Assembly: GCA_018894105.1 (NCBI GenBank)
Contig: CM032131.1
Location: 7,714,501-7,778,500, forward strand
DNA length: 64,000 nt
Source of the DNA: Jacaranda mimosifolia
Taxonomy: Eukaryota > Streptophyta > Magnoliopsida > Lamiales > Bignoniaceae
Direction of reading: 5' to 3'
Shown: piece by piece, positions 1 to 64,000 of the stretch
How positions within the stretch are numbered: position 1 is the first letter of the stretch
Layout of the letters: each line of letters starts with the position of its first letter
Notes under the pieces: generated by a model
What the model saw: the letters and a program-made list of their open reading frames with translations, nothing else
Told to the model about the DNA's origin: nothing
The model's database searches: none
Program-made: the position numbers and the translations under genes

Positions 1-1573
1 CGATAACAAAAGATAAATTTTTTTTTATATTTAATTTAATTTAATCATTAAATTTAAATTAGTTAATCTTTATTTTCAATTTTTCATTCATTAATAAAAA
101 TTTTATTAACAAAGTTTATTCATTCGCAAAATTAATTTTACTAACTGTTTTTATAAAAAAATATTTATTCCACTATTAACTTTAATATTATTAATTTTAT
201 TAATGAAAAATGTTTAATTATTTCTATTGATATTCCAATTTTTATAAAGAAAATTACTATCCTAATATATTAACTTTATTAATTTTATTAATTTAGTTTA
301 ATTTTTAATGAAAAAATTATTTAGTTGTTATTGTTCATTTACATATTTGTAATTTTTATATATAAATTTGTTATCATTATTATAAATTTAATTTTATTAT
401 AGACAATTTTTAGGTTAATAAATTAAATTTAAGTATAAACTAATAGATAATTTTTGGGTATGGTACATGGATAATTTATGGATATAGACCATATCCATAC
501 CCATTACATTATCGTTAATAAGTATGTGTACGAATATAAATATAAGTATGAATATGATTTTGAATTTGGGTAGGATAATACTCTATCCATTTGTAGGCCT
601 ACTTTGCTGGATGGTGGGGTTAAGGGTCATGGGAATACCCATTGGCCATTGCTAAAAAGTTGTCTAATTGTCAATGAAGCTTATGGCCTATTTGTTTCCA
701 ATATTTTCAGGGCCACTATTTATTTTCAATAATATTTAAAAATAAAAAATCTTCAATTTTTATATATTTTTACATAAAATATTTTTATTTTTAGTTTTTT
801 GAACTTACTTTATCATTCTATTATATCACATTAATTAAATCAAATTTGATTCAATATAAGGTACTTAATATCATTTTAAAATTAATAAATATGTATATAT
901 TTTTAAAAAATAATTTTTTTTAAACTTAAAAAATATAAATAATCTCTATTTTCAAATATAATCATATCATAATCATTTTCATGTACAATATTCAAATACG
1001 TTTTTGTTTTTATTTTTAAAATTATAATTAATTTTTCAACTTTTAAAAATATTGAAAATATAGAAAATGAAAATGAGGATTTTAGTGTGAATTTACTGAA
1101 GTTGAATTCTTTTTCGTTTCAAATAATAATTTATTAGAAATTGTTATCAATTGTTAAAAGTTGATTGTTCATTGATGTAACTGCATTGCTGAAATGGACA
1201 TTTATACTCTAATGGTGTATACTGTCGATCTACTAAAAACTATTTGACTAATTTTTTATATAATTTTATATAATTCCTCGAAATTAAGTTTTTTTCTTAC
1301 AATGTTATGTAAAGTATATATTAATAGCTAAGTATTAATAGTTCAAAGCTATGGTTGTTAATGATACACGAACATACAGATAAACAATATAAAAGAGTTC
1401 ATATGTATGCTAACATATTTAAGAAATAGTACATTCATAAGTAAAAGATTTTTTGTTAAGTATACCACAGTAAAAAATAAATTAAAGATACAATAATTAA
1501 TACTAATTATTCAATTTTTCATGATTATTATTGTTGGTCCCCTTACCAGAAAACAATTTCAACCGTAAAAATA
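1..1573. other. AT-rich intergenic DNA, no gene seen
   Basis: Very AT-rich sequence with homopolymer runs and no ORF of note. Around 455-510 there is an imperfect inverted pair (gggtatgg near 458, ccatatccataccc near 488-502) that could form a small hairpin. Around 690-1080 the composition (T-rich then A-rich, starting near a 'ggcctatttg' motif) hints at an old MITE, but no terminal inverted repeat could be proved. Confidence 0.5.
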
Positions 1574-1584
1574 ATCTAGAATCG
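1574..1584. repeat. Left target-site duplication of the 6.8-kb MULE
   Basis: The 11-mer atctagaatcg here is repeated exactly at 8352-8362, directly outside the matching terminal inverted repeats. A 9-11 bp duplication is the signature of Mutator-superfamily insertion. Because a g follows the left copy, the true length may be 10 or 11. Confidence 0.85.
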
Positions 1585-1722
1585 GTTAATTAGAAAAAAA
1601 TCCCTAATCCTACTTTTATTTTAGTGATCAGTCCCCATTTGAATTTTTACACACTAAACTCCCTACTTTTTCACAAAACTTAGAAATCACTCCCCATATC
1701 TTTTAGAAAGACACATATATCC
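1585..1722 (+). repeat. Left terminal inverted repeat of the MULE
   Basis: It aligns with the reverse complement of 8213-8351, best from the block gtgatcagtcccc (about 1624) onward; the outermost 40 bp are more diverged but equal in length. MULE TIRs are the usual transposase binding sites and often act as promoters. Confidence 0.8.
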
Positions 1723-2222
1723 TTGTAGTTAGAGAAAACAACAAAAATACCTGAGAAATGCGTTTTTCTCTTCAAGAAGAATGCTTTCATTTATTTTTTT
1801 TCTAAAATCGACGACTTCTCCAAGCGGCCAAACAAAAGGGCGCGAAATCGTTCCTCTGCCATTGATGCGAGAAAGAAAAAAAAAAAGACACCAAAATTTT
1901 TGCCATTTTTTTTGTGACAATGGAAGGAGAAACAATGGCAACAAGAAGCGAAATACAAAAAGAAGTGATAAAAAGAAACAAATGTATGTTTTCTGCATTT
2001 ACAGTTTTAAATGTCTGTGATTTTTCAGTGTTATACTTATTTCTTGTCTATTTTCTCATGTTTAGGGTTTTTATTTCCTATTTAGTTGTTAAACACTTGA
2101 ACCCAATTGATATATATAATTTTTTTTGTGAGATGGGAAGTTTTTGATTTGTACTTGAAAGGCATAAAAGTTGTACTTCACTTTTTTGAGGTTTATACTT
2201 CTTTTTACCTGAAATTATACGA
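1723..2222. other. MULE subterminal sequence without recognised gene
   Basis: This stretch lies between the left TIR and the first tandem array. Two overlapping open frames (1781-2020 and 1914-2147) encode short Lys/Asn-rich or hydrophobic peptides with no recognised domain. The patch at 1805-1875 is less AT-rich than its surroundings and could be captured host DNA, but I do not recognise it. Confidence 0.4.
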
Positions 2223-2660
2223 TGAAATTATCTGAAAGTGGTAGTATATTATTTGTGGTACAAAACATCTAAGCTTGCAGTACACATTATGCAAAAGTGT
2301 AGTATATAATTTGTATAACTGTAGTATATTTTAAAAGCAAATATAGTATAAATATTCAAGCTTGCAGTACACATTAAGCAAAAGTGTAGTATATAATCTA
2401 TGTAACTGCAGTACATTTTAAAAGTATTTGTAGTACAAAATATTCAAAGCTGCAGATTAAATGAAATTATAGTATATAATTTGTGTGCATGCAGTACATT
2501 TTAGAAGCATCTATAGTACAAAAGCATTCAAGCATGCAGTATACGTTAACTGAAAATGTAGTATATAATTTGTGTATTTGTAGTACATTTTAGAAGCAAC
2601 TGTAGTACAAAATATTTAAGTCTGTAGTATATATTAAATGAAAGTATAGTATATAATCTG
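2223..2660. repeat. Tandem array A, first block (about 87-bp units)
   Basis: Units begin at about 2271, 2358, 2447, 2530 and 2618, so spacings are 83-89 bp. Each unit holds about four 20-24 bp monomers with a tagtac or cagtat core (for example tgtagtacaaaacattcaag, then cagtatacattaaatg). The units are of distinguishable types a, a, b, c, d, revealing a four-unit higher-order repeat of about 347 bp that is clearer in the second block. Confidence 0.9.
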
Positions 2661-3358
2661 TGTAAAGAGGAGCTAAATTCATCTGGTGCAAAAAGAGATC
2701 AGAGTTGAGTTGGGGCACCGCATACACTTCGAGTCCTTATGTATATGTTGACGAGGATGTCAACGGATCAAGTGGGGGAGAATGTCATGGGTCGCTCATT
2801 AGAGAAGAATGGCAACCTTGACTTCAAGGGGCATTAGGAGCGACAAGGCGTTGTTGGCTCACTTGGTAAGGCAAAAAAAGCCCATGAGCAGAGACTCTTA
2901 CGAGGTGCGGTTTGAAAAACTATTTCAATGGCATATTCCTTAAGTTATGAGGATGCTTCCCACCAAGTTTGAAGTCATTCCGTGTCCGTTTGGGCACCGA
3001 ACATTGAGGGCGACCTGGAGCGGTCTTACTGCACGCAGGTAGTGCAAAGATGCATTGAGTAGAGTGGCTTGGAAAAGGAATTTTGTGAAACTGTTTTAGT
3101 GGGGTGTTCCTTGAGGTGTTGGCAACGTTCCCACCAAGTTTCACCAGTAGACGGTTCCGTTTGGATAGGAAACGGCGAAGATCTTTAGAATGCGGCAGTG
3201 CAGTGGCAATGCTGTAATTCCAGCTTATTGCGAGGAAAATTACTGTTCCATGGAGAATCGGACAGAGCTGGAACTTTGTGGAGTTAATGTATAAGCCGAG
3301 AGCTATCCAACGGTTCAAGCGGCAAGTGATTTGGACACCGGGAGAGGAAGTTGCGAAA
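2661..3358 (+). mobile_element. LTR-retrotransposon 3'-end fragment captured in array A
   Basis: This block of about 700 bp is clearly less AT-rich than the array around it. Near 2770-2785 it contains agtgggggagaa followed by tgtcatgggtcg, the layout of a polypurine tract followed by an LTR beginning TG. Inside the putative LTR, two diverged copies of a segment of about 180 bp share 'cccaccaagttt' (near 2959 and 3130). A 152-residue open frame at 2920-3378 on the minus strand is probably fortuitous. No LTR end, partner LTR or target duplication is visible; the junctions are abrupt and the block takes the place of one array unit. Confidence 0.6.
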
Positions 3359-3893
3359 ATGTAGTACAAAACATTCAAGCCTATAGATTAAATGAAATTA
3401 TAGTATATAATCTGTGTATATGCAGTATATTTTACAAAAACATTCAAGCGTGCAGTATACATTACTGAAAATATAGTATATAATCTGTGTATCTGTAGTA
3501 TAGTTTAGAAGCAACTGTAGTACAAAATATTTAAGCCTGCAGTATACATTAAATGAAAGTGTAGTATATAATCTGTGTAACTGCAGTATATTTTAGAAGC
3601 AAATATAGTATGAACATTTATGCTTGCAGTACACATCAGGCAAAAGTGTAGCATATAATCTATGTAACTGCAGTACATTTTAGAAGAATCTGTAGTACAA
3701 AACATTCAAGCCTGTAGATTAAATTAAATTATAATTTAATATTTGCATATATGCAGTACATTTTAGAAGCATCTGTAGTACAAAAATATTCAGGCATGTA
3801 GTATACATTAACTGAAAATGTAGTATATAACTTGTGTATCTATAGTACATTTTAGAAGCAATTGTAGTACAAAACATTTAAGCCTGTAGGGTT
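3359..3893. repeat. Tandem array A, second block, with four-unit higher order
   Basis: Units start near 3377, 3446, 3533, 3620, 3708, 3792 and 3880 in the order b, c, d, a, b, c, d. Like units are 331-347 bp apart (c: 3446 to 3792; d: 3533 to 3880). Type b carries 'gattaaat', type c 'ttaactgaaaatg', type d 'attaaatgaaagtg', type a 'cacatcaggcaaaagtg'. The array stops at 'cctgtagggtttg' near 3890. Confidence 0.9.
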
Positions 3894-3999
3894 TGAATCA
3901 TACTTTGTATGTACATACATATGTAAATTGAAGCGTACTTTGTTTATAATATTATTTTGTATGTAAGTATAATTTTTCATCAAGCATTTATAATATTTT

Positions 4000-5010
4000 G
4001 ATTTCAATACAATATGAGGGAAATGAAATACAAATGTAGAGCGAACAAAGTAAAAATTGTGTTATGTTGAAGTACACTTCAATTCAATTGAAATCGAGCA
4101 GTGAATTTGAGTACAATATGATGGAAATGAAGTACAAATATAGAAAAAATAAAGTATAAATGGTGTTATGTTGAAGTACACTTCAATTAAATTGAAATTA
4201 GGTAGTGAATTTAAGTACAATATGATGGAAATGAAGTATAAATATAGAACAAATACAGTATAAATTGTGTTATATTGAAATACAGTTCAATTAAATTGAA
4301 ATCGAGCAGTGAATTTGAGTATAATATGAGGAAGATGAAGTACAAACGTAGAACAAATAAAGTATAAATGTTGTTATGTTAAAGTACAGTTCAATTAAAT
4401 TGAAACCGGACAGTGAATTTGAGTATAATATGATGGAAATGAAGTACAAACAAAGAATAAATGGTGTTATGTTGAAGTACACTTCAATTAAATTGAAGTT
4501 GGACAGTGAATTTGAGTACAATATGATGTAAATGAAGTACAAAAGTAGAACAAACAAAATATAAATGGTGTTATGTTGAAGTACACTTCAACTAAATTGA
4601 AATTGAACAGTGAATTTGAGTATAATATGATAGAAATGAAGTACAAATATGGAACAAACAAAGTATAAATGGTGTTATGTTGAAGTACACTTCAATTAAA
4701 TTGAAATCGGGCAGTGAATTTGAGTACAATATGATGAAGATAAAGTACAAATATAGAACAAACAAAGTATAAATGGTGTTATGTTGAAGTACACTTCAAT
4801 TAAATTGAAATCGGGCAGTGAATTTGAGTACAATATGATGAAGATAAAGTACAAATATAGAACAAACAAAGTATAAATGGTGTTATGTTAAAGTACACTT
4901 CAATTCAATTGAAACCGGATAGTGAATTTGAGTACAATATGATGAAAATATAGTACAAACGTAGAACAAACAAAGTATAAATAGTGTTATGTTGAAGTAC
5001 ACTTATTGCA
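4000..5010. repeat. Tandem array B, 104-bp units
   Basis: The anchor gttatgttga occurs at 4061, 4165, 4269 (one change), 4373, 4466, 4570, 4674, 4778, 4882 and 4986. Eight of the nine spacings are exactly 104 bp and one is 93 bp (an 11-bp deletion). Each unit contains gaagtacaaatatagaac, agtataaatggtg, gaagtacacttcaatt and gagtacaatatgatgg, again GTAC/GTAT monomers. Copies are closely similar, so homogenisation is more recent here than in array A. Confidence 0.95.
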
Positions 5011-5339
5011 ATTGAATAATTAGTCTCCAATAATTGTAGTGATAGTCAAATATAATATTTTGAGATTATCGGATCAGATGAAATACGTATTTGTACAGGT
5101 TATAGGGTGAATATTATTGTCAAATGCTCATTTGTTTATATCTTTGAAAGCATAAGTATTCTTTATATTACTGCGAGTGATAACATTCATTCGTTGAACA
5201 TTAGTGGTTAATACTTTAAAACTTTAATATTATTTTATTCATATAATAAATATTACACACATTTTTAGAGTTTGGTTATTAATTACTGAGACTTAAAAAG
5301 CAAATCATGGAACAAATTTTAATTCAACAATATTAGTAA
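5011..5339. other. Spacer between arrays B and C, nothing recognised
   Basis: AT-rich sequence without the regular GTAC/GTAT monomers. It may be remnant transposon body between two array families. No ORF or motif is recognised. Confidence 0.5.
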
Positions 5340-5915
5340 AAATATTAAGAAATGGAGTACATAATGGCCGAAATGAAATACAAATGTCGTGAAATCAAAT
5401 ATAAATCTTTCAGATTAAGGTACGAAAGCACTATATCTTGGACAACATCCATTTGCTAACTTCCACGCTAAACAAGTACATTATTGCCAAAAAGAAGTAC
5501 AAATGTCATGAAATCAAGTACAATTCTACCAAATTGGGGTACAAAAAAATTGATATCTCGGACAACATGCAAAAATGCCAATTTCACGCTAAATCAAATA
5601 CATAATTGCCGAAATGAAGTACAATTATCGTGAAATCAAGTATAATTCTCCCAGATTAGGGTGCAAAATAACTGATATCTCCGAAAACATACAAAAATGC
5701 CAATTTCACGCTAAATCAAATACATAGTTGCCGAAATAAAGTATAATCGTCATGACACCAAGTATAGTTCTCCCAGATTGGGGTACAAAATAATTGATAT
5801 CTCGGACAATATACAAAAGTACCAATTTCACGCTAAATCAAGTACATGATTACCGAAATAAAGTACAAATGTCATGAAATCAAGTATAAATCTCCTAGAT
5901 TAAGGTACAAAATTT
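5340..5915. repeat. Tandem array C, 121-122 bp units
   Basis: The anchor cacgcta recurs at 5464, 5585, 5707 and 5829 (spacings 121, 122, 122). Units contain gaagtacaaatgtcatgaaa, gtataaatctcccag, ggtacaaaataactg and gtacataattgccg, the same core-plus-variable-tail layout as in the other arrays. The array ends right at the 3' end of the transposase remnant. Confidence 0.9.
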
Positions 5916-5917
5916 AG

Positions 5918-6145
5918 CTAGATTACTGATTCTTTGCCGATTCGATGATTATGCCCTGTTCTACCACATCTTTTACACTTAATTACACGTTTATCAATTT
6001 GTGATGGAATCCTCTGTGTCCTTCTATGCCCAGGTTGAGATCGGCAATCAGGTGCATTAATGACGCAATCATCATCTAGAGGGAACATATGCATATCATA
6101 CGTAGGAATAGTGTTTATCACTGATTGGTATGCTTGTTGATACAT
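5918..6145 (-). pseudogene. MULE transposase, C-terminal zinc-knuckle remnant
   Basis: The 75-residue reading frame looks like the C-terminal tail of plant MuDR-type transposases: an Arg/Pro-rich stretch (residues 36-50, GHRRTQRIPS) followed by a CCHC knuckle, Cys57-x2-Cys60-x4-His65. The fourth ligand, expected at residue 70, is Gly, so the finger is broken. In the family this domain follows the DDE core and the SWIM finger and helps DNA binding. Here nothing of the core lies upstream: the DNA on the N-terminal side (6180-7665) is tandem array D. The start codon is simply the first Met of the surviving frame, not a true start. The assignment rests on motif layout; a domain search would settle it. 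Confidence 0.7.
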
Positions 6146-6179
6146 CTCAACTCGGTAATATTGATCGGTAAAGTCATAC

Positions 6180-7665
6180 GATGAAAGTGACTTTGACTCG
6201 AGAGTACAAATTTTGATAAAATAAAGTAAAATTTAGGAACACTTGAAGTATAGAAATTCAATGAATATAGTATAAGTTTAGATAAAATGATGTATAAAAT
6301 GAAGTATAATTTCAAAAAACAGAAATATAATTTTTGATAAAGTGAAATACAATTTCAGAACACCTGAAGTATAAAACCTTAGCAATTGCAACACAATTTT
6401 TGAATAATCCATTAGTAGAATACTTGAAACTTAAATAATAGATTTAGATAACTGAAGTATAAGTTTGGAACACTTGAAGTATAGAACTTCAATGAATAGA
6501 GTACAAGTTTAGGTAAAATGATGTATAAAATGAAGTATAATTTTAAAAAATAAAAGTACAATTTTAGATAAAGTGAAGTATAATTTCAGAACACCTGAAG
6601 TATAAAATCTTAATAATTGCGGTACAATTTTTGGATAATTCATTAGTAGGACACTTAAAACTTAAATAATAGATTCAAATAACTGAAGTATAAGTTTAGA
6701 TAAAATAAAGTACAATTTCGAAACACTTGAAGTATAGAACTTCAATGAATAGAGTACATGCTTATGTAAAATGAAGTATAATTTCAGAAAATAGAAGTAC
6801 AATTTTATATAAAAAGAAGTACAATTTTAGAACACTTGAAGTAAAAATCCTTAGCAATTGCAATACGATTTTGGATAATCCATTAGTAGAACACTTGAAG
6901 TATAAAACTTAAATAATAGATTCAGATAATTAAAGTACAAGTTTAGATAAAATGAAGTACAATTTCAGAACACTTGAAGTATAGAACTTCAATGAATAGA
7001 GTACATGTTTAGGTAAAACAATGTATGAAATGAAGTATAATTTCAAAAAATAGAAGTACAATTTTAGATAAAGTGAAGTACAATTTCAAAACACTTGAAG
7101 TATAAAACTTTAGCAATTGCAGTACAATTTTTGAATAATCCATTAGTAAAACACTTTAAACTTAAATAATAGATTCAAATAACTAAAGTATAAGTTTAGG
7201 TAAAATGAAGTACAATTTCGAAACACTTGAAGTATAGAACTTCAATGAATAAAATACATGTTTAGATAAAATGAAGTACAAAAGAAAGTATAATTTCATA
7301 AAATAAAAGTACAATTTTAGATAAAGTGAAGTACAATTTCAGAACTCTTGAAGTATAAAGCCCTAGCAACTACAATATATTTTGGTTAATTGATAAATAT
7401 AACACTTAAAGTATATAACTTCAATAAATATAGTACAATCTTTGATAAAATGAAGTATAATTTCAGAAAATCAAAAGAATAATTTTATATAGAAGACGTA
7501 TAGTTTAGGAACACTTCAAGTATAAACTGCTAGAAGTTGCAGTACAATTTTGGATAATCCATTAATAGAACACTTGAAGTATAAAACTTACATAATAGAG
7601 TACAATTTTAGAACACTTCAAGTACAAAACTTTGCAAACTGCAGTACAATTTAGATTCTGTAGAA
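6180..7665. repeat. Tandem array D, about 250-bp higher-order units of 20-25 bp monomers
   Basis: The anchor acttgaagtatagaa recurs at 6241, 6472, 6725, 6972 and 7225 (spacings 231, 253, 247, 253). Each unit is a chain of about ten monomers of the form gaagtacaatttcagaacac, gaagtataaaacttagc, gagtacatgtttagat. The array sits exactly between the two transposase remnants, where the catalytic core of a MULE transposase would be. Confidence 0.9.
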
Positions 7666-7668
7666 GTA

Positions 7669-7902
7669 TTACCTTAAATCATCACTGCTTTTCTTTGCAC
7701 TGCTGCTCAATTCATCCTTTCTGTTTACCAGGATGTCAACAACGTTCATCTTCAATGTCAAATGCAGAAAGGCCATATTAATGACACCGTCATCATCAGT
7801 CAAACTCATGTATAATCTTTGATGTTGAGCTATGTATTGCAAACTGAAGTGTTCGGCGTTGATTTCACTCCATTTTCTTGCGAGATTAATGTATATGTCC
7901 AT
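7669..7902 (-). pseudogene. MULE transposase, N-terminal remnant (PB1-like region)
   Basis: The 77-residue frame starts at ATG 7900-7902. Residues 20-60 (FSLQY, then SLTDDDGVINM, then VVDILV) resemble the N-terminal PB1-like module of plant MULE transposases, where a beta-strand pair precedes a 'sl.ddkdl..m' helix. The start is plausible because it lies about 450 bp inside the right TIR with an upstream leader. The frame runs into array D and stops; no core follows. With the zinc-knuckle piece at 5918-6145 on the same strand it marks both ends of one original gene. The family call is by resemblance and is moderate. Confidence 0.55.
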
Positions 7903-8212
7903 TAACTTGATTGAACACTCCTACTTCACTACTGGTTGACATTGTCAGAAAATATAAGAAACTCAGAAGCAACTAAGAAGAAACTGAGAAGAAGAAGAAA
8001 CCCGAAAATGATGAAAATAAAAAGAGAAGAAGACAATGCAGCTATCGGGTTTGTGGTTTTTGGCTCTAACGTTATTCTTGTTCCCGCCGTGGAGCTTGTT
8101 GCGTTTTTTCTGTTCTTTCTATTTCTGGTATGATAGTGTTTACTGTTTGCTTGTCTGGATGAAGAAGAAGAAGAAGAACTGAGAAAAAATTAATGAAAAA
8201 TATTATATTTAA
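7903..8212 (-). other. Putative leader/promoter side of the MULE transposase
   Basis: This lies between the right TIR and the transposase start. It includes a GAA/CTT microsatellite (about 8159-8180) and a slightly GC-richer patch near 8040-8100. The plus-strand frame at 7936-8133 is a Lys/Arg-rich then hydrophobic peptide that I do not consider a gene. Confidence 0.4.
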
Positions 8213-8351
8213 GGGCATTTTTGTCAAATCAAGTGAGTGGGGAGTGATCTCTAAACTTTTAACAAAATTAGGGAGTTTTTTCTAACAAAAATTAAGTGGG
8301 GACTGATCACAAAAGTGGAAAGTGTGTTTGGTACTTTTAAATAAGTGTCCC
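8213..8351 (-). repeat. Right terminal inverted repeat of the MULE
   Basis: Its reverse complement shares gtgatcagtcccc, 'actcccta' and 'atcactcccca' with the left TIR in the same order and spacing. It ends in ...gtgtccc directly before the right copy of the 11-bp duplication (8352-8362). Confidence 0.8.
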
Positions 8352-8362
8352 ATCTAGAATCG
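8352..8362. repeat. Right target-site duplication of the MULE
   Basis: atctagaatcg, identical to 1574-1584. Confidence 0.85.
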
Positions 8363-8973
8363 ACATATTCTCAAATCCAACTTACAAACAAAGATAAATT
8401 TTTAAATTCATACTTCTGAAAGAAAATATATGAAATTAAAAATCAACATCATTCTATAAGTTGAAATAACGAGATTTAAAAATTTTTCACCAACTTTTTA
8501 TTTCTTCAACTGAAAATTTCAAGAATTATATTTAAAAATTGGTGGCACAGCAATATAATTAAAGAAAAACATTTCTTTCACTTATTTTTAGATTTAACAA
8601 TGTCAGGAAAAAGTAGTTTGAGATGAATTTTTTTTAATAGTTCCAATAAAATAAATTTGATCACTAATTTACTTGTGGGAATATTATGGCTAGTGGAAGT
8701 AGGAATTCTTTTATGTACAAAGGATACAATAACATTAAATAGCGGTATTTAAATATTTATAAAGGACACAATTACATTTAAGTATGCAAAGAAATAAATT
8801 AAATAGAATATAAATGAAAGAGGTCTTAATTCTTTGAGACTAATTCTTTTATATAATTAGTATTAGTTGTTTAAAAATGTATTTATGAATAATACACGTA
8901 CTCATAGACACAGACACACAAAAAAGTCCATATATGACATATTCAAGAACCAGTATTCACACATGATTAAAAT
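8363..8973. other. AT-rich spacer, no gene seen
   Basis: This continues the flank interrupted by the MULE. No ORF, repeat family or motif is recognised before the LTR start at 8974. Confidence 0.5.
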
Positions 8974-10542
8974 TGTTGACCTTTTGGTCCAATGAAAAGG
9001 TCAATAATTTTGATTTGATGATATGTAACAAGCCAACCTTTGGTACTAATAATTCCTTTTTGAAGTAATCATTCATAGATGCAAAGGACCAAACAATGGT
9101 TGATACCTAATCAAGCTTCGAATGAAAATCAGAAGGAACGAATAATCCCTCATCAAAGAGAAGCATCATATAGCGCTTATTGATAAGACCACGTGAAGGA
9201 TCATATTTTCTCGCCAAAATGACTTAGAAACTCCTATTGCCAAATTTGAAATTTGAATTCACTAGTCAAATATCCTCTTGAAAACACAGTCTGTGTTGAC
9301 ATGAGTGTACTTGTGCGAAAATAGAAAACGTAGGAAGTCAAAACTTGGGTAGCAGAGTCTGTCAAGCTAGAAAACTAAAGTATGAAATGACTCCATGCTT
9401 GTTAGTAACGTTCATAAATAGTTAGTTAACCTATAAATACTTCAAGATGGTCTTCAAATAGAAGAGAGAATTGTTGAAGAATTATTCAAGCTTGTGATTT
9501 CATCGGTTTGAAGTTCCCTCTAGCATATTAAAGAAATCTCTCAAATCTACATGCTTACACCCTATTTTTATTGAGAGCTGAGTATAAAATGTTATAAAAG
9601 CTTTGTGTGACTTACTCATACTACTCTCTACTCATTCGACTAAAGTCGTAGTACTGAAATAATTCATTTCCTTATAAAGCATTGATCTCCGATTAAGACT
9701 GAGCCGTAAAGTTTAGGTGTTGAAGGAATTCATCCCATTGGGAAGCACAAAGTAAGAATTAAACTGAGCCTGCAAAAGTTAGAAGTTGGGTTCTTCAATT
9801 CCTTAAAGAACCAAGGTTTTTGATTGAACTGGTAAAAGTCAAGGTTTAGTCCTTTTGTACTATAATGAACTAGGTTAGGATTGCACCTGTAAAAATCTGG
9901 GTTAGAATTATGCTTATAAAAATTTGAATTACTCTTGAAAAAATCTCTATAATAAGTTTAATTTTATCCTAAAAAGTCAAGGTTTGGTCTTTTTGTACCA
10001 TAAAGTATTGGATTTTCGATTGAGCCTGCAAAAGTTAAGGTTAAGTTCTTCCCTATCTCAAAGAACCAAGATTTTTGAATGAACCTGCAAAAATTAAGGT
10101 TTGGTGTTTTTTTATTGTAAAGGACTCGATTTAAATTATGCCTGCAAAAATCTGGTTTAAGATTGTGTCTGTAAAAATTTGGGTTGCTCTTGAGAAAATC
10201 TCTCTAATAGATTTGATTTAGACTTGTAAAAAATAGTATAGTGATTTTTTCCCAAAATTCGAAATTGCAAAACTTAGGTAGAACAATAAGATCAGTTGAT
10301 CTCAAGATTCTCCAAAACCCTATGTTCTTTAATTGCTTTATTCTTTACTTTACTCATTGATTACTTATTGATTGTTGCACTACGTATTGCTTACTACACT
10401 GCTTACTAATCAATAATGTGTTTATGTGTTGCAAGTACTGAATCAACATGATTAGAAACCAATCATTCATAAAGATATTTCGCTGTGTATGAAAAGTTGA
10501 AGAAGGATATTTCACTCCCTCTTATGCTCAACTCTGTTCTAT
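8974..10542 (+). mobile_element. 5' LTR of a Sirevirus-like Ty1/copia element
   Basis: It begins tgttgacc and is followed by a degraded primer-binding site and a copia gag gene. Roughly 9020-9640 matches 61317-61880, and the first 35 bp match 54152-54189, so a second LTR of this family is in the window. A TATA box lies at 9432-9439. The 3' third (9700-10240) is a degenerate tandem repeat of about 117-136 bp ('aaaagtcaaggtttagtcc' near 9835, again near 9971 and 10088). The 3' boundary is set by the putative primer-binding site and is approximate; about 1.5 kb is compatible with Sireviruses. Confidence 0.65.
9432..9439 (+). promoter_or_regulatory. TATA box in the Sirevirus-like LTR
   Basis: The sequence tataaata lies in the middle of the LTR, the expected place for the U3 promoter. 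The matching stretch in the second copy is rearranged, so activity is doubtful. Confidence 0.5.
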
Positions 10543-10557
10543 AATTGGTGTTAAGTA
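10543..10557 (+). other. Degraded primer-binding site
   Basis: The sequence aattggtgttaagtag resembles the aattggtatcagagc layout of copia elements primed by initiator methionine tRNA, with several changes. It separates the LTR from the leader of the gag gene. Confidence 0.45.
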
Positions 10558-10650
10558 GATTCACTCCATATAAAAGCTTAACAACTTGAGTGTAAGATCA
10601 ATCTTAGCTACCCAGAACTCCACACTAAGGACTACCACACAACAGACTAC

Positions 10651-11510
10651 CATTATTTGATGGAACAGATTATCCCAACTGGAAGAAAGTGATGTGGAAA
10701 TATAAAATAATTCAAAACTCTTATCTTTGGACAATCATTGTAAGAGGTCCTTTCATACCAATCACGAAAGATAAAAATGGTTTAAGCAATAAAATATGGA
10801 TAGAATACAATGTAGAAGATAAGAGACAAGTTTCTCTAAATGCCACATGCTCTTTTATAAAGAAAGAATACAACAAAGTTATCTCATGTGAAAATTCTAA
10901 AGAAATGTGGGACTTGCTGCAAGTTATTCATAAAGGCAGAATCACCACCTTGGTACATCAATATGAAATGTTTATGATGAAATTGAAGGAAAACATTGAG
11001 CAAATGCATTTGAGGTTTATGGAAAATATCAATCCCCTCAATGCACTAGGAAAAGTGTTTTCTGAATAAGATAAAGTAAGGAAAATCTTGAGATCTCTAC
11101 CAGGGGAATGGACTCTCCAAGAAGTAAAGATCTTACCACAATGAGCATGACTGGACCTATTGGTTCACTGTCATCACATGAAATGATGATTCTAGCTAAG
11201 GAACAACTTGTTGAAAGCAAAAGAGAACGAAATATTACATTCAAGACCACAAATGAGGATCAATTTGAAGAAGAAGAGTCTGATGACAATGATGAAAATA
11301 AGGAAGAAATTGCTCTCATCACAAAGAGATTAAAATGCCAAAACAGAAGAAAAAGATCTTTCTAATAAAAAAGGAAGGATGCAAGCTCAAAAAAGGGAAA
11401 GAATCAACTGGAATCATCAAATCCAATTGTTTGCTATGATTGCCACAAGCCTGAACATGTTCATTTAGAATGCCTAGAGCTAAAGAGAGCTTCCACAAAA
11501 AAAAAAAAGC
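10651..11510 (+). pseudogene. gag: Copia gag (UBN2-type) with CCHC zinc knuckle, frameshifted
   Basis: The reading frame opens with an 'LFDGTDYPNWK'-type N terminus, typical of copia gag although no in-frame start codon is visible before it, and runs through the conserved UBN2 gag domain (SLNATCSFI, EMWDLLQVIHKG, LVHQYEMFMMKL) to about 11069, where a stop interrupts 'ALGKVFSE'. Homology continues in another frame from 11108 (KDLTTMSMTGPIGSLSSHEMM) to about 11365. An intact-looking CCHC box follows at about 11430-11475 (C-x2-C-x4-H-x4-C). Gag would form the particle around the element RNA. At least one stop and one frameshift make it a pseudogene. Lineage is inferred from gag type and from the downstream coiled coil. 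Confidence 0.8.
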
Positions 11511-12770
11511 AATATAAAGCTACAACAACTACTTGAGACAATGATGAAGAGGAATCAAATGAGGAAAGATCAGACAATGAATTTGCAAACCTTTGCTTTT
11601 TGGCACATACTGAGGTACACTCTCATTCTGACTCTGAGTATGGTAGTAGTTATGATGAGGACTTTGAGAATGAATTTTATACTACTGTTGAAGATGCAAA
11701 AAGGATTTAAAGCACTCATTACAAAAAATGACCTCTTGAAGAAAAACATCAAAAAAATTTCTATTGGAAACAAAGCTTTCGAGAAAAGAATAAATGAATT
11801 AATGCTTTCTCTTGATGCTTCTAAAATCAAGGTAGAAGTTATTTAAACTGAAAACATTTCTCTAAAGGATCAAATCAGTGATTTAATGCTTTCTTTAGCT
11901 ACTGTCGATGCTAAGATTGAAGCTCTTCAAAAAGAAAAACATTCTTTGGAAGGTAAAATGATTGAATGTGATTGTAAAGCTTTTGAGGAAGAAAATATTT
12001 TCTTGAAAAATCAAATTCACAAGTTGGAAAAGAGTCTTAAAAAGTTTACTATTAAAGAGATAACTTTAATAAATTGTTTGGTATGCAAAATGTTTCCTTC
12101 AGCAAAGCTGCAATGGCATGATGGAAGTTTTAAGAAATTGAAGAAAATTTATAAAAGATCTTTATTGGCTCATAGTACTTGTTTCTATTGTAGAAAAGTT
12201 GATCACACAATTAAGTCAAGTTCTTCTAAGAAATTGATGAGTAATGCGAATTACAAATAGGTTTCAAAATCTATGTTAACTAACCCTGAAAGACCCAAAG
12301 AGCACTTGGGTACCTAAACTTGGTAACTACTCTTTAGATGCAGAATTTTTTAGGTTGTTTCAAAAATAGAAGCAAATGGTTCCCAAATAATGATTCCTCC
12401 AGGTAAATAGGTGATCCAACAAAGTTCTTAGAGATTAATAGCGCAAACTTGGGCTATGCCACTTTTGCCAACAATACCAAAGGAAAAATTGTTAGAATTG
12501 AAAAAGTTGGAAAAGACTTTTCCAGAGTTATCAACAATGTATGGTTAGTTGAAGGATTGAAGCACAAATTGTTTAGCACGAGTCAACTGTTGGATATTAG
12601 CTGTCCTTAAGTTGGAAACCACAAAAGTGCACTATTTTGAAAGGAAGAAAAAAAAAAAAACCTATCTTCACTGCACTAAGGGAAGGAAATATATTTTGCA
12701 CTCACTATGATGATCTTTCAAATCAAAACATCAAGTGTACTAGCAGTAGAAGACTTAAGCTATAGAATTT
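11511..12770 (+). pseudogene. Copia gag coiled-coil extension and protease remnant
   Basis: An acidic stretch (about 11540-11690) is followed by a long Lys/Glu/Leu-rich coiled coil (11700-12060), then a second Cys-rich box near 12175 (CFYCRKVDHT). From about 12400 the frame shows the copia protease and pre-integrase segment (GDPTKF, VWLVEGLKHKLFSTSQL). The protease Asp-Ser-Gly site upstream is not recognisable and an in-frame stop lies where it should be. Homology ends near 12770; no integrase, reverse transcriptase or RNase H follows. The long coiled coil between gag and protease is typical of Sirevirus-like elements. Confidence 0.7.
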
Positions 12771-13089
12771 TTGCTATAAATATTGTAAAATAAATAAAAA
12801 ACTTTAAAAATACCGCATTTTGAAAATCTTTGTAAATCTACGGTAAGCAGTGGCTGCCTTAAATTTATATTTTCTTTTTTTTTCCTTTATCACATATAGA
12901 GGCTTGGTTAATAGCCATGCCTCTAATTTTTCTTTTTTCTTTTTAAACAAAATGAACTTCTTGATTTTCTTATTTTCAAAAAAATGGGAAATTATAAGAG
13001 GCTCACCTTGTAAATGAAAATGAAAAAAATAATAATAATAAAAGTGCAAGACTAGTCATTTGACTAGTCCACACTAAGGAAGTATATAT
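12771..13089. other. Low-complexity spacer, no gene seen
   Basis: AT-rich sequence with T and A tracts and an ata-type microsatellite near 13030. The frame at 12804-13049 on the minus strand is low-complexity. Nothing recognised. Confidence 0.45.
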
Positions 13090-14764
13090 GTGACTGTTGG
13101 GTATTGAAACCCCTCTGCACTTACCAGGTGAGTTTATACTCGATAATAATAGATTTTTTTTGATGGGGAAGAGCACATATATATGTAATATCTGAATAAT
13201 TATTGCCTAGATTTATGGAGCACCTCAAATTATTTGAATTTAAATTTCTTACATTCAAATGTGAATCAATATGAACATATTTTCTGTGAAGGTGTAGCAC
13301 TTTATCGGACCTCGAATGCTTAGTTTGGTATTGTGCGTCAACATCAATATATTTATCGTGGAGGTGTAGTACTTTATTTCACCTTGAATGCTTAGTTTTG
13401 ATATCATGTTAAATGATACAGTATTTTGCTATTGTACCATTGCTCCCACCCAACATGAGTGTTTCACAAACTACTCGGGTGGCATTGAGATTGCCAAGTG
13501 GGATGTGTACCTCATGGCCTATTCCCCATTAACGAATGACTGGAGTTGTCATTGTGAGAAGGGGTTGTAGGATCGGCATGATCCTAGGCATGTTTAGTGA
13601 TGACAAGTTCGTGCCTTATCTGGAGTGATTGGGTTAATCGTTGCTGGTGATATAAAGTTGATAGCATCAATAGCCACTATTGTATCCTGCTTTATTAAAT
13701 GGCTTAAGTTTTATATTACTTGACATCAAACGCATACCAACTTTAATAAGTATCATTCCACTGCTATTGTTATGATGCCTCACTAAGTCATTTGGACTTA
13801 CCTTGAGTGCATTATTTCTCTATTCTTGCCCCAAATAAGAATAAATAATGATGAAGCCCAACCCCCGTAGTACATAAGGTATTTGAGTTTTCAAATGCAT
13901 ATAATAACATAGGTTGTAATCTATTAGGTTTACGATGTAAATAAGTTTAGTGGTTGTACCGATGCTAAGTATGAATCCTAATGTTTTATTTATAAGTTTG
14001 AATTACATGAAGGTCGTTGTTTGTGGAAAATGTATTATGTGGATTTTGCTAAATTTATTTACTCGCAATGTTCTAATTAAGTTTGAATAGTATTTCTACT
14101 TGAGGTAGACTTTCATCGGGGGTGCCACAAAGGTAGTACCATATGTGTGCCTTATGGCCTATTCCCTGTAAATGCATGACAGGAGTTGTCATAGTGAGAA
14201 GGGGTTGTAGGATCGGCATGATCTTAGGTATGTCTACTGATAACACATCCGCACCTTGTTTGGAGCGATTGGGTTCATCATGGGTAGTAAGACAAGGTTG
14301 ACATCATCAGAAACCAATAGCTGTATCCTATCCTGTTAAATGGCTTAATTGTTATATTACTTGACATCGAGCGCATATGAAATTTAATAAGTATTATTCT
14401 ACTACCATTGTTATAGTGTCTCACTAAGTTATTTGAACTTACCTTGTGTGCATTATTTTCTTTGTTCTTGCCCCAAATAAGAATAAATGATGATGAAGCC
14501 AACCCATGCAATACATAAGGTATTAATTTTTAAAATGTATATAATTATATAAGTCATAACCTACTAGGTTTACGATGTAAATAAGGTTGGGGATTGTAGC
14601 GATGCTAAGTATGATTCCTAATGTTTTATTTATAAGTTTGAATTACATGATGGTTGTTGTTCATGGAAATTTATTATGTGAATTTTGTTGAATTTATTAC
14701 TTGCAAGGTTCTAGTTCAGTTTGATTAGTGTCGAGGTAGACACCTCCTGTTGGGGGCGCCATAG
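13090..14764 (+). repeat. Decayed gypsy-type LTR with a 640-bp tandem duplication
   Basis: The segment has the landmarks of the Y-type gypsy LTR seen at 41497-42960 and 43920-50301: 'ttaccaggtgagttt' near 13121 (compare 48539), 'ctcactaagt' plus 'ttgccccaaataagaa', and an end like acacctcctgttgggggc near 14740. Its 3' half is duplicated in tandem: ggggttgtaggatcggcatg is at 13561 and 14201, exactly 640 bp apart. The first copy ends near 14135 with a mutated LTR end. No internal region follows, so this is LTR debris. Confidence 0.6.
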
Positions 14765-15799
14765 CAGTAGCATTTTATAGCAGTACACAAGAACAATACT
14801 TGAGCACTAATGAAAATCTGCTACACGTCCAACAATAATTAGGTTCCTTTCAAATTTTGGTGCCACATGAATAGGTTTCTCCAATATTTTGAATTTTTTT
14901 ATTATTTAGGCTTGATTTTATTCATCTTTAAATGTACTTTGACAACCTTTTTAAAATATAGTTCTTTTGCCTTCTTTTAATTTTAAGATAAGAACATGGA
15001 CTTTATGATTAGTTGAATTTTCATTCTTCCATTTTATAGGATTTTATATGCGATAATTGTCAACAATTCTTTTACTTGTTTTCTCTATTGCTTGGCTAAT
15101 AGAATCCTTCTAGCTACCCATATTGTTGTTCTCTTGCCTATGTAATTATTTTTATAATGACTTTTGTATTTTTCCTTCTCAATTACTATTATTGTTGAAT
15201 ACTTTTATGAGTTTTTGTGTTGGATGATTGTGCTGCTTTCTTTGTAAGCCCAAGGCAAATTACTTGCTTCATCTCTTTGTTGTTAGTGCTTTATGTTCAT
15301 AAGCACTTCATTTTTTTTTCATTTGATTCAGGGTTAATATTTTTGTACATAAAGCTACATGAGGCTTTCTTTAGCTAGTTATTTGCTGGTAAAATTTTTT
15401 ACTTTTTCATTTGCCTTATTTGTGTAGGCTAACATATTTCTTAGTTGTTTCTTTTTTTACTCAACTGGTCTAGAGCATTTTTGTACCTAAAAAAATAAAT
15501 GTAGGTTTGATATATCCTCTTTCTATTTATGTTTCGAACAACACAAATGTTATTTTTAATAGACTTTTTTGATTTTTGAATAGAAATCTTTGTCTATTAC
15601 TTATTCATTTACTCTTTTTGACCTTTTCAAAACTATAACACTTTCTCTTTGCTAATGTAGGTTCAAACTAAAGATACAAGGATAATGACCCATTTCACTG
15701 TCGAGCAGTGAAGGTTTATGGATTTTTTTAGCTTTGTTTATTTGAAAAATATATTTTTATCAAGCATGATGACTTTATATATATGCATTGAAGTTGTAA
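14765..15799. other. T-rich stretch, no gene recognised
   Basis: T-rich, intron-like sequence with stops in all frames. Near 15655 'ttgctaatgtag' resembles a splice acceptor, but the following frame is short and unrecognised. Confidence 0.4.
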
Positions 15800-15808
15800 T
15801 ATAATTTA
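15800..15808. repeat. Left 9-bp target-site duplication of the MULE-type MITE
   Basis: tataattta, repeated exactly at 16337-16345. Confidence 0.9.
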
Positions 15809-16336
15809 GGTATAAAAACAGATTGCCATCCGAACTATGCGTCTTTTTACACTTTGCTAACTAAAACTTTTTTATGTGATGCTTTACCATCCAAACTACA
15901 TTTTTTTCACTTTACCATATACAAACAAATTTTGGTGGAATATTGTGGAAAAACTTCGTTACATCAATGCTAGGAGCCTCCATTTTTAGGTATTGTAATC
16001 AAATATTCTAATTTTATGGATATAATAGTCATTTGCCCATTCTAGCCCTTGTTAAAATGCAAAATGCAACGAACTTTTTCAGTGTAGTTTTAGGTGCTTA
16101 TCCTATGATAATTCGAGTTTAAATAGGTTGTCTTTCAATAAAGTAATAAAAAATATCTTTAAAAAAGACTCATGCTGCTCTTGTATTGGAATAGCATGAA
16201 ATACTTTACCAAAACTGGTTAATGGATGGCAAGGTGAAAAAACAAATATAGTTTCGATGGTAAAATGTCATGAAAAAAGTTTAGTTATCAAAGTGTAAAA
16301 ACACGCATAATTTGAACGGCAAAGTATCTTTATCCC
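15809..16336. mobile_element. Non-autonomous MULE-type MITE (528 bp)
   Basis: Perfect 9-bp direct repeats flank a 528-bp element whose ends form inverted repeats of about 120 bp: left 'ggtataaaaacagattgcc', right end reverse-complemented 'gggataaagatactttgcc', followed on both sides by 'tttttacactttg' and further matches. It has no coding capacity. Long inverted repeats plus a 9-bp duplication place it in the Mutator superfamily. Confidence 0.9.
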
Positions 16337-16377
16337 TATAATTTATAGTTAATAACTTTAAAGTAACTATTGTTATA

Positions 16378-16615
16378 GGTTGGAAGTGATGTTATTTTGT
16401 TCTACTCTGAGGTAACAAAAATAAAAGTAGTGAAGAGAGTGTTACTAAGTATGGACCCAAAGTGAAAGTTGGTGATGTTGTTTTAGGATATGAATTTGTC
16501 AAGGTTTTCATTAAAAAGGCAATCAAACCAGATTACCTTTTGTAGCAAACTCATAAAGGTGTTAGGATTGTTCAATATGCTGTTGGAAAAATTCTTACAC
16601 GGGAGTATATCGATG
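16378..16615 (+). pseudogene. Unrecognised exon-like fragment
   Basis: The stretch is preceded by an acceptor-like 'ttgttatag' and followed by a donor-like gtgagt (16614-16619). One frame, from about 16415, reads through a coherent, non-repetitive peptide with KYGPKVKVGDVVLGYEF and later VGKILTREYIDV, broken once by TAG. The first 35 bases fit a different frame. Composition is less AT-rich than the surroundings. I do not recognise the family. It could be a decayed host gene exon or a captured fragment; 'ttgatatatttag' at about 16720 could begin a further exon. Confidence 0.35.
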
Positions 16616-16619
16616 TGAG

Positions 16620-17547
16620 TATAGTATGTTAATAGGTTATAATTTTTGCAAGAGTTTTCTATTTATTCTTGTAGAAAATTTTATTTAAGCTGCATAATTT
16701 AAGTTGTTCTTTTTCTTGATATATTTAGGTTATGAAGAAGTGAATTAGATCAAGGATTTTGCATTTAATGCAGGCTGTTGGTTCTGGGTTGCTATTGTCT
16801 GCCTAACATTTTTTTAGTTTGTTCCTGTTTTTGGACAGATGAACTACGTGGCATAGTTAAATACTTCATAATATTTGAATTTGATATTTGTTTATAGTTT
16901 TTTCATTTCTTTGTAGAGCCACTATAGTTCAAAAGCTATGATTTTATAGATTTTTTTATCTTTCTAATATGTCATGTGACAACAGGATTTTTTTTTTCAT
17001 CTTTTAGCAATGGTACTGTTGCTTAATCTTTCTATTCAGATTGATTTGTGTTAGAGTTTGGAATTCTATATTGAACTGATTTTTTTTCTTGGTTGGATCT
17101 CTTGAGTCTGATGCTAATTTGGAATTATATTATCTTGTTTGTAATCATGTCTTCTGTGTTAGGTTGATTATCTTGAATTTGATATCTTGATGTTGTTGTT
17201 GATGCTGAAAGTTACTTGCTCGTTTAGAAAGCTTAGTTTAGAGTTCAATAAATCTTTTTGGCTTGAATGAAGTAAGGATTGGGGTTGAACTTTTCCCTCA
17301 GTTTAGTTTGGAATTGAGACTTTGTTATGCAGAATCTATACTGAAAGTGGCATTGATATGCTGAAATTTGATTGAAATTGACTCAGATTGTTGCTTTGGA
17401 ATTTTGAATCAAGAAATTTGGAGAATGCAGGCAATTTTTTTGTTGGAGCAGAATGCAAGAACCTCCCCACTCGTTCCACTTTATGTCAGCATCCGATTTG
17501 GCTAGCTGTTGGTTTGTTCAGGAATAGGAATCTGTACAGGTTTTAGT
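16620..17547. other. T-rich intron-like sequence, nothing recognised
   Basis: Stops in all frames; long T runs (16988-17000) and TTG-rich segments. It may belong to the same decayed transcription unit as 16378-16615. It ends at the LTR start at 17548. Confidence 0.4.
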
Positions 17548-18411
17548 TGAGAGATGGAGATGGATTGGGATCTAAATATTAAAATCAAGATAGGGAAAAA
17601 TGAAATCAATCATCTCATCCCAAGGATCAAAATCATACATTGAATGAGTATTAGAGGGCAGAACATTTACCTTTGTAAATAGAAACAATGGATTTGGCTA
17701 GATCATTCCAAAGACTCTTCTATTGGAAGATTTACAAGCTCCAATGATTGGATCCGATTGTTCGTCTTCCAAAGCTCCAAAATTTGATAAATTTGGCACA
17801 CCAAATCACTATAGAACAACAAGCTTGTGATCAAAAATCACTAAAAATCTCAGCTTCTAGATCGCCCAATCGATCCACCAAAATCAGCCACAAAATGGTT
17901 CACAAATGAACTTCTAAGTTCCCCAAGTGCAAAACCTCTAATGTAAAGTCCACACACCTAGGATAAGCTCTCAATCAACCTCACTTTTGCTAGATAAAGA
18001 GAAGAAGATGGTGATGGTAGGAGTGGCCTTTTTGGAGGAGAGAGGGATGAGAGAATTTTTGTTGTGATTATTCAACACTTGAATTATATCACACTTTTGG
18101 AGGGATAATGTGAGGAATGCCAACTAGCTCCAAGTAGCCGGCCACATGTCATATTTACAGGAGGTGATGGAAGCTCTTGGATGCTTCCATCACAACCTCC
18201 ATGCATGTTGGCCAACTTGCCAACTTGTGTGTGCATTTGCATTTCAATTAACATTTGTATTTCATATCATAAAATGAAATGCTAATTAACTTAATTCAAG
18301 TGGACTCTGCCATTTGATTTTCCTCCAAAACTCAAATTCTCAATTTAATTAAATTAAGTCTTTAATTTAATTAATTTAACTTAAGTCCTTAAGTTAATTA
18401 GAGTTAACTTA
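17548..18411 (-). repeat. X1 3' LTR, distal part
   Basis: It starts tgagagatgg (compare tgaaagtagg at 50321) and runs through 'tagccggccac' near 18135 to a TTAA-rich block, where it is cut by the LINE at 18412. It aligns with 30965-31569 and 50321-51200. Confidence 0.85.
18406..18411. repeat. LINE target-site duplication, left
   Basis: aactta, repeated at 23842-23847. The intact LTR at 35540-35570 reads straight through this point, confirming the insertion site. Confidence 0.7.
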
Positions 18412-18469
18412 GAATAACCAATTTATGTTAAAGGATGCTTGTTTAACTGACGTTGAAATTTCTTGGAAC

Positions 18470-18957
18470 AGTGATAACAACGTTGAGGAGAATGTTTCAA
18501 ATCCTGCTGATATCTTCCTTGAATAAACTCTTGACCTAGATACTTCTAAACCTTCTATGCATGTTTTTAACCAGGAAACTTCATTATCTAATCAGCTTAA
18601 TCTCCAGTAAACACCTGAAAATCCTTTACCTAATCATTCTACCCTCCAACAAACACCTGACCATATTAATCTCCCTAACAAATCTACCAGGAAAAAATTC
18701 TCAACTTCCAGTATAGCCAAAAACTAAAAACCAAAATCCTCGTCACACTCCAACATTTTCCAAGACCATATGGAGGCTATCCTTGCCTTACCTCATCCTC
18801 TTCATCATCCTAAACTAAGCAAAAGAGTTGATATTTTTGAGGATGCTAAAAAATTCCAGAGAATTACTAGATCCAAATCAACGGGGAGTTCTTCTCAATC
18901 CACTCAAAAAGACCAAGGAACATTGAGAAATGGAGAAAGAACCAAACTTGTTTCATA
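18470..18957 (+). pseudogene. LINE ORF1 C-terminal remnant
   Basis: A hydrophilic, Ser/Thr/Lys-rich frame (clearest at 18770-18957) precedes the endonuclease. It is in the position of the ORF1/ORF2 junction of plant LINEs and contains several stops upstream. No RRM or zinc knuckle is visible, so the assignment rests on position. Confidence 0.45.
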
Positions 18958-18974
18958 ATCATAATAAATACATT

Positions 18975-19690
18975 TCTCATTTGGGACATTAGAGGTATCA
19001 GCAACAAATTCTCTAAATGTTTTGTGCATGATGAGGTCAGAGAACATAAGATCAAGCTCTTAGTTTTAGTTGAACCGAAGGTTAGTTTGGATAGTATATT
19101 CATGCCTTGTAGGCAGGGATTAGATAGAGGTTTAGCTAACATCAGCAATAAGATTTGGTGTATTTATGATGACTCCCTTGTGATCGATGTTCTTTTAGAT
19201 ACGGAACTAATGCTTTATGTTCATATTTTCTATGGGATTGTTCTTCTGATATGGTCTGTTCATTTGTTTATGCTAAATGCTTTAAACTAGCTAGAAAACC
19301 TCTCTGGGATGATTTCTGCAAGGTCTCTAATTCTACCCTCTCGTAGCTTATTGGAAGGGACTTTAATATTTGTATGAATGCTAAGGAGAAAAAATGGGGT
19401 GCTCCTTCAAATGAAGCAGCCATGGAGGATTTTGTTTTATACAATTATAGATTGCAGGCTTGAGGATGCGAGATTTGAGGGTTCGCCTTATACTTAGATG
19501 AATAATTATATTTGGAAAAGAATTAATCGGGTTCTCTATTCTTCGGCCTGGTCTGAGGTTTTCTGCTCCACCAGAGTGCAATATATTTCTAGAGCCTGTT
19601 TAGATCATCATGGTCTCTTCACTTCCTTCTCTGAAGCTAATGTGGTTCACATATCTAGTTTTAGATTTCAACACATATAGCTTAAACATC
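18975..19690 (+). pseudogene. LINE endonuclease remnant
   Basis: The frame starting near 18975 has the N-terminal signature of plant LINE endonucleases (a 'WDIRGISNK' motif, then HKIKLLVLVEPK around 19045-19085). The enzyme would nick the target DNA to prime reverse transcription. The domain continues in switching frames to about 19690 and contains stops, for example after 19290 and near 19460. Confidence 0.65.
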
Positions 19691-21425
19691 ATGGGCTTCA
19701 GGCAGTTGTGAAACACAGTGGGGAACAACCTTTGAGGAAAAGGGGCATGCTCAAATTTTTGAGGCTCAAAAAAGTGCTTAAATAATGGAATAAGGATGTT
19801 TTTGGAAATGTTTTCTCTAGAGTCAAAGAAGCTAAAAAGGTGGCTTCCCAAGCTGAACAAAGGTGTGATTTGGAGCTTTCTCTTGAAAATTTTTTAAGCG
19901 TGAAAAGATCAAATGCTTTACTTGCTCAATATTTATCTAGAAAGCATCGTGTAAATGGTTGTAAAAGGGGGAACGCAACACAAAATTTTTTCAGAGCTTG
20001 GCCAAGGGAAAATTGATCAAGGGCAAAATATTTGAAATAAATGAGCAAGGTCAGACTATATCTAATTTGCCCGAAATTTTGAGCTCAGTAGCTAGATATT
20101 CTGAACATTTGCTCATAGAAATCGAGGTGGAACTTTCTAACAGCAACCAGGATAGTATCCCCATACTTTTGACTGATTCAAATGTGGACTTTCTCATGCA
20201 AACTCCCTATTTGATGAGGTAAAGGAGACAATTTTTGGTATTGATTAGGAATGTACCGTTGGTCTAGATGGTTATAGTTCCAAAATTTTCCAAGTAATTT
20301 GGGGAATTGTTTAGCATGATGTTATGGAAGCCATCCTTGATTTTTTTAGTAGTACCCCTCCTCTTCGTGGATTCTTTGCCACTACTATTACCGTTATCCC
20401 TAAAGTTAACTCCCCCACATCTTGGAAACACTTCAGACCTATCAACCTATGCAACACTACTAATAAAATCATGTCCAAACTTATAAACCGTAGACTTTTA
20501 TCCATCCTTCCCTGCATTATCTCTCCCTATCAAAGTGGTTTTGTGCAAAGACGCCTTATGCATGGCAATATTTTGTTAGCACAAGAAATGGTTCATCACT
20601 TGGAAAAAAGCAAGGAGAATGTCATTTTGAAGCTTGACATGGAGAAAGCTTACGATCGAGTTAGTTGGAAAATCCTTTTGGCCATACTTGACATGTTTGG
20701 GTTCCTAGTTACTTGGATGAATCTCATCAATAACCTGATTTGTTGGTTCTCAGTTTGGGTGAATGGTGAATTCTGGCTTTTTCAAGTCATCTAAGGGACT
20801 GAGACATGGTAATTCAATTTCTCCAAAGCCTTTTCATTATATTTCCAGAGCTCTTCTCTAGAAGCCTGGAATCTTTATTTGAAAGAAATCAGACTATGTA
20901 TTTTGAAGTAGGGAAAAGCCTTTTGTTGAGCTACCTTGCTTATGCTGATGATGTTATGGTTTTCATGCAAGCCAAGCCTCAATTCCTCCAACTCTTCAAA
21001 CATTTTTGCACTAGTTATGAAGAAGCATCTGGTCAGCTCATTAGTTCTTCTAAGAGCTCCTTTATCACTTATAAAAGTCCTCATGATATTGTGTCTCTTA
21101 TCTATGATGTCACGGGATTCTCTCAAACCTAACTTCCCTTCACCTTCCTTGGAGCCCCTCTTCTCAAAGGAAAACAAAGAAGTCATATGTATGACCCCGT
21201 TCTTGCCAAAATTCAAAAGAAACTCTTGGGGGTGGGACCATACCAAACTTTCCATTGGGGATAGGCTTACTTTAATCAAAAGCACTCTTCTTTCCATCCC
21301 TACTTACATCCTTCAAGTCATGAATCTTCCTAAAGGCGTCCTCCTCAAACTTGAAAGAATGCTCAATAAGTATTTTGAGGGTTCTACTGCAGCCAAGAAG
21401 AAGATTCATTGGAGATCCTAGATTC
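19690..21425 (+). pseudogene. LINE reverse transcriptase remnant
   Basis: The pre-RT linker runs from 19690. RT motifs are clear in 20324-20794: ITVIPKVNSPTSWKHFRPI, then SPYQSGFVQ, then ILKLDMEKAYDRV, which carries the first catalytic Asp. After a frameshift near 20780 the frame at 20806-21132 holds the YADD box (about 20938-20950) with both catalytic Asp residues. Thumb-region sequence follows at 21140-21420 in another frame. The order and spacing are those of L1-clade RT. It would copy the element RNA at the nick; the frameshifts preclude this. Confidence 0.85.
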
Positions 21426-22484
21426 ATATGTGTTTTCCTTCGATGAAAGTTGTCTTAATATGAGGAGTTTATGAGATACTGTGATTACTTTCACTTTCAA
21501 ATTGTGGGGGAGGTTCAAGTGTCAAACCTTTTTATAGGCTGAATTCATTCGTAAGAGATATTGTGGGGGATACCATCCTTTGGTTATCAAAGTCTGTCCC
21601 CAGAACTCGCATTTCTGAAAAAGGCTTTGTGCTATCCGAATTGAAGCAGAAAAACATATCTTCTGGACCTTGCGAGAGGGGTGTATTTCTTTTTGGCATG
21701 ATTGTTGGTAATGATTCATCCCTCAACTCTCTTCTCAACTCTAATCACTTTTCCAACACTCCTGTCAATACTTTTTGGGATAATGGTGAGTGGAACAGAA
21801 GTAAGTTAGAGGACGTGCTTCCATAAGAATTTGTTGATCAAGTATACTATATTCCCATTCTTCACTTCTCTAAGGATTCTATCTCTTGGAAACCTTCCCC
21901 TTCTAGTCTTTTCACTATCAAAAGCACGTGGTTCACCTTTAGGCATCCTAATACTTGCTTCCCCTTTTCTAACTCCACCTGGAACAAAATCCTCACTTCC
22001 ACCATTTCTGTATTTACTTGGAAACTGGTTAATAATCTCATTCCATCAGACCAAAACTGTAAGAGAAGGGCATTATTCTCGCATCTAATTGCCAACATTG
22101 TGAGGGATTTGAGAGTACTATTCATCCTTTTGTTTCTTATTCTTTAACTCAAAAAGTTTGGGACTTTTTTGCACATAATTTTCATTTCTCTATGCCTAAT
22201 ACCACTAATATATCCCTATTTTTTTTAGTCTTGGAAGATGAAAGCATATGTAGGTTCACGGGTTCATTTCAGAAGCATTATCCCAATTTTGATCTGTTGA
22301 TCCTTATGGTGCTTTAGAAATAAACTTAAACACAAAGGGCTTAAATGCACTGCTGAAAAGGTGATTTGGAGAGTTCAACAACACATTAATGTTACACATA
22401 AAGCTGGTCTTTTCAAGGCTAATCATTGGAAAGGAGACTATACTACAACAACTATGTTTACCATAATCTTCATTCAGTAGGAAG
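21426..22484 (+). pseudogene. LINE linker and zf-RVT region
   Basis: The reading frame is fragmented. Near 22080-22170 a Cys/His cluster followed by a 'VWDFF' motif matches the zinc-binding region between RT and RNase H in plant LINEs. No long frame survives. Confidence 0.5.
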
Positions 22485-22965
22485 CTATCCCTTGTAAGAT
22501 GATTAAATGGATTCCTCCTAAACCTGGTTTTCTGAAATTGAACATTGATGGCGTAGGAAAAAAAAAAAAAATCCAAAGGTAGGGCTGGAGCTGGTGGTCT
22601 TCTTAGAGATGCTAATAGACAGGTGATCTTTGCATTTATTCATCCTATTGTTCAAGCTACCAACACAATTGCAGAACTTATGGCAGTCTTGAAAGGTTTA
22701 GAATTGTGTGCACAAAATCAATTATCTAACATTGTGGTTGAGCTGGACTCTCAAGTGGCCCTATATCTGATTATCAATAATAAATCTCATCACTGGAGTA
22801 TGGCTCATATTATTGGCAAAATCAGAAATTTGATTCAACCTTTGAATGCTTCTTTCTGTCTCATTTACAGAGAAGGCATGCAACAGCTGATTACGTTGCT
22901 AAGGAAGCTTGTCAGGCTGAACACAGTTTTGTTATTCATAATTATCAACTTGACTGGCATGGCTT
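22485..22965 (+). pseudogene. LINE RNase H (plant L1 type)
   Basis: The domain opens with 'PPKPGFLKLNIDG', carrying the first catalytic Asp, then an A-run frameshift at 22558-22571, then GLLRDANRQ. The frame at 22623-22994 carries the conserved TIAELMAVLKGLELC helix with the catalytic Glu, and VVELDSQVA with the next Asp. The last residues near 22880 run out of frame. A C-terminal RNase H is a known feature of one group of plant L1 LINEs. Confidence 0.8.
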
Positions 22966-23841
22966 ACTTCAGATTCAAGTTAATCATTTTGTGACAAACA
23001 CTCTGTTTACAGTTTCTACTACAGGTTCTGTTATAATTAGAGTTTTGTTTCTGATTTTTTTTGTTGGTTCTGAGGCATATTTCTTTCTCCTTCTGGCATA
23101 TTTTTGGAGTTCTAAGTTTGTCTATCCAGCAGATAAATATTCTGCTCAGGCTCATTTCTTATTCCTTTGAGACAAGCGTTGAATGGTTGTGTGGTTTTGT
23201 GGCTGAGTTGGTATTTGGTTTTCTGCTGCTTTGTTTATTTTACTGTTGCAATGTGTTTTTTATCCACAACTATGTGTAACATGAATGTGTTGTCTCCAGT
23301 TATCCATTAGGGGCACTTTGGCTCTCTTCACATACAATTTTGTGATTATGTTGCTAGATTTATTGTCATTTCTATCATAGCAGTAGGTTGGGACTCTTAT
23401 TGCTGGATCGCAGCTTCTGATTTTAACATCTTTATGGGATTTGCTTCTGGTAAATCACAGGCGGTCTGTTTTGGATACTTTTTTTTTTAACTTTTTGGAA
23501 ATTGAAGGCGTCTCTTGCTTGTGTTGCTTGGAGGGTCAGATGCCATTTTGCAATCTAGACAGTAGCATATGTGGCTCCAATTCTTCATTACAGCTGTTTA
23601 TTATTTGATCGCCCATATGCTTTTGTATGACACTTTCACGGGTGCATAGATCTTTAAACCTCAATTTAGAACATTTTGTATATTTGTAAGTTTTATCTTT
23701 TTGCACATTTGTATAGGTCCATAGTGGCTGGAATGGCCCACTTTCGAGTGCAAGTATTTTGTGTTATTATAAAGGAGCACATCTTTTGGCTCCTCAAACT
23801 TTGATGTAATCTCCAATTTCTATTTAAAAAAAGTAGAAGAA

Positions 23842-25109
23842 AACTTAACTCCTTAAGTTAACTTGACTAGTTAATTGTCGTATGGCACCAATTAAATTAA
23901 TACATTAATTTAATTGGTCTAATCTAATTTCTTAAATTATTTTGATTAATTTAACACTTAAGTTAATCAAGCCAAAAATGACCAATTAAAATGGTCATTG
24001 TTTCTCTCTCCAAAAATGCCTAGTCGTGGATTTTCTAACTCCTTAAAAAATTTCTCCTATCAAATAAAAGTTTCTTTAGGCTTTTGTGTGAGACACATTA
24101 GGTTCATCCATTCATTGCACATGGGCTCACAACTCATTGTGATATTTTGAATATTAAAATATTTACATTAGTTTAAACTCCTTTAAACTAGAGCTACTTA
24201 AGCATGGAGGTTTGTGAGAATGAGTGCATCTCAAATGTATTCTATAATGATCGATTCCAAGAAATCCTTACTCAAGGTAGTATGACAATCTAGAAAAGGT
24301 ATTTCCAAAGCTGAGGTCACAAAGGAAAATCGAACATTAGATGTAGAGACATAATTATTGAGGCTATTTGGGAGCCAACAAATATCTTACCCTAGACCTC
24401 TTTCGGGAGGTAGAAAACAAAAGTACCATATTTGTATGGTAAGTGTAAGCTATAATGGTTCATCATGATATAATTCATTCATCCAATTAGTTCGGTTCCA
24501 TGGGTTGTTGCTAGACATTGACCATGGAGATTGGGTACTCTTCAATTAATAAAGATTAATTGAAAGAATTGCCCAATCCCAACCCCGTACGACCCACTAT
24601 GTTGTCAGGGACAAGTCAAACCATAAGGACTTAAACACAAGATTAATATGGATCATCAGGTCTAAGGACTCATTATATGCAATATCGTAAGCTTGAGAAC
24701 TTGCTACTATCGACGTGCTACTATGGCTATCTAGTGGATTCTCTTGGTAGATTTTCAATGAACTTGTTCTCTAACAAGCACCCACTAACATGCATCCATG
24801 TCTCACATAGATTGCCCATGAAACGGAGCAATATCCAACCCCTTGGAATATGCATCGTTAGTGTAAATCTATCCGAATCTTAGATGCCCTATCTCATACT
24901 ATAGAGACTTGTTTTATGATCACCATCATATGCATGATCAAGTCCCGTAGTCAAGTATGATTTAAGGGCTTTAACCAAATGCAAGTTAAGTATAAAAAGC
25001 ATATGACGAAGACAACCTTTTAATAAGAATATAATTCAATTAAGATTGTATCACAAGAGGAGTAGTTTTACATGCCAATCTAATTGGCTTATGGAGCGCT
25101 CTTCCAACA
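23842..25109 (-). repeat. X1 3' LTR, proximal part
   Basis: The LTR resumes after the LINE with 'aacttaactccttaagtt' and ends ...cttccaaca at 25109, next to the polypurine tract. In sense it begins TGTTGG. Compared with 35550-36876 and 51190-52510 it has one internal segment, 24191-24566, in reverse orientation. Confidence 0.85.
24191..24566. other. Local inversion of about 375 bp inside the X1 3' LTR
   Basis: The left edge reads agctacttaagcatggaggt and the right edge ends ...attaattgaaag. The 5' LTR of the same element (35910-36310), X2 (51540-51955) and X' all carry this block in the opposite orientation, running from ctttcaattaat to atgcttaagtagct. Sequence on both sides stays collinear, so only this block flipped. 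Confidence 0.8.
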
Positions 25110-25125
25110 GTCTCGCACTTGCCCT
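25110..25125 (-). other. Polypurine tract of X1
   Basis: On the minus strand agggcaagtgcgagac stands directly before the 3' LTR start TGTTGG. It would prime plus-strand DNA synthesis. Confidence 0.8.
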
Positions 25126-27052
25126 AAAGCTAATTCCTTATAGACTTAAGGCCCATCTTCTCAAGATGTCCTTCAATGACCTTTTGCGTTGGGTGTTTAG
25201 TTAGTAGATTTGCTATATTCTATTCTGAGGCTACCCTCTCCATTCAGAAATTGCCTCTATCAATGATCTCGTGGATCAAATGATAATACTTCAAAATATG
25301 CTTGGATCGCTAATGAGATCTTTGTTCTTTTTCTTGCGCAACGGCTCCATTGTTGTCACAAAAGACAACAATCGACTCTGTAATGCTAGGTACTACATCC
25401 AACTCTTGGATGAAGTTTTTCATCCATACACCTTCCTTTGTTGTTTTTGTAGCCGCAATATATTCTGCCTCGATGGTAGAATCGGTTGTGGTGTCTTGTT
25501 TGGAACTCTTCCAACTCTTCGCATCGCCATTGAGGCAAAATATAAATCTTGAGGAGGATTTAAGGCCAATTTCATTAGATTGGAAACTAGAATCTGAAAA
25601 CCCTTTATGTTTCAATTCTCTATTGCCATAAACTAAAAAAAAATCCTTAATTCTTCTCAAGTACTTAAGGATAGTTTTTACGATCGTCCAGTGACTTTTA
25701 CCGAGGTTGGATTGAAAGCGGTTCGTAACACCTAAAGCGTGTGCTACATCCAGTCTAGTACATTAAATGACATACGTTATGCTCTCTATCGTGGATGCAT
25801 AATGTATGTGGGACATTCTTTCTCTCTCGTCTTTAGTCATAGGGGCCATAGACTTGGAGAGATGAAGATCGTATCCCATAGGGAGGAATCCCTTATAGAA
25901 TTCTTTCGTACTTAACTTTTTTAGTATCTTTCAATGTACGCAATTTGGGAGAGCCCCAACATCCTCTTTAATATATCTCTATAGATCCCTATTAATACAA
26001 ATGATGCTTCTCCCAAATATTTCATGGAGAATTGCGAAGATAACCATGCTTTAGTATACTCTAACCTTTCTTTCTCATTTGTAATGAGAAGAATGACATC
26101 GACATAAAGCACAATAAACTGTATCAAACTTCTACTAGCCATTTTTTACACATAAGGCTCATACACATTTTTTAAAGAGCCAAATGATTTGATTATCTTA
26201 TCAAAACGTATGTTCTAATGTTGGGATGCTTGCTTTAGTCCATAGATGGACCTTCGGAGTTTGCAAACTTTTTGCTCATTCCCTTTAGATGTAAAATCTT
26301 GTGGTTGCTCCATATAGATTTCTTCTTCAATATTTTCATTGAGAAAAGTGGTCTTTACATCCATTTGCCATATCTCATAGTCGTACTAAGCGGCTATGGC
26401 AAGCATAACCCTAATGGAATTAGGCATAGCAATCGGTGAAAAGGTTTCTTCAAAATCAATATCAGGTCTTTAAGTATAACCTTTTGCCACTAGTCTAGCT
26501 TTAAAGGTTGTCACCTCTCCATCAACTCCTAGCTTTCATTTTTAGATCCACTTGCAACTAACAGGTACTATACCCTCCGATGAATCTACCAAAGTCCATA
26601 ATTTATTGGGGTATATAGAGCCCATTTCAGATTTCATGGCCTCAAGCCAATATCCCGAATCTATTTCCAACATAGCTTTCTCATAGGTCTTTGGATCACT
26701 ATCTCTTTGTCCCATCTCATGAAGGAATTTGAACCTTTCAGGTTGCTTCTTGATTTTGTCCGACCTTCTAAGAGGTTGTGTGCTAGGCTCTGGATGCTCT
26801 ATTATTTCTATCGCTTGTAGGATGACGTGATCATCTTGAACTTCATCAAGTTTAATGATAACGCCTTTTCTATCTAATAGAAACTCCTTTTTCCAAAAAG
26901 ATGGCATTCCTCGAAACAAACACTTTTTGTTGCGAGGGATCATAGAAATAATAACCCAAAGACTCTTTTAGGTATCCCACAAATTTGCAAAAAGTAGATC
27001 TCATATCCAACTTGTCTTCTACTAGTCTCTTGATGTATGCAAGAGACCCCAA
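25126..27052 (-). pseudogene. pol: X1 pol: integrase C terminus, reverse transcriptase and RNase H
   Basis: Reading the minus strand, 27052-26870 holds the end of integrase (GSLAYI, GYLKESLGYYFYDP). 26943-26542 joins integrase to RT and ends in ALWTLVDLP-type sequence (here NKLWTLVDSSEGIVPVSCKWI). The copia RT motif YGLKQAS lies near 26210-26250. The catalytic box at 26142-25921 reads LYVDV instead of LYVDD, losing the second Asp. RNase H (25660-25310) still has its acidic residues (DSSFQS, EAEYIAA, FCDNNGA). Frameshifts separate all these blocks, for example near 26150 and 26460. The enzyme set would copy and degrade the element RNA; it cannot be made from this locus. Confidence 0.85.
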
Positions 27053-28245
27053 AACTCTTAAATAAGAGTAAAAGGGTCTTTACCATATCATATCTCATAG
27101 GGTGTCTTTGGCACCAACTTTGAGGGTACTATGTTTAGTAGCCTCACTGTTGTCTCGAGGACGTATCCCCAAAAGGATATGGCACATTGGTAAAGCTTAT
27201 CATGGAACATACCATGTCGAACAAGGTGCGATTTCTTCTCTCGGCTACTCCATTATGTTAGGGTGTGCTGGGTGGAGTTCATTTTAAGAGAATTCTATTT
27301 TCTTTTAGATAATTTAAGAAATTGGTACTTAAGTATTTTTCTCCTCGATCCAATTGAAGAGTTTAATACTAAGTCCTTGATGCTTTTCTACTTCATTCAT
27401 ATACTCTTTGAGCTTTTCAAAAGCTTCAGACTTGCACTTCATAAGATACACATATCCGAATAGAGTACGATCATTGATTGAGGTAATGAAGTAAGAATAG
27501 CCTCATTTTGCACTAACTCTTAGTGGTCCCAAACGTCCGTATGGATCAATCTAAAAGGACTTGTGGTTCCCTTCATTTGTCCTACAAAAGGAGCCTTGGT
27601 CATTTTTCCTTTTAAACAAGATTCACAAGTAGGAAGATCTTCTATGCTACTAACATTTAGTGCTTTGAGGTCTTCTATCTTGTTCACCCTATTTTTGGAA
27701 ATATGTCCAAGTCTTGCATGCCATAGAGTGGGACTTTCTTGGTTATCTAATTTTCTTTTACTTTGTTGAATGTACATAAGTAATGGTTGAGAATACAAAA
27801 TGCATAATCCATTACTAAGTGTACCCGTTGCAACTAAAGAACCATTTTTTATTACTTTCAATTTCCCATTTGATATTGAAAAATCAAATCTTTCATTATC
27901 CATAACGGGAATTGAAATAATATTCTTCACAAGAGTTGGTACATAGTAACAAGGATCCAATACAATCAAGGATTTCCCTAAGTCTAACTTTATAACGCCT
28001 TCAACTTTGGCCGCAACTTTTACTCCATTGCCAAGGCGTAGGATTAAATTCTCATCACTTAGACTCTTTTTTCTTTCCATCCCCTGTAGCGAATTACAAC
28101 GGTGAGAACTACATGCGGTATCATATAACCATGAGGAAGAATTGGTAGTTAAGTGTACTTCAATAAAGTATAGCCTTTCACAAGGGTTGCAAGATATTCC
28201 TTGCAATTTCACTTCCAACGGCCCGTCTCCCCATAGTAGAAACAA
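27053..28245 (-). pseudogene. X1 protease, pre-integrase and integrase core
   Basis: The frame at 28245-27520 (241 residues) starts just after the gag zinc knuckle. The protease site is Asp-Thr-Ala (residues 42-44) instead of Asp-Thr/Ser-Gly. The protease fold continues to about residue 150. The integrase HHCC finger is intact (His176, His181, Cys207, Cys210), and the core begins with the TDVW catalytic Asp near residue 237. The rest of the core lies in 27520-27053 in changing frames with many stops. Protease matures the polyprotein; integrase inserts the cDNA. Confidence 0.85.
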
Positions 28246-28987
28246 GTGGCATCCTTCTTATCCTCTTTCTTCTTCTTGACCTACCCAGATAGTTTTAATG
28301 CCCCATTTCCCTTCGAAGAAGAAATTTTCTTCTTCTTACCTCATTTCTTCTTTTCCCTTAGGCCTTTAGACTTGGAGGAGAAAGTAAGCATTAAAAGGCT
28401 TATCCTTTTCCATAGTCGACTCGGATGTCACCAATATGTTAACCAATTCATTAATTGTGACTTCTTGTTTAGACATATTAAAGTTCATCATGAATTGGGC
28501 AAAAGAGCTAGGCAAGGATTAAAGAATCAAATCCACATAAAGGTCGTTGTCCATAACTACTTCCAAAGTTGCGAGCTTTTCAACAAGCCCATGGTTATGG
28601 ACACTAGACCCACTGTCATCCTAGTATGAAAAATTTCATTTGGGTACATGTATCTCTCATGTCTCGTTTTTGCACTATACAACTCTTGTAAGTGTAAATG
28701 AATCATGGAAGCACTTTTTCATATGCTCATGAGACTTTTGAATCTCATTGGACATGGAAGCCATCATGAGGCAATGGGTTTGGAGGTCATCCTCTGCCCA
28801 TTCAGTAAATTGTTTCACGTGCCTCTTCATCGGTATCCTCACCTATGGTGTCCGGCGGACTTTGAGTAAAGACATATGTCCGTTTCTTGGAGTGAAGAAT
28901 GATATTGAGGTTTTGAAGCCAATAGTGGTAGTTTGGCCCAATTAGTTTATTAGATTCCAATATGATGCTTAGTGGATTCTTGGCCAT
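28180..28987 (-). pseudogene. gag: X1 gag
   Basis: The start is ATG at 28985-28987, giving a typical copia gag N terminus (NPLSIILESNKLIGPNYHYWL), 61 residues before the first stop. Gag homology then continues across frames through an EVTLPELV-type region (about 28430-28500) and a Lys-rich segment (28260-28400). A CCHC box lies near 28200-28235, with Tyr replacing the second Cys, Arg at the His position and a stop inside. Gag would build the virus-like particle. The frames overlap the start of the protease frame. Confidence 0.8.
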
Positions 28988-30964
28988 GTTTGCGATTTCG
29001 TAAATCTATAAAGGCAAAAAAGAGAATATAAGTATGTGGTTGAATTTGATATTGAAAAACATGTTTTTCTCCTATTATTTTATCAAATTCCTTACCTTAT
29101 TAAGAAATTCGGGAAATCATTTTCCCAGTGAGAATCAAGGTCCAAAAGGCATTATTTGTAGACCTACAACTCGTGAGACATCCACAAACAATCCTAAGGT
29201 ATGAAACTTTTGCTAATTGCATCTCTATGCAACTCTTGATTTATTTTGCCTCACTTTTCATGTAAACCTACAACTCATATGACATCTATACTGCCAGATA
29301 TTAAGTCGTACCTACCAATCAATCTTTAATTATAAACTCTACTATGTCATTCCACTACTCGTGAGACAATGCCATAGCAAGTTTTAAATTAAAGTGCATC
29401 ATATACGGAGAAGTGAAAATAGCGTTCCTCTAATAACATGACCTATGGCTTGTGAGCCAACACTAAATTAAGGTAGCATCTCATGTGACCTCTTATTGGT
29501 AGAAGGCTTGGATTAATTAAAACTCCTTTTAGTTTGTATCTAATTTAACTTGATATTTTGGAAAACTTACTCCTCCAAGTTGAGGATTTTTCTTACATTG
29601 AAAGACCTCATCAATATTATAGTTTCTTATTTAGATTCTCTATATCCTAACCATTTATCCCATACATCGATATGATAAAGAAAAGTATAAATAGGTAAAT
29701 GCACCTAGCATGCTCCTAAAGTGGGATGACCATGAGCCTTAACCAAGTAGTACATATAAACCCATAGGTTCACTACTTAGTTGATTTTAAGTGGGTTGAT
29801 TAAATCTTATTTATTACATAAATATATCCCATACATTCATGGGTTTTCAAGCCTCCTTGTTCCTCTTGGCTTTCTTTTTCTCCTTGCAACATTTACTAGA
29901 GAAAAGAAATCTTCATCCTTAGAGTTCTACTCTTATAACATTTACAAGGTAGAAAATCAAGAGCCATGCAGGCTCCTATTTAATACAACCCTTTTCAAAC
30001 AACTTAGAAACAGATGAAACTAAGTTAAAAGCTCATGTTCATCCCTATTCATTCATCATCTATTCAACAATTAAATGAACAATAAATAAGAATTGAAATT
30101 CAATTCTACTAGTTAAATGCTTATCTCATAAACAATTAATTAATAAGCAAAAATAAGCATAACTCTTTATGCATCTCATTTTTGCCTCTAATTGAAAATT
30201 AACTTGAACTTGACTTTAAAAGCAAGCAAAAATGTCCGACATTATTTTGAATCACTTACATAACTTTTGTGTATCAAAATCATATGGAATAATGAAGAAT
30301 TGAGAGGCTAAAAACTAAAGTTTGCACTAAAGAGGCACTTAGGCAACCTGTCGGCAAGCTGCCACCCAACCACTTGGCCAGGCGAGCAGCTGGTGCGTGC
30401 ACAATGTGCCCATGGCTGGGCAGCCTGGTAGCAGCCTTGTCTACTAACTACCTTCGACTCCATTTTATGCTATTTAATGTTTTTTTCCATCTCCAATCAG
30501 TAGGAAACCTTCATATCATCATTCCACACACATTTTGACAAATTTTCAGATTCTGAGCACTCTAAAAACTAGAAATTAAAGTGCTCAAACATGCTTCAAA
30601 AATTATAACTAAGTGAGAATCAACATGCTCAAAAAATCTCCAATTAATTTCAATCCAGTTGGATCCAAAAATAGCTAAAACACTTTAAAGCTATAATTAA
30701 CATGCTATATCAACATATAACATCATCCAATGCTAAATCAACATTTAACTTCATATTATTTGAATCAAAATCATGCCAACATATGAAATAATACTTAAAC
30801 ACATTGACATATTCCAATTCAACACATAAAGAGCCACATACAAAATCATCCAAACACTTAAATTCATCAATTGAATCAAACGTTAGGAGATCCAGAATCA
30901 ACTCATGTGATGAATCAATTCACTAAAATCCTCATTTATGTATGAAAATGACTTCGATACTACT
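28988..30964 (-). other. X1 leader between 5' LTR and gag
   Basis: A leader of about 1.97 kb, long for a copia element, with no ORF of note. The same sequence recurs at 39815-41496 in X2 (for example 'gattttaagtgggttgatt' at 29784 and 40357). It holds a GC-rich block at 30345-30450 that is conserved in X2 at 40900-41010. The primer-binding site beside the LTR (30950-30964) is degraded. Confidence 0.75.
30345..30450 (-). other. GC-rich conserved block in the X1 leader
   Basis: A block of about 100 bp, much richer in G+C than the leader around it, with short inverted motifs (gggcacattgtgc, tgccc/gggca). A corresponding block at the same relative position is in X2 (40900-41010). It could fold in the genomic RNA; a packaging or dimerisation role is only inference. 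Confidence 0.45.
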
Positions 30965-31569
30965 TGAAAGATAGAGATGGATTGGGATCTAAATATTAAA
31001 ATCAAAATAGAAAAAATTAAAACCAATCATCTCGTCTCAAGAATCAAAATCATGCACTAAATGAGGATTAGAGGACAAAAAATTTACCTTTGTAAATAGA
31101 AATAAAGGATCACTCCAAAAGCTCTTCTATTGGAGGATCTAAAAGCTCCAATGGTTGGATCCGATTGCTCCACTTCCAAGGCTCCAAAAATAAAAAAATT
31201 TGGCACACCAAATTACTTCTGGAATAGCAAGCATGTGACCAAAAATCATTGAAAATCTCTATTTCTAGATCGCCTAATCGATCCACCGAAATTAGCTAAA
31301 AAATGATTCACCAATGAACTTCTAAGTTCCTCAAGTGTAGAACCTATAATACAAAGTCCACACACCTAGGATAAGCTTTCAATCAACCTTACTTTTGCTA
31401 GATAAAGAGAGGAAGATGGGGATAGTAGGAGTGGCATTTTGGAGGATAGAGGGATGAGAGAATTTTTGGTGTGATTATTCAATACATGAATTATATCACA
31501 CTTTTAGAGGGATAATGTGAGGAATGCCAACAAGCTACAAGCGACCGGCCACAAGTTATATTTAGTCAA
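30965..31569 (-). repeat. X1 5' LTR, distal (U5) part
   Basis: It starts tgaaagatag after the leader and matches 17548-18150 and 50321-50930. It breaks off after 'ccggccacaagttatattta', where a related LTR begins. Confidence 0.8.
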
Positions 31570-32049
31570 ATGCAGCACAAGGATCCAATTAATAAAGCAC
31601 AAAATAACTAAATTACACTTCACTATGCTTAATCTAAGGATCACATCATGCTTCTAATTTAGATTTGGGTGCAGAAAATTACCTTGATTACTTAAAATCG
31701 AAGATAGGAAGAAGACAATGTTGAACTCTTCAAAGTTGTCTCTTCCTAGCACAGCGGCAATGTGGCAATGTTTTCCCTATCGAAACACCTTTGAATTTGC
31801 TGAAATTTAGATAGCATCTCTACAACACATTGAGGAATATCTAGTAAAAAATTTAGCAAAAAATAAGATCGGCAAGTGCTTGAGAAACGCCTCCAAAGTT
31901 TCTACCCCCACAGTGGATCTCCAAGAGCAAAGCTATCCAAATGTCTAGCCTCTAATGAAATGATTCACACACCCAAGGCAAATCCCAATCAACCGCTAGA
32001 GAGCTAGAACTCTAGAGGAAGAAGAAGTGATGAAGGCTGAATTTACGAG
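31570..32049 (-). repeat. Solo/truncated LTR X', left part
   Basis: This is a diverged relative of the X LTR ('aaaattaccttgattactt', 'cacacacccaaggcaaatcc') inserted into the X1 5' LTR. Its exact start is uncertain (about 31565-31580). It is interrupted by the MULE at 32050. Confidence 0.65.
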
Positions 32050-33796
32050 GGGGAAATTGCAATTTTAGTCCACCAACTATAACTTGTTTTGATTTTAGTC
32101 CATTTTGATATGGGGCTAGCACATTTGGTCCATGGGCCCGTAAATTTTCACACATTTAGTCCAATGTTTTGCAATTTTTGTCCATCGGGCCGAAAAGTTT
32201 TCAATTGGGCTGAAAAATTGCCTACTCAGCATTAATTGGGCCTAAATATTGGGGATTTTGTGACATTTGTCAAATAGCTCCACGTCAGCATCCACCTCAG
32301 CCGCCACGTCAACTAAGTGGCTAAAACCCAAAAAAAGGAAAAAAAAAAGAAAGGAAAAAACTAATGGAATAATAATAATAATTGTGTGTATATATAATTG
32401 TTTGTATATATAATATAAATAAATAAAAAAAATTAGAAAGATGAAAATAAAAAATTGGTATAAAGGAGATGAAAAAAGATACATAAAAATGTATGAAATA
32501 ATATATTTAAAAAGAATATATAAAAATATATGTAAAAAGAATAAACAAATAGAAGTTGAATTTTTTTTAAAAATAATGACAAGTAAAAATTACAAAATAT
32601 TAAAGTAATTTCAAATAAATATGGCAACTGGAAAAAAAATCGATTTTTCTTTGAAATAACAATATGTGAAAAATTACCAATTTTTAAAATAATTTCAAAT
32701 AATTGTAGAAATTGAAAAAAAAATTGAAATTCTTTTTCTAAAATAATGACATGTGAAAAATTAGGAAATATTTAATTAAGATAATTCTAAATAATATTTA
32801 ATTTTTTTTATTCATTTCAAATTTATATATTATTAATAATATTTTTTATTTATCCTTATATACATGTATACATTTACTAAAACAAACACATATATACACA
32901 TATATATAAAAATTATATAATATATATTTATATAAAATAAAACCCCTCCCCCAAAAACCCCCGCGGCACCCCTTCCCACCCCTCACACCTTAACAGGCTG
33001 CCATGGCAGCTTGCATACTGGTCGGATCTAGCTTGATCTGGCCAGATCCGGCCATGGCAGCCTTCCGCGGGCAGTCAAGCCTGGCGGGCGTTTTGGCCGC
33101 CAGCATTTTTTTTTCTTTTTTTTTTTTTCCTTTTCCCTTTCATTTCCGCCATGGTAGCTTGCTGTTTTGGCCGCTAGCATTTTTTTTCTTGTTTTCCTTT
33201 TCCCCTTTGTTTTCGCCGGCAGCCGTTTGGCTGCCGGCGGCCCGAGCTGCCATGGCCATCGGCTAAGCTACCAACAGCATTGGCAGCTAGTGGTGTTGGG
33301 GTGGGGGGATTTGGCGGCTTCGGGGTGGGGTGGGGTGGGGCTGCCGGCAGCCCAAGCTGCCATGGCCATTGGCAAAGCTGCCAGCAGCCATGGCAGCTAG
33401 AGGTGTTGGGGTGGGGGGATTTGGGGGCTTCGGGGTGGGGTGGGGGTGGGGGACATAGATATATGTTTAGATTATATATATTATACATATGTTTAAATTT
33501 TTAATTCTATTGATTTTTTTTTGCCTCAATATTTTTCTTTTCTTTTTTTTTTTTTGCAAATTTGCTGACATGGCTACCGATGTGGATACTGATGTGGCAC
33601 ATGGTGATATATGTCACAGAATTCCCAAAATTAGGCCCGGTTGAAAGCTGACTGGGCAATTTTTGGGCCTAATTGAAATTTTTTCAGCCCGATGAATTAA
33701 AATTGTGAAAAATTGGACTAAATGTGCTAAACCCATATCAAAATGGAGTGAAATCGAAACAAGCAATAGTTGGTGGACTAAAATTGCAATTTCCCC
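32050..33796. mobile_element. MULE with long TIRs and a GC-rich core
   Basis: The ends are ggggaaattgcaatttta and its complement at 33779-33796, a classic plant MULE terminus. The inverted repeats extend about 250 bp (32050-32300 against 33545-33796; shared 'tagtccaccaactat', 'attttgatatggg', 'cgggc'). The flanks atttacgag (32041-32049) and atttatgac (33797-33805) form an imperfect 9-bp duplication (7 of 9). The interior is AT-rich to 32935, then abruptly GC-rich to 33450. There is no transposase. Confidence 0.85.
32940..33450. repeat. GC-rich core of the MULE with G-runs and a 110-bp tandem repeat
   Basis: It contains many ccatggc/gccatgg motifs and two copies of a 110-bp unit (ctgccggc at 33231 and 33341). 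Each copy ends in dense G-runs, such as ggggtggggtggggtgggg near 33322-33340. Short open frames here (for example 33003-33266) are Ala/Gly/Phe-rich low-complexity products and not convincing genes. A captured GC-rich host segment is possible but unrecognised. Confidence 0.75.
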
Positions 33797-35317
33797 ATTT
33801 ATGACGGAAGGAGAAAAAGAATGTGTGAAGCTTCAACACATGAGTGGATTACACTTTTGGAGGGAAAAAGAAAATTTATCATACTATTCTTGTTTGTGGC
33901 CGCCCACTCCTCTATATATAGATGAGGAGGTGTGAAGCCAGTTGGCATCACACCTCCCATGAGGTAGGGTGCCAACTAAGCAAGCAAGTTGCATGTGAAT
34001 TTCACATGCATTTGAATTTCATTTAAAATCTTCATTTTATCTCATAAAATGCCATCCAAATAAATTCTAAATGCACTGCAAATAAACTCCTTCATTTGAA
34101 TTTCCCTCCAAAATTAATTCTTCATATTAATTAACTTAACCCTTTAATTTAATTAATTGGTCTTGACTTAACTCTTTAAGTCAACTAGCTTAACTCCTTA
34201 AGCTAAAAAGTGTTAAGTTAACCCTTAAGTTAACTTGACTTATAAATTATCACATGACACAAATTAAATTCACTCCTTAATACAATTAGTGTAATTTAAT
34301 TTAATTAGTTTAATTTAACTCCTTAAATTATTTTGATCAATTTAACAATTAAATTAATCAAGTCAAAATGACCAAAAATTAGCCAACCGTTTTCTTCCAC
34401 AAAATCTATCACTAGGAATTTTGTAACTCTTAGAAAATTCCCTTCATCAAATAGAACTTCCTTTAGACTTTTGTTTATGACCCATTAGGTTCTACCATTC
34501 ATTAGACATGGGCTCACAACTCTTGTGATATTTACAATATCAAAATATTCAAATTAATTTAAACTTCTTTAAACTAATCAACTCAATTTAATTAATCTCC
34601 ATTAATTGAAGAGTATCAAATCTCCATGGTCAATGTCCAACCTCAAGTCCATGGAGCCTAACTAATTGGCCAAAATGAATATGCTCTTGGTGAACCATTT
34701 TAGATCTACATTTACCATGTAAATACGACCCTTCAGTCTACTATCTCCCGAAAGAGGCCTATTGCAAGATATTTGTTGGTTCCCTAATAGTCTCAATAAC
34801 TATGTAACCTTATCTTTGGAAAATTCCTTTCCTAATTATAATACAACCTTGCGCAAGAATTTCATGAAATTGATCATTATAGAATACATAGTAGATGCAC
34901 TCATCCTTCACAACGACGAGGAAATGGATCCCACCTTGGATCTCACAAACCTCCATGTTTAAGTAGCTCTAACAAGCTCTTACTAACATGCACCATTGTC
35001 TAACATGGATTGCTCATGAAACAGAGTAATATCCAACCCCTTGAATTTATGCATCATTAGTATAAGTCTATTTGAATATTAGATGTTCTGTCTCATAAGA
35101 TTCTATGACTTAGAATATTTTAAAATCACGACCATGCTTGTTTCATAATCACCACCTAGTGCGTGACCCAGTCTTGTAGTCTTGTGTGATCTAAGGGCTT
35201 CAACCAAATGCTAGTGAAGTAAATTAAGCATAAGATGGAGATGACCATTGAAATATGAATATCATTCAATCAAGATTGTATCATAAGTGAAATAGTTTAC
35301 ATGCCAATCTAATTGGC
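33797..35317 (-). repeat. Solo/truncated LTR X', right part
   Basis: It resumes after the MULE and runs through the TATA region near 33912, the TTAA-rich block (34100-34360) and 'caatctaattggctgcg' at its end. The last bases of a complete LTR (..attccaaca) are missing, and X1 5' LTR sequence takes over at 35318. Confidence 0.75.
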
Positions 35318-36876
35318 TGCGAATGCTTCCATCACACCTTCCATGCATGTTGGCCAACTTGCCAACTAGTGTGTGCATTTGCATTTCAATTAACATTTGC
35401 ATTTCATCTCATGAAATGAAATGCTAATTAACTTAATTCAAATGGACTCTTCCATTTGATTTTCCTCCAAAACTTAAATTATCAATTTAATTAAATTAAC
35501 TCTTTAATTTAATTAATTTAGCTTAACTCCTTAAGTTAATTAGAGTTAACTTAACTCCTTAAGTTAACTAGTTAATTGTCATATGGCACCAACTAAATTA
35601 ACATCTTAATTTAATTTTTCTAATTTAACTCCTTAAATTATTTTGATTAATTTAACACTTAAATTAATTAAGCAAAAAATGACCAATTAAAATAGTCAAT
35701 CGTTTCTCTCTCCAAAAATGCCTAGTCATGAATTTTCCAACTCCTTAGAAAATTTCTCCTATCAAATAAGAGTTTCTTTAGGCTTTTGTGTGTGACCCAT
35801 TAGGTTCATCCATTCATTAGACATGGGCTCACAACTCATTATGATATTTTGATTATTAAAATATTCACATTAGTTTAAACTCCTTTAAACTAGCAACTCT
35901 TTCAATTAATTTCTATTAATTGAAGAGTACCCAATCTCCATGTTCGATGTCTAGTAACAACCCATGGAGCCTAACTAATTGGATGAATGAATTATATCAT
36001 GATGAACCATTATAGCTTATGCTTACCATGCAAGTACAGTTCTTTTGTCTCTACTTTCCAAAAGAGGCCTAGGGCAAGATATGTGTTGGATCCCTAATCG
36101 CCTCAATAACTATGTCTCTACATCCAATGCTTGATTCCCCTTGATGACCTCAACTTTGGAAAACACCTTTTTCAAATTGTCATACTACCTTGCGCAAGAA
36201 TTTTTTGGAATCGATCATCATAGAATACATAGGAGATGGACTCGTTCTTCACAACAATGTGGAGATGGATCCTATCTTGGATCTCACAAACCTCTATGCT
36301 TAAGTAGCTCATGCCTAATCTCAACCTCGTATGACCCGCTACGTGGTCGGGGAAAAGTCTACGAATAAGGACCTAAACACAAGGTTACTATGGATCCTCA
36401 CGTCCAAGGACTAACTATATGTACTATTATAAGCTTGAGAATTTGCCACTACCGATGTGCTACTACAACTATCTAGTGGATTCTCTTGGCGTGTCTTCAG
36501 TGAACTTAACAAGCACCCACTAACATGCATCCATATCTCACATAGATTGCCCATGAAACGGAGCAATATACAATCCCTAGGAATATGCATCGTTAGTGCA
36601 AGTCTATCCGAATCTTACATGCCCCACCTCATAAGATTCTATGATTTGAAATACTTTAAAATCATGACTATAGAGACTTGTTTCATGATCACCATCATAT
36701 GTGTGACCAAGGCCCGTAGTCAAGTATGATTTAAGGCTTCAACCAAATACAAGTGAAGTATAAAAAGCATAAGATGAAGACAGTCATTTAATAAGAATAT
36801 CATTTGATCAAGATTTTATCACAAGAGAAGTAGTCTTACATGCCAATCTAATTGGTTTGTAGGACACTATTCCAAC
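35318..36876 (-). repeat. X1 5' LTR, proximal (U3) part
   Basis: It continues the X1 LTR from 'aatgcttccatcacacctt' (compare 18198), passes the TTAA-rich block 35470-35680 and ends ...ggacactattccaac. It carries the block 35910-36310 in the orientation shared with X2. Confidence 0.8.
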
Positions 36877-37400
36877 TTTGGCTTTATTTGGTTGCCATTT
36901 TTCCTACTAGAAACAGCAAATCTCTACTGCACATGTTGTATCTAGCTACTATATAGGTTGTATTGCTACTGTATAAATAATGTGGTTTTGTGATTTAAGT
37001 GCAGAATTGATGCTTGATTTTGCTACTAGAAATTGTTGGGAGCTTGTTTTTTTATTCCTCATTTTTTGCTGGTTGGAAGAATCAAACTTGGACACCTTGG
37101 AGTTTGCTACTTATTTTATTGGATGGAAGGAGAATTTGACACTTGGTCATGTTGTTTGTTGGGCAAGTCTGTCGCTAAAAATTGCAACAATATAGAATTA
37201 GACCCTTGTCTCTTGACAACGGTTGTGCATATTTCTTGCTGAAAAATGCTATAATAAGGAATCAAACCTTGGTCATCTTGTGTATATAAGGCTTGAAATC
37301 TTGCTACAAAGGAACCCTTACCTTGGTGTTTTGTTGAAATGGAGTCTAATGTTTGATCCTCAATTGCTGGATATTTTACTGAAATCAAAATTATCACATA
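36877..37400. other. Spacer, no gene recognised
   Basis: Non-repetitive sequence with short frames on both strands and no recognised domain. 'ctactagaaa' occurs at 36905 and 37021, a motif often found at ends of CACTA or Harbinger elements, but no partner end was matched. Confidence 0.35.
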
Positions 37401-38041
37401 AGTAAAGTTTCTTGTGCCGAAAGAAGTATTAAAATAAGAGCAACAAAAAATTATAACTAAATAAATCTAAAATAATTAATAATATAATTTTTGTGAAAGA
37501 TAGAATAAAATATATTTATTGCTACATCACAAATTATAGTACATAATAATCTATAAAATGGAATATATATTTATATATATATATATATGACTAATTTTCT
37601 TTTACCACACCTAGAAATCATTGTAATAAACTAATATGCTAAATATATATAAACGATTAATTTACTTTTATACACCTAAAAATCATAGTAATAAGTCTTA
37701 TTTATTACACTTTATTGTTGTGGGAAATAATTTAAACATTTACTTTGTTTTTAAAAGTATGACAATTAACTAATATATATACTACACTTTTCCAATTGTG
37801 GTAAAAAATAGTGGTGTATTTGCTAACTTTTTATCACAAATTAAATTTATAGTAATTGAAGATAATTCTATAGCAAAATTCAATTACCATATTTTAAAAA
37901 GTGTAGCTAAACTTTTACAGCACTTGCAATGCCTACAGCTAGAAAAGCGTAGCACAAGCATAGCAAATAACTATTACTACACCTAATTACTATTTACTAT
38001 ATATTTTTAATCATATTAAAAAGCATATATTTTTGTAGTGG
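37401..38041 (-). mobile_element. CACTA (En/Spm) transposon end remnant
   Basis: The right edge is tttttgtagtg (38031-38041), the complement of the CACTACAAAAA terminus. The sequence inside has repeated subterminal motifs such as 'tgtagta', 'tacacttt' and 'taccacaattgg', as expected of CACTA ends. The left terminus was not found, so the start is only an estimate. Confidence 0.5.
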
Positions 38042-38355
38042 TGTTATGTCTTTTCAACTGCTTTTTGAATTTGAAATTCAAAGTTACTTATCCAAGAAGG
38101 CTGCCTAAATAACCACTTAGTAAATGCAATAAAAAAATTTGCCAAACAAATGGCTGAAAATTGTTTTTTGTTTCTCTAAAAATTTCATTTATTATTTGTT
38201 GATTTTACTTAGCTTATTATTTGTTGCATACTCAGTTGTTTGCATACATGCATTCAGTCGTAGTCATACACTCTCTCCATCTCTCGTCTTCCACATCTTT
38301 CAAACTAGAAAAACCCTAGTTCTCTCTTTTCTTTTCTCCACTAAAAACCATTCAA

Positions 38356-39660
38356 TGGGTAGAGTCAAATGTAAAACCATAGCCAAATCACCATTTTCTT
38401 CATCACCAGTAAAAAGCTTGAATATCAATGAGCAACTTGAACCTTAAATTGTCCCACTAAAATTATATCTAGAAAAATTTAAAGCAACTCCATCTAAGAA
38501 CTAAGGAAAAGAAGTTGCTTCTAAAGTTAGACAGAGTCTAAATTCTAAGACTAGTTTTGAGAAGGAGACTAGTGGAAATGTTGAGGCAGCACAAGGGTCT
38601 AGAAGTGGTAAAAGTAAAAAAGCAAGCGAGAGAAGTAAAGAGAAGGAATGAAAGATTAAGGCATTTAAGGAAAGTGAATACAAAGAATCTAAAGAAGAGG
38701 AGAAACAACTCAAAAGATTTTTTGATTATGGACTACCAAACTAAATACAAGACAAAGTACAAGAGCAACAAAGTTGAAAGTAGAAGGTCAATAGATTTTA
38801 CCTTATTTTCTTATACAAAGTTTCTGGATATCATTGTGAAAGCTGGTTTAGATTCCATTATGAAAATTGAGGAACTTGTGTATCTTGAATTGGTTACTAC
38901 ATTTTCTTCAATATGACACCTGGAAAAGAAAAGGGCAATCCTAGTGTTGAATCTTATGTCAATGGTGTTTATATCAAACTAATTGTTAAGAAAATGTGCA
39001 GGATTTTAGGATTTGAGAATGAGAAGCACAAGTGTTTTGAGATGAAAGAATGGTGTTCAAAGGATTATTTTGACATTGATTTTGAAAAGAAAATGTTATG
39101 GAAAAGGAAAGAGTATGAAAAGTTCGTTGGGGGGCAAGCATACAATGTTACGAGTGTGTATAACAAAATGCTTCGTACGTTGACCTCTAACATTGTGCCT
39201 AGTCGCACTAGGCTTACACACTCCATGGATACGAATTTCATGATAGTATACTTGATTTATGTGCTTTGAGCAATTTTAAGGTAAACTTAGACTACATAGT
39301 GATTATGAACATCACCTACTATTATGTAAATAAGGTCAAAGTCCTGCCACTCAGCATGCTATTTACTAGCATCTTCAAATAATTTAATATTGAGCTGCTT
39401 GAAAGCATGAAGGAATTGATGAACAAAATACAGAAGCACATGATCACTACTACCAATTTGGTGAAAATGGGTTTCTATATGGGGAAGAAAGGTGACTAAG
39501 ATACACCAAAGAGAGATCCCTTAGTGATATACAAGTACAAGGTTGCATGCAAGAGGAAGAGAATTGAAAAGGATACTGGAACTGATGAAACAAAAGTTTT
39601 TGAGCCTCTTGATATGGTCGATGAAACTAAGGATTTTGGAACATTGAAGTAGGAACTGCT
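38356..39660 (+). pseudogene. Decayed gag-like 'putative plant transposon protein'
   Basis: It begins at ATG 38356 after a CT-rich leader with 'aaaccctag', giving a Ser/Lys-rich basic N terminus, then a Lys/Glu-rich charged region (38557-38760). A globular part at 38913-39269 has GVYIKLIVKKMCRILGF, then SNIVPSRTRLTHSMDTN and IVYLIYVL, and continues after a stop with 'VLPLSMLFTSIFK'. This order resembles the gag-like domain annotated in plants as 'putative plant transposon protein' (Pfam PF20167), known from LTR-type retroelements. Several stops and frame changes lie between the blocks. No LTRs could be tied to it. The family call rests on motif order. Confidence 0.5.
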
Positions 39661-39814
39661 TCAGCATTTTCTTAATGTGAAGGTAGATCCTATAGCCTCC
39701 CTTCTAAGGGCTGTGAACTTTGAGATCGACTCTATTCTAAAGAAGAAGTCTGGGGCCTGGCTGAAAGTAGGATTAGGATTGGGATCTACAGTTATGATTT
39801 GAATATCCCAAGCC
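39661..39814. other. Junction between gag-like pseudogene and X2 leader
   Basis: Sequence of unclear origin, still partly open on the plus strand. X2 leader similarity starts at about 39815 ('aaaacaatcctatgg'; compare 29185). Confidence 0.35.
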
Positions 39815-41496
39815 AAAACAATCCTATGGTAAGAAATTTTTGCTAATTGCATCTCTATGCAACCTTTGATATGTTTTACCTCACTTTTCATATAGACCCA
39901 TGGCTTGTGTGACATCTACACTACTAGGAGTTAAGTTCGAACCTACCAATCAATCTTTAATTATAAAATCCACTTTATCATTCCGCGACTCATGAAACAA
40001 TGTCATATTGAGTTTTAAATTAAAGTGCATCATATGTTAAATAAGTGAACATGGCTTTACTCCAAAAATGTGACCCACGACTCGTCAAATTGGTAGAAGG
40101 CTTAGATTTGTATACAAATTGACTTAATATTTTGAAGAACTTAGACTCCTCTAAGTTGAGGGATTTTCTTGTTTTTGAAAGATCATCAATTTTATCTTCT
40201 GTAATTTAGGTTTTCTATATCCTAACCATACATCTCAACATCCATAGGATAAACAAAGCATAAATAAGTAAATGCATCTGATATGCTCCTAGGGTGGGAC
40301 GACCATGAGCCTAAACTAAGTAGTGCACTTAGAACCATAGGTGCACTACTTAGTTGATTTTAAGTGGGTTGATTAAATCCTATCTATTATATAAATGTAT
40401 CCCATACATTCATGGGTCTTCAAGCCTCTTTGATCCTCTTGGCCTTCTTTGTCTCCTTGCAACATTTACAAGAGAAAAAAAATCCTTACCCATAGAGTTC
40501 TACTCTCATAACATTTACAAGGTAGAAAATCAAGAGGTATGCAATTCCTTATTTAATACAACCTTTTTCAACAACTTGAAACAAATAAACCAATTTAAAT
40601 GCTCATGTTCATCCCCATAGCTTCATCATTCATTCAACAATTAAATTAACAACAAATAAGTATTGACATCTCCAATTAAATGCTTATCTCATAAACAATT
40701 AATAAGCAAAAATAAGCATAACTCTTTTATGCATCTCATTTTTCTATGTAATTGAAGATTAACTTGGACTTGACTTTAAAATCAAGAAAAAATGTCCAAC
40801 ATTGCTTTGAGTACTTACACAATATTTGTGCATCAAAATAAGGATGAAATAATCAAGTTTGATAGGCCAAAAACACCAAAATAGCACAAAAATGGATTTT
40901 AGGTTGACATTGGGCAGGCCGCTACCCAACCAGCCGGTCGGGCACGCAGCAGGCATGTACAAGGCATGCCCACAGTCGTGCCTACCTGCTGCCAGGCCGG
41001 GTGGCAGCCTTGCCACACATTACACCAATCAATCGTTTAAGCACCGTTTTGTGTTGTTGCCACTCCAAACCATATGGACACTTTCATAACATCATTCCAT
41101 ACAAATTTTGACAAATTTTCAGATTATAAACACCTTTAAAATTTGAAAATTAAAGTGCTCAAACATGCTTCAAAAATCAAAACTAAGTGAGAATCAATAT
41201 TCTCTAAAAATCTCCAATTAACTCCAATATAATTGGATCCAAAAATAGCCAAAACTCTTTAGAGCCACAATAAACATTATAAAATCATCCAATGCTAAAT
41301 CAACATTTAACATTATCAAATTTGAATCAAAATTATGCCAACACATGAATTAACACTTAAACACATATTAACATATCTCAATTCAACACAAAGAGAGCCA
41401 CATACAAAATCACCCAAACACTTAAGTTCATCAATTGAATCATGCATTTGGAGATTTAGAATCAATTCACCAAAATCAGAATTTAAGCATAAATTA
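39815..41496 (-). repeat. Leader of copia element X2 (truncated)
   Basis: Collinear with the X1 leader at 29165-30960, including 'gattttaagtgggttgatt' and the GC-rich block at 40900-41010. X2 coding sequence is absent: the left edge is truncated. The right edge is cut by element Y at 41497, and the last leader bases reappear at 50302-50320. Confidence 0.8.
41492..41496. repeat. Target-site duplication of element Y, left
   Basis: aatta, matched by aatta at 50301-50305, so the X2 leader is continuous when Y is removed. Confidence 0.65.
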
Positions 41497-42960
41497 TTTA
41501 ACACCCTGGATTTTTTAATATCATAAAATTAAGATAAGAGAAATTTAAGTTTCAATTTTGGCAAATACCTCTTGAATAAAAGAATTAAACCATAGTCAAA
41601 TCTCTAATTGGATCAATTAAGATCTAAGTATAAATACTAAAAGTAAAGGGATGAATATTTATTAAACTGTGACTCAATTATACCAAATTAGAAATATTCA
41701 GGGGACAATGTGAGCAAGTTATGTGAACTTCTCTTCTTCTTTACCTGTGGTTCCTAAAACATTGTTATATGAATTCCTGTCCATCTCGAGCTATTGACTT
41801 CTGGAACCAAATATCATGTTTTCACAAGTTTTGAAAAAGTAAACTGCTTGTGAAATCCTACCACACATCGCCCTTTAGGCTGATTATAGTTTTTGGTTGA
41901 TCATGATTTATGCCATGTTACTTGAAATTGACGATTGTGTTGGGAAAACTGAAAAAGAATTTCGAGATGTACTTTTCCATTATCGCCATGACTGTTATCG
42001 GGAAATAATTATGATGTTGTTTAACTTATTACTGTTATCATGGCAAAATGATATGTTAAGTGAAATGTTGTTGGATGCTTATACTATACTGATTACTGAA
42101 TACCCTTGGGGATGGGCCCTAGGATCAGCTTTGGGAGATGCCCGAGTAGAACGGACCGATGGTGATTGATCTCCAGCTGATACCTTGTTAATTATAATCT
42201 AGCCTCATAGCCAGTTGGAGGTAGCTGTCTATGAGGGGATAAGGTATGTAGCTAGCCATGACTACTATTTGGTCAACTATCCGACCCGATCACTCGAAAT
42301 TGGAGGGATAATGATTTTCATATTTTCAAAAGTAGAGAAATAATGTAGGAGAGCCACCAATAGTAGGTTTTGCTAAAAGGTTATTGATTTATTAACCGTT
42401 ACAATGTGTTTTGTTCTCTGTTGATTCAATACTTATGGAATTATTATTAGTCTGTGTACTTATGTTATTCCTTCATTAATAACTCACTAAATCATTCGAA
42501 CTTGCATTGTTTGTATTATTTGCTTCCTTTCTTTACCCCAAATAAGAAGAAGCTACAAAGATAGACTTAACCAAGAGACACAAAAGGTAATAAGCCTAAT
42601 GAATATATGGATATATGGATTGTAATATGATGTTTATTTGCTTCCGTTCTTTACCCCAAATAAGAAGAAACAACAAAGATAGACTTAACCACAAGGCATG
42701 AGAGGTAATAAGCCCAATGAATATATTGATATATGGATTGCAATCTGATGAGTTACTGATGTGAATATGACATGTAGGTTTGAAAATATCAAGTGTGATC
42801 TATTATAATTTGGTAATAAATTAAATTGTTGATGGATGTCACTTGTGGGAATTAAATATTTTGGTTTTTGAAAGACGTGTTTTCTCTTATCCAGAGAACT
42901 TGTGGTATAGATTTGAGTAGCACCTCGTCTGAGTAAACACCTCCCGGTTGGGGCACTATA
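41497..42960 (+). repeat. Y 5' LTR (short form)
   Basis: It starts tttaacaccc (TG changed to TT) and ends ...ttggggcactata before the primer-binding site. After 'caagtta' at 41721 it jumps to sequence matching 49041 in the 3' LTR. It contains a tandem duplication of about 115 bp around 'ctttaccccaaataagaag' (42531 and about 42650), also present in the 3' LTR. Confidence 0.8.
41897..42169 (+). other. Open frame in the LTR, not considered a gene
   Basis: A 90-residue frame lies wholly inside the Y 5' LTR. The matching stretch of the 3' LTR (about 49225-49485) does not keep it open and no domain is recognised. Confidence 0.5.
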
Positions 42961-42964
42961 GAGG

Positions 42965-42976
42965 TGGTATCAGAGC
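42965..42976 (+). other. Primer-binding site of Y
   Basis: tggtatcagagc, complementary to the 3' end of plant initiator methionine tRNA, four bases after the LTR. Confidence 0.9.
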
Positions 42977-43906
42977 TTAAGTTTGAAAACTTGAGCTACA
43001 CTAGGATATGATCCTCGAAACATGAAAGTTTTGGCTAGTGAAGAGCAAGCTTGATTCTGAGATTTGAATAAGACATGAATTTTTAGGAAAATGTTCAGTC
43101 TGTAGAATGTGACGGATTATGATTGGGTAGCCAAACAATGTATAATCCGTAACTCCTAAGGCATCAAGCATGTGACTTATTATATTCAGGAAAAACAATA
43201 CCCTAGGGAACTTGCATTAAGTATAAGCTCGCCTGAGAGAACTTTAAACGACGTGTAAGATGATCGTTCTAGATTGAGTCATATTTGATGAGTTAAAGAA
43301 CTTTCCAGATCGATACTTCGAACATAAGAGTGTATTGTGACTTAAATGATATGACTATTTGGGAAAGCGGTATGTTGATAACTTGAATCTCCTTGAAATA
43401 TGAAACATTGGATTAATGGGGACCACAATAAGTTGAAGAAGAATGCAAAATATGACTGGAATAAAGGTTTCTCAGGCTTTGACAATTTGTTGCAAATATG
43501 ATCTTCCTAAGGCCGTAGATCTATTTACTTAAATAATTAAAAAGCACTAATATTTGAATAAATGAAGTGTAGAGAATTTTGGGAATTAAAGGCTCGAGGC
43601 ATAGGAGCAGATGACGTTCCTGGACATGGGATATGGGAGGCAATTCCAAAAACATGATGAAATATGAAATGCTAAATTGAATGTGAATAGATAAAGAAAC
43701 TCACCACAATGATTCCCAATAAGAAGGATTTCCACTTTTCTACAACAAGAGTCACTCAAAATCGGAGAAAAAAATATATCGGACCAATTGGATTAAAATA
43801 AATAGGAATCCACAACAAAATTATCCTTGAAAATAGTAAGATTGTAAGTGATGACACTATAAGATCTTTCATATTTCATATGAGAATCTCGAGACCAGAT
43901 TCTCTT
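42977..43906 (+). other. Non-coding internal region of Y
   Basis: No ORF longer than about 65 residues and no retroelement domain on the sense strand. This supports a non-autonomous element that relied on proteins from elsewhere. Confidence 0.7.
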
Positions 43907-43919
43907 AAAGGGGGGAGAG
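43907..43919 (+). other. Polypurine tract of Y
   Basis: aaaggggggagag immediately before the 3' LTR start tgtaacacccc. Confidence 0.9.
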
Positions 43920-46900
43920 TGTAACACCCCAAATTTTAATATCATAGAAATAAGATAAGAGAAATTTAAGTTTCAATTTTGGCAAAATACCTTTTGAATA
44001 AAAGAATTAAATCATAGTCAAACTGCTAATTAGATCAATTAAGATCTTAGTACAAATACTAAAAACAAAGGGTTGAATATTAACTAAATTGGGACTCAAT
44101 AATAACAAATCGAAAATATTAAGGGGGCAATGTGAGCAAGTTAAAAGTTAAAGGACTTCAAAATAATTAAATTTGGACTTAATTGCCTAAAATCATAAAT
44201 GCTAGGGGGTCAATGTGCAAAAAGTAAAACTTTAAGGACTGAATTAAAGTTTTGGGGTCAATTTGTAAGGCGATTAGAAGTTTCGGGCGCAATTGAAGTT
44301 GGTCAAAAAAATTTGGGGTCAATTTGTAAGAGGCTAAAAATCATTTATATATATACAATTGATGTCAAAATTTAATTAAATTTATAAAATCAACCCCAAT
44401 CCCACCCGACATGCAACGATCAAAAAACAACCGTAAAACTTGAAGCTAACGCCGTAGGTAGCTTTCTCTAGCCAAAAGAAAACCAACATACCAAAAACAT
44501 TAAAAACGATCAAATATTTCACCGAGAACGATGAGGCCGATGGTGACGAGCAGTGGGAGTGGTGGTTTTCCGGCATACGACGACGAGATGGGGCTAGAAA
44601 AAAAGGGCTTTTGATCGTAGCTTTATGGGTAAGCAATGGGTGGTGTTAATTTTGTGAAACAATAGTCGGTGATGGAGAAATTGAGACAGTGGCATCGCAG
44701 TGGTGCTAAGGCAAAGCCACCTATTTGGATGGCCAATTGATGGGCTTTCTGGCATCAAAATTTAAAATTAATTTGGGGGTTCTCATGGGCTAGATGAGAT
44801 GTATCTTTCGTTGGGTCAGCTTGTATTCCTGCAGCAGCAACACGGCAACACACTGTAGCCAGGGTCGTGCAGCTGATGGTTGGCGGTGCAGCGGCGATCT
44901 AACAGAGGGTTCAAAATGCAATTTTGAATCCGTCTGAGCAGTTTTTGACTTGATATTAGATCCAAATTTGATATGATTGGGGTAAATTTCATATCGAAAT
45001 ATTAATTTGATTGGCTTAATTCTAATCCAATGCTTATTGAATTAAGATTATTGAAATGTAATTTCATTTGAGACGATGATTAATTTTGTAATTATTGAAC
45101 AAAATTGATTGTAATCCTAATCTTGGTAAATTAAGAAAGATTGACTTAAAATTATATTATGAGAGTCGATAATATAGTATCTTGTGAATGAAATATAGTT
45201 AAGCTTAATCTACAAATTAAGCTATATGAATGTTAGCACGAAAATGGATTATCCAACTTGGATCTGATAGAGTAATGCTGATTTATCTTGAATTTAATTG
45301 ATTTTATTATTCTATTATTTTACCTCATTTATTACATAGTCAAATTCATAATAATCTATGAATTTGACTTATGTAAGCTAATCTATAATAGAACATATAA
45401 TAGTATCTGTGCTATTAATTCAAATCTGACTGATGTAAGCTAATCTACAATAGAACATATAATAGTATATGTGCTATTAATTCCTAAGGTTTATTATTAT
45501 TATTTTTATTTTTATTTTTTATGTTCTATTATATATTCGGTATTTAGGAAGTATAAATTACATTCTAGTTGAATTGATATGATATTAGTTGAAATTATAT
45601 TATTATATAGTAGAATGTAATTTATACTTCCTAAATACCGAATATATAATAGAACATAAAAAATAAAAATAAATAATAATAATAATAATAAATCTTAGGA
45701 ATTAATAGCACATATACTAGAACTATTATAAGATTGGCTTAATTCTAGAATGAATACAGTTAGAGTCCTATTAGAATTAAACTACTTCTACCGTATATAT
45801 ATATATAATTTTTAGGAACAAACCTTAATCTTGTTAAACAAAAAAAAAAAAGAAAGAAAGAAAAAAAAAAGGAGATAGACGATAGAGTGAAGAAAATAAA
45901 AAAGAAAGAGAGTCGACAGTCGTGCTATTGAAGAAAGAAAAGAAAGAAAGGGATATTGATACAGCAGGCCGACATAGATCCTAGGTAAAGAAAGTAATTT
46001 TTTGTTTTTTTCATTCTTATGGTTGTCGGATTGTTTATGATTAAACTAGTATTACAAATTAGACTAGCCAAAGCCACGTACTATTAGTTTAATTCGGACA
46101 GTAGCTAAATCAGACGACCCGTTGCAATCGGGCTTACTATGAAAAATTGCATAATGTTAATTGATTGATCAAATTGTTTTTGATACCCAATTATGCCGTG
46201 AGATACAAGTGTGGTTTAATGAATTGTCTTGAAGATTAATGATGTTTGGATGGGTTGTCGTGTTTTTTTTTTTTTTTTGTGGGAATTAGTTCATAAAGCC
46301 TTTGTTCGATAATTTAAAAGAAAGGATTAGGAAAAACATAATCTTATTGACATATGGCAAGCTATACCTTTTCCATACCATGTATCATGACCTATCAATT
46401 TTAGAATTGAAACAGAAATTTCTTTGGCAGGTGAGTATTTGTGAAAATCGAGAGTGAAAAACTTTGCATCCATGTAGGTTTCTTGATAAATTTACTTAGG
46501 GTATGTGTGTTGTGTATATATACATATATATATTTAATAGGAATTTTAAGGTTCATTTAATATTGATACTAGTTCTTGGGTTAATCTTCTTATTTATAAT
46601 TTTGGGATCTTGAATGGACTTTAAACGAGAATATATATATATAGTAAATTATTTTTGTACCAATTAGGATTATTGGGCTTAAGGTACTACATGCTTATGG
46701 CACCCATAAGGCTAGTTCTAAGTAAATTTTATTTCGCTAGCCATTTAAATTAGTGATTAATGTGCTTATGAAATGAATCAGGTGACTCAACAATTGACTT
46801 GATTGACTTCTAGTATTATCTTAAAGCTAAGTGCCTAAACTTATATATATACATATATTATATGATATTATGTTTGAAAACCCAGAAGGATATATACGAT

Positions 46901-49900
46901 ATTAATCTGATCGTAACTTGTTTTAAGTTTACACTACACTATAACTGTATTCCATTATTCACAAAAATGATTTATTTTGTTTCACGATACACGCAAACAT
47001 GTGCTTTATGATTTTTAATGCTTCTAGATTAACAATTAAATTGGATGATCAATTGATTACTGAATTTACCACTACTACTATGTTACTGTTAATTGGATCC
47101 ACCTTGGTCTGGGTGTGCGAGGGACTTCACCGGGCAGCAGCGAACTTGCTGGTTAAACCCTAAGCTCCCATGGCCTAATCCCCCTAGAGCAAAACAGAAG
47201 CCGTTTGTGGCTGAGGTGAGTCGTAGGATTTCCCAAGGGCCTAAGCTAAAGCACTGTTTTGGTAAAGACGTACCTTGCCTGGAGCGATAAGAGACTATTA
47301 CGATGGGAGTCATAAGGTTGACTTGCTACAATAAACATTGTTTGATCATCGCATATAAGTTGTTAGTTTAGAAAATTGTTTATTAAATTCTTGATTTGTT
47401 ACTGCTTGACTGTTTATTGATTTCCACTTATGTTTTTCTCGAATATTTTCATTATACAAATCATATTAAATTCATCAACTCACATTGCACACACTTGGCA
47501 TTCACCAAGTCTTTTACTCATACTCGTATTCTTCTTTGACTTCTTTCTGATAAACCTAGATCCTAGCCCTAGTGAGGAGGTAGATCCTATGTATGATGAG
47601 AATCAAGATTGAAGTCTTAGTTTGGGTTTTTGCAGTAAACTATTATATTTCTCCTAAGCTTATTAGTTCTATTTTATTTACTATGGATTCTATTTTGTTT
47701 TAGTTGGAATTAGAGTATTATGTATTTTGAATTTTTCTATTACAAGAGTTATTTGGATTATTATGAATGTTTGGATTTTCTATTATTTAAGAACATGATT
47801 TTGGTTAGATGAGATTATTTATTTAGGATTGAGTATCACACCTCGAGACTAGACTGTACGGTTTGGATTTTGGGGCATGATAAATAGACTTGTAAAATGC
47901 AACTAATTTAGAAATCTAGACTCTCATCACATACAATGAAATAAGTGAAGTGATGAATGGAGTTTGTTGGAGATAGCCACTCAAGAATTACTAGCTCGAA
48001 GTTTTAGAATAAGATAACCATGGCTATACTTATGGAATTAGATAAAGCAAAATATTCATAAAGTGGGTTGGATAACTTAGGGATTGAATTGGCCCGAGCA
48101 TGTTAAGCTATTAAGATGGTTAGAGCTTTAAGACAATAGAAATGGGAATGACTAGGCTCAGGCAAGTCAAGTGTAGTGATGCTGGTGTATTTGAACGATT
48201 AAGGTCATTCGAGATAAGATATAATTGAACTTGAGTATTATAGCAACAAATATGTACTGAATACTGGAACCCTAAAAGAGACCACAATAATGTAGAACGT
48301 ATCAGTAATCCATTTATCAACTAATTAGCTAAGGATTACCACATTTAATCGTCTTAAGCATTTAGATATGAAACAAAGATTAACAGAATTGTACTTAGAA
48401 TAACCTTGACTTTGATAAAGACATCAACTATACTTATACTTAAGATTTAGAGGATTAACAGGATGGTAACTCGGGTTATCTTATGATAGTTCTCGATTTG
48501 ACTATGAGCATCCATACAACAAGGGATTTCTCTGCATTTACCAGGTGAGTTTGTACTAGATTCCTTTGTTAGGGAAATAACATAAGTATTTGCTATTATA
48601 TATTTGTTGCTTGACTTTGGTTGTGTCGAGATTCAATAGTTGTTAATTGTTCGTCCTGTGCTATTATTTGGCTCTTGTGTTGTATTTAATAGTCAATCTG
48701 AACTATTCTTCTTGCCTGTAACTCTGGAGCCATCGTTATTTAAAATCCAAGTCTACCCTAAAACGAATTCTTATCTTATGTATATATTAGTAAATATATC
48801 ATTAATGTTTGATTATTTCCTTGTTAAAGATTGTGTTAGCTTATGTTAGTTTAATCTTCGATTCTTGTGTTAATCTTGATAGTTGGTTTGTGCTCCGTTC
48901 TTCTTTACCGTGTGATTCTTGAGCCATTCTTGTTTAAATTACCCTATCCATCTTGAAGTGTGGAATTCCTGGCTCGAACGATTTAATCGATTCATATTTA
49001 CATAAGTTTTTGGAAATTAAATTGCTTGAAAGCTTATTTAAACTTCTTTTCTTCTTTGCCTATGGTTCTTGAACCATTGTTACTTGAATTCCTATCCATC
49101 TCGAGCTGTTGACTTCTAGAATCAAATATCACATTTTTACGAGTTTTGAAAAAGTAAACTGCTTGTGAAATCTTACCACACATCGCCATATTATGCTAAT
49201 TATGATTTTTGTTTGATCATAATTTATGCCGTTTTACCTTAAAATGGAGATTGTGTTGGGAAAAATGAAAAAGGATTTCGAGATGTGCTTTGCCATTATC
49301 GCCATGTTGTTATCTAGAAATGAGTCTAATGTTGATTAACTGATTATTGTTTATCATGGTGAAATGATGCGTTAAGTGAAGTGTTGTTGGACGATTATAC
49401 TATATTGATTACTGAATATCCTTGGGGGTGCGTCCTAGGATCAGCTTTGGGAGATGTTCGAGCGAAACAGACAGACGATGATCGGTCTCCAGTTGATACC
49501 CCATTAATTATAATCTGGCCTCATAGCTAGTTGGAGATAGCTATCTATGGGGGATAAGGCATGTAGCTAGCCATGCCTATGTTTGGTCAACTATCTTAGC
49601 AAATCACTTGGAATTGGAAGGATAAGGATTTTCGTGTTTTCAAAAGTAGAGGAATAGGGTAGGATAATCACCAACAGCAGGTTTTTCTAAAAGGTTATTG
49701 ATTTGTTAACAGTTACAGTGTGTTTTGTTCCCTGTTGATTCTGTACTTATGGAATTATTATTACTCTGTGCACTTGTATTACTCCTTCACTAATAACTCA
49801 CTAAGTCATTCGGACTTACATTATTTGTATTATTTGCTACCGTTCTTTACCCCAAATAAGAAGAAATGACAAAAATAGACTTAACCACAAGACACAAGAG

Positions 49901-50301
49901 GTAATAAGCCCAATGAATATATGGATATATGGATTGTAATATGATGTTTATTTGCTTCCATTCTTTACCCCAAATAAGAAAAAGCGACAAAGATAGACTT
50001 AACCACGAGATGGGAGAGGTAATAAGCCCAATGAATATATGGATATACGAATTGTAATATGATGAGTTACTGATGTGAATATGATAGATAAGTTTGAAAA
50101 TATCAAGTGCGATCTATGATACTTTGGTAATAAGTTAAACTATTGAAGGATGTCACTTGTGGGAATTAAATATTGCCGCTCCCCGACATTCCGACCAAAG
50201 GGTGGTTTTTGAAAGAAGTGTTTTCTCTTGTCCAAAGGGCTTGTGGTATAGATTTGAGTAGCACCTCATCCGAGCAGACACCTCCCAGCTTGGGTGCTAT
50301 A
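43920..50301 (+). repeat. Y 3' LTR (long form, 6.4 kb, probably with nested LTR material)
   Basis: 43920-44143 matches the start of the 5' LTR and 49041-50301 its end. The extra 44144-49040 shows further gypsy-LTR features: GC-richer patches at 44500-44900 and 47096-47300, a 'ggggcatgataa' end-like motif near 47873 and 'accaggtgagttt' at 48540. It contains a long hairpin (45463-45719), a purine tract (45838-45960) and a T-run near 46263-46281. It is either one very long LTR, shortened in the 5' copy, or an LTR with one or more nested LTRs; I could not find inner boundaries. Confidence 0.65.
45463..45719. repeat. Near-perfect inverted repeat (arms about 105 bp, loop 43 bp)
   Basis: Arm 45463-45567 is complementary to 45611-45719 with a few base changes and length differences in the att/aat run. 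The arm contains ttcggtatttaggaag, paired with cttcctaaataccgaa. Directly upstream a unit of about 59 bp is tandemly repeated (gtaagctaatct at 45376 and 45435). A transcript would form a long hairpin. Confidence 0.85.
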
Positions 50302-50320
50302 ATTAGGCTCTGGTACCACT
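50302..50320 (-). other. Primer-binding site of X2 (reverse strand)
   Basis: ggctctggtacca (50306-50318) is the complement of tggtaccagagcc, a one-base variant of the initiator-tRNA site, two bases from the LTR. Confidence 0.8.
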
Positions 50321-52510
50321 TGAAAGTAGGAGTTTGATTGGGATCCAAAATATAAAACCAAAAATAGGCAAAATATAACCAAACTACTCTATTCCAAGGA
50401 TCATATTCACACTCAAAATAAGGATTTAGTTGCCAAAAAACAAAACACCTTTGTAGATCAACACAAAGGAGAAGAGAAGATCACACCAATGAACACTTCA
50501 ATGGAAGATCTACACACAGCAGAAGATGCAAAACGGTTGGACCCTTTCCCGATCTCCAAAAATTGGCAAATTTGGCAAGCTTCTGCACCACAAATCCAAG
50601 TAGTTGTTGCCAACATTTTGCTCCAATCAAAAACTCCTTGGTCCTTCAAATCTACTCCCGAAACTGGTGCACAACAATGATTCACCAAGAAATTCTAAGT
50701 CCTCCAAGCGTAGGATCTCTAATGACAAATTCCACACACCTTAGGCAAACACTAAATCAACCTAACTTATGCTAGAACAAGTGAGGAAGAAGGTGACATG
50801 AGTTTTTTTTGGAGGTGAGAGGGAAAGGAGAGAACTTAGTGTGAATCTTCAACATATGAATATCATACTTTTGGAGGGAAATGAAGAATGTGCCAATTAT
50901 CCTATAGGTGGCCGGCCAAGTGGCTATTTATAGAGGAGAGAGGATGCAAGTTGGCATCACATCTCCCATGCTAGTTGGCCAACTTGCCAACTTGCATGTG
51001 AATTTGAATTTCAAATGCATTTAAATTTAATTAACACTTGCATTTCATCTCATTAAATGAAATGCTAATTAACTCTAAATTCAAATTCAAATAGACTCTT
51101 TCATTTGATTTTCCTCCAAAATCCAAATTCTCATTTTAATTAAATTAATTTTTTAATTTAATTAATTTGACTTAACGCTTTAAGTCAATTAACTTAACTC
51201 TTTAAGTTAACTTAACAAATTAATTGCCACATGGCCCCAATTAAATTAACTCCTTAATTTAATTAGTCTAATTTAACTTCTTAAATTATTTTGATTAATT
51301 TAACACTTAAATTAATCAAGCCAAGATGACTAATTAAATAGTCACTCGTCCCTCTCTAAGAAACACCTAGGCATGAATTTTCTAACTCCTTGGAAAATTC
51401 CTCCTATCAAATAAGAGCTACCTATAGGCTTTTGTGTGACCTATTGGGTTTATCAATTCTTTGGACATGGCTCACAACTCATTGTTATGTTTTGGATATC
51501 GAAATATTTACATTAGTTTAAACTCCTTTAAACTAACCCTTTCAATTAATCTCTATTAATTGAAGAGTACCCAATCTTCATGGTCGATGCCTAGCAACAA
51601 GCTCATGGAGCCTAACTGATTGGATGAATGAATTATGTCTTGACGAACCATTCTAGCTTACAATTTCCATGTAAATACAGTTTTTCCATATCTTATCTCT
51701 CGAAAGAGGCCCTCGGCAAGATATTTGTCGGCTCCCTAATAGGTTCGATAACTATGTTTCTACATCCAATGTTCAATTACCCTTTATGATCTCAACTTTG
51801 GATAACTCATTTTCCAAATTGTCATACTACCTTGAGCGAGGATTTCTTGGAATCGATCATTATAAACTATATAGGGGACGCACTTGTCCTTCACAACAAC
51901 GAGGAGATAGATCCCATCTTGAATCTCACAAACCTCCATGCTTAAGTAGCTCATGCTCAATCTCAACCCCGAATGACCTGCTATATGGTTAGCAAGAGGC
52001 AAAGCATAAGGACCTAAACATAAGATTACCATGAATCCTCGAGTCCAAGGACTAATTATATGCACTAGCATATGTTGGAGAACTTGCCACTATGGCTATC
52101 TAATGAATTCTCTGGTCGGGTATTTAGTGAACTTATTCCCTAACAAGCATCTACTAACATACATTCATGTCTCACATAAATTACTCATGAAATGGAGCAA
52201 TATCCAACTCCTTTGAATATGCATCGTTAGTGCAAGTCTATTTTAATCTTGGATGCCCCATCTCATAAGATTCTATGACTTGGAATATTTAAAATCATGA
52301 CTGTAGAGACTTATTTCATAATCACCATCATATGCGTGACCAAGTCCCATAGTCTTGTATGATTTAGGAGCTTTAGCTAAATGTAAGTGAAGTATAATAA
52401 GCATAAGATAAAGATGGCCATTTAATAAGAATATCATTCAACCAAGATTGTATCACAAGTGAAATAGTATTAAACGCCAATCTAATTAACTGCGGGGCAC
52501 TATTCCAACA
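50321..52510 (-). repeat. 5' LTR of X2 (2190 bp), most complete X LTR
   Basis: It begins tgaaagtagg and ends ...attccaaca, so in sense it reads TGTTGGAATAGTG...CA. It is uninterrupted, and serves as the reference for the other X-type copies in this window. The distinctive TTAA-rich block is at 51130-51310. X2 3' parts are missing. Confidence 0.85.
50925..50932 (-). promoter_or_regulatory. TATA box of the X LTR
   Basis: On the minus strand tataaata, about 600 bp before the LTR end. X' has tatatata at the corresponding place (near 33914). The 'ggccggcc' motif lies just upstream on the plus strand in several copies. Confidence 0.5.
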
Positions 52511-53059
52511 CTGACCTATTTTCCTTTCTTCCTACTCAAGCCTGTCCATGTCAGTCTCTCTCTCTATATATGCATTTTCTCATTTGATCACTCATTTACT
52601 CGCTTATTTTGAATATGCATGAGGTACATTAAGATAATTACTTTTCTTCGATTTGTAATAGATCATTTTAGTTTTCCACTAGATGATTTTTATTTTTTTT
52701 CTAATGCTATTCTTTGTGCCTTTTTTGATGTTGACAAAATGGAGAGTAGGAAGTAATAAGATATTATGCTCATTATGCTTTTAATGGTTATGATTATTTT
52801 TATACCCTAATGTTATAGTTTTTAATGATTATATTTTGATATTTTGATGTGTAGGATATTATGCTCCAACTTTTGTGCATGAATTATTGATTATGCTCTG
52901 ATATGATGCTCTAACTTTTGTGCATAAACTTTTTTGATATTTAGGATATTATGCTTTATCTCTCTAGTGTGCATGACTTCTTTACTAAAGTACTGAAAGT
53001 GTTTTATGATCTATTATTTCATGCTTTGAGCTTTGATAAGTTGATAATCTGATTAGATA
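52511..53059. repeat. Duplicated flank S, copy 1
   Basis: It starts ctgacctattttcc right after the X2 LTR and matches 53346-53884 nearly throughout ('ccaacttttgtgcatgaa', 'ctgattagata' at the end). No gene is recognised. It contains shorter internal repeats around 'atattatgct'. Confidence 0.8.
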
Positions 53060-53079
53060 AGATTCTATTATTAAGATCT

Positions 53080-53345
53080 AGGAGTAGGATTGAGATCCAA
53101 AATAAGATTCTATGACTTAAAATATTTAAAAGCATGACCGTAGCATTTGTTTCATGATCACCATCATATGTGTGACCAAGTCCCATAGTCTTGTATGATT
53201 TAAGGGCTTCAGCCAAATGCAAGTAAAGTATAATAAGCATAAGATGAAGATGGCCATTTAATAAGAATATTATTTAATTAAGATTGTATCACAAGTGAAA
53301 TAGTACTACACACCAATCTAATTGGCTGCGGGCATTATTCCAACA
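53080..53345 (-). repeat. X LTR with a large internal deletion
   Basis: It holds the LTR start (aggagtaggattgagatcc, compare 50327) joined directly to the last 230 bp (taagattctatgact...attccaaca). About 1.9 kb is missing relative to 50321-52510. It lies between the two S copies. Confidence 0.8.
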
Positions 53346-53884
53346 TTGACCTATCTTCCTTTCTTCTTACTCAAGCCTATCCATGCCAGTCTCTCTCTGC
53401 ATTTTCTCACTTGATCACTCATTTATTCACTCATTCTGCATATGCACAAGGTACATTAAGATAATTACTTTTCTTTGGTTTGTAATGGATAACTTTAGTT
53501 TTCGACTAGATGATTTTTATTTGTTTTGGAATGCTATTCTATGTGCCTTTTTTGATGTTGACAAAATGGAAAATAGGAAGTAATATGATATTATGTTCAT
53601 TACGCTTTTAATGGTTATGATTATGTTTATACTCTGATGTTATGTTTTTAATGATTATATTTTGATATTTTGATGTGTAGGATATTATGCTCCAACTTTT
53701 GTGCATGAATTGTTGATTATGCTATGATATTATGCTCTAACTTTTGTGCATGAACTTTTTTTATATTCAAGATTTTATGCTTTATCTCTCTAATGTGCAT
53801 GACTTCTTTATTAAAGTACTGAAAGTGTTTTATGATTTATTATTCATGCTTTGAGCTTTGATAAGTTGATAATCTGATTAGATA
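53346..53884. repeat. Duplicated flank S, copy 2
   Basis: It begins ttgacctatcttcc and matches copy 1. LTR plus S forms a tandem pair, so a segment of LTR and flank was duplicated before or after the deletion in the second LTR. Confidence 0.8.
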
Positions 53885-54151
53885 TTAAATTGTATACTTC
53901 ACATGGTACACATATTTGTTCATTATACTTTGAGTCTAGAGGCCTAACAATTAATGTTAATATCTCCAAAAACTTCCAAGAAAGTATTTGTCCCTTTATA
54001 AAATTAAAGAGAACAAGGATTAGAAATATCTGTCATTTAGGGGGAGATATTAATTTCTCAAAAAGGCTATGTAAGTATTCCTTTATGTCTATTTGATTAT
54101 AATTTTTCTTTAAAATATTTGGTTGTTTGTCATCATAAAAAATGAAGAGAT
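53885..54151 (+). pseudogene. 3' internal end of a Sirevirus-like copia element
   Basis: The segment carries 'catttagggggagat' (about 54035) and then, just before an LTR start, 'gtcatcataaaaaatgaagagat'-type sequence (PPT at 54137-54151), the usual layout at the 3' end of Sirevirus-like elements. The 68-residue frame at 53890-54096 has no domain I recognise and may be the decayed end of the polyprotein. The pol region itself is not in the window. Confidence 0.45.
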
Positions 54152-54189
54152 TGTTGACCTTTTGGTGCAATCTTGATTTTGATGATAAT
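54152..54189 (+). repeat. Sirevirus-like LTR, first 38 bp
   Basis: tgttgaccttttggt followed by gattttgatgataa matches 8974 onward. The LTR is cut here by element W and continues at 61317. Confidence 0.7.
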
Positions 54190-55227
54190 CGTAGACACAT
54201 TAATTTCCAGCTAATTAAAAAATGATACTTGAAAATAATATACTGGTTATTGATTTAAATTTTCTATTTATGTCTTAGAATTTATCAAATTTAATTCCAA
54301 AAGATAAATAGTTAATTTTAATTAATACTCTAATATTTATTTTGTGCTCAAATTAGATATCAACAAGTGTCAAAGTGAAATGCCACAGCCAATGAATTCA
54401 AGTTTTGTAGCTTAGCAATTTCAAGCTAATCAAATTGCAACAAGTGGTATATTTTAGTACGTGGACCAATCAAGTCAAAGATAATTAATATTATCCTTTG
54501 CTATTTGATATTATCTTTTAATATATACATTGAAGAGATAACTATCAAAGAAGTTCAAGCTATTTGAGAGTCTTCTACTATGCACCTATATAAAGGGATG
54601 ATAAAAACTCATTCGAAACACAACAGCAAGCAACAACACAAGTCATAACAAACAAGAGAGACCTTGAAGAAGTTCAAAAGTTCTCTCAACCAAATTCAAG
54701 GAGATCTATGGCGTTCAAGATGTTCATCATGGATCTTATCAAACTTCGACATTTGATTCGAGATTACGATCTGAAGCCTTCAAATTGTGGTTATATTCCA
54801 AACCAAATTCAAGGAGATTCATAGCTTTCAAGGTGTTTATTATGGAGCTCATCAAATTTTAGCATTTGATTCGAGATTACAATGTGAAGCCCTCAAATTA
54901 GTATTATATTCCAAATCAAATTCAAGAAGATCTACGGCACTCAAGGAGTTCATTGAGGAGCTTATCAAATCCCAGCATTTGATTCGAGATTATGGAGCAA
55001 AGCTCTCGAATTGGAGTTATTTTTTCAAATCAAGTCAAAGGAGTCTATGATGTTCAAGGTATTCATTGTAGAGCTTATTAAAGCTCAAAATTACTTTTCG
55101 AAGGAAGGAATTAGAGGATAGATTAGGAATTGTATCCACATCATAAATTTTAATAAATTTCATTTTTATTTGTATGAATTTTTTATCTTGGAATTTCAAT
55201 TTCACAGATAATGAAACTTGAATTACA
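54190..55227 (+). repeat. W 5' LTR with 113-bp tandem repeats
   Basis: The first base pair of the usual TG is CG here, the 3' LTR having TG. TATA box at 54588-54594. From 54691 a unit with 'caaattcaaggaga' repeats at 54691, 54804, 54917 and 55031 (113-114 bp each). The frame at 54787-55050 is an artefact of these repeats. Confidence 0.85.
54588..54594 (+). promoter_or_regulatory. TATA box of the W LTR
   Basis: tataaag in 'cacctatataaaggg'. The 3' LTR has tatataaa at the same place (60693-60700). Confidence 0.6.
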
Positions 55228-55367
55228 AAGTTTTGGTAAGCCCGATGGGATGATCGCTATGTCCCATCTCTTCCCTTCATCAAAATTGAAGTATCAAATG
55301 GCCACATACAAGATTGCAACATTGAAAATTACTACTTCAAGTTCCTCATGTGCTAGAAGTATTGTAA
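55228..55367 (+). other. W leader with primer-site-like motif
   Basis: It starts ttttggtaagcccgatggga right after the LTR, resembling the 'ttggcacgcccggtggga' leader motif of many plant gypsy elements. It is interrupted by a solo X LTR at about 55368. Confidence 0.55.
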
Positions 55368-57480
55368 TAGTGTCCCGCAACTAATTAGGTTGGAGTGTAT
55401 CACTATTCCTATGATACAATCTTGATTGAATGATAACATATATAAAGGCCATCATCATCTTATGCATTTTATGATATTTTTCATATGCATTCGGTTGAAT
55501 CTCTTAAATCATACAAGAGTACGAGACTTGATCATGCATATGATGGTAATCATGAAATACATCTCTATGGTTATGATTATAAACATTTCAAGTCATAGAA
55601 TCTTTGAGATAGGGCATCTAAGATTCATATAGACTTGCACAAGCGAGACATACTCAAAGGGGTTGGATATTTCCCCATTTCATGGGCAATTCATATATGA
55701 GATATGCATGCACATTTGTGGGGCCATGTTGGAGAACAAGTTCACTAAAGACTCAGTTAGAGAATCTATAAGGTAGATAAAGTGGCTTGTCGATAATGAG
55801 AAATTCTTTAGCTTATGATAGTACATATAATTTGTCCTACTTGAGGTTTTACGGTAATCTTGTACTTAGGCCCTTGTAGCTTGATTTTATCCCGACTACT
55901 TAGCAGGTTATTCGGGACTTAAGTTGGGTGCAAACTACCTATGTGTGGTGGTTGGCAAGTTCCAAGAAGGGACTTGTTTGCTCATCATAAAGAATGAATT
56001 GATTTCCTATGTGTTTTATAATGATTGATTCCGAGAAAATCTTTGCGCAAGGTGATATGACAATTTGAAAAATGAGTTTTCAAAGTTGAGGTCATAAATT
56101 GGAATAATGCATCAAGAATATATATATATATATCAAAGCTATTAGGGAACTGACAAATATCTTGCTCTGGTCCTCTTTCAGAAGATAGGAAATGGAAGGG
56201 CCATAGTTGCATTGTAATCGTAAGAGAAAAAAGTTCACGCTGACTAATTCATCTAATTAGGTGGGCTCTGTAGGCTTGTGCTAGGCATTGACTATGAAGA
56301 TTGGGTACTCTTCAAATAATGGAGATTAACTAAGGAGTGATTAGTTTAAAGGAGTTTAGATTAATTAGAATATTTGATATTCAGTAAATCGTAAAGAGTT
56401 GTGTGCCCATGTCTAATTGATTGATGAACTTAATAGGTTACACACAAAAGCCTTTGGGCACTCTAGTGGACTCGGAGAAAGTATCTAAAGAGTTAGATAA
56501 TTAAATTAATCGAGATTAAAAAAGAACACTTGACTAATTCAAAATTGATCATCATGGCTTGATTAATTTAAGGAGTTGAATTAATTAATTAATTTAAAGA
56601 GCTAAATTAGACTAATTAAATTAAAGTATTAGTTTAATTGGTCATGTGACAAGTTTAATTAGTCTTGCCAACTTAAAGAGTTAAGTTGAATCAATTAAAT
56701 TAAAAAGTTGATTTAATTCATATTAAAGAGTCCTTTTTTAGGGAAATATTTAAATGGAAGAGTCCATTTAAATATTGATAATTAAAATAGATATTTTAAT
56801 TAATAGGATTAAAATCCTACTTGTAGTATGACGTGGCACTTAAGTGACATCACTTGGACCAATAGTGTGAGAGGTGCATCTAGAGAGTCATTAATGCACC
56901 CAGACACTCAATAAAAGATCCCAAGTAAGTATTCAAGGGGCCGGCCATAAGGGATAAATATATATTATCTCTTTTTTATTTGAAAAAAAAAAAAAAAAAC
57001 TATCTGCTAGAAACTCTCTAATCTCTTGAATTCCAATCTCCTTTTGTCTCTAAAACCGTCTATATTTTTCCATCTATTGTAGTAAAAGATAGAAAGATTA
57101 AGAGTGATCTAAAGGTATATGGACTTCATTGGAGGTATTACAATTGGGGTGCTTTGTGGTGGACAAGGAGTCCAAGTTGAAAAAGAATTCTTCATCTATG
57201 GCGGCACTTGGGGATGATTTTTCCCATACTTTTTGCTGGTCTTTTTGCACATTTTTGAGGTAATTTTGGAGCTAAATTGCTAATGTATTTTTAGGAATTC
57301 GGTGGCCAAAAATCAGTAAGGAATAGAGGTATATTGGTGAACAATTAGGGAGTTAATTGGTGCACTACATCTTTGTTTTAGAAGAACTATTAAGGTAATT
57401 GCTTCTTCCTTTTAAGTCTATCTGGTTGATATCAAATCAAATTAAATTCATATGATGAAAAGATTTAAGTAGCATTTCAC
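55368..57480 (+). mobile_element. Solo X-type LTR (sense orientation)
   Basis: It begins with a degraded TGTTGGAATAGTG (tattgtaatagtg) and 'cccgcaactaattaggttgg'. It is the reverse complement of the other X LTRs: for example 'gattgggtactcttcaa' near 56300, the TTAA-rich block at 56520-56720 and 'ggccggcc' near 56940. No X internal DNA is attached. The 3' edge is uncertain (57400-57527). An A-run lies at 56982-56998. Confidence 0.75.
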
Positions 57481-57529
57481 TTTAAATCCTTGATTCACCA
57501 TCTTCTTCACGTGTCATCACAAGAAATAT

Positions 57530-57913
57530 GTACTAGAAGTTGCAATCATGTTCAAAGGTGGCTCCTTCACTTGAAGCTGTAGAAAAGGCATTGCCGCATT
57601 TGGTGGAGACTCAAAAGAGGAATCAATATTATCTACTCCTCGCTCAGCATCAAGTTTCTTGAGTATGCCATCGATGATGGTGACAAATGCTACAATCTCG
57701 AAAGAACAACTTACAAATTTAATAAAGGCTACTGAAAGACTCGTGAAGCATGTCCAAGAGAAAAACTCTCAAATCTCTAAGTTGTTGAGAGAAGTGGACA
57801 ATAATGATGCTAGTTGCATCTTGAGGAAACAAGTTGAGGCTCAGGACAAAGGTGAAATATCTCTAAAGAGACAGCCAACCGAAAATAAAAAGACTGCAAC
57901 AAAAGAACTATAA
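57530..57913 (+). pseudogene. gag: W gag, N-terminal part
   Basis: One frame (57560-57660) reads LEAVEKALPHLVETQKRNQYYLL and stops at TGA. After a frame change 57659-57913 encodes a charged helical segment (EQLTNLIKATERLVKHVQEKN and on). Both are typical of the N-terminal part of a widespread Ty3/gypsy gag. The terminal TAA of the second frame belongs to the target duplication of the MITE. Confidence 0.65.
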
Positions 57914-58272
57914 AGGCCTATTTGGTTTCATTTTCAAACCTTATTTTTACATTTTTCTATTATTTGATAATTGGAACACATTACTTTTTTACACATTTTC
58001 ATCAAACAACATTTTCATTTTCATTTTCATTTTCACAACACAATCCCTAATAACCTATATATCTTATTCCAATAACATATATATTTTCTCTTTCTATTTT
58101 ATTTTTACTATCTCTATCCACCTACAACCTACTAAACCCAACACAATCATTACTTTTCCAAACACTTATTCGAATACAAACTTAATTTCAACTCATTTTC
58201 AGTAACTACTTTTTCAAATTTTAGAAATGATGAAAATAGAAAAAGAAAATAAAAATAAAACCAAACTAGCCC
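57914..58272. mobile_element. Harbinger/Tourist-like MITE (359 bp) in W gag
   Basis: The ends are aggcctatttggtttcattt and, complemented, gggctagtttggttttattt. The 3-bp taa occurs on both sides (57911-57913 and 58273-58275), the TWA target of PIF/Harbinger. The interior is T-rich on the left and A-rich on the right, with no ORF. Confidence 0.8.
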
Positions 58273-58930
58273 TAAATTTCCACTAATTGAATAATTATAG
58301 CCGACCAACTAAAAATGTTTATCATGATCAAAGACAAGCTTGATAGAAATTCTAAATCGTCTATAACTTACTCCAAACCATATATTCAAAGGATTGACAA
58401 CTTGAATATGTTGATTTGTTATCAACCCTTGAAGTTTCAACAATTTTATGGCAAGGGCAACCTAAAGAAACATGTGGCTCATTTCATCGAGACTTTAGTA
58501 ATGCTAAAACATATGGAGATCATCTATTAAAGCACTTTGTTCAATTATTAAAGGGTAACACCTTTGATTGGTATACTGACTGGAGGTAGGCTCCATCGAT
58601 AGTTGGGGATAGTTCGAACAAGAATTCCTCAATTACTTCTACAACACTCAAAGGACGATTAGTATAATCAAACTCTCCAACTCTTGCCAGTGGAAAGAAC
58701 AACTTGCTATTGACTACATCAATCATTGGAGAAATTTAAGCCTTAACTACAAAGATCAATTATTAAAGGCTTCAGCCATTGAGAAGTGTATCCAAGGAAT
58801 GCATTGGAGTCTTTGCCCTATACTTTAAGGAATCAAATCAAAAAAATTTGAAGATTTGGAAACTTGTGCAAGTAACTTTGAGATAAGCTTGAATTTTAAC
58901 CAACAAGAAGACTCAAGCGATGCTAATAAT
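58273..58930 (+). pseudogene. gag: W gag, retrotrans_gag domain
   Basis: 58315-58530 carries the conserved block YSKPYIQRIDNLNM, then PLKFQQFYGKGN and KKHVAHFIETL. After a stop and frame changes the homology continues with the tryptophan-containing 'FDWYTD' motif near 58562, a YST/QHS-R-T region near 58640, and 'IDYINHWRNLSL' near 58710. This is the standard order of a plant Ty3/gypsy gag domain. At least two stops and several frameshifts are present. The zinc knuckle that usually follows is not seen. Confidence 0.8.
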
Positions 58931-60318
58931 GATAAAGATATTGTGGACACCTTCATCTACAAGTTCCAAGTACTCCTTGATAAGAGTTTAAACTATCAAT
59001 AATGCTCTTATTACAAATATAAACTATCTAAAATTGTAAAATTAGAGTCTCCAAATCCAATATTCAAATCACTAAATCTCCAAATTCGATATTCAAGACT
59101 TCAAGTCTCCAAATCTAGGACTCAAGTCTCAAAGTCTTCTCAAGACTTAAAGCCTCCTAATCTCCAAGTCTTCAAATCTAAGACTCAAGTATCCAAATCC
59201 AAGACTCAAATCATAATGTCTTCAAGTTCAAGACTTAAGTCTCCAAGTCTCCAAATCCAAAACTCAAGTTTTCAAATTCCAAGTGCTCTTTGATAAGAGT
59301 CGAAACTGTCAACAATGCTCTTAGATACAAGCTTAAACTATCCAGAATCTTTAAGTTAAAGTCTCTCTATGTACTCGTTGATAAGAGTGTAAATTGTCTA
59401 TTTAAGTCAAACTCAAGCAGAATCTTAGAACAAGTATCAAATGTATATCCAAGTTAAATATGCTCCTTCACATATGAGCTTAAGTTGCATGTTACTCTTG
59501 GCCCGTTTGAGTATAAACTTTGTACGGCACCCCCTCATAAGGATGTTTACTTTGAACTACGTTATAATTTAATCCTTTTATTAGGTAAGTAGACAGCTTA
59601 GGTTTGTTTTCCAAACCCAATCATCTCATTATATAAGTTTGGTTTGAGTTTCTAATTTAGTCATATTATTAAACAAGTTTGGTTTATTCATGAGATAGCC
59701 AATTTTGTTTGTCTGCTCAAGCCTTTTAAACTTGAACGCAAAATTCAAAGAAATCTGGAGATTGGAATGGCCATGGTGAAGCTTTCTATAACAAAAACAA
59801 AGTGACACAACATTAGTTCATCGTGCTCCTTGATGCGTGATAAAAGAGATATGTGAATCCATAAGGATTACGAGACAACTTGGCTTAATAAGTCTCTTTT
59901 GAGATGATTTTAAAAGCGGTTGTGAATATTCAGTTGAGCTTCTGAACCAAAAGCCTATCTAATCAGAAAAAGATACGCCATTGGAATCTTTTGAAAGTGT
60001 ATGATATGCTACAAATAAATACTTCTAGTTTCATGGTAGAGAAGACTGGTAGGTCTCAGCACCAAGTAGTTCCTTCGCCGATGGAATAACTACATCATAA
60101 AAATCTCCACATATCGGCAATTTGCAAAATCCATGAAGATCCCATAAAAAATTGATATTTCTAGATGACACTCAGCAACATGTTTGTAAAATGGCACATA
60201 GCTCGGGGAATGCTTGGAGGATGTTTTGTAGCAGATGTACATGAAAAAAAAAGGAAAGAAAAGGAATAAAAATTCTCAAATACTTTAAGCCTCACATCTT
60301 TCATATATGGTTAGCACA
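58931..60318 (+). other. W 3' internal region, non-coding, with 22-bp degenerate repeat
   Basis: No retroelement enzyme is found. From 59030 to 59290 motifs like aagtctccaaatccaag and aagactcaagtc recur about every 20-24 bp. A purine-rich run (60243-60272) could be an old polypurine tract, though it is 50 bp from the LTR. Confidence 0.6.
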
Positions 60319-61316
60319 TGCAAACACATTAAATTTTGACTAATCAGAAAATGACACTTCGAAATAATATACTAGTTGTTGATTTAAATTTTCTATTTAT
60401 ATCTTACAATTTACTAAATTTGATTTCAAAAGATAAATAGCTAATTTTAATTATACTCTAGTATTTATTTTATGTGCGAATAAGATATCAACAAGTGTCA
60501 AGGCGAGTGTCATAGCTAATCAAATCAAGTTTTGTAGCTTAGCAATTTTGGGCTAACCAAATTGCGACAAGTGGTTTATTCTAATATGTGGACCAATCAA
60601 GTTAAAGATATTTGATATTATCTCTTAATATATGCATTGAAGAGATAATTATCAAGAAGCTCAAGCTACCTGGGAATCTTCTACTCGACAATTATATAAA
60701 GAGATGATCAAATCTCATTCAAGATATAACAGTAAGCAACAACACAAGTCATAGCAAGCAAGATAGACCTTAAAAGAGTTCAATAATTCTCTCAATAAAA
60801 TTCAAGGAGATCCACTGTATTCAAGGCTTTCATCACGGAGCTCATCAAATCCTGGCATTTAATTTGAGGTTACAGTGCAAAACCCTTGAATTAGCATTAT
60901 ATTTCAAATCAAATTTAAGGACATCCACGATGTGCATCGTGGAGCTTATCAAATTTCAACATTTTATTTGATATTGTGGTGCGAAGCCCTCAAATTGGCA
61001 TTATATTTCAAATCAATTTCAAGGAGATCCATCAAGGCATTCAGCACAGAGCTCATCAAATCCAGCGTTTAATTCAAAATTATGGTACAAAACCCTCAAA
61101 TTAGTATTATTTTTCCAAATCAAGTTAAATGAGGTCCATAGTATTTAAAGTATTCATCGCAGAGCTCATCAAAATTCAAAATTATTTTTCGAAGGAAAGA
61201 GTTAGAGGATTAGATTAGGAATTGTATCCATATCACAAATTCTATTAAATTTCATTTTTATTTATAAGAATATTTCTTGTCTTGTAATTTAATTTTGCAA
61301 ATGATGAATTATTACA
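60319..61316 (+). repeat. W 3' LTR
   Basis: It starts tgcaaacacatt and ends aattattaca, aligning with 54190-55227, with the same tandem repeats in less regular form (about 104-113 bp; 60797, 60910, 61014 and 61121). Confidence 0.85.
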
Positions 61317-61880
61317 ATAACATGCCAACAAATTTTTCTATTAATAGTTTTCTTTAAGCAACCTTTCCTATATGCAAAGGATCAACTAATGGTTCGATAT
61401 CTGATCTAGCTACAAAAGGAAGATCTAAAAGAAATAATGGTTTTTAGTCAAAGGGAAGTAATTGCGTAGCATTTATTAGTACGACCACCTGAGTGATCAT
61501 ATTGTTCTGCCAAAATGACTTAGACACTCCAATGGACAAATTTTAAATTTGAATTCATTATTCAAATATGACCCTGAAAAATAGTCTGCATTGATAGCGT
61601 ACTTGCACAACAATGGAAAATGCAAGAAGTCAAGACTTGGGAAACAGAGTCTGTCAAGCCAAAAAAGAAAAGCCTAGAATGAATCTATACTTGTGAAATA
61701 CACAATTCAATATGTTCTTTAAATAGAAGATGAAATTGCTAAAGAATTATTCAAGCTTGCAATTTCACCAATTTCAAATCCTTTCAAGAATATTCAAGAA
61801 ATCTTTCAAATTTATGTATATAGATTGAGAGCTAAGCATAATCTATTATACAAACTTTGTGTGAGCTGACTCATGTGACT
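61317..61880 (+). repeat. Sirevirus-like LTR, continuation after W
   Basis: 'aacatgccaac' to 'tttgtgtgagctgactcat' matches about 9020-9640 of the LTR at 8974 (shared 'atgcaaaggat', 'gccaaaatgacttaga', 'agagtctgtcaagc', 'gaattattcaagcttg'). Similarity is lost near 61880, where another element begins. Confidence 0.75.
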
Positions 61881-62783
61881 CTCTGTAATCATCTTCTAAG
61901 GTTAAGACATATCTGAAAGTGATTATAAGCCTAAGAAGCAGTGGGTGTGAAATAGTGCTATGAAATTTTAACGCAGTAGAAGTTTATCACTCAAAAACTT
62001 TTTGGTGTTATAAAATACTTTAAGTCTTTTGCAGAAAAGAATTTTAGACACTAACTAGATTATATAAAATCAGTTAAGCAACCAATCAGACTAGTGATAA
62101 ATAAAGCAATAAAGCAAAAATAGATAAACATTCAAATTTATAGTGGTTCAGCAAATGCTTACTTCACTATCTAAGCTTTCACTTAGGATTTAGAACCTAT
62201 CAAATTAATATTAAGTGAGAGTTTTTACAGTATAAACACAATAATATGACATAATTAAAAGATAAGAATCAAAACACTTTACCAGGGTGAAAACTAGCTC
62301 TTCAACAGAGCTAAACTGGAATCCCATATGAGATAAGACACATTCCAAAATACTGTGACACCAATTGTTTAGTGGATGGGCTCGGTAAAGCTTTTGTTAG
62401 TCTTCCTTACACAACCTCTATGCATTGATGCATGAGTATATACCGCTCCATATAGCAGGATCTTGACTCTCCTTCCAGGCCAGAAACTAGAAAATCATAG
62501 AAGATTCCAATAGCACCGCTTTATTGATTTCTTCACCTAGAGATCCTTAGAGTAACCAAGTGCCCAATTTGTTCTCTTCAGAGGGTACATTGAGGGCAGG
62601 TGCGAATTACGTCCCTCTTTATGCTAGAATCCTTAACGAATCTTTTTAAATATAGAAGGTTAATTCCAGCACATAGAGAAAGATTCTGGCAGATAATCAA
62701 GGAAAGATTCTCTTGCTTTAACACATAATTAAACATATAATATTGTCATAATCAAAATTAAGTAAATCATTAAAGGGTTAACA
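61881..62783 (-). repeat. 3' LTR of another copia-like element (minus strand)
   Basis: In the minus sense the LTR starts TGTTAACCCT at 62783, preceded by the polypurine tract atcaaaagggaaagat (62784-62799). The left edge is taken as the point where the neighbouring LTR ends and is uncertain. Contents include 'gtggttcagcaaatgcttac' near 62142, a motif region seen in Sirevirus-like LTRs. Confidence 0.55.
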
Positions 62784-62799
62784 ATCTTTCCCTTTTGAT
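62784..62799 (-). other. Polypurine tract of the minus-strand element
   Basis: On the minus strand atcaaaagggaaagat, directly before TGTTAACC. Confidence 0.65.
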
Positions 62800-63190
62800 A
62801 ATGGCAGAATTTAAATAAGAATGAAGGATATCACCTGAGTTCCCCTACTTATTTACTCAGTTGTTTACTTGTGCTCCTCCTCTCTGAATGTGCTTAAGAA
62901 CTAAAGTAACTTGTGCTTCCTTGGTTTAGATTTTCAGAAAACCAGAAAAGCAACAAAATACCCATAGATAAAAGATATGGAAATAAAGTTCATTCATGCA
63001 TCCACATTGCAAGCTTAAAATTGAAAACAAATCATCGAGTAGTTTAAAATTTTACAAAGGCATATAAATGTTTATCAACCAAAAAATTGTTCATCCAGTA
63101 AACAAAAATTTAAAAAATTCCAACATGCATCAAAATATTTAAATTTCAATACTCTCACCATCATCACCAAAAGGGGCTTAAGAAGCAGAA
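62800..63190 (-). other. 3' untranslated internal part of the minus-strand element
   Basis: No ORF and no recognised domain; it lies between the polypurine tract and the gag-like remnant. Confidence 0.45.
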
Positions 63191-63730
63191 CAATGTGTCT
63201 TACTTTCTATTTCAGCCTAATAATACTATCTTGGTTCCTACTAGTTTTACAAAGAAGTCTTTCCACACGATTCGCAAGCACTTTAATAGCCTTTCCAACC
63301 TCATCCACCTTAGCCTTCAATTTCTTATCAAATGGGTCTTGATACATTTTGGAACGCCTAGCCAAGTGGTATGAATTGGGTAGAAGATTCAGAATAGAGC
63401 TAACAACCACTGATGTTTTTCCTCTGTAAAGACAAGCAGTGACACTCCTAGAAGTTTTTCCAGTACCTCTAAACCATCAATCATGCTTATTATATTAGAT
63501 TTTTATTTTTCTAAGGCTAGTAGTCCAAAATTTTATGATCACGATCCCCATCAATCTAGGCATCCAGTAAGAAAATTCTCTCATTCTTAAAGATATAGCC
63601 AAGAAGCATAGAATATGGAAGATTTTTGGCTTGATGGTGCTGGAATACAACATGTATTTTAGAATGATAGAGCTAATATTCACCATTTCTTGTCATACAG
63701 AGACTCATAGAATTAAGGTTAGTGGAATGA
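63191..63730 (-). pseudogene. Gag-like remnant with coiled coil
   Basis: The frame at 63686-63495 and its neighbouring frames include 'NLPYSMLLGYIF' followed by a charged stretch, similar in layout to the 'LPxxMLxTxIF' motif of the gag-like pseudogene at 38356-39660. Downstream (63410-63207) is a short amphipathic segment (VGKAIKVLANRVERLL), probably a coiled coil. Stops separate the parts. The upstream half may lie beyond the window. The relation to the 'putative plant transposon protein' family is tentative. Confidence 0.4.
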
Positions 63731-64000
63731 TCACCGCTTGAAACTAGAATAGAGAAAATAGTAACACTAAGGATTTTATGCGGCAAGATATGTTCTATTT
63801 TCATTTGTTCAAGGTAGCCCCAATAGATAATGCATATTTTTTACCCACCCTTCTCCCCTTACCCCCTCCAAAAAAAAATTGGTTATTTTATCATAAGATA
63901 CCATAATGCGACAAATCCCCAAAAATTAAAGAATTTGGTACCATAATCTAGAATATCTAGAATGAACTTTAGTTTAGAGGGACAAAGCACAACATAGGAC
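63731..64000. other. Window edge, no gene recognised
   Basis: It contains a C-rich run (63843-63875; G-rich on the minus strand) and AT-rich sequence. It probably continues the minus-strand element. Confidence 0.35.

Follow-up and report, generated by a model that had tools for sequence, protein, structure and literature searches.

A gene-less, probably VANDAL/Kaonashi-type Mutator-like element in Jacaranda mimosifolia as a likely platform of VANC-type target sites

In the passages drawn on here from two reports on Arabidopsis (PMC5735166, PMC10398659), VANC proteins of VANDAL MULEs bind tandem motifs that share one orientation and remove DNA methylation, and the targets of VANC6 are given as AGTTGTCC/AGTTGTAC (PMC5735166). 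The element described in this work lies in a 64,000-nucleotide stretch of Jacaranda mimosifolia DNA, referred to hereafter as the window. As far as those passages describe VANDAL21 and VANDAL6, its family resembles them in being a MULE with degenerate TIRs and a DUF1985-like gene, in carrying short same-orientation motifs at high density, in tandem and mainly in noncoding DNA, and in the fast variation of these repeats between copies. It differs from them in its word, which is AGTAYA and not YAGTATTAY or AGTTGTCC/AC (AGTA is all that it has in common with the word of VANC21), in a spacing of mostly about 22 bp, in the loss of coding blocks, in a subterminal inverted repeat that is still recognisable, in its host, which probably belongs to another plant order, and in being known from sequence alone. 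With the KI and Ulp1-bearing MULEs of grapevine, melon and rice, as they appear in passages of PMC2528002 and PMC13317346, the family shares a non-TIR-like character and a high copy number and apparently, with KI MULEs, an Ulp1-like domain opposite in orientation to the transposase. Oriented motif arrays, however, go undescribed for grapevine in those passages, and for Ulp1 the match here comes from one short frame that falls slightly short of the Pfam cut-off.

In our view the window element is likely to be non-autonomous, to derive by deletion from a VANDAL/Kaonashi-type MULE and to amount in essence to a platform for VANC-type binding. VANC-type anti-silencing has been worked out in Arabidopsis; here an abundant system with the same layout is found in another flowering plant, probably of the Lamiales, as the best protein matches were in Sesamum and Handroanthus. 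This system has its own motif and a strongly preferred spacing of about 22 bp, and it includes a derivative without genes in which the presumed target arrays persist. Nature thus provides a test of whether an element can evade silencing by virtue of its arrays alone.

The limits of the element were set from 20 other genomic copies and are given below with its terminal features.

1574-1582, no strand: target-site duplication, left copy, ATCTAGAAT, identical to 8352-8360
1583-8351, + strand: whole element, non-autonomous VANDAL/KI-type MULE, 6,769 bases
1612-1696, + strand: left subterminal inverted repeat (degenerate TIR), score 71
8238-8323, - strand: right subterminal inverted repeat, pairing with 1612-1696
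8352-8360, no strand: target-site duplication, right copy, ATCTAGAAT, 9 bp

The first-pass annotation had proposed a bounded Mutator-like element, and the termini common to the copies, together with the target duplication, bear this out. Its right end at 8351 (GTGTCCC) stands, while the left end moves from 1585 to 1583, where the copies start with CGGTTAATTAG. The 11-bp duplication that it reported is really 9 bp, exact in the window copy and in 19 of the 20 others (L016 has one mismatch) and within the 8-11 bp expected of the MULE superfamily; the CG beyond the 9 bp is taken for chance. The proposed TIRs are degenerate. The subterminal inverted repeat scored 71, compared to a maximum of 45 among 500 random pairs of window segments, and is about 77% identical over 77 bp, as in the degenerate TIRs of VANDAL/KI-type MULEs, but the outermost ~28 bp at the two ends do not pair. 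The stretch 1590-1637 additionally matches the inner right stretch 8238-8285.

Between these ends, the body of the element consists mainly of arrays.

2150-2199, - strand: three reverse-oriented motifs, starting at 2150, 2172 and 2194, 22 bp apart
2276-2666, + strand: array A87, first part, 87/172-bp higher-order units of 22-bp AGTAYA modules, 18 motifs
2667-3354, no strand: non-repeat insert within array A87, no AGTAYA, present in 20/20 copies
3355-3890, + strand: array A87, second part, 19 motifs
4001-5013, + strand: array B104, 34 motifs
5350-5915, + strand: array C122, 11 motifs
6200-7660, + strand: array D250, 46 motifs

Tandem Repeats Finder gave periods of 87/172 (2294-2666 and 3433-3889), 104 (4001-5004), 122 (5358-5913) and 231-253/500 (6224-7427), and with boundaries of our own the arrays account for 3,967 of the 6,769 bases (59%). 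The four tandem arrays are real, as had been noted, but they are not four families of unrelated length: all are higher-order expansions of one module of about 22 bp that carries the oriented hexamer AGTAYA. The element contains 130 forward and 4 reverse AGTAYA, compared to a mean of 9.4 and a maximum of 19 in 200 first-order Markov simulations, and 85 of the 129 intervals between motifs are 21-23 bp. The flanks of the 20 copies are at background level, with 72 AGTAYA on both strands of 65,282 bases, or about 0.55 per kb on each strand. This count omits the right flank of L021, which holds another AGTAYA element. Such dense, tandem, same-orientation noncoding motifs are those of a VANDAL/KI-type MULE. 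AGTATT, the core of the arrayed word of VANDAL21 (YAGTATTAY), occurs 3 times against 130 for AGTAYA, so the element is not VANDAL21 itself. A strict helical-phase rule for the spacing was considered and dropped: 22 bp corresponds to about two turns of the helix, but spacings of 39 and 34-37 bp depart from such a rule.

In En/Spm-type elements, subterminal repeats are binding sites of the transposase. The rows might likewise serve cleavage and not anti-silencing, and the arrays are indeed the main feature kept besides the ends. We regard this as very improbable: the rows run one way across 5.4 kb of the interior and are not mirrored at the two ends, AGTAYA is missing from the terminal 449 bp on the left and 691 bp on the right, and the rows accompany a DUF1985-like gene, as described below.

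The deletions that produced the element were mapped against a gene-bearing relative from the same genome, a composite of L048 and L049 that represents a single parent-like copy without outer ends.

3888-3890, no strand: deletion junction 1, lacking the gene block that the relative has at composite about 1,120-1,208 to 4,951
3891-4000, no strand: unique spacer sp1, 86% identical to composite 4956-5054
5014-5349, no strand: unique spacer sp2, 85% identical to composite 5522-5854
5918-6199, - strand: transposase C-terminal remnant with a zinc-knuckle-like end, 88% DNA and 74% protein identity to the relative
6200-6203, no strand: deletion junction 2, lacking the transposase body that the relative has from composite 6600 to at least 8237
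7669-7920, - strand: open frame, putative first exon of the transposase, by position alone; no profile match

In the relative, a MULE transposase lies on the minus strand and a gene with DUF1985-like and Ulp1-like parts on the plus strand, while the noncoding stretches hold AGTAYA arrays. Its transposase exceeded the cut-offs of PF03108 (E 3e-11) and PF10551 (E 4.9e-11) and fell just short for SWIM (E 0.002). The DUF1985 match (E 4.5e-7) and the Peptidase_C48 match (E 8e-4, 19.7 bits compared to a cut-off of 20.7) lie below theirs; the latter comes from one short frame, and the neighbouring Ulp1-like frame has none. By a partition that follows our own judgement, 4 motifs fall in 3,752 coding-like bases and 120 in the other 6,123. 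One group of motifs, which separates the DUF1985 frame from the Ulp1-like frames, runs antisense and is less dense, and only 4 motifs fall in the C122-like block. The unique stretches are collinear and 85-88% identical, so the window element is without the coding blocks and has kept the four arrays. The left limit of the block missing at junction 1 and the right limit of that missing at junction 2 are blurred by repeats.

The window element retains only the C-terminal end of the transposase, and its remnants are identified solely through L049 (282 bp and 93 aa compared at 5918-6199). A six-frame Pfam search of the element gave no match of its own; the remnants reached at best a zinc knuckle at E 0.24 in Pfam and E 0.057 in NCBIfam, far under the cut-off or insignificant. 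With the C-terminal end as sole query, the best PDB match was insignificant (E 0.87), and a large protein set including plant proteins gave no match (6 candidates). The open frame at 7669-7920 may be the first exon, judged by position.

The window element is one of dozens of recent, near-identical copies. All 20 fetched copies are full length and carry 106-132 forward motifs each. Copies that share these termini and differ in array length, for which the first-pass annotation had suggested a search, were found: the 104-bp array measures 1,013 bp in the window copy, 908-909 bp in the other 13 copies of subfamily 1, 815 bp in L019 and 199 bp in L017, and the arrays in general differ by unit steps. 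The transposase end is present at 150 places in the genome; we refrain from speaking of at least 150 gutted copies, as the gutted state was seen for part of them.

That annotation had also suggested that the arrays may have expanded inside the MULE, which then dispersed them and could in this way seed satellite DNA. Many copies do hold arrays. However, the relative with coding parts has arrays at the corresponding positions, so they were most likely not born inside the gutted element. A genome search with the 104 array returned 1,872 candidates, and the 40 best-scored of these were all inside element copies (39 had a transposase remnant 1.2-1.9 kb away in the right orientation, and the 40th is the full copy L023). 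With these 40 arrays inside copies and the flanks at AGTAYA background, we give satellite seeding hardly any credence.

The gene that distinguishes the relative is putatively of VANC type, with a DUF1985-like domain, and is absent from the window element. Only 2 of 147 genome matches to DUF1985 exceeded the Pfam cut-off, most being just under it; whole frames in relatives gave E 1.7e-7 and 4.5e-7, below the curated cut-off, and the frames match the plant mobile domain (PMD) nearly as well. In comparisons of L047 with eight other AGTAYA-type loci, dN/dS of the frame was 0.20-0.35. In nine of ten DUF1985-like loci, the 1.5 kb upstream contains 29-47 AGTAYA in sense orientation, usually at a spacing of 22 bp, and 1-5 in antisense orientation; in an unprompted hexamer count, AGTACA and AGTATA were the two commonest words upstream of those nine. 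The profile-matched stretch is free of AGTAYA on either strand in 9 of the 10 loci and has one antisense copy in L047. The diverged locus L045 has its own ~85-bp array upstream, with AGTATT 7 times and AGTAYA 4 times; AGTATT occurs 0-1 times in the other nine. A diverged gene with a diverged word provides a natural test of joint change in motif and protein.

By analogy with Arabidopsis VANC, we infer that the AGTAYA arrays offer densely packed putative docking sites to the DUF1985-like protein; this protein would bind the rows and demethylate whichever elements contain them. Mobilisation of gene-less copies by the transposase of relatives would follow from such binding and demethylation in trans. 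Counting against this reading, C>T and G>A prevail among the private mutations of the copies (about 11 per kb compared to ~1 per kb for the reverse), so the fetched copies were probably methylated at some time after they inserted. The periods of 87, 104, 122 and about 250 bp would be independent expansions of one 22-bp docking module, by slippage or unequal exchange, at four noncoding positions of the ancestor. VANC systems are said by Sasaki et al. to have diversified across eudicots, with specificity reportedly set by motif sequence, density and helical periodicity, and non-autonomous copies reportedly matter.

The arrays might instead be selfish minisatellites, in which a 22-bp unit devoid of function slips, is tolerated in noncoding parts and spreads by transposition, the coding parts being lost by chance. 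The unit-step variation between copies is consistent with this, as is the motif core, which is without significant constraint. In a comparison of two subfamily consensuses, changes were found at 23/804 core positions and 117/3064 other array positions (Fisher p 0.24). C and G sites changed less within the motif than elsewhere (p about 0.10 each), A sites equally in both, and T sites more within it (8/197 compared to 22/973). There is thus no sequence evidence of selection on AGTAYA inside gutted copies. Slippage of a neutral unit does not, however, readily account for one oriented word across separate noncoding blocks with differing array units, for its presence upstream of nine of the ten DUF1985-like genes or for the diverged word of L045, and there is a close precedent in VANDALs. 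We therefore think this explanation rather unlikely and prefer docking arrays.

A bolder extension of the docking reading is that gene loss with retention of the arrays was selected at the level of the transposon. The element, with about 130 VANC-type sites between functional ends, would then be a hyperparasite: it would attract the anti-silencing protein that full-size relatives make, would be kept or rendered free of methylation in trans and would thereby have amplified in the genome. The 22-bp length of its module would follow from the helical phase of DNA, at about two turns, with independent expansion at four places. We offer this tentatively and lean against it.

The insert at 2667-3354 gave no profile match in the two frames tried. 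We had considered that it replaced the lost gene, but comparison with the relative maps the gene deletion to 3888-3890. We take the insert to resemble a retrotransposon fragment.

Each array that the first-pass annotation had claimed within the Mutator-like element at 1583-8351 proved real, every one being recovered by Tandem Repeats Finder. Its reading of them as four different repeat families was not upheld, since all of the arrays (A87, in two parts, B104, C122 and D250, named for their unit periods in bp) share a module of about 22 bp carrying the hexamer AGTAYA. The element has 130 forward and 4 reverse copies of this hexamer, against 40 and 45, respectively, in the remaining 57,213 bases of the window and 34 and 38 in 65,282 bases flanking the genomic copies. 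The flank control omits the 3,075-bp right flank of one copy, L021, where another element with AGTAYA rows lies (50 and 4). Successive hexamers were 21-23 bp apart in 85 of 129 intervals. When hexamers were ranked array by array, AGTATA or AGTACA came first in B104 and each part of A87, second in C122 and third in D250, and a lag of 21-22 bp was among the strongest in the A87, C122 and D250 arrays and weaker in B104. Counts, spacing, ranks and lags together indicate that the periods of 87, 104, 122 and about 250 bp are higher-order units of a single oriented module of about 22 bp.

The subterminal inverted repeat of the window element scored 71, compared to a maximum of 45 for 500 random pairs of window segments. 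The window occupies C15:7714501-7778500 in a genome of 707 Mb and 65 contigs. When this genome was searched with the first 316 bases of the element, the best 40 of 1,669 candidates were all 98-100% identical. Twenty of the 39 places outside the window were read, 10 kb each; they are the closest by left end and thus biased to young copies. All 20 contained an end-to-end element of 5.8-6.7 kb, flanked by a 9-bp target duplication that was exact in 19 and had one mismatch in the other; these full-length copies and their duplications place the start of the window element at 1583, with CGGTTAATTAG. The copies form a star-like tree with two subfamilies of 14 (window included) and 7 sequences, with mean distances of 1.1% inside the first, 0.8% inside the second and 4.3% from one to the other. 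A non-repeat insert of 687-688 bp (2667-3354 in the window) was present in 20 of 20 copies. The neighbor of copy L021 (L021:7389-9400), which has an 84%-related left end followed by a 1.27-kb A87-like AGTAYA array, adds another, distinct member to the network.

Private changes were mainly C>T (203) and G>A (263) of 736, an excess in keeping with methylated, silenced copies. Constraint on the motif core was not detected between the subfamily consensuses (23 of 804 core and 117 of 3,064 other array positions differ; p 0.24), and T sites changed more inside the motif than outside.

One relative with coding blocks was read:

C8:19910497-19920371, relative L048 with adjoining L049

It carries, in order, a sense array, a DUF1985-like frame, a second frame, antisense motifs, Ulp1-like frames, arrays matching B104 and C122, the transposase on the opposite strand and an array matching D250; it was read without its outer ends, and its frames were taken as found. 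The unique spacers (sp1 86% identical, sp2 85%, transposase end 88%) show that the two elements are collinear. Compared to the relative, the window element lacks the gene block (relative composite about 1,120-1,208 to 4,951) and the transposase body (6,600 to at least 8,237), and it keeps four arrays. The relative is not its direct parent.

The transposase end, a C-terminal remnant at 5918-6199 (minus strand) in the window, was found at 150 places or more with at least 88% identity (best 150 of 1,349 candidates), and some of these may come from ungutted elements. Among the matches listed, 30 of the 40 best left ends had a transposase end 4.0-4.3 kb off, the distance of the gutted form, and none had one at 5.2-12 kb. 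The other 10 had none among the matches listed; five of them (copies L009, L017, L023, L024 and L028) were gutted on full reading.

DUF1985 is a domain of the Arabidopsis VANC proteins. A genome search with its profile (PF09331) gave 147 matches among the best 150 of 418 candidates, two of them above the curated cut-off and many with a 273-aa open frame. A 273-aa frame scoring the same 29.9 bits recurs at dozens of places, a gene-bearing family that is itself strongly amplified. Nine of ten DUF1985-like loci had 29-47 sense AGTAYA in the 1.5 kb upstream; the matched stretch itself had none on either strand in nine and one antisense in L047. Sequence left of the array in L047 aligns to the window element on its left side. 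Values of dN/dS for the frame were 0.20-0.35 in eight comparisons with L047 and 0.19-0.30 in the seven computable pairs with L045, where dS exceeds 1 and is saturated; close pairs, with few changes, reached 1.5, as expected of decaying copies. L045, the most diverged locus, has no AGTAYA row and its own array of about 85 bp upstream, where AGTATT occurs 7 times and AGTAYA 4 times (AGTATT, 0-1 upstream of the other nine). This one case is only suggestive that word and gene co-vary. The content of the window is that of a flowering plant, and the best protein matches of one DUF1985-like protein and of a retrotransposon protein from the window were in Sesamum and Handroanthus, which makes Lamiales likely.

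This kind of system is already known. In Arabidopsis, VANC21 is reported to bind YAGTATTAY and to cause loss of DNA methylation, greatest at bound regions and spreading across the element, and VANC6 targets are described as carrying other words (PMC5735166). VANDALs are described as having degenerate TIRs (PMC10398659), and Ulp1 of KI-MULEs as reverse-oriented to the transposase (PMC2528002). The layout found here appears to be in line with these VANDAL and KI-MULE features, the DUF1985 and Ulp1 matches lying just under the Pfam cut-offs. By analogy, a DUF1985-like protein would most likely bind the AGTAYA rows, elements carrying rows would then be demethylated, and gutted copies would be mobilized in trans. 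By title, the papers listed include the Arabidopsis work and reviews, with none pointing to the AGTAYA motif or to this lineage; Sasaki et al. 2022 is reportedly the key survey of eudicots for VANC systems.

Other repeats occur in the window. Two 118-bp tandem pairs (42516-42750 and 49830-50064) lie 7.3 kb apart in a 1.27-kb direct repeat, 84% identical, that probably represents the LTRs of an old retrotransposon. Separate short arrays with units of 113 and 104 bp (54688-55082 and 60821-61123) are about 73% alike across 466 bp and by eye bear no relation to the AGTAYA arrays. A 110-bp tandem repeat at 33229-33451 is G+C-rich amid an A+T-rich region.
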